NCBI GenBank assembly: GCA_018902385.1
Contig: JABSSW010000005.1
Location: forward strand, 1,054,001 to 1,118,000
Direction: 5' to 3'
Origin: Physcia stellaris
Taxonomy: Eukaryota; Ascomycota; Lecanoromycetes; Caliciales; Physciaceae
DNA: 64,000 bases
The notes beneath the pieces are model-generated. The model worked only from the letters and a program-made list of their open reading frames with translations. It was not told the origin of the DNA and did no database searches. Shown in pieces: positions 1-64,000 of this stretch. Position 1 is the stretch's first letter, and each line of letters begins with the position of its first letter. The translations under genes and the position numbers were made by a program.

Positions 1-174
1 CATCTCTTAATACCCTTGACATGTGTAGCAGCTTTTCCCTGGCCGTCATTGATCGTTGATAAGGTAACTGGCGTGTTTGCTATTGGACTCCATCACCCAC
101 TCATCCCAGCCACAATCACGGTTACTCGTCTTTGGAAACCCCAACGTGATCTGATATGAATGTCGTTCTAAGTT

Positions 175-259
175 GGCCGTATTCCCGAACTCGGGCTATC
201 GTTGTTTCATTCGGTTTGGGTGGATGGTTGTGATCACTCTTTTGCTGGGGCCGAGTGAC
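175..259 (+). repeat. Dispersed repeat R1, left copy
   Basis: About 85 bp strongly similar to 60182-60285. Both copies share a core around the words CGGGCTATCGTTG and TTCATTCGGTTT and end in GGGCCGAGTGAC. The right copy follows directly after the second zincin-like gene. There is no coding signal and no terminal repeats; it is probably a fragment of a larger dispersed repeat. The rest of 1-890 holds nothing I recognise. Confidence 0.6.
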
Positions 260-889
260 TCAAAGTCGAAAAATCGACCACTTTTATTCCCTGAAATCGA
301 CATCCCATTACACAATAGCCATCCTAGCGACACCGAATCTGAAGTTTGTAGGTCTGTTGATATCCTGCTTGTGATGTTGCAGAAGGTCGTCTGTCCATGT
401 GTCTGCTCCACTCCGACAACGCATCATATCCGAGAATATCACCCATCTTGAATAGACCATTCTTATCGCAGAAGCACCCTTCTCTTGCCCCAACCTGTGT
501 TCTACGTCCAAATCTTGTGGTATGCCCGAGTCGGAGTCTCCCCAATGTACCACCGCCAAACTCATCGCCGACAACGTGCCAACGTCCTATCCCATCCTGT
601 TCCTGTCGGTCGTCTGGATAAGCTTCGACGGCGGACGCACCCGGGAAGCTAATTGTTCGGATTCCGAGTGTTGTTTGTTGAAATGCGCGGGTGTTGCTAG
701 ACGACTAATGCACGGTCGCATATCGTTGGTTGGACGATTACCGAACCAACGAGCTGTTAGCCTCACTACTAGTATGACCACGGAGGTGTGCTCGTACCTT
801 GTATGCGTGCATCCCTGGATCTTGAATGTCTTCACTCCACCCAGCATAACGGCACCCAACCCGTCCATCACGCGATGACTTCCAACGGA

Positions 890-1965
890 CACTGTGTGCT
901 TTCCACGATGTCACAGCCTCATCTGTCGCGCTATCTTTACCCCGTGCAGTGTAGGAGTCGACTGGTATTGGCTTATTGTCGTGTTGGGTAGGCCTATGGC
1001 ATGTAACCAGTATCTCCATCTTCCGGCGCCTCAACCTTATCTTCTGTTACTCCGTTGTAAATTTTCCATTGCCACAATTTTGCTCGTAGTACTCTCTCGT
1101 GTAATCATGGATATGTGGAATGAGTGCGGCCGCTGGTGTTTGGGCGTGTTGAGCTGGCGGTGAGGGTAGGAATGTTGATGGGTATTCCATGGAGCAAGGC
1201 AGCCTGGCAGTCTCGCAGTACATCGAAAGGCGATAAGGCTTATGGCAAGCACCGGAATATGTAAGGGAAGATGCAGAGTCGAATCCGTCTAAATGGATCA
1301 AGGCGCTCAGTAGCCCACCAACAGGTGCTGCGACGAGGTCGAGGTCCAGGGACATGAGGTCATTCCCCACCTGCTTCCTCTTGTCATCTCCGATTTCCAT
1401 TGCTTTGTGCAATCTCGTTCATCTCTATTACCTGTCCACCTGGGTAATCATGCCACGACCTCATCTATCGCGTTAATTTTCCCCGGGTGTAGGAGTCGAC
1501 TGGCGTTGGGTCGATGGTTGTTGGTCTATGGCGTGTACCCGGTATATCCATCTTCTGGCGCCTCAACCTTCTCTTCCATTGATCCTTGGTATTTGGTCCA
1601 TCATCATACATTCTGCCCATAGTCCTCTCTCGTGTAATTCTAGCTGTGGAGTGGGTGCGGTCGTTGCTCTTTGGGTGTGGTGGTTAGGTGTGGCGGTGAG
1701 TACAGGAATGTCGAGCATCGGCGACACACAGCGGCGATACGACGAGATACTCTGAGGTCCATAACAGTCTCAGACTCCTGTCTGTCAATTTCCGATCGTG
1801 AAAGGATGTATATTCTCCCAAGTTCGGAGCAATCTTGATGGGCATCCCATGGAGTGGGTCAGGCTGGCATTCTAGCAGTAAGTCGAAAGGCGATAGAGAC
1901 TTGCGACAGAGACAAGAATATCGTCTTGTCATCTCCGATTCCATTGTGTTGTGCAGTTTCATTGA
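890..1965. repeat. Two diverged direct repeat units of about 550 bp
   Basis: Unit A (about 890-1430) and unit B (about 1440-1965) share an ordered series of blocks: GTGTAGGAGTCGACTGG, CTTC(C/T)GGCGCCTCAACCTT, CTCTCTCGTGTAAT, CGAAAGGCGATA and CTTGTCATCTCCGATT. The units have diverged by substitutions and indels. No frame stays open across them and no terminal repeats are seen. This looks like an old segmental tandem duplication of non-coding DNA. Unlike the AT-rich island, it keeps normal base composition. Confidence 0.7.
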
Positions 1966-2005
1966 GTAAGATCCGGGACTTAAAAAAAAAAAAAAAAAAA
2001 AAAAT

Positions 2006-2078
2006 CTGCCGGAGGGCTTTGGAGGAGACTCAAATGAGCGACGGTGAGGCACGAATCTCGCTCATTTGAGTCCGGCAG
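2006..2078. repeat. Nested inverted repeat (hairpin 1)
   Basis: A perfect 14-bp stem, ACTCAAATGAGCGA at 2028-2041 with its complement at 2058-2071, encloses a 16-base loop. It sits inside a second pair, CTGCCGGA at 2006-2013 and TCCGGCAG at 2071-2078. A run of 23 A lies immediately before it (1982-2004). It could form a cruciform or an RNA hairpin. No adjacent gene is recognised, so a terminator or structural role is only a guess. Confidence 0.75.
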
Positions 2079-2100
2079 GGTTCCGGGGGAGGTGGGCGGA

Positions 2101-2158
2101 AGAAATAGCTGGAAGATATTTGTGAACGACAGGGCACAAATAGCTTCCAGCTATTTCT
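2101..2158. repeat. Long near-perfect inverted repeat (hairpin 2)
   Basis: Arms of 15 bp at 2101-2115 and 2144-2158 (AGAAATAGCTGGAAG and complement) continue through one mismatch into 8 more pairs (TATTTGTG at 2117-2124, CACAAATA at 2135-2142). The total stem is about 24 bp with a 10-base loop. It lies only 22 bp from hairpin 1. No TA or other target duplication is obvious at its ends. Confidence 0.8.
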
Positions 2159-2439
2159 AAGTTGGATTTCCTGACGATTGCACTCTTCAGAATTTTCTTG
2201 ATGTTGGTGAATGAAGATATGGTGTTCTGGGACTGAGCTGTCTGTTGGTGCTCTTGCCTTGATGATTCCATCTTGAGATGATCTGGCTGTCTAGGTTTAG
2301 CTTCGGGAGTCCTCGTGGCGAGAAGGTTCTGGATTCATGTTGGGTTTAGAGTTTGGGTCACACCTGCCTTGTTCTCGAGCACAATACAAGTCACGGCAAT
2401 CTGAGCCATCGGTCACCCTATCCTGGGTTTATTCTCTCC

Positions 2440-2483
2440 GGGGTGGGTGGGTGGGCCTCCGTGCCTCCAGGGTGGGTGGGTGG
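2440..2483 (+). other. Duplicated G-quadruplex-forming tract
   Basis: GGGGTGGGTGGGTGGG at 2440-2455 has four G-runs with single-T loops, the most stable class of parallel G-quadruplex. A second run, GGGTGGGTGGGTGG, follows at 2470-2483. The tract sits at the start of the first 660-bp repeat unit and is not conserved in the second. Confidence 0.7.
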
Positions 2484-3790
2484 ATTGATGATACCTTTGA
2501 TGGTGATATTGGTGATGCGTAATATATGGTACGTAACAGGAGAGTAAGCTGGCAGACAGGTACCTATCTTGTCTTGACTGTTCTTTGAAAGACAGAACAT
2601 TAAGTTGAAAATCCTTGTAATGACATTGAAATACGTTGACTGCTAGGTAGGTACGAGTATTGGTGCCTGATAGACTGTTGGGCACTAAATGCCGCTGCAA
2701 TGACAGTCGATGTGACAATGTCGATTGATGGCTATGGTCTGTTGGTGCTTGTTAACCTCTTCAGCAGCCTTCCTGAACGAGAGGATCCGGTATGGGAAGG
2801 TGGTAGCGAGGTGTCTTTGATGATATATGGTGAGACGCAGTATATAATAGGTGAACGACTGGCAGCCAGAGATCTTGTTCGAGGTGTTTGTTGGCTAGAC
2901 GCAATTGCACAGGGCTTCGAATTGGTGGACACCTTTAATCAGGATGGGATGGGCTGACCATCATCCGGATGCGAGTGCTGATTGCGGACAGGTTTTCCTC
3001 GATGGACGGACCGTATTTGGTAGATGCACAATCCGATCGCTATCCCATGCTCTGATGTGATGCTAATCTTTCATGCATCACCGCTTACAGGTTCGATGCA
3101 ACCAGATATTTACTCTTTCATGCATCCAGAGTGGGGTGGCAGGGCCACGATACCTTTGATGATAATATTGGCGATGCGCATCAAGAGAGTTTGCTGCCAG
3201 ATACTTATCTTGTCTCGATGCTTTCTCGCAAAGGTGTAACGTACCACCGACATGGAGCTAGTGGATCGTTTTTATAGGAATTCGATGAACTGACTATTAT
3301 GTAGGTCCGAGTGCTGGTAAAAGTACTTCGTAGACGGAGGGCCACTGGATTCTGCTGCAGTGCCGATACATTCGACAACATCCGTCCATGGTTCTGGGTT
3401 GTTGCTGCTCATTAACGTTGTTAACCTACATCAGAGGGTGGAATTGAAGTGCCTTTGGCAGTACGATGTGATGCCCAGCACCTGATAGGTGGACAGGCCA
3501 AGCAGACTGACAGCCTGGTGTGTGTCTTGCTTGACCTTTGTGTTGGGAAGGTATAGTTACACCGAATCTCGGATTGCCGAACTCTTATAAAAGAGTGGGA
3601 TGGGCTGACTTGCAGAAACGAGTGCTAATTGTTGAACTATTTCTTTGTTGGGGGCATCGACTGACTGTGGTAGGTGCCCAATCCAGTCTCTTTCTTGACT
3701 GCTTATAATTGAGAGGCAGATACACAGACGCACGCGATCTTTTCTTGATGGAACACACTGAAAAAGAGGATGTTGACTGACCGTTGTGTA
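2456..3790. repeat. Two diverged direct repeat units of about 660 bp
   Basis: Unit 1 (about 2456-3115) and unit 2 (about 3120-3790) share, in order, GATACCTTTGATG, a CTTATCTTGTCT-like block, a block ending in GCTGCA, a TGTTGGTGCTTGTTAAC-like block, GGATGGGATGGGCTGAC and GTAGATGC. Spacing is roughly 660 bp. No long frame is conserved between the units, so this is non-coding DNA duplicated in tandem and then decayed. From 3791 to 4920 I see nothing further. Confidence 0.65.
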
Positions 3791-4923
3791 GATACCGGCA
3801 CCAATGATATTGCTGGACATCGAGTGGATTATGACCTGAAGAGTCATAAGAGCGATAAATTAGTCTTCCTTTGAAGTCTGGCGCCGCCGACTCGATAATG
3901 GCATTGTCCGGTGAGTCATTAACTACGGTCGTGGACGTTCGGCACCTGGTGTCGCATCAGTATGGGTCCTATGGCTTTGGTGGGCCTCGACGGTGGGTAT
4001 ACTTTCTCTTCGTCGTCTCACGTTTTCTTTTCCATGTCAGGGAAGATACAAATTGGTGTTGAACAGTAGATTATATGTATTGGTATTGTCAATGAAGGAA
4101 TGCTTTACGTGTGAGAGTACGATGGTTAAGAGATCTACATTTATTACGATTTGTTAGAGAAAGTATTCATCACGGGAACTAAGTGAACAAAATGCGAGAC
4201 GGGCCATCCAATATTACAGGGACCAATTTTCGGTGGTGGGATGCTTTACAACCTCTCACTTGCTATTTGGTACGTACCGGTTGGACTTCTGCCGTCGGAT
4301 TCCCATGTCTACGTTAGTCTCATTGCTTCGTCTCGATTTCACGCTGCACCAACCTTGGGTCACAGTCCTCGGGCAAACTTTGTATCAGCACTCGACATAG
4401 GATGGATGCAAAGTCTCGATCATTCCAATATGTGCTTCACCTGATCGGCATACAGGGACAAAGGTTCAAGGCTGACCCAGACGGTGATAAATGGGTGATG
4501 GAAATGGATGATTGTAGGTCGTTGGATTTGGGTTTCTATTGGTTACGGATGGCTGACAGGCATAGAAGCGCGGCTATGCAACGATCCGTTAGATGCCGAG
4601 TGTTGAGTGTTGACGTGGTGATACGGGGCTGTCCTGGACTGGACCAATGTTCCCGGGTACAGCGGCCTACTTGGCACCAATACATCATCCGTTTCACCGA
4701 AAGCTTCCCGACAGGTCATACCATGATACTATTTCTCACTATCCGGAGTGAGGCTCGCTCGTCGAACAGGGGCAGATAGTATAGAAGTGGTACGGCTTAC
4801 ATTATGGCTCCAACCCGATCACATGCATCATCGTTGTCATTCAAGGGCTGTGGGACTTGCAATGAGGGATTCACTGATTGGGTTTCATAGAAAAGCTACA
4901 CTAATCTCTCTTCTTACGGCTCC

Positions 4924-4990
4924 AGATGCAGTCTTCGGACCACATCCTTGATGCCTCCCGATAAACAGTCCCCGCCTCTCATCATGGCGA
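4924..4990 (+). repeat. Short dispersed repeat with copy at 6366-6429
   Basis: The block CTTGATGCCTCCCG..AAACAGTC..CATCATGGCGA recurs at 6366-6429 as CTTGGATGCCTCCCGG..AAATAGTC..TATCATAGCGA. A neighbouring word, CGACATGCGTTGGCG, recurs near 7093. The copies are degenerate and have no coding signal. From 4991 to 5438 I recognise nothing else. Confidence 0.5.
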
Positions 4991-5438
4991 TTAACATAAT
5001 TCCCTGGCGCTTCAGTCCCGACCTTGAAACGGAAATACAGATCGACATGCGTTGGCGTCTTCCGTTTTGTCCTGGTACTTGACCAGTTCCGCAGATGCAG
5101 GGTGCATCCAAACATAAGCGTGTCCGAAAGAAGCGAGGGTTTGGAGACCCAGGTTAGTCTGAATCACTGACTAAATGGAGATCGTGTCAGGATTGGTTCG
5201 TTTGATGTCTCCTTGAAGTCATGGAGCGACGTCAGGTGGCTGCCGATGGTTTGGTGTAGTTGCGCTAGCTGACGATCTTTTAAAACTGGGGCTGTTACAT
5301 GCTATCAACGGATCTGACATAGTAGAGAAGCTTTGATATACTGGCGCAAGTCGACATGTATCCGTACCCGTCAAGGACCGATGAAGTGGAGTGTTTTCCG
5401 TCTAAAGTGAGAGATTTGGTGAGGTGAGGTGTTGGCGA

Positions 5439-5658
5439 TGCATGAGCTGGTAGTAAGTGGTGCTAATCTTTAGGATATATCGACACATCTAGGATTATTC
5501 GACTCGAGGCGATCAAAGGACATACTTTCTTGTGTCTTTTCAAATCGTCTTCATGCCGATTTCATATGCTTTGTGCCAAACACGGGTAAGCCTATTGTCA
5601 TATTGGGATATCGGCGGCGATACTTGGGAGGCAGGATAGCACCACCCAGACCATGGGA
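5439..5658 (+). mobile_element. MITE family M, copy 1
   Basis: About 220 bp with the family plan: a left end CATGAGCTGGTAGTAAGTGG (mutated TIR), an interior with GTGCCAAACACGGGTAAG and GTCATATTGGGATATCGG blocks, and a right end CACCCAGACCATGGGA followed by TA (5659-5660). It is colinear with the copy at 58154-58380. No transposase is encoded. It is a non-autonomous DNA transposon, Tc1/mariner-like by the inferred TA target. Confidence 0.8.
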
Positions 5659-5775
5659 TAGTTGACAATGCTTTCCTTGTTACTATTGGCACCGTGTTGG
5701 GGGTGTGAAACGGAAGTCTTGATCCACCTGCGATGTATGACGCGGGTGGATTTCCACGAAACCCCGACTTTGATG

Positions 5776-6300
5776 GAGTGCGCTGAGTGGAAGGCGGCAA
5801 CTGGCCTTCGTCGTGCGTTACTCCAATGCAAATGGATCATTTGCAAGACTGGCACGGTCAGCGTGAATACAGATTTTGTTGGGAATCCCCCCATACCTGG
5901 TCCTTTTCGAAAGAGTCGTCCTGGCCGCTTGGAGGGAAACCGTCGCTATCACCAAGTGACAAATGGAGTTCGCTGAGTGAAAGAAGGTCACTGGCCTTCG
6001 TCGTGCGCTAGAGCGGTTGAGTCGATGCCCGGACATTCCGTGTCAAGTCTCGTCCGCAAAAGCATCCTATGCAAGGAAAGCAGTGTCTCCGTGAACAACG
6101 ATTTTCTCATGGATCTCCCCATCTCCATCTATTTCGAAAATGTCGCCATGGCCGCCCAGAATAAAAACGTCTTTATTCTTCACAGGCAGGCATTGGTGGA
6201 GCGCTAAGTGAAAGGTGCGAACGGCCATCGTCGTGCACTGAAGTCACCGCGCGCGTGCTCAAAAGCTCTGCGTCAGCGTTCTCGTCTGCGAATGGGTCCC
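5776..6300. repeat. Degenerate tandem repeat, about 190-230 bp period
   Basis: Three unit starts are visible: 5776 (CGCTGAGTGGAAGGCGGC), 5966 (CGCTGAGTGAAAGAAGGTC) and 6198 (CGCTAAGTGAAAGGTGCG). Each is followed by GGCC(T/A)TCGTCGTGC. An internal block (GTGAATACAGATTTTGTT versus GTGAACAACGATTTTCTC) also recurs. No frame is conserved. From 6430 to 7944 there is no recognisable gene or repeat apart from short shadows. Confidence 0.6.
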
Positions 6301-7944
6301 CTGCAGGGGTGGGATGTCGTAACATTGGAGTTCGAATCCTAGCTGCCTCGAAAACTGCCTTGAAATCAGTCTTGGAACCACAGCCTTGGATGCCTCCCGG
6401 TAAATAGTCTCCACCACTTATCATAGCGAGCCCTGCTCCATGTTTGGGTTCACATCGTATGGACGCCCATACACCTGTAGCTTGATAAATGTGGTCCGGT
6501 CGGTGGTCCTAATTTGGAGGCCACCGACGTGAACTAACGAGAAGCAGACCGAATGCAAAGGACTGTTGTTCCCTGGAGGGTCGGGAGTCGATTTCCAATA
6601 TGGTCACAGTGACAGAACTGTTTAAGCATTCAATATCAACGTAGTCATATTAAACCAGATACAGGCTTCCTTCTTCGATGTCTTAGAAACAGCTACATGA
6701 GGGTAGTTGCAGGCACCAGGATCTCCAGTGATATGACCTTGATGCGGAGCTGTCTTATAACGAGCGTTATACTGGTCACTATGGTACTTTTCGAGCGCGA
6801 TACAGGTGTGTCCTCGGGTTTTGGAGCTGACACAGAAGAATTTGACTTCGACTTCGTTGAGTATCTCGGTCCAAGTTGAGTCGTGCCCTGATACCAATGC
6901 TGCTAGCCCCTGAGGATCTCGATGGAATCTGGCACGTGTGCAAAAGGCATGGACGAAAATATCCGTCCCCCTCTTGGTCAAATTGCACTGGTCCAGATCG
7001 AGGTGGTTGAGCTTTCTTTAGTCGAGATAATAGCAGAGTGCTTCTCAATTCAATAGTAATGACAGGATAATTGCGCTGCAGTTTAGAGGTCGACATGCGT
7101 TGGCGGTTTTCTTTGATCCGATCACACCAATGTCCGCGAAAGAACATCACGTGTCGAGGTATTTATTACGCATGTCATGATTTATTATGATGCAGTTCTG
7201 GCGTGCGTCGTCACGGATACAGAGGCATACTCATTGTGACAGGATCAGTGTCTGTCTGGACATGAAAATAAAGACAAGACGTTTTAAAAACTACATAAAG
7301 GAGAGATTCAGCGCCCTCCGGTTCCGATCCAAGTCGGATAAATTGCAGCTCTCTCGAGGTAATATCGCTTTCCTTTTTGAGAGCACATTCGGTTTGGACA
7401 TAGGGTGGTCCATCGGCACGCGGATCGCTGAGAATCTTTGATCGCCATATAACCGTTTGTCGCCAACACAGCTTATCTTGACGCCTTCCACACAACATCC
7501 AGGATGTTTCGGATCTGTCCCCCCTTTGTCGGCACCGTAAGCTATGAAGTAGTCTGCCGCCAGCGAAGCCTCGCCAGGTACCAAATGTGTGGAGAACCGA
7601 ATTGGTTCAGGGAGTTAATTGGTATGCCATGCGTGATAGACAGCGGCAGCGACAGTGCTACAATCCGTAAACACATCATGTTTGAAGGGAGGCTTATTCG
7701 GGCCATCGGTCACAGAATCGCCGATTAGAGAGCGAGAGAAGTCGGAACAGACGATAGTAAAGCGTTCTCAACCAGGGCCTTTTCCATCGCTAGCAGCCTG
7801 ATTTGAAAATTCCCCACTTATGTCTACAGCAAGGCGAGGTGGTCGACCATGTTTCTCGTAATGGTTCAAAGCAAGCTTAGATAAAGCTATTGTCTCCCCG
7901 CTCAGCTTCTCGGGAGCGTCCAACGAGTGTCTGTTGAGTCGGTA

Positions 7945-8133
7945 TTTCATGGTCTGGTGTGGTGCGAATCCCCAAGCATCGCCACCAACACGTCCAATAT
8001 GACAAGACGCGTACCGAATATGATATAAAGATGACATAAAAGAACCCTCATCTTTGGACCCCGTCCTAAGTCGGGCAGTCGTAGCTGGTGTCTATCCAAA
8101 AAAACTAGCACCACTTGCTCACGGACCATGAGA
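7945..8133 (-). mobile_element. MITE family M, copy 2
   Basis: TA at 7943-7944 precedes TTTCATGGTCTGGTGTGGTG, and the element ends GGACCATGAGA followed by TA at 8134-8135, so both ends match the family TIR and the TA target duplication. The interior (CCCAAGCATCGCCACCAA, AATATGACAAGACGCGTACC) matches the reverse complement of the 58154-58380 copy. Length is 189 bp, with no coding capacity. From 8134 to 8960 only weak open frames occur. Confidence 0.88.
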
Positions 8134-8959
8134 TAGAATATGGCCCATGTTTCTGGTCTTGTCCATTTCATTATGGTATGCCAAGATGGGATCATTCGTT
8201 CGCCCAACCACGGGTTACAGACTTTCCGAAACCTAACATTAATCTTTGTTAAGTGGGTCGGTCTTGTCGCGGTAGAATTCTAGTCCAGTTTCTCCACAAT
8301 GGTCTCACGAAAGGATCAATGGACACGTTTAACTGAGGTAGCAGGTCGGCCGATCTCTGTATAAAGGCTATGCAATATTAGTCCACTGAGCATTGGATTG
8401 AAGGTGTTTTGTAACCCACTTGTTGACGTCCAAAGTCAGTGTGTCCACATCTTGTTGGAGAATCATGAGATATCCACTCGAACCCTTGTTGCTTTTGCCT
8501 CACTTATGATTGTGATTTCGGGTTTGCCATCGTGTAGTCGAGATGCGACCGATTACTGGAATTTGCGGGAAGAGATTCACACTCTCGCAGATAGTAGGGG
8601 TATCGTGATGAAGTTCACGTCCGAGCTTCTGACTTCCGACCCTTGGATTTGTTTCGTGGAGAAGTGTTGCGCAATGGATCTGAATTTATCAAGCCAACTG
8701 AGCGCATTCCCCTGGTGAGCCTCGGCACAACCAGATGCTTACTCAGCAAGCCATCCTCATCTGCGAGCGACATGGACAATACGAAACATTTGCCTCTCTC
8801 AACTCTTCACTTCCATCAAGGCTGCTTCTCTCTTGTGCTTGAATACGCTGGATCCCTTTTGGAATAAACGTCGACTCAATTGTATGTTCAAGCGAGAACT
8901 TCGCATTCTCGGTCGCAGTCGACATGCACAATCCTCTTGAACTCCTCAACTCTTTACCT

Positions 8960-9240
8960 CTTAAGGGGCGCATGGCAAGAGGCGGAATATAGAGACTGGA
9001 CACAGACCAGCTATCTGGCAACTCAGCCCTCGAGGTCTAACCCGCGTCGTTGGAGGAGCATAGGGTAATCCACCAATATAGTCAACGGTAACAGACGGTA
9101 TTCATAGCGAGACTGCATCCAGACGAGCCATTCGGCATTTCAACCTCGAGATCAGCCCCGCTACATCGTTGGAGATGGAAGGGCTGACGGCGATTCACCA
9201 AATTAGCCATCGGACAGCAAGAGGCGGGGTTCAAAATACA
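8960..9240 (-). repeat. Degenerate tandem repeat of about 120 bp (left cluster)
   Basis: Two units and part of a third recur, carrying GGCAAGAGGCGGAATATAGA, CTCGAGGTCTAACCCGC (CTCGAGATCAGCCCCGC in the next), CGTTGGAG and AATCCACCAATATAG (GATTCACCAAATTAG). The words also occur inverted near 62990-63530, for example CTCCGCCTCTTGCC there for the complement of GGCAAGAGGCGG here. No protein is encoded. From 9241 to 9819 lies the upstream region of the AAA ATPase gene. Confidence 0.6.
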
Positions 9241-9819
9241 GTTTGGGCTTTTTATGGGCGTAAATGAAGGATTGTTGGGTATTGGTGGATATGGAGGAGG
9301 GTCTCAATGAGGATCAAGGCGGGGGGAAAGTTGATCTGAGGGATGTGTAAATGTTTGCTATGCTTTTTGGAGGAATGAAAAGGTGGAAATTTTATTTAGT
9401 TGTTTTTTCGAGATTTCATACTGTAAGCTTGGACATTGATGTTGCTAGAAACCATCACTTAGGGTGGTCTGAAATGCCCGTGTTGGGCATCATCGACTTC
9501 CCTTTGTTCGATGGCAGCACTCTCGCTTAATTTTGCTACTTACTGTTCTATACTATTACAAAGACTAAACATTGAAAACCCACTTGACGCGACCGACCCA
9601 ACAATTATAGGACTTCCATCTATACAATACAATACCCAATTAGTGCGCAGCATAAATTCGCTTGATGAGGTAAGGTGGACCTCCAGGTCAGGCACAAAAG
9701 AATCGGCGCCTTTGTTCCCAATCTGTCTGCATGCGGATTCTCCATTCCACCACTTTCCCCTAAAACAATTCTTATTCCCCCGAGAGATTGTCCAAACCAA
9801 ACCACACTTTTCCACGAAG

Positions 9820-11991
9820 ATGTCGAAACCTCCTCTCAGTCCCATCGGGCCCGGTGGCCTTCTCCACAACTATGGCATCAATTACAACATGCTCGAAACC
9901 ATCCTCCCGAACTACGGCATCATCAGACGAGTCCTCTCCCGCAAAGCCGGGGTTGACATCAGTTCCGTGCTAGGCGTCGCATTCATCGGTCTCACTCTGG
10001 CCAAAACCTGCACTTCGGTATGGGACCACCTCAAGAAATTGGTCCTTGGCTCGACTTCCTGGTTCACTTCAAGCATCACCCTCCACGAAGACGATATCTT
10101 AGCCCGGAACGTCGCTGCGTGGATGGCGGAGAATTTGACTAGTAGTAGTACCCGATTCTTATCCGCGACTTCCTCCGACGACGAAGGGAGGCAGAATATG
10201 AAACGAATGCTTGACGCGGAAGACATGATCGGGAACTTCAACGACCCTCGGGACTTCCCAGACGAGCCGCGTGTCGGTGCTGGATCCGACGATCTTGCTC
10301 CCAGAGTCATGTATTACCCGGCCATAGAGGGGCGTTTGTGGTTTTGGTTCCAAGGAACTCTGATTATCGTCCGACGCGAGACCGGTCCACCGGAAAGTAA
10401 AGACGAGTTGAATCTTCGGAGGAACAGGGATCAAGACTATAGAAGGTCATCCCAGATTATATTGACTTGCCTTGGCTGGTCGCCGTCACCGATCAAGAAC
10501 TTCCTGCAAAGCTGCGTCGACTTTGCTGTGGAGTCGGAATACTCGACGACGACCATCCATAGAGAAACACTTGGTTATTGGGACAGAGGTATCACTCGAC
10601 CTTCACGCCCGTTGTCAACGGTAGACCTAGATCCGGTGGTGAAGACAGAGCTGATCAATGACATCGAAAGCTACCTCGGAGCTCGACAATTCTATGCACG
10701 CCGTGGAATTCCTTACAGAAGGGGATATCTGTTTCACGGACCTCCAGGGACAGGGAAGACATCTTTGGCAGGTGCCATCGCGGGCCATTTCAATCTAGAT
10801 TTGTACCTCGGGTCTTTGACGAAGCTGGACGACGCGCAAGTGGATCGCCTCTTCCGGCAGCTACCGCCTCGATGTGTAGTAATGCTGGAGGATGTTGACG
10901 CCGCGAACGTGACGCAAGAACGAGAAACCAAACCGACTGATTCGAAGAAGAAGAAAGAAAAACTATTCAAACCACTCACCCTGTCGGGACTGCTCAACGC
11001 CATTGATGGAGCTTCCTCCAAAGAAGGTAGAATCCTCATCATGACCTCGAATCTGCCCGAAGTCCTTGACAAAGCTTTGATCCGTCCGGGCCGTATCGAC
11101 CGTCAGGTGTACTTGGGCCCTGTATCAAAGCAGAACGCAAAGCAGATCTTCCTGCGGATGTACACGCAAGACCCAGACGAGGTCAAGAAAAGCGCTGTTC
11201 CGGCGCAGAAGAAAAGAATCAACAGCGATCCCAACCTGATCACAATGTTGCCGGCAGTCTCGCCCATCTCACGCGGCTCCCCACAAAGTCCAAGAACACC
11301 GCTGTCTCCCTTCGTGATGCGCAGTCCTAGACCCTTTTCTTCGGATGGCTGGCATGAGAATATCATGGATGACCTGGAGAAGATGGCTGTAGCTTTCATG
11401 AACAAGATCCCGGATAGAGTACTGACACCGGCTGAGGTCCAAGGTTTCCTACTGTCGCATCGAGATGACATGTTAGGAGCTCTGACTCAATGTGACAGCT
11501 GGGTGGCCGAAATGCTTGACGCCAAGCAGCGCAAATCAAACATTGTCAAGCTCGATCCTGCTCCGAATACGCACCTGGCGGAGGGAGAAGAGCCGGTTGG
11601 TAATATCAAGCCCCGACCCGCAGAAATCATTCGAGATGCCAAGCTCAATCCTGCCCCAACTGCGCATCTGACAGAGGGAGAACAGCCGCCCGGTGTGCAA
11701 CGACGTCCTTCGAAAAGGGTTGGAGAGAAGCCCAATTCTGCTCTAACTAAGCAACCGACGGAGGAAGAAAAGCCCCAAGGTAGTACAAAGCCAGGTCCCT
11801 CCAAAAAAGGTGGAGATTCGAAGGTCGATCCTGCTCTGAATAAGCCACTGTTTGATGAAGACGAGCTACGAGCTCAGATGAAGCTAACCCGTGCATTAAT
11901 GGAGCGGGATTTGAAGGAAGCTGGCGATGACGATGATGAATACGAAGATTATGAAGACGAGGGTGAAGATGGTGGTGATGGTGAGGAGTAG
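9820..11991 (+). CDS. BCS1-like AAA ATPase
   Basis: A 723-residue protein of the BCS1 branch of AAA ATPases; yeast Bcs1 is a mitochondrial inner-membrane translocase that inserts the Rieske protein. Near the N terminus are a single membrane segment and the BCS1_N region. The ATPase core shows Walker A GPPGTGKTS (about residue 307), Walker B VVMLEDVD (353-360), sensor-1 MTSN (408) and the arginine-finger motif RPGRIDR (422). A Ser/Pro-rich insert follows the core, then four imperfect repeats of about 25-30 residues (LDPAPNTHLAEGEEP, LNPAPTAHLTEGEQP and two weaker) and a Glu/Asp-rich tail. The frame is open from 9511, but I prefer the ATG at 9820: its context is good, the family-like sequence begins there, and the upstream stretch resembles a leader. 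No intron is needed. Fungi often have several BCS1-like paralogues, so an electron-transport role is inference. Confidence 0.9.
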   Translation: MSKPPLSPIGPGGLLHNYGINYNMLETILPNYGIIRRVLSRKAGVDISSVLGVAFIGLTLAKTCTSVWDHLKKLVLGSTSWFTSSITLHEDDILARNVAAWMAENLTSSSTRFLSATSSDDEGRQNMKRMLDAEDMIGNFNDPRDFPDEPRVGAGSDDLAPRVMYYPAIEGRLWFWFQGTLIIVRRETGPPESKDELNLRRNRDQDYRRSSQIILTCLGWSPSPIKNFLQSCVDFAVESEYSTTTIHRETLGYWDRGITRPSRPLSTVDLDPVVKTELINDIESYLGARQFYARRGIPYRRGYLFHGPPGTGKTSLAGAIAGHFNLDLYLGSLTKLDDAQVDRLFRQLPPRCVVMLEDVDAANVTQERETKPTDSKKKKEKLFKPLTLSGLLNAIDGASSKEGRILIMTSNLPEVLDKALIRPGRIDRQVYLGPVSKQNAKQIFLRMYTQDPDEVKKSAVPAQKKRINSDPNLITMLPAVSPISRGSPQSPRTPLSPFVMRSPRPFSSDGWHENIMDDLEKMAVAFMNKIPDRVLTPAEVQGFLLSHRDDMLGALTQCDSWVAEMLDAKQRKSNIVKLDPAPNTHLAEGEEPVGNIKPRPAEIIRDAKLNPAPTAHLTEGEQPPGVQRRPSKRVGEKPNSALTKQPTEEEKPQGSTKPGPSKKGGDSKVDPALNKPLFDEDELRAQMKLTRALMERDLKEAGDDDDEYEDYEDEGEDGGDGEE

Positions 11992-13038
11992 AAGGAGATA
12001 TTGAGCATGTTTTTCATTATGAGGGGAAAGCTTTCCAATAATATTGTATCTCATCTCGCTCTTTTAGTACGGGTACTTGTTGTCAATGTTCTTGCATTTG
12101 TTGAGTATACACGGTAAAGCTTGACTTCAGGTCACTCTTCTGCGGAGTTGACCTATAACTATCGTCAAATATTCGATATCTCGTAGATGATGGCGTTTTC
12201 GTTAGTATCTTTTATATCAAGCTTGCTCTGGCGGGCATTAGCTTCAAGAGGTCTCTCAGGTGCAGATGCTGCTCAATTACAACCGGACTATTGCATATAT
12301 ATACCCAGTATGTCCCCTCGCTTTCGTCTCGACAGTCAGCGATACCAGAAGGATTTAATCCCCGAAGTCCGAGCTGGTGCCAAGGTCTTCCATTTCAACA
12401 CCGCGCCGTAGTCAGAGTTGAGTTATTGAGTGGAGCGTCTCCATGGGAAGAAAAATAGCTCGCTCTATGTGTAATCGAGAAATTTATACCTCGCGAAAGT
12501 CGGCCAGAAAAAAACCATCGACTGCCGCCTATGGGAATCAGACCCGTAATGGCAGTGGTGATACCAACTATCGGTGCTGGAACCACTGAAATTTCAGCTA
12601 CTAGACATCTAAAGATAGAGAAAAGCCCGGGGACACTAATTAAACTGACATGGAAGGAGACAAGAGACTCTAGGAGATATTCAATGAAAACCTGTTTGCT
12701 CTCAGCTCCGGGTCGATTGATCAAGGATCGCTTCTCGTTACATTGTAGTAGCTTTATGCTTGGCTGGTTGTCATGCCGCGGCCAAAGACATCATTCACAA
12801 AGCGAGTGAGTAGTAAGTAGTCCAGGACGAGCTCCATCCGATAGAATACCGAGAGCAAAATGTCTGGAGGAACATTGACTGATTGCTGACGAACGAAGCA
12901 CCACCGGCATACCAGAGCGTGTACATTTTCGAAGAAGCAAATCCTGTTAAGCTTGGTGAGTCGACCATCACTGCTTGCTGTAAAAAAACACGGGACGATG
13001 GATTACCAAGATACTGACCGGGAGATAGGGACGTTGGA

Positions 13039-13104
13039 GGGTGACGCTGAGTTTCGAAGGGTGACGCTGAGTTTCGAAGGGTGACGCTGAGTTTCGAAGG
13101 GTGA
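13039..13104 (+). repeat. 20-bp unit repeated three times plus a partial
   Basis: GGGTGACGCTGAGTTTCGAA occurs three times without change at 13039-13098, followed by GGGTGA. The 20-bp length is not a multiple of three, which argues against coding. Perfect identity suggests a recent expansion. The rest of 11992-13255 is intergenic; short open frames at 12187 and 12531 show no recognisable protein. Confidence 0.9.
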
Positions 13105-13255
13105 ATGCTAATGCTGCTGCCGCTGTACACTATACAAGAAGGTATATGAACCTTTGAATACACTATGGTGTGAGCGATGACTTCCAACGCCTCCGCCTTC
13201 TGCCATTATGTACTTATTCTGAGCCCCTTTCTACACCCTTCAAATGATTATGCTT

Positions 13256-14636
13256 CTAGTCCCTATTTCGAAAATCAGTCTTCTTCACTGCACCCAATCT
13301 CCCCAGAATCCCCGAACAGAAAGGGGAAAAAACAAACCCCGGCGAGAACTCACCAATCATGCTCCACCCTCCACTGATCCCCCAGCTTCAACCCCACTTT
13401 CTGGATATCACACCCGCGATGCCCCCACTTCTCATCGTAAATCTCCGTGCCCACGTGAATGGTCATCTGCAGCGCCTTCTCGAAGCCGTCGGCGTCGTAG
13501 TAGAAGGGCTCGTCCTGGCCGCCGCGTTGCCGCTTCTGCCAGCTGTTGCGGTATGGGTCGGCGATTTTGTCTTTGCTCATTTGGTCGAGGGTGGAGGCGA
13601 GGGCGTGGAAGGATGTGGAGTTGAGTGTGTCTGGAATGTCGTCTTTACTCGAGGTCGATGAGGTGTCGGAGGAGGCTGAGGAATCCGATTCGTCGCGGCG
13701 ACTCAGGCTTTTGGCTTTGGTACGATACAACACTTCGAGATCCTCCAGCGAGTTGGTCACGTCGTACACCATGCCCGCGTCCGCGACCACGGTTTTCATC
13801 CCCGCCATCGCGATCCGCGAGTGCATGTCGCAGTCCGTGCCGTAGTAGCCGATCATCGTGTCCCACCCACCAATCTCCACATACCGCTTCGTGTTCACGG
13901 CTGCGAACCAGTCGTACGCGAAGAATTGGATCGCCCACGGGTTGTCTTTGTACTCGGGTTTCTGCGCCTCGCGGACGGTTTCCACGGCGCGCATGTAGAG
14001 CGATTTGTAAGGGGTGCGGTCTTCGTGCGAGTGCACAATTACGTCCATGTGGCCCCAGAAATAGAAGTCGAGGTTGTTGTTGATGGCTTCGCTGAGGTAG
14101 AAGTTTTGCAGCTGGGCGAAGGTTTGGAGGGATGGCATGGTGATGACGTTGACGCCGAAGACTTTGGTCAGTCGGTGGTAGTCCATGTAGAATGGGTTCT
14201 GGGAGCTCAGCTTCCCGTTCTTGTTCGCGTCGAATGTCCCCGTGTTCTCCACCACGTATATATCCTCCGGCGGCCAGCCTGATGTGATGTAACTCACTAT
14301 TACTTGCTGCAGCAGTGGCCAGAAGCGCGTAAAACCGATGTAAAGCCTCGTCTTTTCTGGGACATGTTCCTTTGGTGGCTGGTTCCAGGATGGCACTGGA
14401 GGTAGATCGGCAGGTGATTTGGCGGACGCGGCGCGGGGAAAGTATTCTGGCAGCGGAGGTGGTATGTCGGTGTTCTCAGGCTTGTAGATTGGGTGGGGTT
14501 TGAGAGCTGGTGGGTCGGGTGCTGGGGCGGTGTCTGGGTTGGTGAAGGATATGCGCAGGAAGAGGAGGGTGAGGAAGCTGAGGGCGAGAATTAATGGGAG
14601 GAAGACATAGCGCGAGCGGAGAGAGGGGATGAGCAT
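13256..14636 (-). CDS. Type II membrane glycosyltransferase-like protein
   Basis: A 428-residue protein starting at 14636. A short basic N terminus precedes one membrane segment (about residues 10-30) and a Pro-rich stem, the plan of a Golgi type II enzyme. The lumenal part carries YIGFTRFWPLLQQ (99-111), FWGHMDVIVHSHED (194-206) and GGWDTMIGYYGTDCDMHSR (256-273). The last resembles the acceptor-site motif of GT-A glycosyltransferases, and the acidic pair may bind metal. I recognise it as a conserved ascomycete family but cannot give the sugar or acceptor. The open frame stops at 13350, where TGG|TGAGTT holds a perfect donor. Splicing 13263-13353 would only replace the end with HDWD and a stop at 13256-13258, so the C terminus differs by one residue either way. 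A Ser/Asp-rich insert lies near residue 320. Confidence 0.75.
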
Positions 14637-15289
14637 TGTGGTATGGGGGTCGCCTTGGACAGGAGAGGTCAGGAGGGGCTCATTGGGTTCAGCCGGGGGA
14701 TGGAGTCGCCGGAGGAATGCTAGACTATGTCGCTGATTGAAAATGCCGATTGAGCGACGTCAATTGAAACAAATTTATGCAAGTACAGAGGTAGAGGACA
14801 TCCAGCGTCGTTCTCTAATTTTGATCCTGATGCAAGATAGATGTACGTACCAACTCTTGGCAAGGCTGTGGACCCCTATTTTCACATGCCAAGAACCCCT
14901 TCTTCCTGCGCCTTCACTGTCCCACGGTTTAGGAGCCGGAGACTACGATTGTAACTACGCTTCATCTCCTCGATATCTTGCCGAGCACCAAAGATGGACT
15001 AAGACGCCAAAGATGGAAGTAAGGTATCAATGATATCTCATGGTCAGGTATGGTGCGACCTTGTCTCTCACGATATAACTCATTGTGAGAAGACGCGGAC
15101 CCCGTAATTGACAGAAGTATATGAATATGAAGATGCATGAAAGAGAACGAAACACCATCTGCTTATTTCGCCCCAAAGTCCGGTCATGGTAAATACCGAG
15201 CCATGAAATAGAAATCGTCAGATTTCTTTTCGATCTTCTACAAGATTCATATGGTTTACAAACAGAAAGATAAAACATCTCTTTCACGC
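14637..15289. other. Intergenic region
   Basis: This is the upstream region of the glycosyltransferase-like gene leading into the AT-rich island. Composition is ordinary until about 15240, where AT content rises abruptly. No gene, RNA or repeat is recognised. Short open frames at 14737 and 15027 have no family-like features. Confidence 0.5.
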
Positions 15290-18200
15290 TAGAGATTGTC
15301 GCAATTACGTATCATATAATCTACAAAATCAATAAATTAAATCAGACGAATTCGTTTCATTTAATTTATTTGAAAACTTATATGATTCACAAATCATTAA
15401 CGTGAAAAACGAAATTTCGTTTTTCGCGTTGTTTTTCGTTTTTCGCGTTGTTGTTGTTGTTTTAATCGAAATCACGATCATGATTCATTTCGTATATGAC
15501 AGACGATCTGTCTTGTTTTCTGTATTGAATCAAATCTTGATAATTGCATCGAAACGTCAACTCGTTGATATTCTCATTAGAATCGTTGTATTTGCATTGT
15601 TGTTTCGTCATGTCTCGCATCAAAAAGTTCATTCAAATCGTCATTGAGATTTCACAAATTCAGATTTTTTTCATTCAAAACGATCGCGTCAAATGATTTT
15701 CAAAAATCGTTGCAGCAATCGCGAAATGATTCAATCGACGAAATTCTGTTACGAACAAATGTTTGAATGTCATTTACTATTTGAAAAACGTCAAGATCGA
15801 AAACGCGAAAAAATGTTTCGATGACTTGAACTTGATTGCGATAATGCTTTTTGTCATCTTTCAAAAACTCGCTGAAAAGCTCGCTAACATGATGAGTATG
15901 TTCAAAAACATGCGAAACAAAATCGACTTCACGAATTGAAACGTTGATTTTGACGATCACAATTAATCGATGATCGATCAAGAACACATCGTTGAAATTT
16001 CTATCATCAAAACAATCATTGTAACGAAAATGTTTTGATATTACGAGTTCGAAAAAATCATGAACGAACGATCGAACGTTACATCGATTTTTTTTTTCGA
16101 GTCTGAACAGTCGAATCGACGAAATTTGCAAGTGATTGTTTCAAAAAATGCTGAGAAACAAAACAACAGCGATATTGATGTCGAAAATGACGTGATTTTT
16201 GAAAAAAATTGATCAGCAAGTTCTCGAACAGCTTTTTTTGAATTCGTCGCTGAATTGATTCAAGATTTTTTGAACGACGATGAAATCAGCGATAAAACGA
16301 AAAAAAACGCTCGCAAAAAAAAAGTTCGCAATATTCAAATTGACGAAATATTGATTCGTTTTGAAATTTTCGACGCGAATTTTTAAATAAATCTGTTGTT
16401 CATTTTGCTCGCAAAATTTCAATATTCATTTAATTAATAAGCAACGCATTTGACGATGTCACGAATCTTGAAAATTTGATTCAAAATATTTTTTTTTTTC
16501 GTTTTGTTTTTGTCAAAATGTTTGCAAAATTCGTTGATTCGACGATCATCAAAATTTTTGTTTTCAAATTTTTCGCATTTGCGAAAATTTTTGCGAAAAT
16601 TTTGCAAAATTCGTTCATGCGAAGTTTTTCAAACAAATTGAAATCAAAAAAAATAAACGTGTTCATTTATACGATTTCGAAAATAATACGAATCAAAAAC
16701 GAAACAAAAAGAAAAAAAACAATTTCAAACAATGTTTCGTTGTCGACGTTTTAATGAAAATGAAAAATAAACGTATCGAATTTGTTTTGACTCAAAACAA
16801 ACATGAATTCAAAAATGTCGTTTGCAATTCGATCGTGAAATTTTGCAACGCGACAAAAAAGCAATGCGACAAAATCAACAACATGAAAAACGCATATTTT
16901 AAATACAAATACAATTGACGATTTTGCAAAACAAAAATCTGAACAAAGATAAGCAAAAAGCTGAATCAAAAAAAAAAATCACTATTCATTCGAGCATTTC
17001 TTTATGAATAGTCAAAATTTTGACGATTTCTAAACATCGTCTTGCAAAACAAAAACGTGTTATTGCGAATTGATGATTTCTGCATTGCAAAAATGAACGT
17101 TTGAAATTTGTTTTCGATTTTTTCAATATTGTCATTATTGTTGTATTTTCATTATTGTTTTGCTCGTTGCACATTCGTTTAATTTGTTTCAATTTTCTGA
17201 TATACAATCTTTACATATATAACTAGATAGTCAATAAATTGCAAACGTTTTGATTCAATACACGTGACGATACATGTCGCTGTTGTTAAATTGAATTGAA
17301 TTGATTTGAACTTTGAATTTTGCAAAGAAACGAAATATCAATTGCAATATATGAATTTATTGTCAAAACGCGCTATTACGTGTAATAAAACATCATCATT
17401 TTTTTTGATAATGATGTTGCACGCTTTTGCGAAACGAAAATTGCGTTAATTGTAAAATACACGAATTGTATAAAATGCGAAATGTATTCATTGTTCGCTT
17501 TCGAGTTTGAATTTCTTTTTTCGAAATTTCACAAATTCGTTTTTGATTTCATTGAATTCAATCATTATTTTGTACGACAATGCGCTGATTCATTAGCAAA
17601 TGTAAAAAGCAATAAAACGAAATTTTGAATTTTGAAAATATGTTTTTGACACGATTCAATCGTTTTTGAAATTTTCATCACGCAATCAGATTTGTAAAAC
17701 ATCGAAACGAAATGAACAAACGTATATCGATATTTTGATTGCAAAATCGTCAAATTTGAAATGAAAAATCAATAATCGAAAAAAACAAATTGAATTATTA
17801 AATAAAAATTCATTTATTTTTCGCAAAATTGAAATTAATTATTGAATGACAGAAATTTCGAATTTCATTTCAAATACAAAATTTTTCAAAAAAAAAATTT
17901 TATTCAAATTTGTTCGCGTTTGTTTCGTTGCAATTATCAACAAATTTTCGTCATGTTCGTTTTTTTTTTTTCGATTCATCAATTTTCGTTCACGTTTCAA
18001 ACGTCGATCAAATCGAGAAAAATATTGTGAAAAATCACGCAAACGATGATTTATTGAATCATGTATTCATATTGTTTTTCGTTGTACAAACAAAAACGAA
18101 AATTCAATTAAATTTCGTTAACAATTTTTCAACATATCAAACGCGTGTTCGATGTCGATTTGAATATTAAAAAATTTGCGATTGAATCGTTTGTTGTTGA

Positions 18201-18293
18201 AAACAAAAACGATCGAATTTTTGTAAAAAAACGAAATGATTGACGTTGACATATGCATTATCGATCGGAAAATATTGATTGTTTTCGAAAAAA

Positions 18294-18603
18294 TGTAAGA
18301 CATTCAAAGTTCAAATCAGCAAAACATTGCGAATCGAATCTCGATAAAATTATATCAAGCAATTCGATCATCGAAATTCGATAAATCATGAAGACGATCA
18401 ATCTGATCACGTCAACATCAGATTTTCGATTGAATTCAACAAATTAAATACTTTCGAATAGATTTCGAAATGTGTGTACGATTGAACAAATTGACTGACT
18501 ATATAAACAAAAATTTGTAAAATAATTAGTTCTGCAATTATTAGTCTAGTCATACAATCGTTTCTGCTATACATCTTTGATGCCACATTTTTTGAGTTTT
18601 ACA
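18294..18603 (+). repeat. 5' LTR of the chromovirus fossil
   Basis: 310 bp beginning TGTAAGACATTC and ending GAGTTTTACA, so TG..CA ends with a short inverted TGTAA/TTACA. It contains GACTATATAA, a likely promoter TATA element. By my alignment it is close to 90 percent identical to the 3' LTR. Confidence 0.92.
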
Positions 18604-21600
18604 TTCTAATAACTATCATAATTCACAAATTAACATCATTCGTGTATACAACATGTCTACATTTTTCAACAGTATGAATACTTTTACGAACTTTGAAAAT
18701 GAACTCATTTTGAATTCATCAAAATCAGATGTCATCATGAAAAAATATCGAACATATATTCAACAACAACATGTTCGAATGAAAACATTACAACGTGCAT
18801 TTGTATTTTCGATCGTTCAGATTTTTGTCTTTAAAAAAAAGTCGTTTTACATTAAAATAATGAAAAACAAATCAAAATTATTCGTTGATGATAATTATAA
18901 AAAATAAATTTAATACGTTTGAGAAATGAAAAATCAATTCGACATGAATCAAATGAACGATTACGTCAAAAATTTTGACAAGATTAAATTTTTCTTTGTT
19001 GTAATCTTTTTGAAAAGAGAATTTATCGCACAATTATTCTGAAACGTTAAAATCAAAAACAATTCGAAAGTCAATTACATTTGAAAAAAATATGTCGACT
19101 TTTTTAAAAAAATACTAAAAAAGTTTTCACTAAAAAGAAAAATAATTTCGAAAAATATAAAGATTATAAACAACAAACGAATCAAACAATAAAAAACTAT
19201 GATGCACATCGCATCGCTTTGTTTTCGAATTTACATGAATTTATGAAGTTTTCATCAGCAATAGAACTGCAGAACTTCGTATTGAATTTAATTCAAAATA
19301 ATCAAAACTTTTTGATCGAACAAGAAATCGAAAACGATAAAAAGATAATTTTGAAACGTTTCAAACAACGAAAAGACTATCAACGCAAAAAGCAACGCAA
19401 TGTCAATCAAAATAAATCTGATAACGACTCTAACAAGCGCAAAAAAAATGAGAATAATTTCGATGAAAACGAAGACAACAATCGTCAATCTAATAAAAAT
19501 CGACGAAAGAATCGAAAAAACGATAAAAAATTCAAATTCGATAATTTTAATCGTAAGTCAATCAAGTTCAAGAAGCTATGACGTTGAATCAAGATCGAAT
19601 ACAAAAATATCGTGAACAACAATCGATGCATCGATTGCGATAAATTTGAATGCAATATCAAAAAATGTAAAAATATCAAATCGAATACTCGTTCATTCGA
19701 AAAGACATTTCATGAATCAAAATCAAAAAAATAATCGATTTGATCATCTTCAATCAAATTGACACAAAGAAAAACTCAATAACAAATGATCGAATGAATT
19801 CAAATTCGAACGAATTCAATACGTTCATTATCGAAATCAAAAACGTCAAACGTCGTCGAAAAAAATTTCGCATGATCAAATGCAAAAAAATCAAAATCAA
19901 AATAGATAAAGCATTTGACGAAAAAAATCAATTGAAAATCGAAATCGTTATGAATTCAAAAACAAAAATCAATTTAATAAATCATAAATTTGTTAAACGA
20001 TTCGAATTAAAATTATTCAACGTATCGAGTTGCGAAACAATGATCATAAAAAATCACTCATTCAAAATTTATGAAATTTATTTCGTGCAATTCGAAATAC
20101 AAAATGAAAACGACGTGAATCGTTTTTTTAACGATAGTTTTCTAGAAACAGATTTAAATTGAAACATGACTTTAAATTTGTTTTGAATACAATTATTTGA
20201 AATCGATATAGATTGAAACATCGACAAAATCGAATCGTGATCAGCGACTGTAAAATCATTTCTTTTCATCACAAATCGTATCGAAAAAATCGAATCAAAA
20301 AAACTAATCAACGCAATTCTCAATGAAAAAAAACATGTTTTCGTCATGTTCGTACAAATGATTCTTGACGAAATAAAATATTTGAATGACATACATATCG
20401 AACGACGATCACAAATCGACTCTGTTCTCGCGAAAATGAAAGAGAAAAATATCAAAAACTCTTTATTCGAAATCTTGAAAGAATTCGTTGACATGACAAA
20501 TGAAAACAAAGCATACGAATTATCTGATCATGAATTCGATGATCACGCAATAAATTTAAAGTCAGACAAGAAGTCATCGTATGAATTCATTTACGCATTG
20601 TTCGAAGACGAATTCAAGATTTTGCGAGTCTATTTGAATAAACATTTGAAGAACGAATTTATCAGACTTTTCATCTTCTTTGCAGGCGCTTCAATTCTGT
20701 TCGTTAAAAAAAAGAACGAGACTTTACGATTATGCGTAGATTACAGAAATTTTAATCTTTTAACGATCAAGAATAAATACTTTTTATCATTAATCGATGA
20801 AAGTCTGAATCGTCTAAGCAAAATTCGCAAATATATAAATCTTGACATGATAGCGATTTACAATCGATTTCGTATCAAAAAAGAAGACGAATGAAAAACA
20901 GCGTTCAGAACACGATACGAACATTTTGAGTATATCGTTATGCTTTTCGATTTCATTAATGCATTTGCAACGTTTCAAAATTTCGTCAACAAAATTTTGA
21001 TCGAGCGACTAGACTTGTCGATCATTGTTTATTTGAACGATATAATCATTTATTTCAAAGACGAAACACAACACGTCGAGAACGTCAAGTGAATATTAAA
21101 TCGTTTAAAAGAGCACAAGTTCTTTTTTAACATGAAGAAGTGTAAGTTTTTCAAAGATAGTATCGAGTTTTTGAACTTTATCGTTTCATCGAAAGAAATG
21201 CAGATGCAACAGAACAAAATCGAAATTATACAAAATTGATTTGCATTTAGAAACGTGTTCGAAATTCTCGAGTTTTTCGAATTGTGCAATTTCTATAAAC
21301 GATTTATCAAAAATTTCAGTAAGTTGACATTATCTTTGATTTTCATGCTAAAAAAATCAGCAGAATTTCATAAGAAAAAAATTAAAAAAAAACGAAATCG
21401 AAATAAAAGTCACAGTAAAAAACGATTATCGAACGAATTTTTGATTTTCGAAATTTTCGAATCATTCAAACGATTACGCAAAGCGTTTATGAAAATTTCT
21501 GTTTTGCAACATTTCGATTCGACTAGATTCATTCGTGTGAAAATCGACGTCTCGAATAAAACAATAAAAAAAATATTCTGTCAATCAAACGACAAAAATC

Positions 21601-24447
21601 ATTGACATTCGATAGTCTACTTTTCAAAAAAAATGATATCAGCGAAGTGTCACTATGAAATTCACGACAAGAAGCTTTTGATCATAATTTTCGCATTTAA
21701 ACATTGACGTCATTATCTGAAAAAAGCGAAAAAACAAGTTCTCGTTTTGACGAATCATCGAAATCTCAGTCGTTTCATGATTACAACAAAGTTATCATTT
21801 CGACAAGTACGATGAGCACAAGAGCTGTCACGTTACAACTTTGTCATCGATTATCGTTTCGGCAATAAGAATTTTGCGAACGACTTGTCAAAACGATCTG
21901 ATCACATGACGATCATCGAAAATGAAATTGAAAACAATCGTCAAATTTTGACGCGTCTGCGACAGTCTTTACAGACAAACTCAGACAAGTTTTCGATTTA
22001 TGTGAACGAAATCAAAGCAACGATGCCTAAGCTCAACGAAAGTGAAAAAGACAATTTTTCGAATGATTTTTTTGACGCTTCAAATACATCAGACGTGATT
22101 ATCGACGAGTGAAAGACATTAGTATTGAATAATGCAACGATTTTCGAGTCGATCGACGAAATGATTGCGCGAAAACATATTCATGAATATGATGCAACAT
22201 ACGACGATAAAATCATTGACAATTTTGTCGAACTGATTCGTTCATTGTTAAAAGAAGATTTTTGTGCGATTCAAATGAAACAGAAATTAGTTATTTTTGG
22301 AAAATCACACTCGCTTGAGTAAACGAGAAAGAAATATTGTGACACGAAAATCGTCTGTACGTTTCATCGAGTTTGAAAAAAAAACGTTATAAAGACGAAT
22401 CATGATAACTTTCTCGCAAATCATTTCGATGTAAAACGCATTCTGAAATTAATACGACGAAAATATTATTGATCGAACGAAAAAAAGAAAAAAATTTCAA
22501 CATGATTCAACATGCGAACACAAATAAAGAAATATTGCGAAACATGTGCAATTTGCAAAAGAAACAAAACATTTTGTCACAAATCATACGAAAAGTTATC
22601 GTCTTTTTTTATATCGAAATTCAAATGAGTTGACATTATTATGAATTTCGTGACAAATTTATTTGAAAGCAAAGCGAAACGAAGCAACGTACGATTCAAT
22701 ATTCGTTGTCGTAAATCGTTTAACGAAAATGACATACTACATTTCGATCAAAAAAACAATGATCGCAAAGAATCTCGTCGAAATATTGATTCGAAAAATC
22801 ATTAGATTTCACGATCTTTTTTCATCAATAACAACAAACAGAAAGTCGGATTTTATTTCGAAATATCACGACGTTCTATGTTATGTTTTAAAGATCAAAT
22901 TTAAATTATTCACGATTTATCATTCGCAGACAGATGATCAGACGAAACGTCAAAATTCAATCATGAAACAATATTTCAGAATCTACGTCAATTTTCAACA
23001 GAATAACTGAATAGAATTATTGTCGATGATTGAGTTTGTTTACAACAACAGTAAACATGCGTCAACGCAAATGTCGTTTTTGTGACAATGCAGAAATATA
23101 TTTCAAAAATGTTTTTCGAGAAGTTTGCAAATTTCAAAATTAAATCAAAATCTGCGAAGAAGCATGTCGAAAAGTTGATCGAATTGATGAAAATATTGAA
23201 AATCAATTTAGCATTCGCACAGAAACAACAAATCAAATACAAAAATGCAAAGACAAAGATAAAACGCTTTTACGTAAAAGATTACGTCAACGTTAATGAC
23301 AAAAACATTCGCATCAAACGCAATAAAAAACTCGAATGAAAATTTTTCGATTCATTCAAAGTATTCAAAACAATAGAAGATCAAACATATCAACTCGAAA
23401 TACTCAAGCGTTGACGAATTCATGACGTCTTTCACGTCTCGTTGCTGAAAAAGTCAAATCTAAAAAGAAAAAAAAAATTTCGCTAAAATTCACGTATCAA
23501 TCGAATATCGAAAATGACGAAGAATTCACGAACGAAAAGTTTTGAATTGAAATCATTTTGAACAGCAAAATCTATAAAGAAAATCAAATTTCGAATAAAT
23601 CATACAGTGAGTCAAGACTCTATTATCTGATTCAATGAAAAAATTACGAAGAACGTATTTGAGAGTCAGTTGCAATGATTAAACATCTAAGAAATATGTT
23701 TCGAAAATTTCGCATGAATAATTCGAAAAAAAATGATGTCAACAAAATCATCAATCGTCGACGCGTTCGACGTCAAATAGATGTAATTTTCATGATGAAA
23801 TCATTGACAAAAAAATTTAATTTTCACACGTAATTCAGTGCTATTTATTGTTTAAAATTTACGACGCATGAAAAACTGAATCGTGTCAAAAACATTTTCA
23901 AAAACTGCTGTTCGATTTGACTGAACGACGAGTAAAATGTGAAATGAAAAAAAAAAATCGAGAAAATTTTCGAAGTCTGATATATCGAATGCGATCGCGA
24001 CTACGACGTTTTTCGCGCTTAAATTTCTCATGAATTCGATATACGAAGAAGAAAAACAAAAAAATAAAAAATGACTCGAATTCAAAATTCACTGTCAATC
24101 AATTAGCTGTCAATCATCAAATCGAAAACTGTGAATTGTACGAAATCAAACTTTCGATTTTGAAAGCAGCAAATAATGAAATCATCAAATCATGCTTTTT
24201 CTGAATCATTCAAAAAAATGTACTCTCAGATTTTTAACGCAGACTGATTAAAGATCGAAATGAAAAATATTCAAATGCGAAAATCACGATGACAGTGATT
24301 TTTCAATTCAACGATTTCAAATGCGAAAATCGCGATTACAGCGATTTTTCAAATTTCAAAAAAGAAACATATTTACACAAGCTCAAAGAACTTCTATTGA
24401 AAAATGTTAATCATTTCAAGAAATTTCGATGCTAAAAAGAAAACGCA

Positions 24448-24754
24448 TGTAAAACATTCAAAATTCAAATCAACAAAACATTGCGAGTCGAATTTCGATA
24501 AAATTATATCAAGCAATTCGATCATCGAAACGAATAAATCATGAAAACGATCGATTTGATCACGTCAGCATCAAATTTTCGATTGAATTCAACAAGCTCA
24601 TATTTTCGATTAGATCTCGAAATGTGTGTACGATTGAGCAGATTGACTGACTATATAAGCAAAAACCTGTAAGATAATTAGTTTTGCAATTATTAATCTA
24701 GTTATACAATCGTCTTTGCTATACATCTTTGATGTCACATTTTTGAATTTTACA
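24448..24754 (+). repeat. 3' LTR of the chromovirus fossil
   Basis: 307 bp beginning TGTAAAACATTC and ending GAATTTTACA, colinear with the 5' LTR. I count 27 transitions against it, of which 25 are C/T followed by C or T (or the complementary A/G preceded by A or G), with only a couple of transversions and small indels. Confidence 0.92.
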
Positions 24755-25935
24755 AAAAAATTTCTGATTTTCGATTGAATGTTGAAAACGCAAACATTTT
24801 AACATCGTGTTGAGAATTAAATCAGTCATTGAACATGTAAATAAACATTTTCCTGAAATCGCAAACGATTAATAAATTCACCGCGTAACGTTTTTTTCGA
24901 TTGAAAAAATGTTCTTCATCGTATTTGTTTTCGAATTTTCTATTCAATACAATATCGATATCGTTCGTCTTATTCACACAGTCGAGAAAATCTGCGCGAA
25001 CGTCATTCTTCATATTCTCAATTTTTCGTTGTTTCGCGTCAGATCACTTGACGTAAAAATTTCGTTTCTTGCACAAAATCAAAATCACACGTTTGATACA
25101 TGTGAAAACATAATCTTCGAAAACTTCTCAAAAATTGACACAACTCATGAAGTCAGCATCATTTTTTTCGTGTTTCAGTTTATGAAAAGCAATAATCAAT
25201 TGATGTTGAACGAATGACTGAAAAACATAATTGTTGTTTTGAAATATCGCATCATTCTCGATGAATCGAAATACGTGTTTGAAAATCTCGCGATTCATGC
25301 GAACGAATTTTCGAAAACGTGTATTGAATAGTTCAAAAAGAACGTCAGCGACTCAATTGAATTTTGATATAACAATAAAACGAATCAACAAATAACGCTG
25401 TTGTCGAATATCGTAATACAAAACGAGTCAACGCAATGCAACAGAAAACGTGAAATCTGTAACAACGACATTTTGTATAAATTGTCATCACAAATCGTTG
25501 CGAAATCGTTTTTTCGAATTTCGACGAAACATAACGACGACGAGATGCAAAACAACAACAACAAACGCGTGTTCAGAAAAAAAGACGAATAAAACGTTTC
25601 AATTTATTGCGTCAAGAACGTATTATGATTGCTGCTATACTACAAATCGCCTAGCACGTACACGTTCACAGCATTTCTTGTTTTCGGAGCTCTCACGATT
25701 CTTTGACCCCATATGAGCCATGTAGTACACCTAGTACACCTAGAATGTAAGGAAAATAGCTTGCGAAAAAGAGGTCTGACGACCCCTAATAAAACGCCCC
25801 AACCACCCCACCAGCTCTTAGAGCCAGAACCATTCAGCAAAGCTGTAGCTCTCCCACCGGGCGATAACATATGTGCATCTTCGTCAACCCCGTAGAAAGC
25901 TCTCCCTTCTCTCAAAAAGAAGAAAAGAAAGAAAG

Positions 25936-27474
25936 TCACAAACTAGCCTTCCCCCTCGACTCAAACGGGAGCAACAGCGTCAACACGCCCGCAGCAATAA
26001 ACAGCGCCCCAGACACATAGACCGGCGCCGCGGTCTTCAAATTCGCGTAAATGGCAACGATGGGCGCCATGATGCCAAACACGCGATTACTCGTCGCCGT
26101 CAACGCGTTCCCGGTGCCACGATCCTTGGTCGGGAAGATCTCAGGCGTGTACGCGTACAGCACGGCATACATGACATTGGCCATGAGATTGTAAGCGCAG
26201 TTCCAGCCCAGCAGCGCGTTGGAATTCAACGCAGTGGTGGATGCGAAGAGGAAGACGCCAGTTAGCGCGGTGGAGGTTGCGAGCGCGCCTTTGCGGCCGA
26301 AGCGCGGCAGCTCGACGAGGATGCCGCCGATCAGGGCGCCGGGGACGCCGAGCACGGCGATGATGAGCGAGTTGCGGTACGTGATGTAGGTGGAGCCGTC
26401 GCCGAAGTCGACGCCCCGCTGGCCTTGGATGTAGGGGAGGAAGGCGTTGTAGAGCGGGAACGCGAGCCCGATGAAGCCCCATATCGCCATTATCATGCTG
26501 GTTGAGATGGCGAGTTTTGGGTTCGCGAAAAGGGCCCGCACGTGGGTGAGGTTGAGTTTCTGCAGTTTGCGGGATAGGGCGGCGGCGGCGTCGGTGTGCT
26601 GCTGGGTGCCGCCTTGTTCGTGGACTTGGAGGTCCGAGAGGGTGAGGGAGGAGGATTTGCCGTTGCGGCGGGCGACTTCGTGGACGACGCGGACAGCGTC
26701 GGCGTCGCGGCCTCGACCCATGAGGTATTTGGGGGACTCGAAGATCGTGAAGACGACGAAGCGGAGGAAGAACATTATCATGGCCAGAATACCCATGCAG
26801 ATCATGAACCACCTCCATCCGAAATTCTGGCTTTTAGAGCAGCTTGTTGCGTCTGCTTGACAGGTGTGGTAGCCTAGCAAGGGCCAGGCGATCAGAGTCG
26901 CTACTAGTTGTGCAAAGGCCCAGAAGATTGAGAGGATGGTGAGGAGGTATTGATGGGTGCCGGGGAGGAATTCCAGGAAGATGGCTGAGTCGACTGGGAG
27001 GTTACCGCCTACTCCAAATGACCAGAATGCTGCAAAGCAGCCAAGGGCAGCGAAGTTGGGTGAACCGGCAGCAATGAGACCCCAGACGGCGGTAATCCCG
27101 ATAGTAAGGTTGAACGCCCATCGCCGACCAAAGACATCACACCCAAAGCCCCAGAACATAGCACCGAAGAGCAGGCCGAAGTTCTGGGCGAGCGAGAGCA
27201 GAGGGGGCTTGGTAGCATTGAACTCCTTCGATACTGGTTGCAGTATCAAAGAGGTGACAATAGGCCATAGATTGTCACTGGCCCAGCCAAAGCCGACGAC
27301 AATGAACAGCTGCCATTGATACCATCCCATGCCAATCTCTTGAATCGCATTGTTCAGTGTTTGCGCTTTGGCTTCGTAGACGGGATCGATAGCGCCTTTG
27401 AGGACTGGAGGAGCTGCGATATCGTCTCCGGAACTATGGGTAGAGGCAACCTCTGCCTCATTTTTGTCTGCCAT
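25936..27474 (-). CDS. MFS transporter (sugar porter/SVOP-like)
   Basis: A 512-residue, 12-helix major facilitator protein expected in the plasma membrane. The N-terminal 45 residues are hydrophilic. Helix 1 begins around WYQWQLFIVVGFGWASDN (51-68), and the signature loop between helices 2 and 3 is GCDVFGRRW (111-119). GVGGNLPVDSAIFLEFLPG (helices 4-5) is typical of fungal SVOP/sugar- or phosphate-porter-like members, and a long cytoplasmic loop follows helix 6. The substrate cannot be told from sequence. One exon suffices and the start at 27474 is the first ATG. The 3' end lies about 300 bp from the AT-rich island. A long overlapping frame at 26141-26818 is a GC-rich shadow. Confidence 0.9.
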   Translation of the reverse strand: MADKNEAEVASTHSSGDDIAAPPVLKGAIDPVYEAKAQTLNNAIQEIGMGWYQWQLFIVVGFGWASDNLWPIVTSLILQPVSKEFNATKPPLLSLAQNFGLLFGAMFWGFGCDVFGRRWAFNLTIGITAVWGLIAAGSPNFAALGCFAAFWSFGVGGNLPVDSAIFLEFLPGTHQYLLTILSIFWAFAQLVATLIAWPLLGYHTCQADATSCSKSQNFGWRWFMICMGILAMIMFFLRFVVFTIFESPKYLMGRGRDADAVRVVHEVARRNGKSSSLTLSDLQVHEQGGTQQHTDAAAALSRKLQKLNLTHVRALFANPKLAISTSMIMAIWGFIGLAFPLYNAFLPYIQGQRGVDFGDGSTYITYRNSLIIAVLGVPGALIGGILVELPRFGRKGALATSTALTGVFLFASTTALNSNALLGWNCAYNLMANVMYAVLYAYTPEIFPTKDRGTGNALTATSNRVFGIMAPIVAIYANLKTAAPVYVSGALFIAAGVLTLLLPFESRGKASL

Positions 27475-28826
27475 CTCGCCACTGCTTTGATATAAGTTAT
27501 CAAAGCTCGATAGGCTTTCCTTGGACGATGGAGTACAACGGGGACAGCTTTGACATGCAGCGGAGGTACCAAAGCTGCCCCCACGATTGGTGCAGATTGC
27601 GCCATCGTGTTAACGTTATCGTGCTGAGCTCTGGCAGGCAATGGCATGATCTGATATGCAGCTAAAGCTGTTGGTGGGACGGAGATTTTGAGGTCATTGG
27701 CCCATTGGGTGGAAAGATCTGCGTGACAGGCGCTACAGCCCGAGACGGAGCAGAGGCCCGCTGTCGCCAAAGGACTCCCTAAAACTGAAAATCATCATGG
27801 CACTAACACACCATTGACTATTCTGATATCTCTTGAGAAGCTATTGCAGTGTGAGCTTGCTGATAGGCATGTGTGAGCATGTATGAAGGCTTTAATTCGA
27901 CGCAGACGTTCTTCTTAGATGTATGAAAGTCAAATCGCCGTCCAAAATTCCAGACCCCTTCAAGTAGAGATGGAGGCCAAGAACTAGCAGAAGAATCTGC
28001 GTGCTGCACATCAAACACCGATGTAGAATGAAGATCTTCTGCGTAAACTTCCCGGTCAATCGGAATATTCAAGTGAATTTACCAAATGATGCGAAGGCGG
28101 GTGTCAGGATAGTGAGCGAGGGTGCCAGCACAGTAAAAACCTTCATGGGATGTCGACACCGCAAATTGATAAGTACGCAATGACTCCACCTAAGACCTGC
28201 TATGAATGCACAAACGGGTCATATAATGAGGTTTGTTGTGACAATGTTGATGTAATCATGAACAGCCCTTTGAGGACATAAGCCTGAGGGAAATGGATGA
28301 ACAAGTGATGCCGGCATGAAGCACCGACCTCTCGATGACTTCACGACAACGACAAAAGCAGGATTCCAGAATCGTCTCGGGTCGCCAAAGATCAGGCGGC
28401 ATGTAGGTCCAGGATCCAGTGGCGGTGACCACTGGTGTGGGATCCAGATTCGTCTCTATCGCCAAGCGGCCTTGAACCATGAGACGATCGACCAATGGTA
28501 AGTCAGTTCCATGGGTCTTCCAGGGATCACACATCGTGTATAACGAGATGAAGTTTCACGTCACGTAATACGGTCCGAGCCATAACGGTCTGCGGCTCTG
28601 CGCATGTCATCTTCGTATGCGCCTCCACAACGTCGTCTGTGCAATTCCAACCGAGGAACGCTATGGCTTTGACAGATTTGACAGTACCGCGAAACAGAAG
28701 AGTGGATCCCACGAAAATCGCCAATCTTGCCTATAATGCAGCATGGCCCATTCCCCACAGGAGTGCGCCTCAGATCCTGTACCTCTCTGGGATCGTGGCG
28801 AAGTCGATTGCGATTTTTTTCCAAAG
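27475..28826. other. Intergenic region
   Basis: This is the divergent promoter region between the MFS transporter (-) and the secreted protein gene (+). Short frames at 27354-27770, 28256-28534 and 28561-28833 show no signal peptide or family motif. No repeat was recognised. Confidence 0.5.
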
Positions 28827-29778
28827 ATGACATCTTTATTTCTTTCTCTATATTGGCTCGTGATTGCTTGCTTTACAGCGGTCAGATGTCGCGCTCAGGA
28901 TGTCAACTCCTCGATCAACGGGTTGAATGATACCACACTTGACAGCTCCGCTCGTACGCTTCTAGAGGTCTTACCAGAAAGCATAACGACCGGAAAATAT
29001 GGACCTGATGCTATCCCCGTCGGAAATTACACGCTTTTAGGATGCGGACCCGACGTGCCAGGTTCAAAGGCAGATCATCTCAAGGTCCTTCTTCCAATCT
29101 TCCTCAACCGGCTGGAACAGGTTATCGCAGACACCAGGATGGGAATATCTGGCTTCCATGGTTATCGCATATTCTTCAAGGAAAGTGCCGTTAAGGAAAC
29201 CGTTGAAGCCGTCTTTCAAAACATCCAAAACGGTAGCGCTGTGCGTCTGCAAACAAGGCGTGGCGACGTCGTGAGGACGCCCAAAATTGTCTGCTTGGGC
29301 GAAGACGAGGATGAAGCCCATGTCACCGGCATCGGCAATCTGTACGAGTTCTACTGCACCGGTAATTTCGGATTGGATAGTCCTGCAGCGCAATTCCGGA
29401 GAACAGAGCTGGTGGTCTTATGTCCCAGCTTCTTTCAATTGAATTTCTGGCCCTTGTTAGTGGCGTGTCCGAAGAAGGTGAATGGCGAATGGTCTCCGGA
29501 CGGAACAAATCTGTTACAAAGCCAATTTGCGACTTTGACAAGAGCTTTGTCTGGGCTATACATTCCACGCAGTAGACGGGCATTGGAATCGGCGCGACTC
29601 GAAGGTATAGCGAGTCTGCAGTCTGTTGCTGATTGGCCTGCTAGTAAAGCAGTGGGAAGTATAGACAGCTATGCCTATTATGCTGCTGGTAAGTGTTTTG
29701 TTCTTTCAGCCTTTGAAATCTACCCGGCTGACGAAAGCAGGTGCTGAGGCAAAGTGTTCAAAATGGCCCATTACATGA
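28827..29778 (+). CDS. Secreted zincin-like protein, likely inactive (paralogue A)
   Basis: Exons 28827-29688 and 29741-29778 give 299 residues. The start is the ATG that opens a signal peptide (MTSLFLSLYWLVIACF..), although the frame is open from 28743. The 52-bp intron is GTAAGT..GCTGAC..GCAG and restores a C-terminal KCSKWPIT. The body matches the secreted protein at 59211-60145: GCG near the N terminus, LEQVIAD, HGYRIFFK, VLCPSFF and SYAYYA before a terminal Cys. This order recalls fungal secreted zincins of the deuterolysin/lysine-endopeptidase type, in which HExxH lies between the CPxFF and SYAYYA blocks. Here that position reads ATLTR (235-239), so zinc binding should be lost. Function is unknown; a binding or effector role is inference. 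Confidence 0.75.
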
Positions 29779-30134
29779 GGTCTCGAAACAAAGACCTGCA
29801 TATACGTTTCCTAGCCTAATGTGGGCTGGCCCAGTTCGTTCTTAGTCGCTAGCTCCAAGCCTTCATTCGCAATTTGCGGCGCCTGACGTTAGGTGTGTAC
29901 ATAGGATGCTGGAAGAGACCTAAGGAAGGCGAGCTTTTGTTATGGAGACAAAGCGAACCATAAACACAATGTGGCAGCCTACGTAACACATCAGTTTGAT
30001 AGATAGCAAACAGATTGACTTTGAGATAAGTGCTTCCATGTAGTAGTTTCTTTATGTCAGAATCACTTAAGAGAAGTCCACTCCATAGGGAAGTAGGTAA
30101 GTCACCCCGGAAATCGTCTTGCTGCCAAATTTTC

Positions 30135-31605
30135 ATGTCATATCCATCTTATGCTCGTAAGAGCTGGTTGAGCGTTCATTTTTCTCCCGACGACAATAAA
30201 TATTGGCAAAGGGACTCTCCACTTCTGAGTTTACCACAGGAGCTCCAAAACAAGATCTACCAGTACCTTCTTGTTGGTGATAGACCGATCGAGTTCTGGC
30301 CACGGTTATTTGCCGTATCCGCCTCAGAATATAGGTTAGCTCACCCGAGAAGGAGATATTGGATGCGCCCAGTTGGCCGTTCTTTCACCAAAGCGGCGCT
30401 TGGTGAAATAGACCGTATGCAGTGAGTACAGCTGTAGCCGCCAAGTCTCTCATCTAAGTTTATTGGATCGGAGGAATGTGTCTTTCGACTTAGAATCTCT
30501 TGATCCAGTAGCGCTGGAATGACTGAACGGTAACACTGATTGACTGAATAGAGAAGGAGTTCAATACATCCGCAAAGAACTTGGAGCAGGATTGCTTCGG
30601 ACCTGCAAGCGCGCCTACCGCGACGGTATGCCCATCTTCTATAGAACCAATACATGGCGGTTTCCGGACGATTTACACTGGACGCATTTGCATCGCTTTC
30701 TCTTGACCATTGGACTGGATGCGCGTACACAGCTTCGCCGGATCGAAGTCCTTGCACCTACCGGCACGGTCAGAAAATACTTCAACCAAGAATGGCCCGC
30801 AAAGATTTTGCGGGTAAAGGATGTTCCAGAAGTAGGCTTTGTCGAAGCACCTCTAGAGAGCAAGTATTGTGATTCAAAGACGGCAGTGATCGACATGTTG
30901 AGACAGCTTCCTCCGGATACGCGGTTGGAAGGGACACTACATTTGATCATACCTAGAGGATACTCCGTCTACGAGGGTCTACTTCTCAGTAGTCGATCTT
31001 CCCCATGGCCAATGAGTAAGTGATAACAGACAGCTCTGAAATGCTTTCATACATTTTGAGTCGTGGCCTAGCCTTGACGAAAATAATTCACTGATGCGAG
31101 ATTTTTAGGTTTTTGGAAACCGAAAGTGATTGTCGAGAATGGAGGAATGTTCTATTGGTGGTTTAGCCGCATAGTCAGTAAAGGATGGGAATTTGAGTTC
31201 AAGGCAGGGGCAGTTGGACACTTTCTGACCACAGATGACGTCCACCAAATACACTCGGAAGCGGACGCGGACGAAAACCTATATCTTGATGCAATCAAGC
31301 ACACTTTTCAGTGGGATCAACGGCCACACGACCTGGATGTAGAGGATCAAGATTGGAGTATGACTCAATCTGCCGGAGCTTCGAAAACAACCGAGTCTAC
31401 AATTGTGAGCAAGGGCTGCCTCTGTACCACTTCCAAGAGCCGATGTGGATGCTGTGGTCGCACCTTAAGAGAAAGATTTGGCGCATTGACGGGAACAAGT
31501 CAGCAGACTGAACGACCGGATCAAATGTGGCTTTCTGAAGGCATTGATAGCCTAACCATCGAACCGTGCCATGAAAGTGATCAGTTGGCATGGTTGTACC
31601 GCTGA
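30135..31605 (+). CDS. F-box-like (2EXR-type) protein of unknown function
   Basis: Exons 30135-30421, 30552-31015 and 31109-31605 give 415 residues; introns (130 and 93 bp) have GTGAGT/TAG and GTAAGT/TAG borders and keep frame. SPLLSLPQELQNKIYQYLL (about 29-47) is the usual opening of fungal F-box-like and 2EXR proteins. LLRTCKRAYRDGMPIFYRTN (after the first intron) is the typical later block in which a residue is followed up in the external environment of the gene product. The C-terminal third is unlike anything I know and holds a Cys cluster, CLCTTSKSRCGCCGR. An ATG at 30054 would add 27 residues and cannot be excluded. Such proteins are numerous in ascomycetes and mostly uncharacterised; SCF involvement is inference. 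Confidence 0.72.
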
Positions 31606-33001
31606 GATTTGTGCTATTCGGTTTCTCTGGCAGTCCCACAGTCGAAGTCGATCGTCAATAAGTAATATCTATCTTAATGCTAGCTGCAGATGTAGTGTCT
31701 CGACTGCATCCGAGGATCATCTCGTCTATTCACTCATTATGGCCAAACCTAGTGAGACAACTTCTCTTCCTAAGTGGGATGAATGCATAAGGAAGGAGAG
31801 TTATACGCATACCTAAGATCGGAACTCTGGATTCTGTGAAATTCTTAACTCGACATAACATCAACCTGACATGATTCGGGGTCCAGCCTTGTCCATGACG
31901 GGTGGTAATTCCGGCGAAAAATCAGGAGATGTATGGAGGTATGCCGGCGACCGCTAGGGAGTATGGATCATGGAGTAGCGTCAACTTAGCTGGCAATTAG
32001 AGTTAGTTTCAAGTTCCAGATACTCGAAATGATTCATGATTGAAAATTTGCAGTATTTGATGGCTGGATACAGCTATCGACACTAGACTGAGGAAGAGAT
32101 TTGGGATGGCTGATGTTGTGGGAGCGGAGTTTGACCGGCTTTAGCGACCGGTCTTAGGCGGTTATCGGCTAGTTTTCCCGCTTTGCCGTCTGTGTTCCCA
32201 CTTCCCAATGCTCGCAGATGAAGAACCTGGGTAAATTCAACAATTCTCTGTTGCTTGACGTTAAGGTGTCTAACTGAAGTAGACAGAGGATCTCTGTTCG
32301 TATCAAGCAAGAGTACCTTTCACAGCCGAGTGCTGGAAAAGAAGAGGGGAGAAGCTGAATCTTTCTCAAGCATTCTTTTGTCAACCATCGATATCCCCTG
32401 TTGTGGAAAACCGACAAAGGTTTTAAGCTTTCGACCCGTTGTAACGGCGAAAACGATCTGGGACGATCATTGGCAAAGCTTTGTTAAGGCTGAAGAAGCT
32501 CATTTCCGTCATCCTTAGCATCGTGGCACAGTTCGACCCGTCATCTCAACTTGGCAGATCCAGGCACGACTCGAAGCCTGCTCATTCCCTTCACCCCTTG
32601 CTAAAGCTGTGTCTTGACAGAATCTGGACTGCCTATTGGCTAAAGTCTGCATGTGGAGGGTGATAGACCCTTGAGGGACCTTCAGATTGCGCGCATGAGC
32701 TAGGCTCGTGAAGCTGAGATGGTTTCCGGGGCGGGGCGACCGTGAGATGACCTTCGATGCCATCTCGACCTTCATCTTCCTCTCTTTTTTACTTCGTTCC
32801 CTTCAGAGGCAGTCTTTCATCTTCTTTGCTCTCGTCCCGTAGAGCTTTACAGTCCTTACAGTTCTTCTGTCGATCATTAATGGACAATTTCACGTTTACT
32901 AGTAGTCCTTAATATCTAGTAGACCTTAATATCTCTTCAGCTCTCTGGTGCTCTGTGTTTATTCAGACCATCAAAATCCCTATAAAAATTCTCCAGCCCC
33001 A
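31606..33001. other. Intergenic region
   Basis: About 1.4 kb without a credible gene. The final 250 bp are rich in pyrimidine runs (CTTCCTCTCTTTTTTAC and similar near 32775), as is common in fungal promoters. TATAAAA lies at about 32981, very close to the candidate start at 33002 of the GPI-protein gene. Short frames at 32083-32417 and 32515-32775 appear to be noise. Confidence 0.45.
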
Positions 33002-33035
33002 ATGGCGTTGATTAAATTTACAGTTTTACTTCTTC

Positions 33036-35717
33036 TTGCTCGCCTTTGCAGTACAGTCCCAGTGGCCCCCATCAATGGCGGGCAGGGAATACACGGAGAA
33101 TCCACTTGTGAGTCGGATTTCCAACCCAGGAATATCCACTGACATTATAGAAGATGTATCACTGCCTACCCAGACTCTCCCCTCCACGACCCTCGCGTCA
33201 TCCATATCAACCGCTACTTTGTCGCGAACTTCGAGCCTGTCGACTGGGAATCCTCTAGGAGAGCCATCGAGTTCGTTGGCAAGTGATTGGATGGACAGCG
33301 TCAGCTGGCTGCCTGGCACTATACCTGGCTGCACATCCACCCAAACAGCGGTCGTTAGAGGCTCCACTTCGCTAATCCCCAGGCCATGCTTGTCCGGAGG
33401 TAATGGTCCAGCCACGATGCCAAGCCAGCCACAAAGATCTGATGGAGGCATTGGTGGCCCTGTTCCTGTCCTGCCTCGTCCTCAATCATCGGTGGCTGCT
33501 TTGGGCCCTATCGAACAACCCGGCCAGGGAGGTAACACAGGTGGAGATGCTGGAACGCAACATACAACAACAGCAACTACTGACACAATGGTCTCGGCTA
33601 CACCAATTGAAAGCGCGCAACCTGCGTCCACACCAAGTCCAGTCGTTGCAAAGTCTACAGCAGCGGCACAACCATCTTCCAGCAATGTTATCTCAAACCC
33701 AATTGTTGCTGGTGGAGGGAGGGGAGGATTGCCAGTCCCACGACCAGAGTCGTCGGTTCAAGGACTTGAGCCGGTAGGAGCGCCCACAAATGCTCCTCTT
33801 CTGGGCGCTGGCGAGCCTGCAGCTACACAGAGCAGCAATAGTCAAAACGGTTTCGGTGGAGGTGCTCTAATCCCAGATGGACAAAAGAGTGCGAGTTTTC
33901 TAGGTGTACCAGGAGTAGCTGGTGCTCCAACAAAGATGCCTAACGAACCAGAGCCCGTCAAGATTTCAGCTCTTCCACCCGGTGTGATCTCCGTTGGATC
34001 AATAGCTATCACTGCAGATTCATCTTCACATTTCGTGATCGGATCGCAGACGCTGGCTCCAGGCTCGGCACCGATAACGCATTCAGGGACTGTGTTTTCT
34101 CTTCCTTCATCAGGGCCAGGCGTCGTCATTGGCCCTAGCACACAGTCGATACTTGCGCCGTCGCCGCAATCGGCACCTGTAATCACTATAGGAAGTTCAA
34201 CGCTCACTGCAGACTCCTCCTCGCGATACTATATTGGCTCTCAAACGCTCGTGCCAGGTAGCACCATCATTCACGGTAGTGAAACGATTTCGCTAGCCAC
34301 TGATGCCTCTGCTGTCGTTATGGGATCTCAAACTCAGCAGATCACTTATCAGCCAATTACTCCCTCAATACCTATGATTACCATCGGTGGATCTACGCTG
34401 ACCGCAAATCAGGCGTCCCAATTTCAGATTGGATCTCAGACTCTGGTACCTGGCGGGCCGGCGATAACCAACTCCGTAGGACAAATTATATCATATGAAA
34501 GTGGCGGCTCTTCCATCATTGTTGATGGGCAGACCCAGAAAGTTTATCAGCAGATACCTACGCCTGCGCCTGTCATTACAATAGGAGGTTCGCGTATTGC
34601 TGCCGATTCCTTGTCGCACTTTGTTGTTGGAAGTCAAACATTAGTTCCAGGCTCCAACGCCATCACGGTATCAAACCAGATTATCTCACTTGCATCATCT
34701 GGCAACGCAGTAGTCTTTGGTGAACATACCCAAGCTATCAATGCACCCTCTCAATTTGTGGCCACTCAGGCGCCAATCCTCACACTTGGTCAGTCGACGA
34801 TAACTGCAAACTCGAAATCCGAATACATCGTTGCAGGACAAACCCTGCATGCAGGTGGTTCCGCGATTATGGTCGGAGGCTCAACAATTTCACTTGCGCC
34901 CTCCGCCACAGCTGTCGTGGTCAATGGAAATACCGTTTCACTAAGTCCACATTCTGTACTTGCAACTGTCGCACCTCCCATTATCACGATTGGCCCGTCA
35001 GCTATAAAGCCCGGAATGAACGGAGACTATGTCATTGCCGATCAGACTCTCTCCGCAGGTGGAAGCGCTATCACAGTATCCGGAACTCGGATCTCACTCG
35101 GCTCTGACACGTCCCAACTTGTGATTGGAAGTTCAACCCAGCATCTGTCACCACAAGTGCTTGCATTAACCACCGAAGCACCAGTCCTGACTCTAGGAAG
35201 TGCTCATATTACGGCCGTTCCTCCATCAGAGTATGTGTACGGAGGGAAGACTTTCGAGCCAGGCGACATGATGACAATATCCGGAACTATCATATCACTT
35301 GCTGCCGATGACTCCTATTTCAATATTGGCGGCAGCACCTCGATGATTCCAAAGTCGGATTACATGTTTGGCACCCAAATGTTAGAGCCAGGGCATGCAA
35401 TCACTGTCTCCGGGACAGTGATCAGCCTAGCCAGTGACGATTCCTACCTTGAAATTGGCTCGAGTACTCAAACCTTGCACGGTCATACTATCACTCAAAG
35501 TACCTTTGCAAAGTCCACTGCTTCTGTATCTGCGAGACCTTCCATCGGCGACTTTATTACTGGATCTCTGATCCAAGCCGCGCCCACGGTGCCAGCGAGT
35601 GCGAGTGCGGGCCCGTCGAAAAAGAGTATTGGAAGCACGAGTCATGGTAAATCTGGGCTCGTTTGGTCCAGTCTGATTTGTGGGATAGCTGTTATCTGTT
35701 TATCTCAGTCCATTTAG
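33036..35717 (+). CDS. Repeat-rich GPI-anchored surface protein (start unresolved)
   Basis: An open frame of 893 codons. Residues 1-300 are Ser/Thr/Pro/Gly-rich and contain three related segments (PVLPRPQSSVAALGP, PVPRPESSVQGLEP, LIPDGQKSASFLGV). From about 33983 to 35490 come eight repeats of 50-68 residues with the pattern ITIGGSTLTA..IGSQTLVPG..ITVSGT.ISLAS, as in fungal cell-surface proteins predicted to form beta-solenoids. The C terminus is a short hydrophobic tail after Ser/Gly, a GPI signal. The main frame has no ATG before 33075. A signal-peptide-like start (MALIKFTVLLLLA, ATG at 33002) lies one base out of frame and would join the main frame within the TTCTTCTTG run near 33035. So either there is a slippage or assembly error, or translation begins at 33075 without a signal. 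An intron at GTGAGT 33108 to TATAG 33150 would create a stop and was rejected. Confidence 0.8.
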   Translation: MLAFAVQSQWPPSMAGREYTENPLVSRISNPGISTDIIEDVSLPTQTLPSTTLASSISTATLSRTSSLSTGNPLGEPSSSLASDWMDSVSWLPGTIPGCTSTQTAVVRGSTSLIPRPCLSGGNGPATMPSQPQRSDGGIGGPVPVLPRPQSSVAALGPIEQPGQGGNTGGDAGTQHTTTATTDTMVSATPIESAQPASTPSPVVAKSTAAAQPSSSNVISNPIVAGGGRGGLPVPRPESSVQGLEPVGAPTNAPLLGAGEPAATQSSNSQNGFGGGALIPDGQKSASFLGVPGVAGAPTKMPNEPEPVKISALPPGVISVGSIAITADSSSHFVIGSQTLAPGSAPITHSGTVFSLPSSGPGVVIGPSTQSILAPSPQSAPVITIGSSTLTADSSSRYYIGSQTLVPGSTIIHGSETISLATDASAVVMGSQTQQITYQPITPSIPMITIGGSTLTANQASQFQIGSQTLVPGGPAITNSVGQIISYESGGSSIIVDGQTQKVYQQIPTPAPVITIGGSRIAADSLSHFVVGSQTLVPGSNAITVSNQIISLASSGNAVVFGEHTQAINAPSQFVATQAPILTLGQSTITANSKSEYIVAGQTLHAGGSAIMVGGSTISLAPSATAVVVNGNTVSLSPHSVLATVAPPIITIGPSAIKPGMNGDYVIADQTLSAGGSAITVSGTRISLGSDTSQLVIGSSTQHLSPQVLALTTEAPVLTLGSAHITAVPPSEYVYGGKTFEPGDMMTISGTIISLAADDSYFNIGGSTSMIPKSDYMFGTQMLEPGHAITVSGTVISLASDDSYLEIGSSTQTLHGHTITQSTFAKSTASVSARPSIGDFITGSLIQAAPTVPASASAGPSKKSIGSTSHGKSGLVWSSLICGIAVICLSQSI

Positions 35718-36315
35718 ATGATGAGGAGGAGAAGAATGGAGAGCTCGATCTGATGAAGCATACCGTACTGATGGAGATACGTATGTAGGAAATGTTGAGG
35801 ACGTCATGATATGTTTTCTAATTGAATATTATCCAAGCGCGTGATGTCAGTCTGTTTTGAAGAGCCAGTCCTGTTGGATTTTACTGCTGCTCGAGGTATC
35901 CTCTGACAATGTAGAACCAATTGACATCCAAGAGCTCCAAAGTCGTGAAGTCGTCAAATCGATCGTAAGGCTGAAGAAAGGCTTGGCGATGCAGGGGCCC
36001 GCAGCGTGTGCCACCAACAGAGATCCTTTGCAACACCTTGCATCCCTCTCTGGTCAACAGCACCGGCTGTTGACATGAACAGCTATCGTCACCATACACT
36101 ACTAGTCACCCTGCGTCCCTACAGAACTCGGCAAGCTGGCATACTCTAGGCCATTCAAGCTCTTCCTCCTCTCCATCGTCCTCTTCATTCCCATCGCCAT
36201 AATCCTGGCTCTTCCTTCTCGCTTCGCCGCCAGAGTCTCTGCAATCGCTGGCCACGTCAAACCTTTTGGCAGCTCAACTCTACGACCACCATCCCGACCC
36301 CTTACCACTGCCGCA
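35718..36315. other. Intergenic region with an open N-terminal extension
   Basis: The 3' end of the GPI-protein gene and 5' region of the M3 peptidase gene. From 36105 to 36315 the peptidase frame stays open without an ATG. It would encode a hydrophobic stretch (LFLLSIVLFIPIAIILAL) followed by an Arg/Ser-rich segment resembling a targeting peptide. CCCTACAG at 36117-36124 could be an acceptor. An upstream exon giving a longer, targeted form is possible but no donor exon was identified. Confidence 0.4.
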
Positions 36316-38555
36316 ATGGCACCTCAAGCGTTCAAGAAACCTCCACAGGCCCCGCCTCTTTTCACTGGCACACCTACATCTATCCTCGAGGACACGAAAA
36401 GGCTTCTTGACAAATCGCGGGCTTTGCAGGACAAGATTGTGGCAGAGGTGAAGCCAGAAGATGCGACTTTCGAAAACGTAATGCTGCCCGCAGCACACGA
36501 TGAGAATACCATGGCTTTGGAGACCCACATTATTGGTTTCTACCAGGCTGTTTCTACAAACCAAGAGCTACGCAATGCATCGACCGAAGCCGAGAAGCAG
36601 ATGGACGATTTTTCGATCGAGTCCGTCATGCGGGAGGATATGTTCAAGGTCGTGGATGGCGCTTTTCAGAAAGCACAGAAGGGCGAAAGCAAGCTAGACC
36701 CAGAGTCGATGCGACTGTTGGAGAAAGATAGAAAGAGTTATATACGTAACGGACTGGGGCTGGAAGCTGGGCCGAAGCGGGATCGGTTCAAGCAGATAAA
36801 GAAGCGACTTAGTGAGCTAAGTATCGTCTTCTCGAAGAACTTGAATGAAGAGAATGGTGGTATCTGGTTTACGCCGGAAGAGCTGGATGGCGTGCCAGAT
36901 GACGTCGTGTCTGGGTTGAAGAAGGGTGAAAACGAGAATGAGGGAAAGCTAAAGCTGAGCTTCAAATATCCCGATTTGTTTCCTACCTTGAAATACGCAA
37001 CCAATATAGAGACGAGGAAGAAGGTCTATATTGAGAATGAGAACAAGCTAAATCAGAACGTCCCGATATTCAAAGAGTCGATAGTACTGAGGGATGAGGC
37101 TGCCAGGTTATTGGGTTACCCCAATCACGCTGCTTTCAAGATAGAGGATAAGATGGCAAAGACGCCTAAAACGGTGGACGACTTCTTGGGAGATCTGAGG
37201 TCTCGGCTTACTGAGGGTGGAAAGAAGGAGCTGAAATATTTGTCAGAATTGAAGAAATCGGATACAAAGGAAGGAACGAAATTCGACGACCATTACTTTC
37301 TATGGGATAACAGGTTCTATGACCGGTTAATGTTGGAGAAGGATTACTCACTGGACCAGCAAAAGATCGCTGAATACTTTCCACTCCAAACCTCCATCCG
37401 CGGTATGCTTGGAATCTTCGAAACACTGTTCGGACTGGTCTTTGTTGAGGTCACTGGTGAGGATCGCGCTTCGATATCGCCTTCTGGCAAGGGAGATGAC
37501 ATAGTCTGGCATCCAGATGTGCAGATATTTAGTGTCTGGGATGATGAAGGGGAAGGAAGTGGTTTTGTCGGATATTTATACCTTGATCTGCATCCACGTG
37601 AAGGCAAATATGGACATGCAGCGAACTTCAACATCCAGCCAGGTTATATTGATGAGAAAGGAAACCGACGATATCCTTGCACAGCACTCGTCTGCAACTT
37701 CTCCAAACCTACACCCAAGAAACCCTCGTTATTGAAACACGAAGAAGTGGTCACACTCTTCCACGAGTTAGGCCACGGTATTCACGACCTGGTCTCAAAG
37801 ACCATCTATTCTCGATTTCACGGTACAAACACAGTCCGGGATTTCGTCGAAGCACCAAGCCAGATGCTCGAAAATTGGTGTTGGACCCCATCACAGCTTA
37901 AAGCGCTTAGCCATCATTACTCAAGCCTATCACCAGAATACGAAGCTGCATGGAAAGAACAGTCGAAGGATAATACCACTAAACCTGACGAAAAGCTTCC
38001 AGATGAACTCATTGACAATCTGATCAAGACAAAACACGTTAACGATGCTTTGGCAAATTTACGACAACTTCACTTTGGAATCTTCGATATGACCGTGCAT
38101 GAGCCTAAGAGCCATAAGGATATCGAAGAATTGAGGTTGTCAGAACTGTACAACAAGCTAAGAAAAGACATCGTAGGCATTGATGGTCCGGAGGTTCTGG
38201 GCGAAGGCTATGCATGGGGTAAGTCACTACTCTTGCTCCCTTCTCATTATTCATCCTCTATTGGTATTTCACACTAACACAACAACCTCTTACAGGCCAC
38301 GGCGAAGCGACATTCGGTCACCTAATGGGCGGCTACGATGCCGGTTACTACGGTTACCTCTCTTCCCAAGTCTACTCCGCAGACATGTTCTTCTCAGTCT
38401 TCGCAAAAGACCCCATGAATCCAAAGGAAGGCCGCCGCTACCGACATACTCTTCTGGAGAAGGGAGGCAGTCAGGACGAGATGAAGACATTGAAGGAATT
38501 TCTAGGACGCGAGCCGAGTACGGAGTCCTTTTACAAGGAATTGGGCCTGGCTTAG
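36316..38555 (+). CDS. M3 family oligopeptidase (saccharolysin/thimet type)
   Basis: Exons 36316-38218 and 38296-38555 give 720 residues, close to yeast Prd1 (712). The intron is GTAAGT..TACAG and restores YAWGHGEATFGHLMGGYDAG. The zinc site is HELGH at residues 483-487 (37762-37776) with the third ligand Glu 512 in DFVEAPSQMLENW, 25 residues on, exactly the M3 spacing. The C-terminal GYDAGYYGYLSSQVYSADMF block carries the Tyr/His residues that bind substrate in this family. It degrades short peptides released by the proteasome or in mitochondria; cytosolic location follows from the chosen start MAPQAFKKPPQ. The open frame upstream could encode an organelle-targeting extension in another transcript. 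Confidence 0.95.
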
Positions 38556-39807
38556 AAGATCATGGGTCTCGTCACTCGAGCTGTTCGCCGCTTGGAAAGG
38601 CAGCCATCAGGGTACCCATTGAGATGTTAGATTTACTGCCTAAGATGGATGCCAGATAGAGCCTACTTGTACGAATACCCAGAGCGGGAAACTCGCGATC
38701 ATCTGTACCTCAACGTTATCACAAGGATCCAGATCCCTCGAAGATGGCAACATTTATCAGCAGCTTAGATAGCTAATTCGTGGCTACCTTGTTCACATAA
38801 CGTCTGTCAAGCGTATCTATGGTTTTCACATGGTGCAGTTTGCCTCTCATATATCGTCACTGACATCCCCGTTAATTCTTTGTGGTAAGACGCCAATCTA
38901 GAATCCGTCGGCCGTCTGGTAACCGCAGGTCTGGAGAGGTGTATTTATGGAGTGGCCCGTGAGACATGCAGCACAAACGCAGGATACATGCAAAATGCAT
39001 ATTCGCAGAGAATGTGCTCCGAGGGAAAGGCACAAGAATCAAATCGATGCTGCTCTGAATCCTAAGGTTCAACTCCACTTCTTCATGTCCCTAACTATGT
39101 CTCAGGCTATTTGCGGAATCTAGCTTCCGGAACCCATATACAACCAGCAGCAATAATCACGATGAAGAGTTATCAGGAAATTTAGGAACACGGTGCTATT
39201 CGATAAATCCAAAAGCGGCTGACCAGTTAATTCGGGGTATTAATATATCGTTCAGCAATTCATCGCGGCCGCCTGTCACGTCGGCAATGTGTATTCGAAG
39301 CGCTAGTATGGCAAACCATGCCACGGGACTCCCACGTCCACCCGTGCCCACGGCCTCAGGCTCCGTTTCACATCCATTGATAAACTGTGGCTTCATATTT
39401 ATAGCATCAAGTGAGTCCTTCTATGAAATATTCATTTCTTCGTAGCTCCCTGTAAGCGTTTGGCGTTTAGAAGGTAAGGTAAGATCAAGTACAATATCAT
39501 GCTCTCTCTATCATCGAACCCGAATACAGTTGTATTACCGCAGGTATTTCTTATCGTCGCAATGAGTGTCGCATTGCGCGAAAACCACTCCCGTTTTGAA
39601 GCCTCGCCAAACGCATCTTCGCAACTGTGAAACTATCCATCGGCACATGTAAACCCGCTCGTGTTAAACAACGGGACGCATATCACCTCGTCTCTTATAT
39701 ACGCTTATGCTAGCAGCCATTCTTCTACTTTCGTCTCTCACTCGCTTGTTCTCACCAGCAAATTTCTGAGGAACATCTCCAAATCTCGCTTGCTGGGAAC
39801 ACCCAAG
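38556..39807. other. Intergenic region with TATA box
   Basis: No gene is recognised. TATATA at 39696-39701 lies about 110 bp before the start of the next gene and is a plausible TATA element. Weak open frames at 38872-39078 and 39196-39396 have no family features. Confidence 0.45.
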
Positions 39808-40997
39808 ATGCATTCTTCCATATTACTCCTCCTGGCAGTAGGCACAGCCATCGCACAAGAAGTGATTCCTTCCCCAGACTACGACCAAGGCTGGTGCTAT
39901 TTCTGCTCCGACGACAATGCCCCAGCACTCTGCAATTCGCAATGCATGACAGCAATCCAACGTCTCTGCAACCATGGCGACACTACAAAAGCCTTAACCG
40001 ACGTTGAGGGCGACTGCGAAATAAAATACATGCCACCCACATTCGATTCCAGCCGTCAAGGCTCCCGTCAACCCGGCGTAACCCCCTCAGTCTGTGTGAA
40101 CCACTTCACCTCCGTCATGCTCTCATGCGGCAAAGACGCCGGCCAACCTATGGGTGCCGCAGTGAATGAGTCCTACTGCACCACCTCCGGCGGCGGCGGC
40201 ACCTTTGGCTGGACCGACGACGGTTTACCCATGGACAACTCCACCTATCACGACGGACGCTACAAAGTCGCAGCTAAAGGGACACAGCAATGCGGGCAGC
40301 ACAAAGCGCCCTGGAAACAAAACGCCAACGTAATTGTATGGAACGACAGCTGGGTCAGTCCCGATGACCAAGTCATCCTCGACACCAACCCGCCGCCCCT
40401 CACCGGTGACGCGCTCGCAGCGATGTCGTCGGCCATTCCGCAGCCGGATCCAGAGTGCGACGACGAGGACAAGGTGTGCGACATCTTCGGTAAACCCTAT
40501 TACGCCCTTTCCCCCACCGATCCGTGGCAGGATTATCCTGATCAGGGCAATGTCCGCCGCCATCGCATCCAATACGAAGGCTGGTCCGATGACGAGGGCA
40601 GCACCGCGCTCCGGACCAGTTTGGGTGTTCGCTGTGGTGTCGAGCCGGGCAACTTCCAGGCCTATATGAATGGGACGGAACCGCAGCGCATTGCGGACTT
40701 TGATCTCCCGTACAAACCTAAGGATCTGTGTGCGTGTATTCCTTGGGCGATCTTTGATGCCTCTGGCGGTATTGAGATGCCGATGAATTCGTTCTGTGGG
40801 CTCACGGTGCCGGCGGGAGGAAATACTGAGTTTACGCCTACCACGTGAGTTTCTACTATTCCTCTCCACTATAAAAAGTTGTTGCTGATGACATACATAG
40901 ACATGATGATCTAAGGAAGAGGAATTATGGGCCTTCGTTCTTCACGTCGGTGCAGGATGGAAAGGCGCCTATCATCAAGCCTAGGTCGCTTCGATGA
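39808..40997 (+). CDS. Cysteine-rich secreted protein
   Basis: Exons 39808-40844 and 40901-40997 give 377 residues. The start opens a clear signal peptide (MHSSILLLLAVGTAIAQ); the frame is open further upstream but without function. The intron is GTGAGT..GCTGATGAC..CATAG. The mature part has regularly spaced Cys pairs (WCYFCSDD, LCNSQC, VCVNHF, SCGKDAG, YCTTSGGGGTFGW, QQCGQ, VRCGV, LCACIPW, FCGL). The first half resembles a conserved ascomycete secreted family related to fungal glycan-binding Y3-like proteins (recognised from memory, no search). A dibasic LRKR near the C terminus could be a Kex2 site. Probably disulfide-bonded and extracellular; the ligand is unknown. Confidence 0.8.
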
Positions 40998-41462
40998 TAA
41001 ATTTGAAGAGGAAGGAACACATGCAGACACACATATAGATTGGAAAGGTTTTCGGAAGAGAGTTGAAGCAAGGACTTGACCTTGAACGAATTTTGTTCAA
41101 TCTGTTATTTCTAGCAAGAATTTAGACCTTGAGTTTTCAAACATCTCACTCCAGTAAACATCGAACACGATATGACGTGAACCCGCGGTAGCTCCAAGTG
41201 AAAATACTGTCAAGAGGTTCTTTGATTTCATGTATCCACACGAGACGTCTTGTCTTCATCTCCTTTTTCCTTTTGTCGAGAGTGAATGGATGATCCAAGT
41301 TCTTGGCAAATCTTACTAAGCAGTAAGCGCTGCATTTGAAAACGTCCTCCATCTTCTTCATCATCAGCGTGCATAGCTTCATCATGGGATCTGATCTGAA
41401 CGTCCCATCATCTAGTCCCAGGAGAGAGACCATATCCATATGCGGGCTCTGCAGATGCAATA

Positions 41463-42488
41463 TTGATCGAAGAAAGCGTCAACTCGTCACTCTTACCACT
41501 CTTTGGTCCAAGGTTTGATCTACAAAACAATATCAGGTGGAGAGACGAAGCCTTAGCTGCAATGCTACTGTACACGCTTCTGCCAAAATTACAAACATTG
41601 ACTGTAGTATGTTTCAACAGACAAGACGCGGGACTTGTTTCCAGAACAGTGCAAGCAATAGCAAACGCCCATCGTGACAATCCAGAAAACCTTAAGATAT
41701 CAGCTTTGGGCGAACTTAAATATGTCGACTTTCACTCGCATCAGAAACCACCAGTTTTAATGACTTGGGAATCTATTGTCACTGCCGACTATTTGTACGC
41801 TTTCATGACATTACCGCAGATCTCTGCATTCAAGTTCACCAACCTCCGAATGCCGCTTCTTCCACAGAACGCAGCATTGTCAGCATCTCATCTCACAAGC
41901 CTCATCTTTGTCGACTATGTCACGGAGCAAGACGGGATATGTTCACTGCTTGCGAGGGTTCCTTGCTTACGCCGATTTTGTTTCCTGCAACGACATATCA
42001 AGCCAGCCGTGGATTGCAATCTAATTTTCAGCACCCTTCGAGAGTATCACGCTCACTCTCTCCAGCTGATAGCTTTTGATGCGAACCTCAAAGTACATTC
42101 CAATCTATCCGTCGACCTTTCCGCTTTCGAAGATCTCCGTATGGCATATATACCCTCAGCTTTTCTGAGGTCAACGCTGAGCTGTAGTCTTGGAGCGGCT
42201 ATACTACCGAAGCTTCGAATCCTATCGATACCGACAGAAGATTCCTCAGTAAGCGATTCACCAACGTTTTTTCTGTCTTTGCTTGACGAAGAATGGTTTT
42301 CGTGTCCCTGTCTGTTGAGTTTGCTTGTTCTAGATGGATCATATGAAACATCAGCTGCCACTACCGCGAACAGAGATACCCTTCAAGACATGTTAGCAGC
42401 AAAAGGTCTATCTTTGATAACGAAGGAATATGACTTTGTTACAGAGGTTCTTGGCGCTTTAGATGAGGAATGGAGGGCTTACATCTGA
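41463..42488 (+). pseudogene. LRR/F-box-type C-terminal region lacking its N terminus
   Basis: An open frame of 341 codons with the repeated Leu pattern of fungal F-box/LRR proteins (ALAAMLLYTLLPKLQTL, LTSLIFVDY, VPCLRRFCFL, LLSLLVLDGSY). No ATG begins the frame; it opens after a stop at 41397 and the first internal ATG is at 41561. AGTCCCAG near 41413-41420 might be an acceptor for an upstream exon, but no F-box exon is visible between 41000 and 41400. It may be a 5'-truncated remnant, or a gene whose first exon I failed to find. Confidence 0.5.
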
Positions 42489-43628
42489 ACGCTTTGAGCC
42501 GACGGCTACCCGTCTCGGGACGGTATCACGATGGGAATTCCGACTTCCACCACCTTAAGGAAGACGTCTCTTCACAATGTTCTGACATATCTTTTGAGCT
42601 AAGTTTTTGGTTGGGCTTCTGGTTATCCCATAGCCAACGATAGTGTACATGTCCATGAGCTTTGAGGATGACGGCTGATGGACCGACATGGTGCACTTCT
42701 GCTGCTCGGTCTATGATTTTTGTGGAGTCCGTCCCCTCTTGAGACCCTTGATTTCTTGTCCTTGACAGGGTGAAGGCTCGCTTTCTATAGAATGTGGGGG
42801 AAAAAGCCCAGCGAAGCTTTTTCTTCTGAATTCAGTCCTCATTGGGTCTCCGTGGCGTGGTGTGCACGACCGCACATCGGTGCCGGGCCAAGTGATACAC
42901 CACTACCTATCGAGCCTTACGAAAGGGGTTTACAACTTTGGTCGGCAACATATCAAGCGACTCCTAGGTACCTTCCACAACCAACATGCCAGATAAAGCG
43001 AATGATGACAAATAATCGCTGACGAATTGACGAACAGTTGGTTTTGTCGTTTCCCATCTATCATTATCCATTGTCTCCAGTAATAGGACATATGTAAATG
43101 GCAAACACGGGACCCGAGTAGGGTGAGGGAAGGTGATCTGCCACTAGCTCCTTCGTGTTATTGATACGAGTTCTCCGACTTGTGCCTGGTGACTTCCTTA
43201 CACTTTACGTTCGTCTGTAAAAGACGTTGGCGCTATTGCTAATTGAAGGACTGGTCGAGTCATGGATAGGAGGATTAGTACGAGTATGAGTGAGACCTCG
43301 GATGTTCGGAGTATTCCGCAGTCGGGAATAAGGTTTCTTGGCAGTAGCCGCAGTCAGCACTACGTACTCGTAATAACGGGCCCTAATAACGGCCCCCTCG
43401 GCCCAGTTGGGGCAGAAAATAAATTACTCCGTACGTGCATCTCACTTATCTCATCGCCCAAAGAAATCTCAGCAATGGCACCCTTGATGCAGTTTCCTGC
43501 CTTGTACTTTGCGGCGGCGAGCCGTACGATTCATTCGATGGAAACAACCGTGTCCTTCACTTCACCGCACTCCCTTGAAGTACTCCCAACCACATCCTGG
43601 ATCTTTCATCTTTGGGCACGGCATCTCA
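42489..43628. other. Intergenic region
   Basis: About 1.1 kb without a recognisable gene, RNA or repeat. It includes the promoter of the lectin-like gene; weak frames at 42792 and 43262 lack family features. Confidence 0.5.
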
Positions 43629-45477
43629 ATGGCAGAACATTATTCAGGTCTTGAAGTAGCGCATATCGAACGCGTCCAATCGTCTCCCGAAGTTGTCAAC
43701 TACTCTTCATTCGCACCTCAACGTGCCTCTTTTTCACATGACTCACCAGAGGTTGTCAGTCAACCAAGCTTCGCGGACTCTGCTCACCATTCACTACCGA
43801 GTGACGGAAACGATGCTCATACCAAGCAATGGCCCCCTCAGGTAAAAATTCTGTTCGAAACCTGCTTCCTAGACTCACAACATTGCAGCTCTCACCTCCT
43901 CCACATTACTCTGGATTCAACAGTCCAGACTTGCATAAGGATGACAGCGGCTTTGGACAGGGAATCGAACCATATACAGATAAAGAGACCTTGTCAAAGG
44001 ATGACTCGGTAGGAAAGCGCAATGACAGTCCTAAGCGTCGGGGCATACTGTTTTGGGTTGGGGTCGGGCTCATTGCTATGGTCGTTGTTGTTATAGGAGT
44101 GGGCGTTGGAGTAGGAGTGGGAATAAGAAATAGAAATGCTGGTAAATCAGGGTAGGAGTCAAGAATGCCTTTGGCGGGCGCAAGCTGAATGTGGCAGTCA
44201 ATCATCCGCGAGCTCTACCCCTACACCTACGCCTCCTGCCAATTCATCCTTACCTCACGGTCTTATGGATGATACATCCGTTGCAATTCTCGCATCGGCC
44301 AATGGTGACAAGCACCTGTTCTTCCAAGAAAACTCGGGCAGCATCCGACAAGCACTATATGACTCTTCGAACGAAGAATGGACCAGCGACGTCAATAACA
44401 TGGTAGTAACAAACGCCAAGAACAATACCCCGATTGTGGCCTTCCAACCGAATACTAAAGGCTCTACAAAAGGAGGTCTGGGCCAAACGGTAAGCTCCAT
44501 AACTTCGTATCTTGGACGCGGCTAAAGTTTGAAGATCTGGTTGTTCTACATCGCAGATAACAACCAATTGGCAAGCCGACAATTCGTTTCGGGGACATGG
44601 ACTACAAGGGATAATTTCTCACCAACCGGCTCGCCAAACATAACCTTTCCCACGGCGAACGACACGCGAGCGCTCGCAGTGACAGCAACGGCAGACTCAT
44701 CAGGAGCTTGGGTATTTTATGTGGCACAGAATGGGACTGCTGTCGCATTGAATGTCGTTCCCGATGGAGAAGATAGTATTGTCGCAACTGTAGGCTCTAA
44801 GCTGCCCTCTTCTATGCAGGGTGATAAGGTGCTTGGCCTCGCAGCAGGCGCATCAACAGGGAAACGTCCGCAAGTGGGCGTACTCTCTTCAAATGGGACA
44901 GTCTACTACAGTCTGTACTTTTCCTTCTGGATCGGCGACAACTGGAGCAAGCCTCAGCGTAAGTCTTCATATTGAGTGAACTTCCTACTATACTAATATT
45001 ATTCAAGTCCAAACGCTACTTGTTCCTGCTCTCCCAGCCGACGAAGCTGCCAGTCTCCCCAAAGGAGCTACAAGTCTGACTTTAGCAGACGCCTACCCGG
45101 CCACAGCAACTCCCTCTCTCCCTTCCACCACAGTCCAACCCTCACAGCGCCCAGCATCGTACAACGAATCACTAATCGGAGACGTCAACATCGCCCAAGT
45201 CTTTGTCAATACGGGTTCCTCGGACTCATACACTTTGTTCGGATTTTGGGTTAATGGCACTTCGCTGGCAGCCTACACAACCAGAAACATCGGCCTCTCA
45301 ACGATGCCGAAAACTCCATTCCCATATTCGAGGCTTGCGGGGACTACGGTGGGTAATAGCTCGAATATTTATCTCTATCATCAAATCAACAGGACGGTGA
45401 TCGCGGAGGATATGTATAACACTGATGGGGGCTTCTTCACCACAACCTATATGACTATTGCGCTTTCAACGGATTGA
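43629..45477 (+). CDS. Membrane-anchored fucose-lectin-like beta-propeller protein
   Basis: Five exons (43629-43841, 43889-44151, 44198-44489, 44535-44958, 45008-45477) with four introns of 45-49 bp give 553 residues. The N-terminal cytoplasmic part has the tyrosine/Pro-rich style and SPEVV motifs common in this fungal group. One membrane segment follows (about 124-149, VGVGLIAMVVVVIGVGVGVG) preceded by KRR, a type II anchor, then a Ser/Thr/Pro linker. The extracellular part has propeller-like repeats: LFFQENSGSIRQALYD, WLFYIADNNQLASRQF, WVFYVAQNGTAVAL and SLYFSFWIGDNW. This resembles the fucose-specific lectin fold of fungi, which binds fucosylated glycans. Ligand residues cannot be confirmed. 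Frames agree at every junction, which supports the model. Confidence 0.8.
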
Positions 45478-46408
45478 AGGGCACTTGGCTTCTTCTTGAA
45501 CATACTTTGGTCCACGAAATAGATCTCGTGTACCTTCGTATCAGTGCATTAAATGATGATGTCTTTCTATAATCTCCAAATCATAAGCTAACCCATCAAA
45601 GAAAAGGCCACGACTCCAGTTGAAGTCTCAAAGCACAGGGACCTACATCTCAGGCACACGGCCGCCTCAGATTGTGCGCCGGCTGCCATGACTTGTACAT
45701 CAATCACACCTGTGTGCCTGGGAAGATCGACTACCTAGTAGTTAGAAGCAGACTTTGAAAGCAAGTTTCATTCCTGCTTCAAGAGCTCTCGTTGAAACTT
45801 TCAAGTCAATCGTGTGTTTGGTGAAGAGCATGGATCCGGAATAGTCTTTCAACGCCAAATCATACGCGACAGCGGGTAAACCCCCAAACCAGACTTTGGT
45901 ATAAGCGCGGGTGTCCGGCGACTTAGTACGCCGATCATTTGTACCTAAATAATTCTGAAGCAACGAAACAACAAGCGCGGCGACATGGTTGGAGTAGACG
46001 GGTCCTTTGCCGCACGAATGCAGGTCCCGAATTGACCATTTCCTGCACAATGACAGCTCCCTGACCTGCTTCCTCAAGGTTGCGGGGAAGCTTGTTTGTT
46101 TGGCCAGACACGTAGTACAGTGAACTTTCATACAGCAGGTGGATAGCGTGAATTAGCGTCTACTAACTCTCAGGAAGAAGCAAGCTTTGACGAGATTATC
46201 CAGAGACTACTCTTTACCCGCAGTGGAAGACCGCTGTAACTACCCGTGGCGTATCAATCCACGACCTATAAAGAGGCTCTTGTCCCGTTGCCGAGATGGA
46301 TTTGTACTTCCAAGCAAACTTTGACATTGTCAAGCCTCTCACAGCTACTTTCCTAATCACGACTTCATCTCTATCGCAAAGTATCCCTACCGCACCGACG
46401 TCTCGGCC
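45478..46408. other. Intergenic region with possible minus-strand remnant
   Basis: A minus-strand frame at 45742-46131 (129 codons) has coding-like texture (VWFGGLPAVAYDLALKDYSG) but no recognised family, and I do not call it a gene. TATAAA at 46267-46272 lies about 140 bp before the CFEM gene start and may be its TATA element. Confidence 0.4.
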
Positions 46409-47588
46409 ATGCGTACAACATTCCACAGCCATGTCGGCCTTCTCTCGGTGCTAATCGCACCAAACCTTGTCCTTGCGCAGACATCGGACGTGGACCCAAC
46501 CGACATCAGCAATTGGCCTGCATGCGCTGTAAGTTCCTCCCTTGCTGCCATCATCATGACCCGTATGCTGACCAACAAACAGCAAAAATGTATTCCACAA
46601 GGTTACGGGCCACCCGCGAATTGCGGAAGCTTGTCGAATCTGGATTGTATCTGCGATAACCCCGAATTCACCCTAGCCATCGCGGACTGTGAACAAAGCA
46701 CTTGCTTACTGTCGGAGAGAGTTGGTAAGTCTCAAAGTCCAAAGAGGAGGCGATCATTATTGCGGCAGGGCGATGTCAACAAGCTGCGCCTTCATACACT
46801 CTCTCAATCAGTACTAACATCTCTGTTACAGAAATCACGAAGCTGAGCAACGCACTCTGCGCTCCTAAAGGCGGGCTAGGCCCAGCCGTGAACAGCGCAA
46901 TCTCATCTTACTTCGCAACCTACTCCGAGAGACTGCCTTCCACGCCCGTGATCGTCGCACCGACCCCAGCTCCTCAACTAGGCAATGTTTCCGACCTGAA
47001 CAACTATCCACCTTGCGATGTAAGCAACTTCCCCCTGTATCCCCATCCCAACTGCCGACTTACCACAATCACAGCAACAATGCGCCTACGCAGCAAGAGC
47101 AGCAGTCAAATCCTGCAACACCAAGGAGAAGTCCTGCATCTGCGCGCCCGAGTTCCGAGGCATGACGGCCGCCTGCGTGGCGTATAACTGCACCATCCCC
47201 GAGGAAAAACGTAAGCCCCTCCCTACCCTAACTCCATTACAATCCTCAAGCGCAAATATACAGTCAGCTAACCACCTCTTTAGGAACCAACGACCTGGAC
47301 GACCAATTCTGCGGCCCGTTCTACGTCAGCAACGCCGTACTCAGCGCCTCAGTGGCGTCAGCCATTGCATCGGCGACTAGCTCCGCGCATGCTGCCGCAA
47401 GGGCATCAGCGTCCTCGACGGCGGTTGGTGGTAGCTCGAATTCTACAAATGGGACCATCACTGGCGCGCCGGGTGGGCCTACGCCTTCTAGTTTCACGGG
47501 TGGAGCGGGGAGGGTGTCGGAGTGGAGCTTGGGTGTTGCTGGCGCGGTGGTGGTGGGGGCTGTTGGCTTGTTTGCTGTGGGGTTGTGA
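46409..47588 (+). CDS. GPI-anchored protein with two CFEM domains
   Basis: Five exons (46409-46528, 46583-46724, 46832-47019, 47075-47210, 47284-47588) give 296 residues. A signal peptide ends near residue 23. CFEM 1 runs from WPACA to SNALC and CFEM 2 from YPPCD to DDQFC, each with the eight cysteines of the fold. A Ser/Ala/Gly-rich linker and hydrophobic tail (WSLGVAGAVVVGAVGLFAVGL) form a GPI signal. CFEM proteins sit on the fungal wall or membrane and some bind haem through an Asp before the fourth Cys. Domain 1 keeps an Asp (NLDCIC) but one position closer than usual, and domain 2 has none (KEKSCIC). Introns 1 and 3 (phase 0, just after the first Cys) and introns 2 and 4 (phase 1, between the seventh and eighth Cys) occupy matching places, so the domains arose by exon duplication. 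Confidence 0.88.
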
Positions 47589-47725
47589 GGAGGATATAAA
47601 GAGGGTGCGGGGTGGGCTGAGTGAGCCTGAGCTTAATTGTGTGGGTTGGCTAATGGGGTGGATTTGGAAGATGGGAAGGTGGTTTTGCGTAGAGATATCT
47701 GGAGAGGGAGTAATCTGATGTTAGT

Positions 47726-47965
47726 TCCCATGGTTTAGTAAGAAGTGGTGCTATTTTCAAGGATACACCGACAGCTATACTCGTACAGTTACCCGACTTG
47801 AGACGAAAGCAAATAATAATGCTTTGGGGTTGTCATTTTCATATCGTCTTCATGCCTTCTTCGTATGCTCCGTGCCAAACCCGGGTAAACGTAGTATCAC
47901 TCTCGGGGTGTTGGTGACGATGCATCGGAGGCGGGCCCCGGTTAGCACCACACGAGACCATCAGA
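47726..47965 (+). mobile_element. MITE family M, copy 3
   Basis: 240 bp from TCCCATGGTTTAGTAAGAAG to CACGAGACCATCAGA followed by TA (47966-47967). The interior GTTACCCGACTTGAGACG, ATATCGTCTTCATGCC and GTGCCAAACCCGGGTAAACG is colinear with the 58154-58380 copy. It lies just after the CFEM gene. The left TA is not preserved. Confidence 0.82.
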
Positions 47966-48306
47966 TATTTTCATATGTCCCATGTCCTTCCTTTGTTCTT
48001 TTATCGCTTTTTTCACTTACATCCCTCTGAAGGTTTTCAACTACCCAGACCCTCCTTCCTGCTCCATCATCAATCCCCTCCCTAATCGCGCAACTCCAAA
48101 TAAACCCCTCCATCCACACTTCTCCCACAGAAAATCTATCCACAATTGTAAAACCCCCAAACGCATGAATCATCGATTCAGTGCCGTATCTCTTCTCATC
48201 CTCTCACTGTAAAGATCGACACCCACATCCCTCCCAATGGCGCAATAGCAGCAGCCTTCAAGTTTTTCTCTCATCCCGCGCCCGCCCACCCACCCCGTGC
48301 TTTGGA

Positions 48307-48418
48307 CGGGAGGAAAGAGGGGGAGTGGGGGCTTGGGGGTGAGATATATAAGGTATGAAAGGAAGGGGAGGGAAAGAGGGGGATTGGACGGGAGGAGGGG
48401 GAAGAGGGTGGCGGTTTT
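48307..48418 (+). other. Homopurine, G-rich tract
   Basis: Over 100 bp of almost pure A/G on the plus strand with many G-runs. A G-quadruplex-compatible block lies at 48365-48392 (runs of 4, 3, 5 and 3 G with loops of 1, 5 and 7). It sits between two MITEs in the promoter-distal gap after the CFEM gene. Triplex or quadruplex formation is possible; a role is unknown. Confidence 0.6.
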
Positions 48419-48466
48419 GGGAGTTGGTAGGTTTTTTTGGGGGGTAGGGAGGGGGCTCTGGCTGTA

Positions 48467-48602
48467 CAGTCCCCCATTAATAGCGGGTGAATATTCTTTC
48501 TAGCGGCTCAGGGATTAAGGTATATCCCCGTCCAGCAGGGATAGTTCTAGTGAAGCCAGATGGCCCTAAACCGCGCTGTTCACCCGCTGTGGTGGGGGAC
48601 TG
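48467..48602. mobile_element. Pogo/Fot-like MITE with perfect TA target
   Basis: 136 bp bounded by TA on both sides (48465-48466 and 48603-48604). The terminal inverted repeat begins CAGTCCCCCA and, after a few mismatches, continues AGCGGGTGAA (reverse complement at the right end: CAGTCCCCCACCACAGCGGG). The CAGT start and TA target fit the pogo/Fot1 branch of Tc1/mariner. No coding capacity. It is unrelated to MITE family M. Confidence 0.85.
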
Positions 48603-48885
48603 TACTGGAGAAATGTGGTGCTACGAGTACGGAGCTGTGTGGTTTCTTTGGGGAAGGTGGAGCGGAAGTTGATGTCGCCTTTCCGACCATGGATTAGAAA
48701 TCGGCCGTTTCTGGGGCACCGTCTGTATATCTCGGCTGAATGTCTCATACCATGTTCGGACTGGGCTCCAAAGCATCCGTATCGTTATCGGGATTCCACC
48801 CTATCGTAGACTTCCACCACCACATTCTTTCAAAACACCATCCTTCCAAACTCGCAGCCCCCCTCCAGGCCAAGCCACCAGCCAC

Positions 48886-49700
48886 CTACTCCGCCACTCT
48901 ACTCAAAATACCAGTCTTAACATCAAAAACAAACCCAGCCGCATTCTCCGCCAACTCCTTCCGGACCAAGGGGGACTCTCTCAGCACAGCGAGATCATCC
49001 CGCACGCTCTGCTCCAAACTTCCAACACATCTCGATCAGCAAGGGCCACAAAATCCATACGCGACAAAAGAAAAAAGCTTACTCAGAAATGGCGCCGAAA
49101 GTCATCGAGTCGATTGAATCGTTTGTCGGCTGCCGGGCTTTGATTGTCTCTCGGATTTGGGCTTCGTTGAAGAGGAGAGCTCCGCAGTCTGTGGGCAGGG
49201 GGCTGTTAGTATTGACATTGAAGGGAGGAGTGGAGGGGAGGGGGAGACGCACCGGTGTGGTGAATCACCATCAGCTCCGGGAACTGGAAGATGTGATCGA
49301 TAGCTAGGATATCGTTTAGATTGGGCGTCACGTGCCCACAGACATTCCGGATGACGATGCTTTCTGCATCCCATCAGCTTTATGCACACTCCTCTATCGG
49401 AGTCTAGAGAGCGTACCAGGTGGTTGCAGGCCCAGGAATTTCTCAGGTACGCAGCGTGGGTCCATGCATGTTACTTTTCCTACTGTTATTATTTGGTTTT
49501 TTGGGTTTGGTTGGGTGACGAACCGATTAGCACCGATGGACGGAGCCCCAGGGCGCGGTCTTCGGAGATGAGTGAGAGTGGCTTGTGGCTCTCTGCGATT
49601 TTCCTGTTGAAGTTGTTAGAGATTGGAGTTTATGAGACGGGGCAGGTGGTGCGTACTTGTTGCGCTCGCATAAAGCTTGGATGTTTGCTTTTGATTCCAT
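48886..49700 (-). CDS. Beta-class carbonic anhydrase (six exons)
   Basis: Exons in reading order: 49700-49657, 49603-49524, 49482-49417, 49363-49253, 49188-49083 and 49018-48886, giving 179 residues. No long open frame marks this gene; it appears only after splicing introns of 40-65 bp. The zinc site is complete: Cys in VTCMDPRC with the Asp-x-Arg dyad, and His and Cys in IHHTDCG. ESIVIRNVCGHVTPNLND and QSVRDDLAVLRESPLVRKEL are typical for the short fungal beta-carbonic anhydrases. The enzyme interconverts CO2 and bicarbonate in the cytosol or mitochondria. The second intron has a weak GTTCGT donor and two possible acceptors three bases apart, so one residue there is uncertain. The last exon ends in VFDVKTGILSRVAE. 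Confidence 0.88.
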
Positions 49701-50458
49701 TATTTCGGTTTGGGGTTAGGATCGGGTAGGAGATAATGGATTAAGATGGGGGTGATGAGATAACAATCTCGCTTTATAGACAGTGAGCAATTGGATTTTG
49801 GAAAAACAGCGAGACTGGTAAACAAACAAGACTGGATGCCTTGTTATATAAGGGAATACGGAATCTTAAGTCCTAAAGGAAATCTTTATTTTTATTTTAT
49901 AATCATTTGCCAAATCAAGAAGACGGCTACCGTTGCGAGTGACAAGTGCCAGCACATGCCAACATTGCCAGCTTCTGTTTCCAGATGAGGATATTGACAA
50001 CGTCCGTTCATCTCCTTAACCAGGGGGTGCGGCATAATTTAACACCGGCTCTTCGGACGCGCTGTTCGCTTTTAAACAAACTTCCTATGATACCCTGGTA
50101 CACGGTGTTACAGTTATGGCTCCTTTTAGATACTAAATCTTTCAAAGCCAGACTTTGAGATTTGTAGTTGTAAGACTTGGGGAAGCTAATTTGGCGGCGG
50201 ATGAGGCTGAACGCTCCTTAGATGAGTTAAGGATCGTCTCAACCGTACACTATACTGGATTAGGTTATTGGTACCCTGGTCTTTTTTGTCAGCTTTACCA
50301 GCAAATGTAGGCGCCTACTTGTCTTGTCCATTCAGCCACCATGTGAAACTACAAGTTCTCGATATCCTGTTCTGGTCATCGACAATATTTTGCTAATTTC
50401 TTCAAGAATTTTCAACCCGTCCAAGGAATTTCGATAATTGTGTCCAGTACTTGCAGAG
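49701..50458. other. Intergenic region
   Basis: This is the divergent promoter region between the carbonic anhydrase gene (-) and the regulator-like gene (+). It includes a moderately AT-rich stretch near 49870-49910. Nothing else was recognised. Confidence 0.5.
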
Positions 50459-52085
50459 ATGGCGGACGGCTTAACAGAAGACAAGTTCCTCTTTGTCGTA
50501 TCATCGGACTCCTCGATTCCCAAAGGTCGCAATCACCGGCGTTTGATCAGGAGGCAGGCGATGATGAAGACCGCGGCTGCACGACGCAAAGAGATCATCA
50601 GCAAAAATCAGAACAGGCGACAATTGCCGATTTATTACGAAGCCATCGAAGATTCTAGAGATGTCGCTCAGGCGGACAATCTCACACTGTTGAATGCTGA
50701 CACACAACGATTTTCCTTATCAGGTAAGATCTACGCCATCCAAAGGTTGTGAAGCTGCTAGGCCTTGAGGAAGCTCACTGGTGTAGATCACTTGTCAAGC
50801 ACAGGCTATGAAGCGATGAGGATCGAGCAAGACTTTGACCTCCTGAGCCTCTCGGCATTGACTGCCTTCAGCGTAGGTCGAGTTACCGCGCGTGTGCTGG
50901 CTTGTCGGCCATCTCTATTGCCGGAAGTACTACGTTGCCAACAGTGGTCTTATATCGAATACGTGCCCTCCAGAATCGGATCCAGTGAGACTCTAGACAA
51001 CGCTGTTCGCTGCGTAGTCGCAAGGGTACGACAATGCCTATTAAAACCATATGAGCCACCTACAAACGATATTTTGAAGGGATATGGCAAAGCTATTTCC
51101 AGTCTTCAAACGGCTCTCAATGATGAGCAGCAATGCTTGAAGCCTGATGTACTATGTGCAACGGAACTGCTTGGTATATACGAGGTTCGTTATAATATCT
51201 CCAAGTATGGATACCAGCTTACTGGTGTAGCTACTTGATAACACGAGTGAGGAGCCTTGGAAAAGGCATACTGCCGGCGCAGGTGCTTTGATAAAACTTC
51301 GCGGACCATCTAGATACCAGACAGAATTCGAGCGAGCGCTGTTGATGGCGCAAATGGGAGCAATAGTAAGCAACCTCTTCCAGTGATGACCATGACTCAC
51401 AGGTTCACAGTATACAGAGGCCATAATCAACAATGGCACTTGCTTCCTGAACCAAGAACCTTGGCAATTATTGTTAACATCTCTTGCTTGCCACGAAAAA
51501 GGCTTGACCGACTGTAGCAAGTTGGTAGTGTCGCTCTGGGCTACCATCTGTCCGATTCCAAACTTATTCGCAGACGTCCAGCATATCATATGCTTCTCAC
51601 AAGATCCCGAGTCTACGGTTATATCTGAATTGATGTACCGAGCTTGTGAGATCCGCACCCACCTCTGGAGTTGGCGACAACGTTTCGACAACACACTAAC
51701 TGAACATGACGATGTTCTCGACAAACGTTTCGAAATCCTTGGTGTGTGCCTTGTAAACGTGCTCGTTCTCGATCGCTTGATTGTCGCAATGGATCCTTGC
51801 GTGGGAGCAGATATTGAGGAAGAAGCACAAAGTCTTGCCCGTCAGGTGGTCGTTTTGGCTGAGGCAGCATCAAGAGTCAATCCTCGAGCGGGCCTGTTTA
51901 TGGAATTCAAACTAACAGCTGCCCATGCTGCCCTGGCTACGGAACACGAATGGTATTTGTTCATCCGGAACGCCCGGGAAGAAAGCTCAAGTGGGCCTGT
52001 GACTAAAGAGATATTTGAGCGTTGGTGTTCAGTCAAAGGAAGAAGTATCACCAATAGACGGCTTGAGAATATAATTAGTTTGTGA
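50459..52085 (+). CDS. Fungal_trans_2-type regulator without a zinc cluster
   Basis: Exons 50459-50723, 50787-51184, 51231-51365 and 51411-52085 give 490 residues; introns are 45-63 bp and all junctions keep frame. The N terminus (KFLFVVSSD.., then RNHRRLIRRQAMMKTAAARR) is the usual opening of fungal proteins with the Fungal_trans_2 regulatory domain that have a short basic segment instead of a Zn2Cys6 DNA-binding cluster. Helical blocks such as CATELLGIYE, LLDNTSEEPWKRHTAGAGAL and KLRGPSRYQTEFERALL match that domain. No Cys6 motif is present. It may act as a nuclear regulator or cofactor; targets are unknown. The second intron uses a GTTCGT donor, as in the neighbouring carbonic anhydrase gene. 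Confidence 0.78.
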
Positions 52086-53200
52086 GAGCTCTCCAGCCGT
52101 GACCGAGTGAAAGTTGTCCACCATGACAACTAAGAGCGCAAGATCGCACCAAATAGAGGGCTTCCTGGATTTTACCGAGAGAGCCCATTCCTCGGACATC
52201 TATCGGGTAGTCAGCCTGCTATCAACTAAACGGTCTTCGCCTTGATACAAGCTTCGAATGTTGGAACGAACCTTGATAATGCTGCTCCATCAAGACAACA
52301 TCAACCCCTCAACAACTTGTCATCGCATACCACACCTCTAGCGCTCGGAGGGCCGTCCGCGTCGGCAAACCAATTTTATTGTAGTAGTGCGGTGTGGGTT
52401 TTTTTCCTAAGCGCAAGGTACATCCGCGACCGACAGGTGCTGTTCGGCATACTTTGCGACAGTAGTACTTCCTCGTGACGAAACTCTAATAGATTGGTTT
52501 TGGACATAAACCTGTTTTATTTCGCGAAAAATAGTCCAAAGAGTCCGACCACCTTTAACGAGCCACTCAGTCTCCCGACCATCTCCATGGGTCGCTGCTA
52601 GGTAGATCTGATCTATCGCACATATTTACCGATCTTCCAAATGGGAAATCGAGATTCGGAACTTTTCGCAATCAGTCGCCAATCGCCATCTTTCAGTCAA
52701 CATGCGGTCTTATCAAATCTTCAAAGGTCTCAACGGTCAGACTAATCTTAGCCCCAGCTGCTGTCAGACCGCAGTCGTGGTCAGACTTTCTTCGCTCATG
52801 GTAAAACTCTGATAACGACGAGGTAACCCGGTACTCCCAGTAAATCATTGCGTCGCGCCATACTATTATATTGGGCCGTGCTGAATCTTACAGCCATCCA
52901 ATACAAAGCGAAGACGTACCGTCTTCGACCAGGTTTTCGATATGCTACTCAACCCGAGACTCAGAGCGGGTGATTCTGCATGGAGTGGACGCCATGAAGA
53001 AGCGTCGGGTTTGTATGGAAGAATTCCATTGTTGGCGGAGAATCTTTGGCGAAAGCAACTCTTATCTTGAATCAGGATCAGTATTCTTTTGCTGGCTGAT
53101 TCTCGTAACTCTCATTCTCGAGTCTTGTCAGTTTGAAAGGATTTACTGTCATCATACATTACATTGACAACAATAGACGGAATTACCCCACGAGCAGAGC
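52086..53200. other. Intergenic region
   Basis: About 1.1 kb without a recognised gene. Frames at 52242-52478 and 52871-53167 have no signal peptide, motif or splice support. Confidence 0.5.
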
Positions 53201-53875
53201 ATGCATTACATACGCTTCCTTACACGCTCGGCCGCGCTTGTCTTCCTCCTGGCCGTTTCAATGGCAATGCCTGGGATTCGCCACATTGATCATGGCTTGC
53301 TGTACGGTCGATCATCGCAAGAAATCAATGCCATCGGAGACCAGTCGAGGAATCTAGCAGCTCCCCTTCCGGATTCGATACAGACGTCAAAACGCATGAT
53401 GCCTGGATTAACCCCTGTAGCTCAACGTGCCCGTGGCCAGCTGAATTTTTCCAGCCTCAAAAAACTTCGGCCTATGTTGCCAATAGCACAGGCATCGCTT
53501 TTTCTTCACGATTTCTATTCTAGCGTCGCCCTCAAAGCTGGTGGAGTTTGGGCTCAACTTCCTCAAGAGCAATATTGGAGCATCACCGAAGGTCAATTCG
53601 AGCTGAAATTTATTGCTATCGGTGACACTGTAGCTTGGGACGCGGTTGAAGAGATGGCCGAAACCCTGAAGAATTTGGCCATTCGGGGGTTTACGAATTT
53701 GTTCGAGGCAACTTTCATGGATGCATCGGGTAGGAGAGGACTCAAAGTGGCGTTGACGCTCATCGACTTAAGCTCGAGCAGTGAGGGTACTGACTTCAGA
53801 GAGGGGAGTGTGCCGAGTGTTACCGGACCGGATATGTCGTATCAGCAATATCCTGGGACACGGCGTCGAAGGTGA
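53201..53875 (+). CDS. Small secreted protein of unknown function
   Basis: A single exon of 224 residues with a signal peptide (about MHYIRFLTRSAALVFLLAVS). A propeptide-like segment follows, then a domain with ASLFLHDFYSSVALKAGGVW, LKFIAIGDTVAWDAVEEMAE and IRGFTNLFEATFMD. I recognise the pattern (an LxxFY block, a GDTVxWD block and a GFTxxF block) from a widespread small-secreted family of plant-associated ascomycetes, without a known function. A KRMM after residue 60 could be a processing site. It has few Cys, so it is not a disulfide-stabilised effector. Confidence 0.7.
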   Translation: MHYIRFLTRSAALVFLLAVSMAMPGIRHIDHGLLYGRSSQEINAIGDQSRNLAAPLPDSIQTSKRMMPGLTPVAQRARGQLNFSSLKKLRPMLPIAQASLFLHDFYSSVALKAGGVWAQLPQEQYWSITEGQFELKFIAIGDTVAWDAVEEMAETLKNLAIRGFTNLFEATFMDASGRRGLKVALTLIDLSSSSEGTDFREGSVPSVTGPDMSYQQYPGTRRRR

Positions 53876-54733
53876 ATTGTCAGGCGATGCGGTTTGTACT
53901 GGTCGGAGGTTATTGGTGACGCTCGGATTATCCTGGGATGAGATGAGAAATCGGAGTTCAGGCTATGCACGCCACCGCTTACCGGGGCCTGGAGAAGACT
54001 TTCTTTGGATGACTGGATGGATGGGTTGGTGTTTTCAAAATTTGGATCTGGACTCAAAGCTTTTGCGTATGTTTATTTTATGCTTCCTTGTGTCGCTGGC
54101 ACCAGAGCCCCAGCCATTGGCTCGGATTTTTAATTTAGTGCCAAGTCGATTATGATCTAAATGCGGCGAAATCTGTTGCCTTCACTTCATCGCTGCCTTT
54201 TTGTTATTGTTTATCGATGGTCGGCCAACACAGACCTTGATCTTACTTCGAATCTCAAGATTTTCCATGGTTGTTTGTTCTCCTTCACCAATTGTTCATT
54301 TTATGTGTTGTGCTAAGGGCGAGTTAGGCGAGCGTCCACCCGTACACCCTGAAGAGCCTCAGAGAGTGGATGGGGCTGTCGTTCTTGTCTGGATTCGGCT
54401 CTGTTAGTATAGCTGAATTTCCAGATGGATCTCAGTCGACGTTCGCAGCTGGTCTCTTCTCTATATATTGACCAATTCTTGTTTCGCGTTGGGAGCAAAT
54501 TCCCTATTAATCGTCCAGGGGCCCGCCCTCCCACCCAGGTGGAGATCAGGCATACTCGTTGGAGTAAGGTAGTTGGCGCTTGAGACTACTGGGTTTCAAC
54601 CACGGTTGATGCTGCCATGTCTTTCGCTACTCCATTAACCAAACTCATTACAGAGTAATCCCTACGAAGAAACCAACATTATGGATTAATCAAAGCTTAT
54701 GGTGCTGGCGCTGTCGTACTCTGGTGCAAATTA
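53876..54733. other. Intergenic region
   Basis: Downstream of the small secreted protein gene. Nothing recognised; open frames at 53781-54155 and 54201-54407 appear random. Confidence 0.45.
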
Positions 54734-54924
54734 TCCCATGGTCTGGTGTGGTGCTAATTTTGCTTCTCATGCATCGCCACTGAGACGTTTGCCCGTGTTT
54801 GGCACCAAGCATATAAAGCTGACATAAAGGTGACATCGTTTTTTGATTCAGTCCCAAATCGGGTACTCGTAGATTTGTCCGTGCATTCATGAGGATTAGC
54901 ACCACTTACTACGAGACCACGGGA
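54734..54924 (-). mobile_element. MITE family M, copy 4
   Basis: 191 bp with TA on both sides (54732-54733 and 54925-54926). It starts TCCCATGGTCTGGTGTGGTG and ends ACGAGACCACGGGA, so the TIRs are nearly intact. Interior words CATGCATCGCCACTGAGACG, GTGTTTGGCACCAAGC and ATTAGCACCACTTACT match the family. It is shorter than copies 3 and 5. Confidence 0.9.
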
Positions 54925-57095
54925 TAAGCCATTTTTGGAGCCTTTTACACCAATTCCGCAAATCTTAATTCAAAGTTAGGTTGCGGTTTGTTTTTGATAT
55001 TCAATGATTTCATGCTGTGATGGAAGCGATCTATTGAGTTCTGAAAGTCCCGACATACCTGTATCTCTGGTAACGTCGATGTCCGCCAATTGGTGATTTA
55101 TAAATTTCAATAGGAGAAGCGAAGTAAGTAGGCCAGGTGTGGGAAATGGCAGAGAACATGATTTATCACCGAAGTTTCTACTTACCTCTTCAGTTCTGCC
55201 GGGCCGCTAGAATGTCGGCTGATGTGTGTAAATTCTGACATCGGAGACTCGGTCTGATTCTGTAGTAGATCCATGACTCCGATTGGCAAGCACGTATCGA
55301 AAGCCCTCTCAGAATCTATCCAGTCCTTCCTCCTTAGTATCTTCGCCAGTCGCGATAGATCTGCACCATCCCTGCATATTCCAGCGTATAGACCCATTCA
55401 ACATGATCGTCGAGGCCCTAATTTTTCTCCAAGTCCAGTTGGTAAAGCGACCAGAAGGGTATAGTAGAGACCTTTTGTGATTGAACCGGACAACCAGAAA
55501 ATATGGCTAACCTCCTTCTCGCTCACCCTGACACTCATATCCATTATCATTTTCCTACCCGATATCGACGTCGGTAACCGCCGAATGACTGATTTCACAC
55601 CGGACGTCCAACATGCATTGATGACCAAGCCATTTGTTTCCGGATCATGCTCTGTAATTATCGCGTCGACGACGTGGAAGGAGAGCGGTTTGAGGAACAT
55701 GAGGTGGAAGATTGTGCTGATGGCGTGTCCCCCGCCCGATTTGCGACTGGAGGTTGGGACATGTCGTAAACACTGGGGTGTGCACCGTGATATAAGTCAA
55801 TACCTATCGGTATCGGTGGGTCGTCGTTCAGGTATGGAGGACAATAAAGGTTTCCTCAGGGGCTTCGCATTTGAAACTTATCCTTGTATGGCAACTGCTT
55901 GGTTTCCCATGTGGGCCAGGTGCTTGTTGCACGAGAGAGATCTGAATCGCGATGGGCTCAGTCAGAGTGAGCGGTGCACCTATTTTCCTGCTCTTGATTC
56001 AACGAAGGCTGGTGTGGGGACGTAGAGAGGATGAGGGTGTTTAGATGGTAGAAATCGCCGAGATGATAGTGGCCACTAGAAGCAGGAATCAACCAGATGC
56101 TGAGCGATGTGTTCTAGACTGGGTCGTTAGAGCTCTACCGATTGCTTGACATTGCAACTCCACTCACTGCATGGGTACGTTCGACCTGCCAGATGTTGGA
56201 ACACCTCCGCATACTGCGAAAAGAGCGTTGATTTTGTTCACCCACAGAGCAGATGACAGCTTCCTATTCGCTTTGATCGTAAGGTACCGCTCGAGTATGG
56301 GGGCTCCCGGATTCACGGCCCGAAGATATATCCGACCTCTAACCCCGAGTTCCCCTAGTAGTTTCGTATTTCGTTTGTTGGGTTTCGCGACAGCACCTAG
56401 ATATCAAATTGGCCTCAGCTTTGCATAAATCGCACGTCCAGTGTCATTCATCGATGGCATGTAGCATGGAGCATAGATGAATTCGATGTTTCTGAACATT
56501 CTGCTGACTATGGGTTGATCGTGGGTCAAGTCGATCGCCGTGAAAGCTTAAAGCCAGAGGCCTGACTTGATATGATTGGCAGGTGGTAAGGTAGCTCATA
56601 TCAGAAGTCGTGATGTATGTACATACCAACGTTCACGTGTTGGTCTGTAAGATGTGGGAGGAAAATCGAAGTAATCCGGATTAGTAGGTAAAAGTGGGAA
56701 CATGGAGACATTGGTAGAGGAGGAGTTGAAGAACGAAATATATTTTAGTGGTTATTGGGGTTCCATTCCGAGAAGCACACCCAGCAAGAGCAGTGATACT
56801 TTAAGCCGTCGATCAATTCGAATTCAAGATTATCGAACATATGCAAATCCCAATACCCGCGTCCAATCAGATCCTCGACCGAGAAATCCCGGAATCCGAC
56901 TCAAGCTACTGTGCAAGACTACGCAATCCTACATAAGGTCATGTCCACAGACTTTCTTGTAAAGTTCATCGAGGAAATGTTCCCACGTTGTAAAGCAACC
57001 AAAGCTCTTCCATCAGTTCAAGGCTACATTACGATTCAGCCCAACGTGACGAATCTTTAGACCCGCAAATATCCTAGTTCTTACAAACCCTTACA
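54925..57095. other. Intergenic region with weak minus-strand coding relic
   Basis: No confident gene in about 2.2 kb. On the minus strand, 55398-55740 and 55182-55397 have coding-like texture (FHVVDAIITEHDPETNG, RLAKILRRKDWIDSERAFD) separated by a possible short intron, but I recognise no family and no start. A plus-strand frame at 55477-56025 covers the same DNA. This may be a decayed gene. Confidence 0.35.
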
Positions 57096-57890
57096 ATGAC
57101 CTTAGACAACGATCCAGAGCGCGATGCATTAGACCGAAGTGAACATGGCCCACCCAAACTTGTCAAATTTCGACACATGACTGGCATCGACACGCCAGCC
57201 ATCCTTCACAACAAAGCATCCCAGCGGCCAGCCAAGAATCTTGGAATATACGCTCGAATTGTCTCCGAAGAGCGCAAAGCAACATACCAGTATTACATCA
57301 TGTCTCTGATCATCAATGTATCCTTCATGAGCCAAATCGTAGTGGCAGCCACCCTCACTGCACTCAGCGCAGCCAATACTTCTCACGTTTTGATTACTAT
57401 CCTAGGTAGTATTAATACCGTCATCGCTGGTATTCAAACCTACCTCAAAGGACAAGGTCTGCCAAACAGGCTCAAACAATACCAATTCGGCTTACGCAAG
57501 TTGAGGGAGTTTCTGGAAGATCGGGAGAGGGATTTCAGCCACAAGGATTGCCCGTTGAATGTGGATAAAGTCATTGCGGATGTATCGGCTATGTATCAAG
57601 CTGTAAGGCAGACGGCTGAGGACAATACACCGGATACCTACTTACCAATGGAGGGAGCAGGTAAAAAGCTCTTGGGGCAAAAAGATAATCGAGTGACGCC
57701 GGCCGAGCGTTTGATGGCCGGTGATTTCAATGATGATGTGGTATATGCATCTACCGCGAAAGATACTAATGTGGAAGAATCTAAAAATGCCGAAGGGTCG
57801 AGTGGAGATAAAAAGGCACCGGTCAGTGCTGGCTCTGAGGATACTGAGGCCACACCATTGTTAAAGCAGGGTGATCGTAAACTCTCTTGA
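57096..57890 (+). CDS. Fungal SLATT-domain two-TM protein
   Basis: A single exon of 264 residues. After a hydrophilic N terminus, two adjacent membrane segments (about 68-93 and 97-115) are joined by a very short turn, then a helical segment GLPNRLKQYQFGLRKLREF. This is the fungal SLATT arrangement, related to bacterial two-TM effector domains of nucleotide-signal conflict systems, which are thought to form pores. The C-terminal 100 residues are polar and probably disordered. No sensor or nucleotide cyclase gene lies next to it here. Family placement is from memory; a cell-death or stress role is inference. Confidence 0.75.
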   Translation: MTLDNDPERDALDRSEHGPPKLVKFRHMTGIDTPAILHNKASQRPAKNLGIYARIVSEERKATYQYYIMSLIINVSFMSQIVVAATLTALSAANTSHVLITILGSINTVIAGIQTYLKGQGLPNRLKQYQFGLRKLREFLEDRERDFSHKDCPLNVDKVIADVSAMYQAVRQTAEDNTPDTYLPMEGAGKKLLGQKDNRVTPAERLMAGDFNDDVVYASTAKDTNVEESKNAEGSSGDKKAPVSAGSEDTEATPLLKQGDRKLS

Positions 57891-58153
57891 AGTGTGGTAA
57901 TCTTTCTTGGAGGGTTGAAGAAGGCGCCCTTGATGAGTGGATAGATATAGCAAGAAGCCGAATAGAGCGAAGGCAAGATAGAAGGAAAGAGTGAATGAGG
58001 ATGGTTTTTGGAACGTCAAGAAGTGAGCAATCTTATGTTACTAGTCTTGCAATTCGAGCATATCGACAGGCACTCCGAGATTAGAAACTTTATCTAGCTA
58101 CTCTGAGCGATAAAGAGTATTTGCTATTGTCAAATGTTATCGATTACGGAGTA

Positions 58154-58380
58154 TGTCATGGTCTGGTAGCAAGTGGTGCTAACTTTTTGGATATACCGAG
58201 AGATCCACGATTACCCGACTTAGGACGTAATCAGAAGTTGATGTTTTTTTCATGTCGTCTTCATGTCATTTTCATATCATTTTCATGGATCTTGTGCCAA
58301 ACACTGGTACGCGTCTTGTCATATTCGATGTATTGGTGGCGATGCTTGGGGAAGGGATACCACCACACCAGACCATGGGA
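58154..58380 (+). mobile_element. MITE family M, copy 5 (best reference copy)
   Basis: 227 bp flanked by TA (58152-58153 and 58381-58382). The left end is TGTCATGGTCTGGTAGCAAG and the right end CACCACACCAGACCATGGGA. The interior has three ATTTTCATATCATTTTCATG-like steps and GTGCCAAACACTGGTACGC. No open frame of note. It is the fullest copy with both target bases and so serves as the family reference. From 58381 to 59210 nothing else is recognised. Confidence 0.92.
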
Positions 58381-59210
58381 TAATATTAATATAGCGGTCA
58401 AGGAGTTCAAATACTTATCTCAAAGACAATATGTGATCTTCTGCCTTCAGTCTCTTTCGCAACTCCTCTTCCTTTCATCATAGACGAGATGAACCAAGTC
58501 AAAGATCACAAGAGCGACTGATAAATAGTCGACATCGCATAACCCTAATGCTCCCTCAGGCAGCAGCAACGCCGCCTTGGATAAAACTCGGAAACCCGGG
58601 CTTGGAAGGGGGGAAAACCGAAGACAAATTTGGAGACCAACTCAGGCAGGCGAGACCAGCATTTTGTACACAAGTGCATCGTTAACATCGAGTGTAGGAT
58701 AATCTTACCCAGCAACGACGTCGACATCGATGGTAATCCTAAAGCGCAAAATAACTACGAAAATGAAGGAACGGAGAGGAGAGTGGGCGAGAAGAACAAA
58801 AGATGTGCATCCAAAGCATAATCTCACTTTCTAGCAGCATTTAATGCCGCTCTATTTTGCAGAATTCCTCAGTCGTGAAGCCAATAAACTCGAACACATG
58901 GAGGATGTCTCGGTTTGAGTGAGGTTTATGAGAATGAGGAGACTCATGGAATTCATGAGCGAGAGGACAGTGTGAAAGGAAGTTTGACGTCTTGTTCTGC
59001 CCGCGCGAGTCTGTCTCTGGTGAAACAGTTGAAGAAGAAATGTTTCAAGCGGCTCCTCGTGTCTTGAGCTATTCTTGGGCCAGGTCCATCTCATATCGCT
59101 TAAGAGTTCTCACATGCGTCCAAGCGCCGATTGTCATTCATAACTGCAAAATGAATACCCATCCTTCTCGGGCAGTGTTCGACCGCGTTCAGGACCCAAA
59201 AGCCTTCGTA

Positions 59211-60145
59211 ATGTTATCACCCTCTCCCAAAATCCTGCTTTTACTTCTAGCCATACTCACCTTCACCACCGCCCGGCCTGGCGACTTATCACGAGCCACT
59301 TTCGTCGATGTAAATGTTACCGAAGTCGGAGGAACAACCCATTTCAATGGATACGAAGTCTCCGGATGCGGCGACCCTAGAGACCGAACGTCAAAAGCCA
59401 ATTATATAATAACTTTCCTGTATCAAATGAAACAGCAGCTGGAACACGTAATCGCCGATGCCAACCTTGGTACAAATTCCGAGCACGGCTATGCAGCATT
59501 CTTCAAGTCCAACCGCAACATAGGCAAGGTGGTAGCGATGTTCGAAAAATTTGTTCACGCTTGGCCTATCATCGTAGACGCAGACCGCGCTCCGTTGACA
59601 GAGGCACAGACACGGACTCCACAGCCACGCTTCACCTGTTTCGATGAGACCGACGCGAAGAATGCAGCCTTTTTGCGCGATTGCACCGATCAACCGGAAA
59701 AGGATCAGCAATTTGTTCTGTTTTGGCCGGGAGCAGAGATCATGGTCGTTTGCCCCAACTTCTTCACCGCTAGACAGTTTCCTGCGGCTGGGAGGAATTG
59801 TCCTGAATTGAAAAATGGAAAGTTCAATATTGGAGATGAGAAATTGATGAAAAGCCTGTTTGCTGAAATGGTTTATGTCCTGGTGCTTTTGTATGATCGA
59901 GGTATAAGGGAGGACTGGACTCATAAATGGGACATGCAGTACGCTGTGGAACTTAGTTCAAGACATAGTTTGGGTTTCGCGGAGAATTATGCTTACTATG
60001 CTGGTGGTAAGTATCCATAGCGAATGAGCTTACATAATTTGTGGAATTATGACAATACTGATCATCAATAGCTGTGCAAGGGAATTGTACGAGCTTTCCA
60101 AACGTTGCTGGACGCCGGGACGAGTTGAGACTGCGACAGCTGTGA
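59211..60145 (+). CDS. Secreted zincin-like protein, likely inactive (paralogue B)
   Basis: Exons 59211-60006 and 60072-60145 give 289 residues. The ATG at 59211 opens a signal peptide (MLSPSPKILLLLLAILTF); the longer open frame from 58992 is leader. The 65-bp intron (GTAAGT..TACTGATC..AATAG) lies at the same place and phase as in the gene at 28827-29778 and restores YYAGAVQGNCTSFPN. Shared blocks are GCG, LEHVIAD, HGYAAFFK, VVCPNFF and NYAYYA. The place of the zincin HExxH motif reads AEMVY (218-222): the Glu is kept and both His are lost. It is therefore probably a catalytically dead secreted protein; its role is unknown. Confidence 0.78.
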
Positions 60146-60181
60146 TGAAATTGGGCATTTGTTGGATGTATTCGACAAGAT

Positions 60182-60285
60182 CGGCAGTATTTCCGAACCC
60201 GGGCTATCGTTGGTTCATTCGGTTTCCGTGGATGATTGTGATTATTTAAGATAAGACCCGCACTCAGTTTTCCAGGGCCGAGTGA
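60182..60285 (+). repeat. Dispersed repeat R1, right copy
   Basis: About 100 bp similar to 175-259, with CCGGGCTATCGTTGGTTCAT and GGGCCGAGTGACC. It carries about 20 extra bases before the last block. It begins 37 bp after the stop codon of the paralogue B gene. From 60286 to 61089 I see no gene; frames at 60404 and 60611 lack features. Confidence 0.6.
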
Positions 60286-61089
60286 CCGTGGATTCTCATT
60301 CTCATTTTCTCCATCTCCCGACCTTTTCAACAAGTAATAAAAGCTGATTTGGCTATTGTATCCAGCTGTATTCATCGGTAGTTGCCGGTGAGGTATCTTT
60401 GAAATGCACACTCTATTGGTTTCGACATCACCGTACTACCGAATCCGAACAGGTCACGCGTGCTTCTACATTGATATCAACCTGCCAGTAGACACACACT
60501 TACTTTTGGTAAAGGCACCCCCAACTATCGGTCGTGAAGAGAAGAGATTGTTGAAGGTTGGGTTCGCCGATGAGCAATATGATAGGACTTTCCACTCAAG
60601 CGAATGCTAGATGACTCAATATCTCACTCCTTTCGCTGCAACGTATCCGGTTAAGGAAAAGATTGATATACTAGCTTGGCGCAAGACACAAGGGCCACGG
60701 GAACTGGTCATGGCTGATAGCAAATATCCTCCACAGACCCATCAGAAGCAATCCAACAAGAATAGACATCAGATCCACCGTCATTTTCATCATCTGGGTA
60801 CGCAACATGGCAAGTATCTACAATTTTATCGCTTGCAGACACACTCACAAGTCTAAATATGTAGGATACCACAAATCCCTCTGAACCATTATCACGCCAG
60901 TAAAATTGTCTATGTTACGTAGACCCTTCTCGTCCGGTGGGGTCAGGTTCATCAGAACCCAGCCTGCCTCTTGAGGGTGCTCGGACTGTCCCGGCGTATA
61001 ATATAATTCTTTAATCCTGGATTCGGAGTTGGTTAGTCGCGGAATAAATATGCTTAATATGATCAAGCCCGATATAACCAAGTAAACAT

Positions 61090-61689
61090 TCAATCGGTAA
61101 GCGACTTCCAAGGTCCACCATATCCGCCGCTGCAGCCCAATGATGGCTTAACGGTGTAGGGGATAAATTGGAAGAAGGCAGGAGAGAAGGCTTACCGCTG
61201 CGCCGCATACGCAATCTCTTTGTTCTTCATCCCCGCACTCGGCATCCAAAACCTCGTCTTGTTCTTCCCAGGCTCCCACTGTTTTACCGTGACCCTGGTG
61301 TCCAGATTCGCTAGCGACGAACTTATCTCAGGGCCTATAGTGCCGTATCCAGCGACTTCGTCTGATGTTCTGCTTGCGTATTTCGCGATCGTGAGGTCGA
61401 ATAGAAGACTCACACTCACAGGGTCGACAGGGCGGAGCCAGGTTGGGCGTTTGGGACCATGCGCCCAACTGGCTAGAGACCAGATAGAGGCGATGCCGAA
61501 GTTGGGTATTTTAATACTTTGGAGGACGGGGAGCGATTCTCCATTCGGCAACAGGACGTTGATCGTGCGGAATGGATTTTCCTCAGTGGAGAGCGGACGA
61601 ATGGGTGGACTAGATACCGCGCTGATAGATTTTGTCAGAAGCGTGAGAAGAGAAAGCAGGTAAAGGATTGAAAAAGGTTTTGGATGCAT
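61090..61689 (-). CDS. Small protein with signal peptide, 3' end uncertain
   Basis: Exon 1 (61689-61196) encodes a signal peptide (MHPKPFSILYLLSLLTLLTK) and a body with LLPNGESLPVLQSIKIPNFG and KQWEPGKNKTRFWMP. A good donor (CG|GTAAGC) follows. Joining to the acceptor CTGCAG at 61130 gives a short exon 61129-61090 and 177 residues. An alternative acceptor (TTAAG upstream) gives a longer tail. A third frame, open to 60845 with a membrane segment (LNVYLVISGLIILSIF), would fit well by content but cannot be reached by canonical splicing. No family recognised; secretion or membrane location is inference. Confidence 0.45.
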
Positions 61690-62989
61690 ATTTGTGTAGA
61701 TTCACTGCCTTTCGAAGTACGTTGGTAGACAAACCGAATAAGGGTCGTAGATGATGAGCCAAAGCGTTTTATCAAGGAGCACTTATGAATGGGGTACTTG
61801 GTGACGAGAGAAGGAAGCGGTAATAAAAATGTCCAGGATGTTTACAGCTCCATAGACTGTTAAGCGTTTAGTCGGCATATTGACATGCTTGCTTATGCAG
61901 GAGAAGCGGAACTGTGTCAAAAGATACTCGTCATGAAGGTCCTACTTATTGCATTGCATACACCTGTTCATTGCTTTGCGATCTTGCTTTTCATAACTTC
62001 CGTTCTTTGCTAATCCACACACTGGGGACCGTTGGTGAGGTCGCATAAGTCCCAGCGCAATGAAGAGACACTACGCCATGACAGAGTCTAAATATAAAGC
62101 CGACTGGCCGAGAGTCTCGATTAGCAATCAACATCCCTGAGTGCTCAGTCCAGCAACGGCAAAAGATACGGAAAGACATGATACGAATTTGTGCCACGGG
62201 ATTGTCGCCTTTGATCATCGATTTGACTAACGCTGAAAGGTTGATAGTTCAGAGCCGGACTGACTTACGAGCTTTTACAAGCCAGACGCGCCATGAGGAC
62301 TATAACCTATTCTCTGCTCTAGCTCGAGCTTAGGATGAGTGATTTGTCCACCATTTAAAGATTGGACATTGATATTGAAAACCTGCTTGATGACAACCCT
62401 AAGATATTGTACATGTTTGGGGCCAACGCGACTGATGATGATGGCTTTGTTGAATGCGGTGCTAGACGTCTTGGATATATAATCTAGTTGGACGCTATCC
62501 TGAAATCTGTTTGGATAAAGGATCGAGCATTTTATCTCACGCCATCTCCATCGCACCAACAGTCTTTATCAGTTCCTTTGGGTGCTCCAGATATTTAGTT
62601 GCATGTCCAAGTTCGATGAGCTGAGCATACTGCCTTCCACCTTCACCTCTCCACTGAATACATCATACAAACACACTCAGCAACTCGCTGGCAAGGCTAG
62701 AATAGATGCAACGAGCTACTGCATCACAGGTCGACTGCTGCCAAACGGGCTTCTGGCATGGCCCAAGCGGTAATACGGTTGCATCAAGCCACTTGTCCTT
62801 TGATGTGCGGTTCGAGATTGAGAGTGCGATTCAAAATTGATAATGGAATGAAACACTGCTTCGGTCATGTCCATTGAGAAGGGTTGTTTGTCAATATTTA
62901 ATTTGTCTCGGCTGCCGGATGTCCCTGGGCTCCAGAGTATGCTTTGGCGGATATCAAGCTATGCTCTGTATTTTCCTTCTTGCGTTCTG
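61690..62989. other. Intergenic region
   Basis: About 1.3 kb without a recognised gene, RNA or repeat. Minus-strand frames at 61991-62218 and 62275-62559 lack family features. Confidence 0.5.
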
Positions 62990-63530
62990 TGACCGTGTAA
63001 GGGTCGAGTCGCTCAGCCGTGACCAGTAACCAAAGTGAGGGCAGGCTCGTCTACATGGAGCAGAATTCCACCTCTTGAGGTCCATCACTCCAGATGGCCG
63101 GTTGTCGTCGAATCTTGGCTCCGGCGTACCTTGGTCGAGTACAAGTTTTGTCATATTGGATGTATTGGTGGCGATGCTTGGGGAGGAATCGCAACATAAC
63201 AGGCCATGGGATATTCCCCCTCTTACCGTCAATCGCCCGAAATGAGTCATCGAGTCTCCACTCCTAACGTAGCTCGGCCGATGTCCACAACCGACTCGAC
63301 AACAGACTAATTTCAGTTCGGTCTGCATATTGTACTCCGCCTCTTGCCCTCCATCCCCTCAAATGGTCATTGAGTCTCTGCCTCGGTTCATATCCACAGC
63401 CGACTTGAAAACACAATCGTCGACACGGACTGCACCCTGACCACTCGGTATTCTGCCTCTTGCCGTTGATTGTCATGAATTAATCATCGAGTCTCGGCTG
63501 CTTTGAATAGGTTGTGGTGTGAATGTAGAT
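62990..63530 (+). repeat. Degenerate tandem repeat of about 120 bp (right cluster)
   Basis: Units start near 62990, 63214, 63340 and 63465. They share (C/G)CCTCTT(A/G)CC, TCAT(C/T)GAGTCTC, CCACA(A/G)CCGACT and CGG(T/A)CTGCA words. The same family, inverted, lies at 8960-9240. The first and second units are separated by a fragment of MITE M (63147-63211). From 63531 to 64000 nothing further is recognised. Confidence 0.6.
63147..63211 (+). mobile_element. MITE family M, copy 6 (right-end fragment)
   Basis: 65 bp matching only the right end of the family: TTGTCATATTGGATGTATTG, GGCGATGCTTGGGGAGG and the TIR GGCCATGGGA, followed by TA (63212-63213). The left three quarters are missing. It sits inside the 120-bp repeat cluster. 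Confidence 0.8.
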
Positions 63531-64000
63531 GAATCATTGGGATTACCATGAAACTGAACATCGTCAGAATATCTTTTGCGCCTACGTCAACAGTGGCCGG
63601 TGCCTACGGGTCTTTCACCTGAGGGCGTCGCGCCCGAATTCCCATCTGAACCCACCTCCTGCGCAGATTCCCCAAGATCGTCGTCCGATCACAAGATCAT
63701 TGTTCCGCACAGCGTTGTAAACCGCGTTCACGGCAACACACTTCGCCTCCCTATCCCGCAATTCAGATATCATAGTGTCATGGACTACTAGTCTTACCTA
63801 GGTAGGTGGATCTACACCCCAAGCTCTAGATTCGAATTTTACGTTGTTGGGACGCTTCTACTCTTACTAGTGAGATGGTCTCGGTAGACTACATTACCGT
63901 GTCCAGCTAGGTAGATGATCACGTATGGATGGCTATCTAACCTACTCTCTTCAAGAGCTTTGATATAGCAATCGATGGAGGGGGTTTTGCGATTGGTTTA

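Follow-up and report, generated by a model that had tools for sequence, protein, structure and literature searches.

The RID-dependent RIP of Neurospora crassa, which takes place between mating and meiosis, converts C to T on both strands of repeated DNA, prefers CpA and raises TpA; its mutations come in one-strand tracts, and CpC is its least used site. The accessible text of a survey of 1,239 fungi presents the CpA preference as shared by RIP-like defences (PMC12543289). CpT-biased signatures are given, in the parts of the papers available to us, for Botrytis, Sclerotinia and Magnaporthe, with CpT to TpT change exceeding that of CpA in the repeats of M. oryzae and B. cinerea T4 (PMC4352252), for Colletotrichum truncatum, whose CpT-biased families have a TpA/ApT of about 1.6, i.e., CpA has already been consumed (PMC6180176), and for Stagonospora nodorum and Neurospora Tad1 (PMC2621366). 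The nearest precedent in the literature searched is formed by the short rDNA repeats of S. nodorum, in which CpT became TpT without CpA to TpA change and for which the authors, in the section available, doubt RIP as the cause (PMC2621366). Partial texts also name CpG or TpCpG as the hypermutation context in Microbotryum (cited in PMC4352252) and report, for heterozygous SNPs of Rhizoctonia solani AG8, CpC as the commonest class (one per 214 bp vs 370 for CpG), the authors naming a CpG bias (PMC4014442). In the repeats described here the preference is inverted with respect to the CpA rule and is nearly absolute; a repeat signature that puts CpC first and spares CpA was not found in the literature searched, where partial precedents exist.

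Composition and anatomy of the island

The window, i.e., the whole stretch of 64,000 nucleotides that was analysed, contains a CpY-hypermutated island at 15207..25649 (no strand assigned), delimited by repeat homology and by CC/GG positions. The outer repeat aligns with another of its copies from 15207 onwards. The final CC/GG run of ordinary kind ends at 15201, one further step lies at 15253 and the next one beyond the island at 25650. Between 15290 and 25625 just 10 CC or GG steps occur across 10.3 kb. The observed/expected ratios there are 0.02 for CpC, 0.48 for CpT, 1.23 for CpA, 0.40 for TpA, 1.48 for TpC, 1.31 for TpT and 2.70 for CpG, the last being raised by the scarcity that C and G acquired, whereas the flanks are normal (CpC 1.00 left and 0.97 right, CpT 0.97 left and 1.02 right). 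Per 1000 strand-bases, CpC/GpG falls from 59.0 in the flanks to 0.48 in the island and CpT from 62.6 to 24.5 (39% of normal), while CpA (69.5 to 63.4) and CpG (54.4 to 57.4) are about unaltered. The heavy chunks in the density comparison were selected by CC+GG ≤1, thus their CC value is built in, but those for CA, CG and CT are not. In ten 60-base lines the initial annotation had counted no CC+GG, about 25 CT+AG, about 81 CA+TG and 41 CG, and our recount gave exactly these numbers (CC 0, GG 0, 25, 81 and 41).

The island consists of an older repeat, which carries no strand assignment, and of an LTR retrotransposon nested in it on the + strand (18294..24754). The left part of the older repeat (15207..18293) has relatives on contigs C30, C25, C1 and C37, and the right part (24755..25640) has eight genome matches including itself. 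The two parts are about 3.5 kb apart on C30 vs 9.95 kb in the window, which indicates that the C30 copy is without the retrotransposon. Judging from the letters, the AAAAA flanking the retrotransposon on either side may be a 5-bp target duplication; in the outer element, terminal inverted repeats were sought and none was found (score 21 vs a shuffled maximum of 26). The LTR pair alignment places the 5' LTR at 18294..18603 and the 3' LTR at 24448..24754, both on the + strand, and a reverse transcriptase domain (RVT_1, match C5:1074703-1075182) interrupted by two TGA lies between them at 20703..21182 (+). Realignment of the LTRs yielded 32 differences in 308 columns, i.e., 25 CpY transitions (23 CpT, 1 CpC, 1 mixed), one each at CpA and CpG, 2 transitions adjoining an indel and 3 transversions, and the earlier count of 25 CpY sites among 27 transitions holds.

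Mutation spectrum against unmutated copies

In the 44 Mb of genome searched, two retrotransposon families include copies of normal composition usable as observed references, L010 and L081, selected because their composition is normal and their RT frame open. With L010 as query, 19 further matches were obtained, all at 69-75% identity, and CpY hypermutation was present in 11 of the 11 examined. Relative to L010, these copies lost 93-99.5% of CpC, 76-98% of CpT, 3.5-14.5% of CpA and 0-7.4% of CpG; in L027 the changed sites were 442/444, 450/461, 26/444 and 0/411, respectively. Summed over the 11 copies, 8921 of the 9369 differences were C>T or G>A (3816 and 5105), and transversions amounted to about 0.5% (160 in 35,031 aligned columns). 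The L081 family shows a graded mutation series, with CpA and CpG at background in the lightest copies, the background being that of the sister copy L082 against L081 (CA 14/592, CC 18/607, CG 10/556, CT 20/548). In less saturated copies CpC was mutated about twice as fast as CpT. CpA change rose above background in heavier copies (L020 62/428, L086 47/593), and in the distant pair L043 vs L046 CpC was not first (CC 0.30, CT 0.42, CA 0.18, CG 0.25).

The initial annotation had named two observations that would speak against its reading; both were looked for and neither was found: CpC and CpT are at normal levels in unmutated copies of the mutated families, which excludes chance and inherited composition, and CpA-depleted 500-bp chunks numbered 0 of 482, counted over the loci then collected, some overlapping and mostly found via homology to repeats. 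The proposed RIP-like CpY process that spares CpA and CpG is supported, yet with CpA change of up to 14.5% in the heaviest copies. Most loci in this study were located by homology. Several share sequence: the window overlaps L001 and L037, L006-L009 overlap L040-L042, and so do the members of the pairs L011/L081, L012/L082 and L077/L080.

The base 5' of the cytosine was nearly without effect; all four were alike at CpC (changed fraction 0.965-0.984 in the L010 family). At CpT, GCT and CTG were less mutated than the other contexts (0.34-0.37 vs 0.42-0.58 in L083 and L084). TCA and TCG were kept, with changed fractions of 0.070 and 0.033 in the L010 comparison and densities 1.8 times those of the flank. 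One copy of three tested, the lightly mutated L083, has a one-strand tract of about 0.9 kb with CpY at 7/111 on one strand vs 99/129 on the other (0/200 shuffles as extreme); such a tract was absent in L084 (106/200) and L085 (14/200). In the L010 family, TGG codons of the RT frame became TGA in 20/22 and TAA in 2/22 cases, and CGA (22/22) and CAA (11/11) stayed unchanged. Stops in 150 RT matches were TGA 250, TAA 33 and TAG 3 in a tally copied by hand; L026 is hypermutated, yet its RT match is without a stop.

Many contigs carry the signature, and it marks LTR elements, most of the DNA transposons examined and an rDNA pseudogene, the latter being the sole 5.8S match above cut-off; one of the alignment sets behind the DNA transposon and rDNA evidence used five blocks picked as whole and well conserved. 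Confinement to repeated DNA was seen where it was measured, at the left island edge, where mutation begins ≤50 bp from the repeat boundary, and in the window flanks, which are normal. Among 20 hand-placed, non-random samples, 107 of 120 chunks were normal. The near-identical pair L011/L012 (95% over 3.5 kb) is unmutated although duplicated, which suggests that the process is occasional or now silent.

Candidate enzymes and rival explanations

We consider it likely that a RIP-like, repeat-directed C-to-T mutator acts or recently acted in this genome and that it is a C5-methyltransferase, most plausibly of the RID/Masc1 class. On either strand of the repeats C has become T at nearly all CpC and most CpT, with CpA and CpG at or near background. 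Such a cytosine-5 DNA methyltransferase would flip out C and sense its 3' neighbour, its +1 preference would have shifted from A to a pyrimidine (CpC > CpT >> CpA, CpG), and the modified C would become T in one or several bouts. The initial annotation had suggested looking for rid and dim-2, and three PF00145 genes were found: two RID-class genes with the catalytic motifs present, L042 (motif VI EQT) and its short paralogue L040 (EET), and the DIM-2-like L041. Both triads are described (PMC6709928). The enzyme would most likely be L042 or L040, possibly L041. The combination of RID and DIM-2 points to a filamentous ascomycete; a PDB search with a host peptidase gave oligopeptidase and neurolysin entries, none recognised as fungal.

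The residues of L041 were read by alignment to 9bap/9baq, which we infer to be the Neurospora DIM-2 of PMC11315935, with PDB chain number equal to paper number + 2 (C926 is chain 928). Compared with Neurospora DIM-2 alone, L041 retains S930, R1043, R1145, T1164, T1166, T1167 and D1173 and carries L932S, Q941S, R1039H, T1100S, Y1102I, R1104Q, N1170A and R1175I; in the part of that paper available, N1170 contacts the base pair at +1, and the intercalating residue is R1175 (PMC11315935). More tentatively, a non-canonical catalytic unit, either the EET-type paralogue L040 or DIM-2 with replaced DNA-reading residues, may now be CpY-specific and constitute a distinct genome defence in which stop codons arise nearly always from TGG to TGA changes and the relics retain their CpG.

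A single-strand DNA cytidine deaminase that reads the 3' pyrimidine, with no methyltransferase involved, seems unlikely, although tracts such as that of L083 are also expected from a deaminase on single-stranded DNA and the genome has a small number of PF00383 matches, eight at the exon level. AID/APOBEC-type enzymes read 5' bases, and here the 5' effect is small, with just a mild GCT deficit. DNA transposons and rDNA are mutated too, and L053, the one PF00383 match of the eight inspected, looks like a gene of dCMP-deaminase type split by an intron. Editing of reverse transcripts is ruled out, since DNA transposons, rDNA and both strands are mutated.

Little probability also attaches to slow decay, in which repeats would be permanently methylated at CpC and CpT by a DIM-2-type enzyme in heterochromatin and these sites would be lost gradually through 5mC deamination without a repeat-induced burst. 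A DIM-2-like gene is present and, according to the portion available of a review, Neurospora DIM-2 prefers CpT for methylation (PMC13297926), but 93-99.5% CpC conversion alongside some 0.5% transversions leaves little time for passive decay, and the L083 tract and the unchanged CpG of L027 also argue against it. Decay by CpG methylation and deamination is rejected, as CpG is spared. CpC and CpT are dipyrimidines, as UV-like damage in unrepaired heterochromatin would require, but TpC is one as well and the spared TCA and TCG refute this scarcely credible explanation; the unaffected unique flanks also argue against it. Methylated repeats are open to misreading, e.g., by a long-read caller that gives T for methylated CpY, but such an assembly or base-calling artefact is very improbable given near-complete changes that create stop codons, copy-specific patterns, transversions and indels, and a same-family copy that reads normally. 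Ordinary element composition, or the codon usage of the host, acting without any mutation has a practically negligible chance; nothing was found in its favour, and the normal CpC and CpT of unmutated copies refute it.

Relation to known systems

The RIP indices of the island (TpA/ApT 0.42, substrate 1.36, composite -0.94) lie further from the RIP range than those of the surrounding genes (0.67, 1.23 and -0.56), therefore such genomes would be scored RIP-free by the usual tests. A CpY index, (CpC+CpT)/(CpA+CpG), is 0.207 in the island vs 0.982 in the flanks. If the non-canonical CpY enzyme is real, index methods now in use would class the lineages that have it as RIP-negative. A natural enzyme set with opposite 3' specificity would bear directly on how RID-class enzymes choose a site.

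The bias from C to T with a preference for the 3' neighbour resembles basidiomycete hypermutation, but according to the available text the AG8 changes affect genes and repeats alike (PMC4014442), whereas here unique DNA is spared and CpG is untouched in L027. CpT-biased genomes such as Botrytis target CpA too and, in the parts of the sources available, CpC is not their leading class, while here CpC comes first and CpA stays; two RID/Masc1 genes are likewise described for B. cinerea and S. sclerotiorum (PMC4352252, in part). A Masc1-class enzyme and duplicated DNA recall the MIP of Ascobolus, unlike which, as methylation without mutation (PMC4352252, in part), the DNA here is mutated. Unlike the RID-dependent RIP of Neurospora crassa, with its canonical CpA context and raised TpA/ApT index, the process favours CpC, leaves CpA at or near background and has a low TpA/ApT; like it, the process acts on repeats by overwhelming C-to-T change on both strands, in a genome with RID-class and DIM-2-like genes and, in one copy of the three tested, with a strand-wise tract.

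The hypermutated island in the window

Between 15290 and 25625 the window is almost devoid of CpC, with observed/expected ratios of 0.02 for CpC, 0.48 for CpT, 1.23 for CpA, 2.70 for CpG, 0.40 for TpA and 1.48 for TpC; CpC and CpT both lie near 1 in the flanks. The ten-line dinucleotide tally of the initial annotation was reproduced exactly on recount (CC+GG 0, CT+AG 25, CA+TG 81, CG 41). Per 1000 strand-bases, CpC falls from 59.0 in the flank to 0.48 in the island and CpT from 62.6 to 24.5, whereas CpA (63.4 vs 69.5 in the flank) and CpG (57.4 vs 54.4) stay close to flank level, thus both were merely left standing, without enrichment, as other C and G were lost.

The island consists of an older outer repeat into which an LTR retrotransposon of 6.46 kb (18294-24754) has inserted. 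Contig C30 carries the outer repeat without this insertion: the counterparts of window positions 15600 and 25550 are separated by about 3.5 kb on that contig, against 9.95 kb in the window, and the retrotransposon makes up the difference. Homology to the C30 copy starts at 15207, and CC/GG is normal up to 15201, occurs once at 15253 and is then absent before 18267, so on the left the limits of mutation and repeat agree. On the right side, the first CC/GG beyond the island lies at 25650, and matches to other copies extend to at least 25639. The bias of the LTR differences towards CpY (C before a pyrimidine), claimed initially, persisted in the realigned pair of 308 columns, which holds 25 CpY transitions against one CpA and one CpG, the remaining differences being two transitions adjoining an indel and three transversions.

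Elsewhere in the window, the ORFs at 28737-29747 and 58959-60020 resemble diverged paralogues by eye, sharing stretches around a CG, LEHVIAD/LEQVIAD and an HGY motif, and a 901-aa ORF at 33012-35717 shows, likewise by eye, many repeats of a TIGGSTLTANxxSxFxIGSQTLxPG-like motif.

Target context in repeat families

The reference for polarising mutations was L010, a retrotransposon copy of normal composition (GC 51%) whose RT frame is open. A search with 1.4 kb of L010 gave 20 matches, one being L010 itself; the other 19, some partial, have 69-75% identity, and 11 of these 19 were aligned to L010. The proposed targeting of CpC and CpT with sparing of CpA and CpG was borne out in all 11 copies, with C-to-T change at 93.0-99.5% of CpC, 75.8-98.2% of CpT, 3.5-14.5% of CpA and 0-7.4% of CpG. 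Pooled trinucleotide rates were 0.965-0.984 for NCC across all four 5' bases, 0.834-0.899 for NCT, 0.067-0.093 for NCA and 0.011-0.069 for NCG. Among CpC sites covered by at least eight copies, 350/428 were changed in every copy and none of the 428 was intact throughout; 281/429 CpA and 344/394 CpG sites were intact in every copy. By log survival, the CpC rate was 1.2-2.4 times that of CpT (about twofold in the less saturated copies), and the CpT rate 17-62 times that of CpA. TGG was almost the only source of stops made by the process: in the RT frame it became TGA at 20/22 and TAA at 2/22 codons, CGA (22/22) and CAA (11/11) were retained, and CAG became TAG once in 66.

A second reference, L081, lies at the same place as L011, and its unmutated sister L082 sets the background (CA 14/592, CC 18/607, CG 10/556, CT 20/548). 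Four of the 38 others among the matches listed for this family were compared with L081: L083 (CA 17/593, CC 462/601, CG 14/555, CT 234/539), L084 (CA 21/588, CC 522/603, CG 16/554, CT 261/541), L085 (CA 31/593, CC 575/607, CG 18/556, CT 411/548) and L086 (CA 47/593, CC 559/606, CG 22/556, CT 406/547). L083 and L084 have lost 77-87% of CpC while their CpA and CpG remain at background; CpA loss rises to 5-8% in L085 and L086.

Within bases 1-900 of L083 (reference coordinates), CpY is mutated at 7/111 sites on one strand and 99/129 on the other (CpC 75/82, CpT 24/47), a contrast matched by none of 200 shuffles. The same test revealed no one-strand tract in L084 (106/200 shuffles) or L085 (14/200). 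The first C of CCC was mutated less often than that of CCA or CCG in L084 (0.71 vs 0.90-0.91), as would follow if the adjoining C was in many cases a T by then, an indication that mutation came in more than one round. Rates in L083 and L084 were below those of other CpT at GCT (0.34 and 0.36) and CTG (0.34 and 0.37), thus a weak context exists beyond the 3' base.

Mutation counts of L083 (C95) and L084 (C51) are nearly equal at about 1200-2200 and 2600-3600 of the reference and diverge at 0-1200 and 2200-2600, a patchwork that could reflect either common ancestry or gene conversion tracts. L011 (C5:1166521) and L012 (C12:60312), 95% identical across 3.5 kb, are unmutated with long open frames and escaped mutation despite duplication; their differences lean slightly to CpY (74/122 clear-context transitions).

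Among other pairs, the distant relatives L074 (CC 0.85, CT 0.83) and L026 (CC 0.65, CT 0.50) show the pattern over a high background (CA 0.23, CG 0.21 and CA 0.26, CG 0.28, respectively), and L024 vs L037 gave CC 0.83, CT 0.62, CA 0.21 and CG 0.12. For DNA transposons, L043 vs L049 gave CC 0.77, CT 0.59, CA 0.08 and CG 0.08; against the more distant L046 CpC was not in the lead (CC 0.30, CT 0.42, CA 0.18, CG 0.25).

Spread across the genome

CpY-specific repeat hypermutation is real, widespread and near-complete. In the 44-Mb assembly of 147 contigs, an RVT_1 search gave 527 candidates, of which 150 were scored and listed; 140 of these contain internal stops (TGA 250, TAA 33, TAG 3). Composition was measured in 30 excised RT loci, where degenerate loci mostly have CpC near 0, CpT from 0 to about 0.6 and CpG from 2.4 to 4.3 (observed/expected); L015 and L026 are in between, L024 is almost normal, and L010-L013 and L038 are normal. 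DDE_1 DNA transposons gave ten matches, nine with stops, each including TGA and one also TAA. Among the nine loci covered for composition (all except L052), CpC is near 0 in L044, L045, L047, L048, L049 and L051, partly depleted in L046 and L050, and normal in L043. Twenty hand-placed 3-kb samples comprised 120 chunks, 11 hypermutated, two intermediate and 107 normal. CpA depletion, which would contradict the initial CpY reading, occurred in none of 482 chunks from the loci in hand at that stage.

A reference independent of transposons came from an rDNA pseudogene on C41 (about 45899-46052; 5.8S with parts of LSU and SSU), which bears the CpY signature. Five alignment blocks were scored at positions conserved in Rfam: CpC was changed at 10/11 and CpU at 7/18 sites, and CpA (13/13) and CpG (15/15) were retained. 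This pseudogene is the sole 5.8S match over the cut-off; no intact 5.8S exceeded it, thus a functional rDNA array seems absent from the assembly.

Candidate enzymes and known systems

Dependence on the 3' neighbour with hardly any on the 5' base would be expected of a C5-methyltransferase. The PF00145 search of the genome found three genes: the DIM-2-like L041 (which scores 630.7 bits against a solved DIM-2-type chain) and two RID-class genes differing in the motif VI triad, L042 (934 aa, EQT) and L040 (513 aa, EET), which are 40% identical across the 307 positions aligned in their catalytic part. According to PMC6709928, the Masc1/RID group is marked by EQT or EET replacing ENV, and the paper gives B. 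cinerea and P. destructans as cases of EET. PF00383 deaminases gave eight exon-level matches. In alignment, several DNA-reading residues of Neurospora DIM-2 are replaced in L041, which may offer a lead to the cause of the context. These genes are only candidates for the acting enzyme.

RIP contexts in ascomycetes were reportedly surveyed by Clutterbuck in 2011. In the accessible parts of the literature searched on RIP and dinucleotide context, mostly outside subscription journals, we found no repeat-confined signature with CpC first and CpA spared, so this one may be new. CpT signatures are described mostly alongside CpA (PMC4352252, PMC6180176), with CpT predominating in M. oryzae and B. cinerea T4; CpT is the dominant alignment class in the control fungi of PMC7882544, and short rDNA repeats of S. 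nodorum have CpT changes without CpA changes (PMC2621366). Monilinia is said to have CpC-to-TpT double changes beside CpA (PMC8959702). In R. solani AG8, CpC is the commonest class tabulated among SNPs, which differ from our case in being spread over genes and repeats alike (PMC4014442). The CpY process in P. stellaris works like RIP but lacks the canonical CpA signature of RIP.
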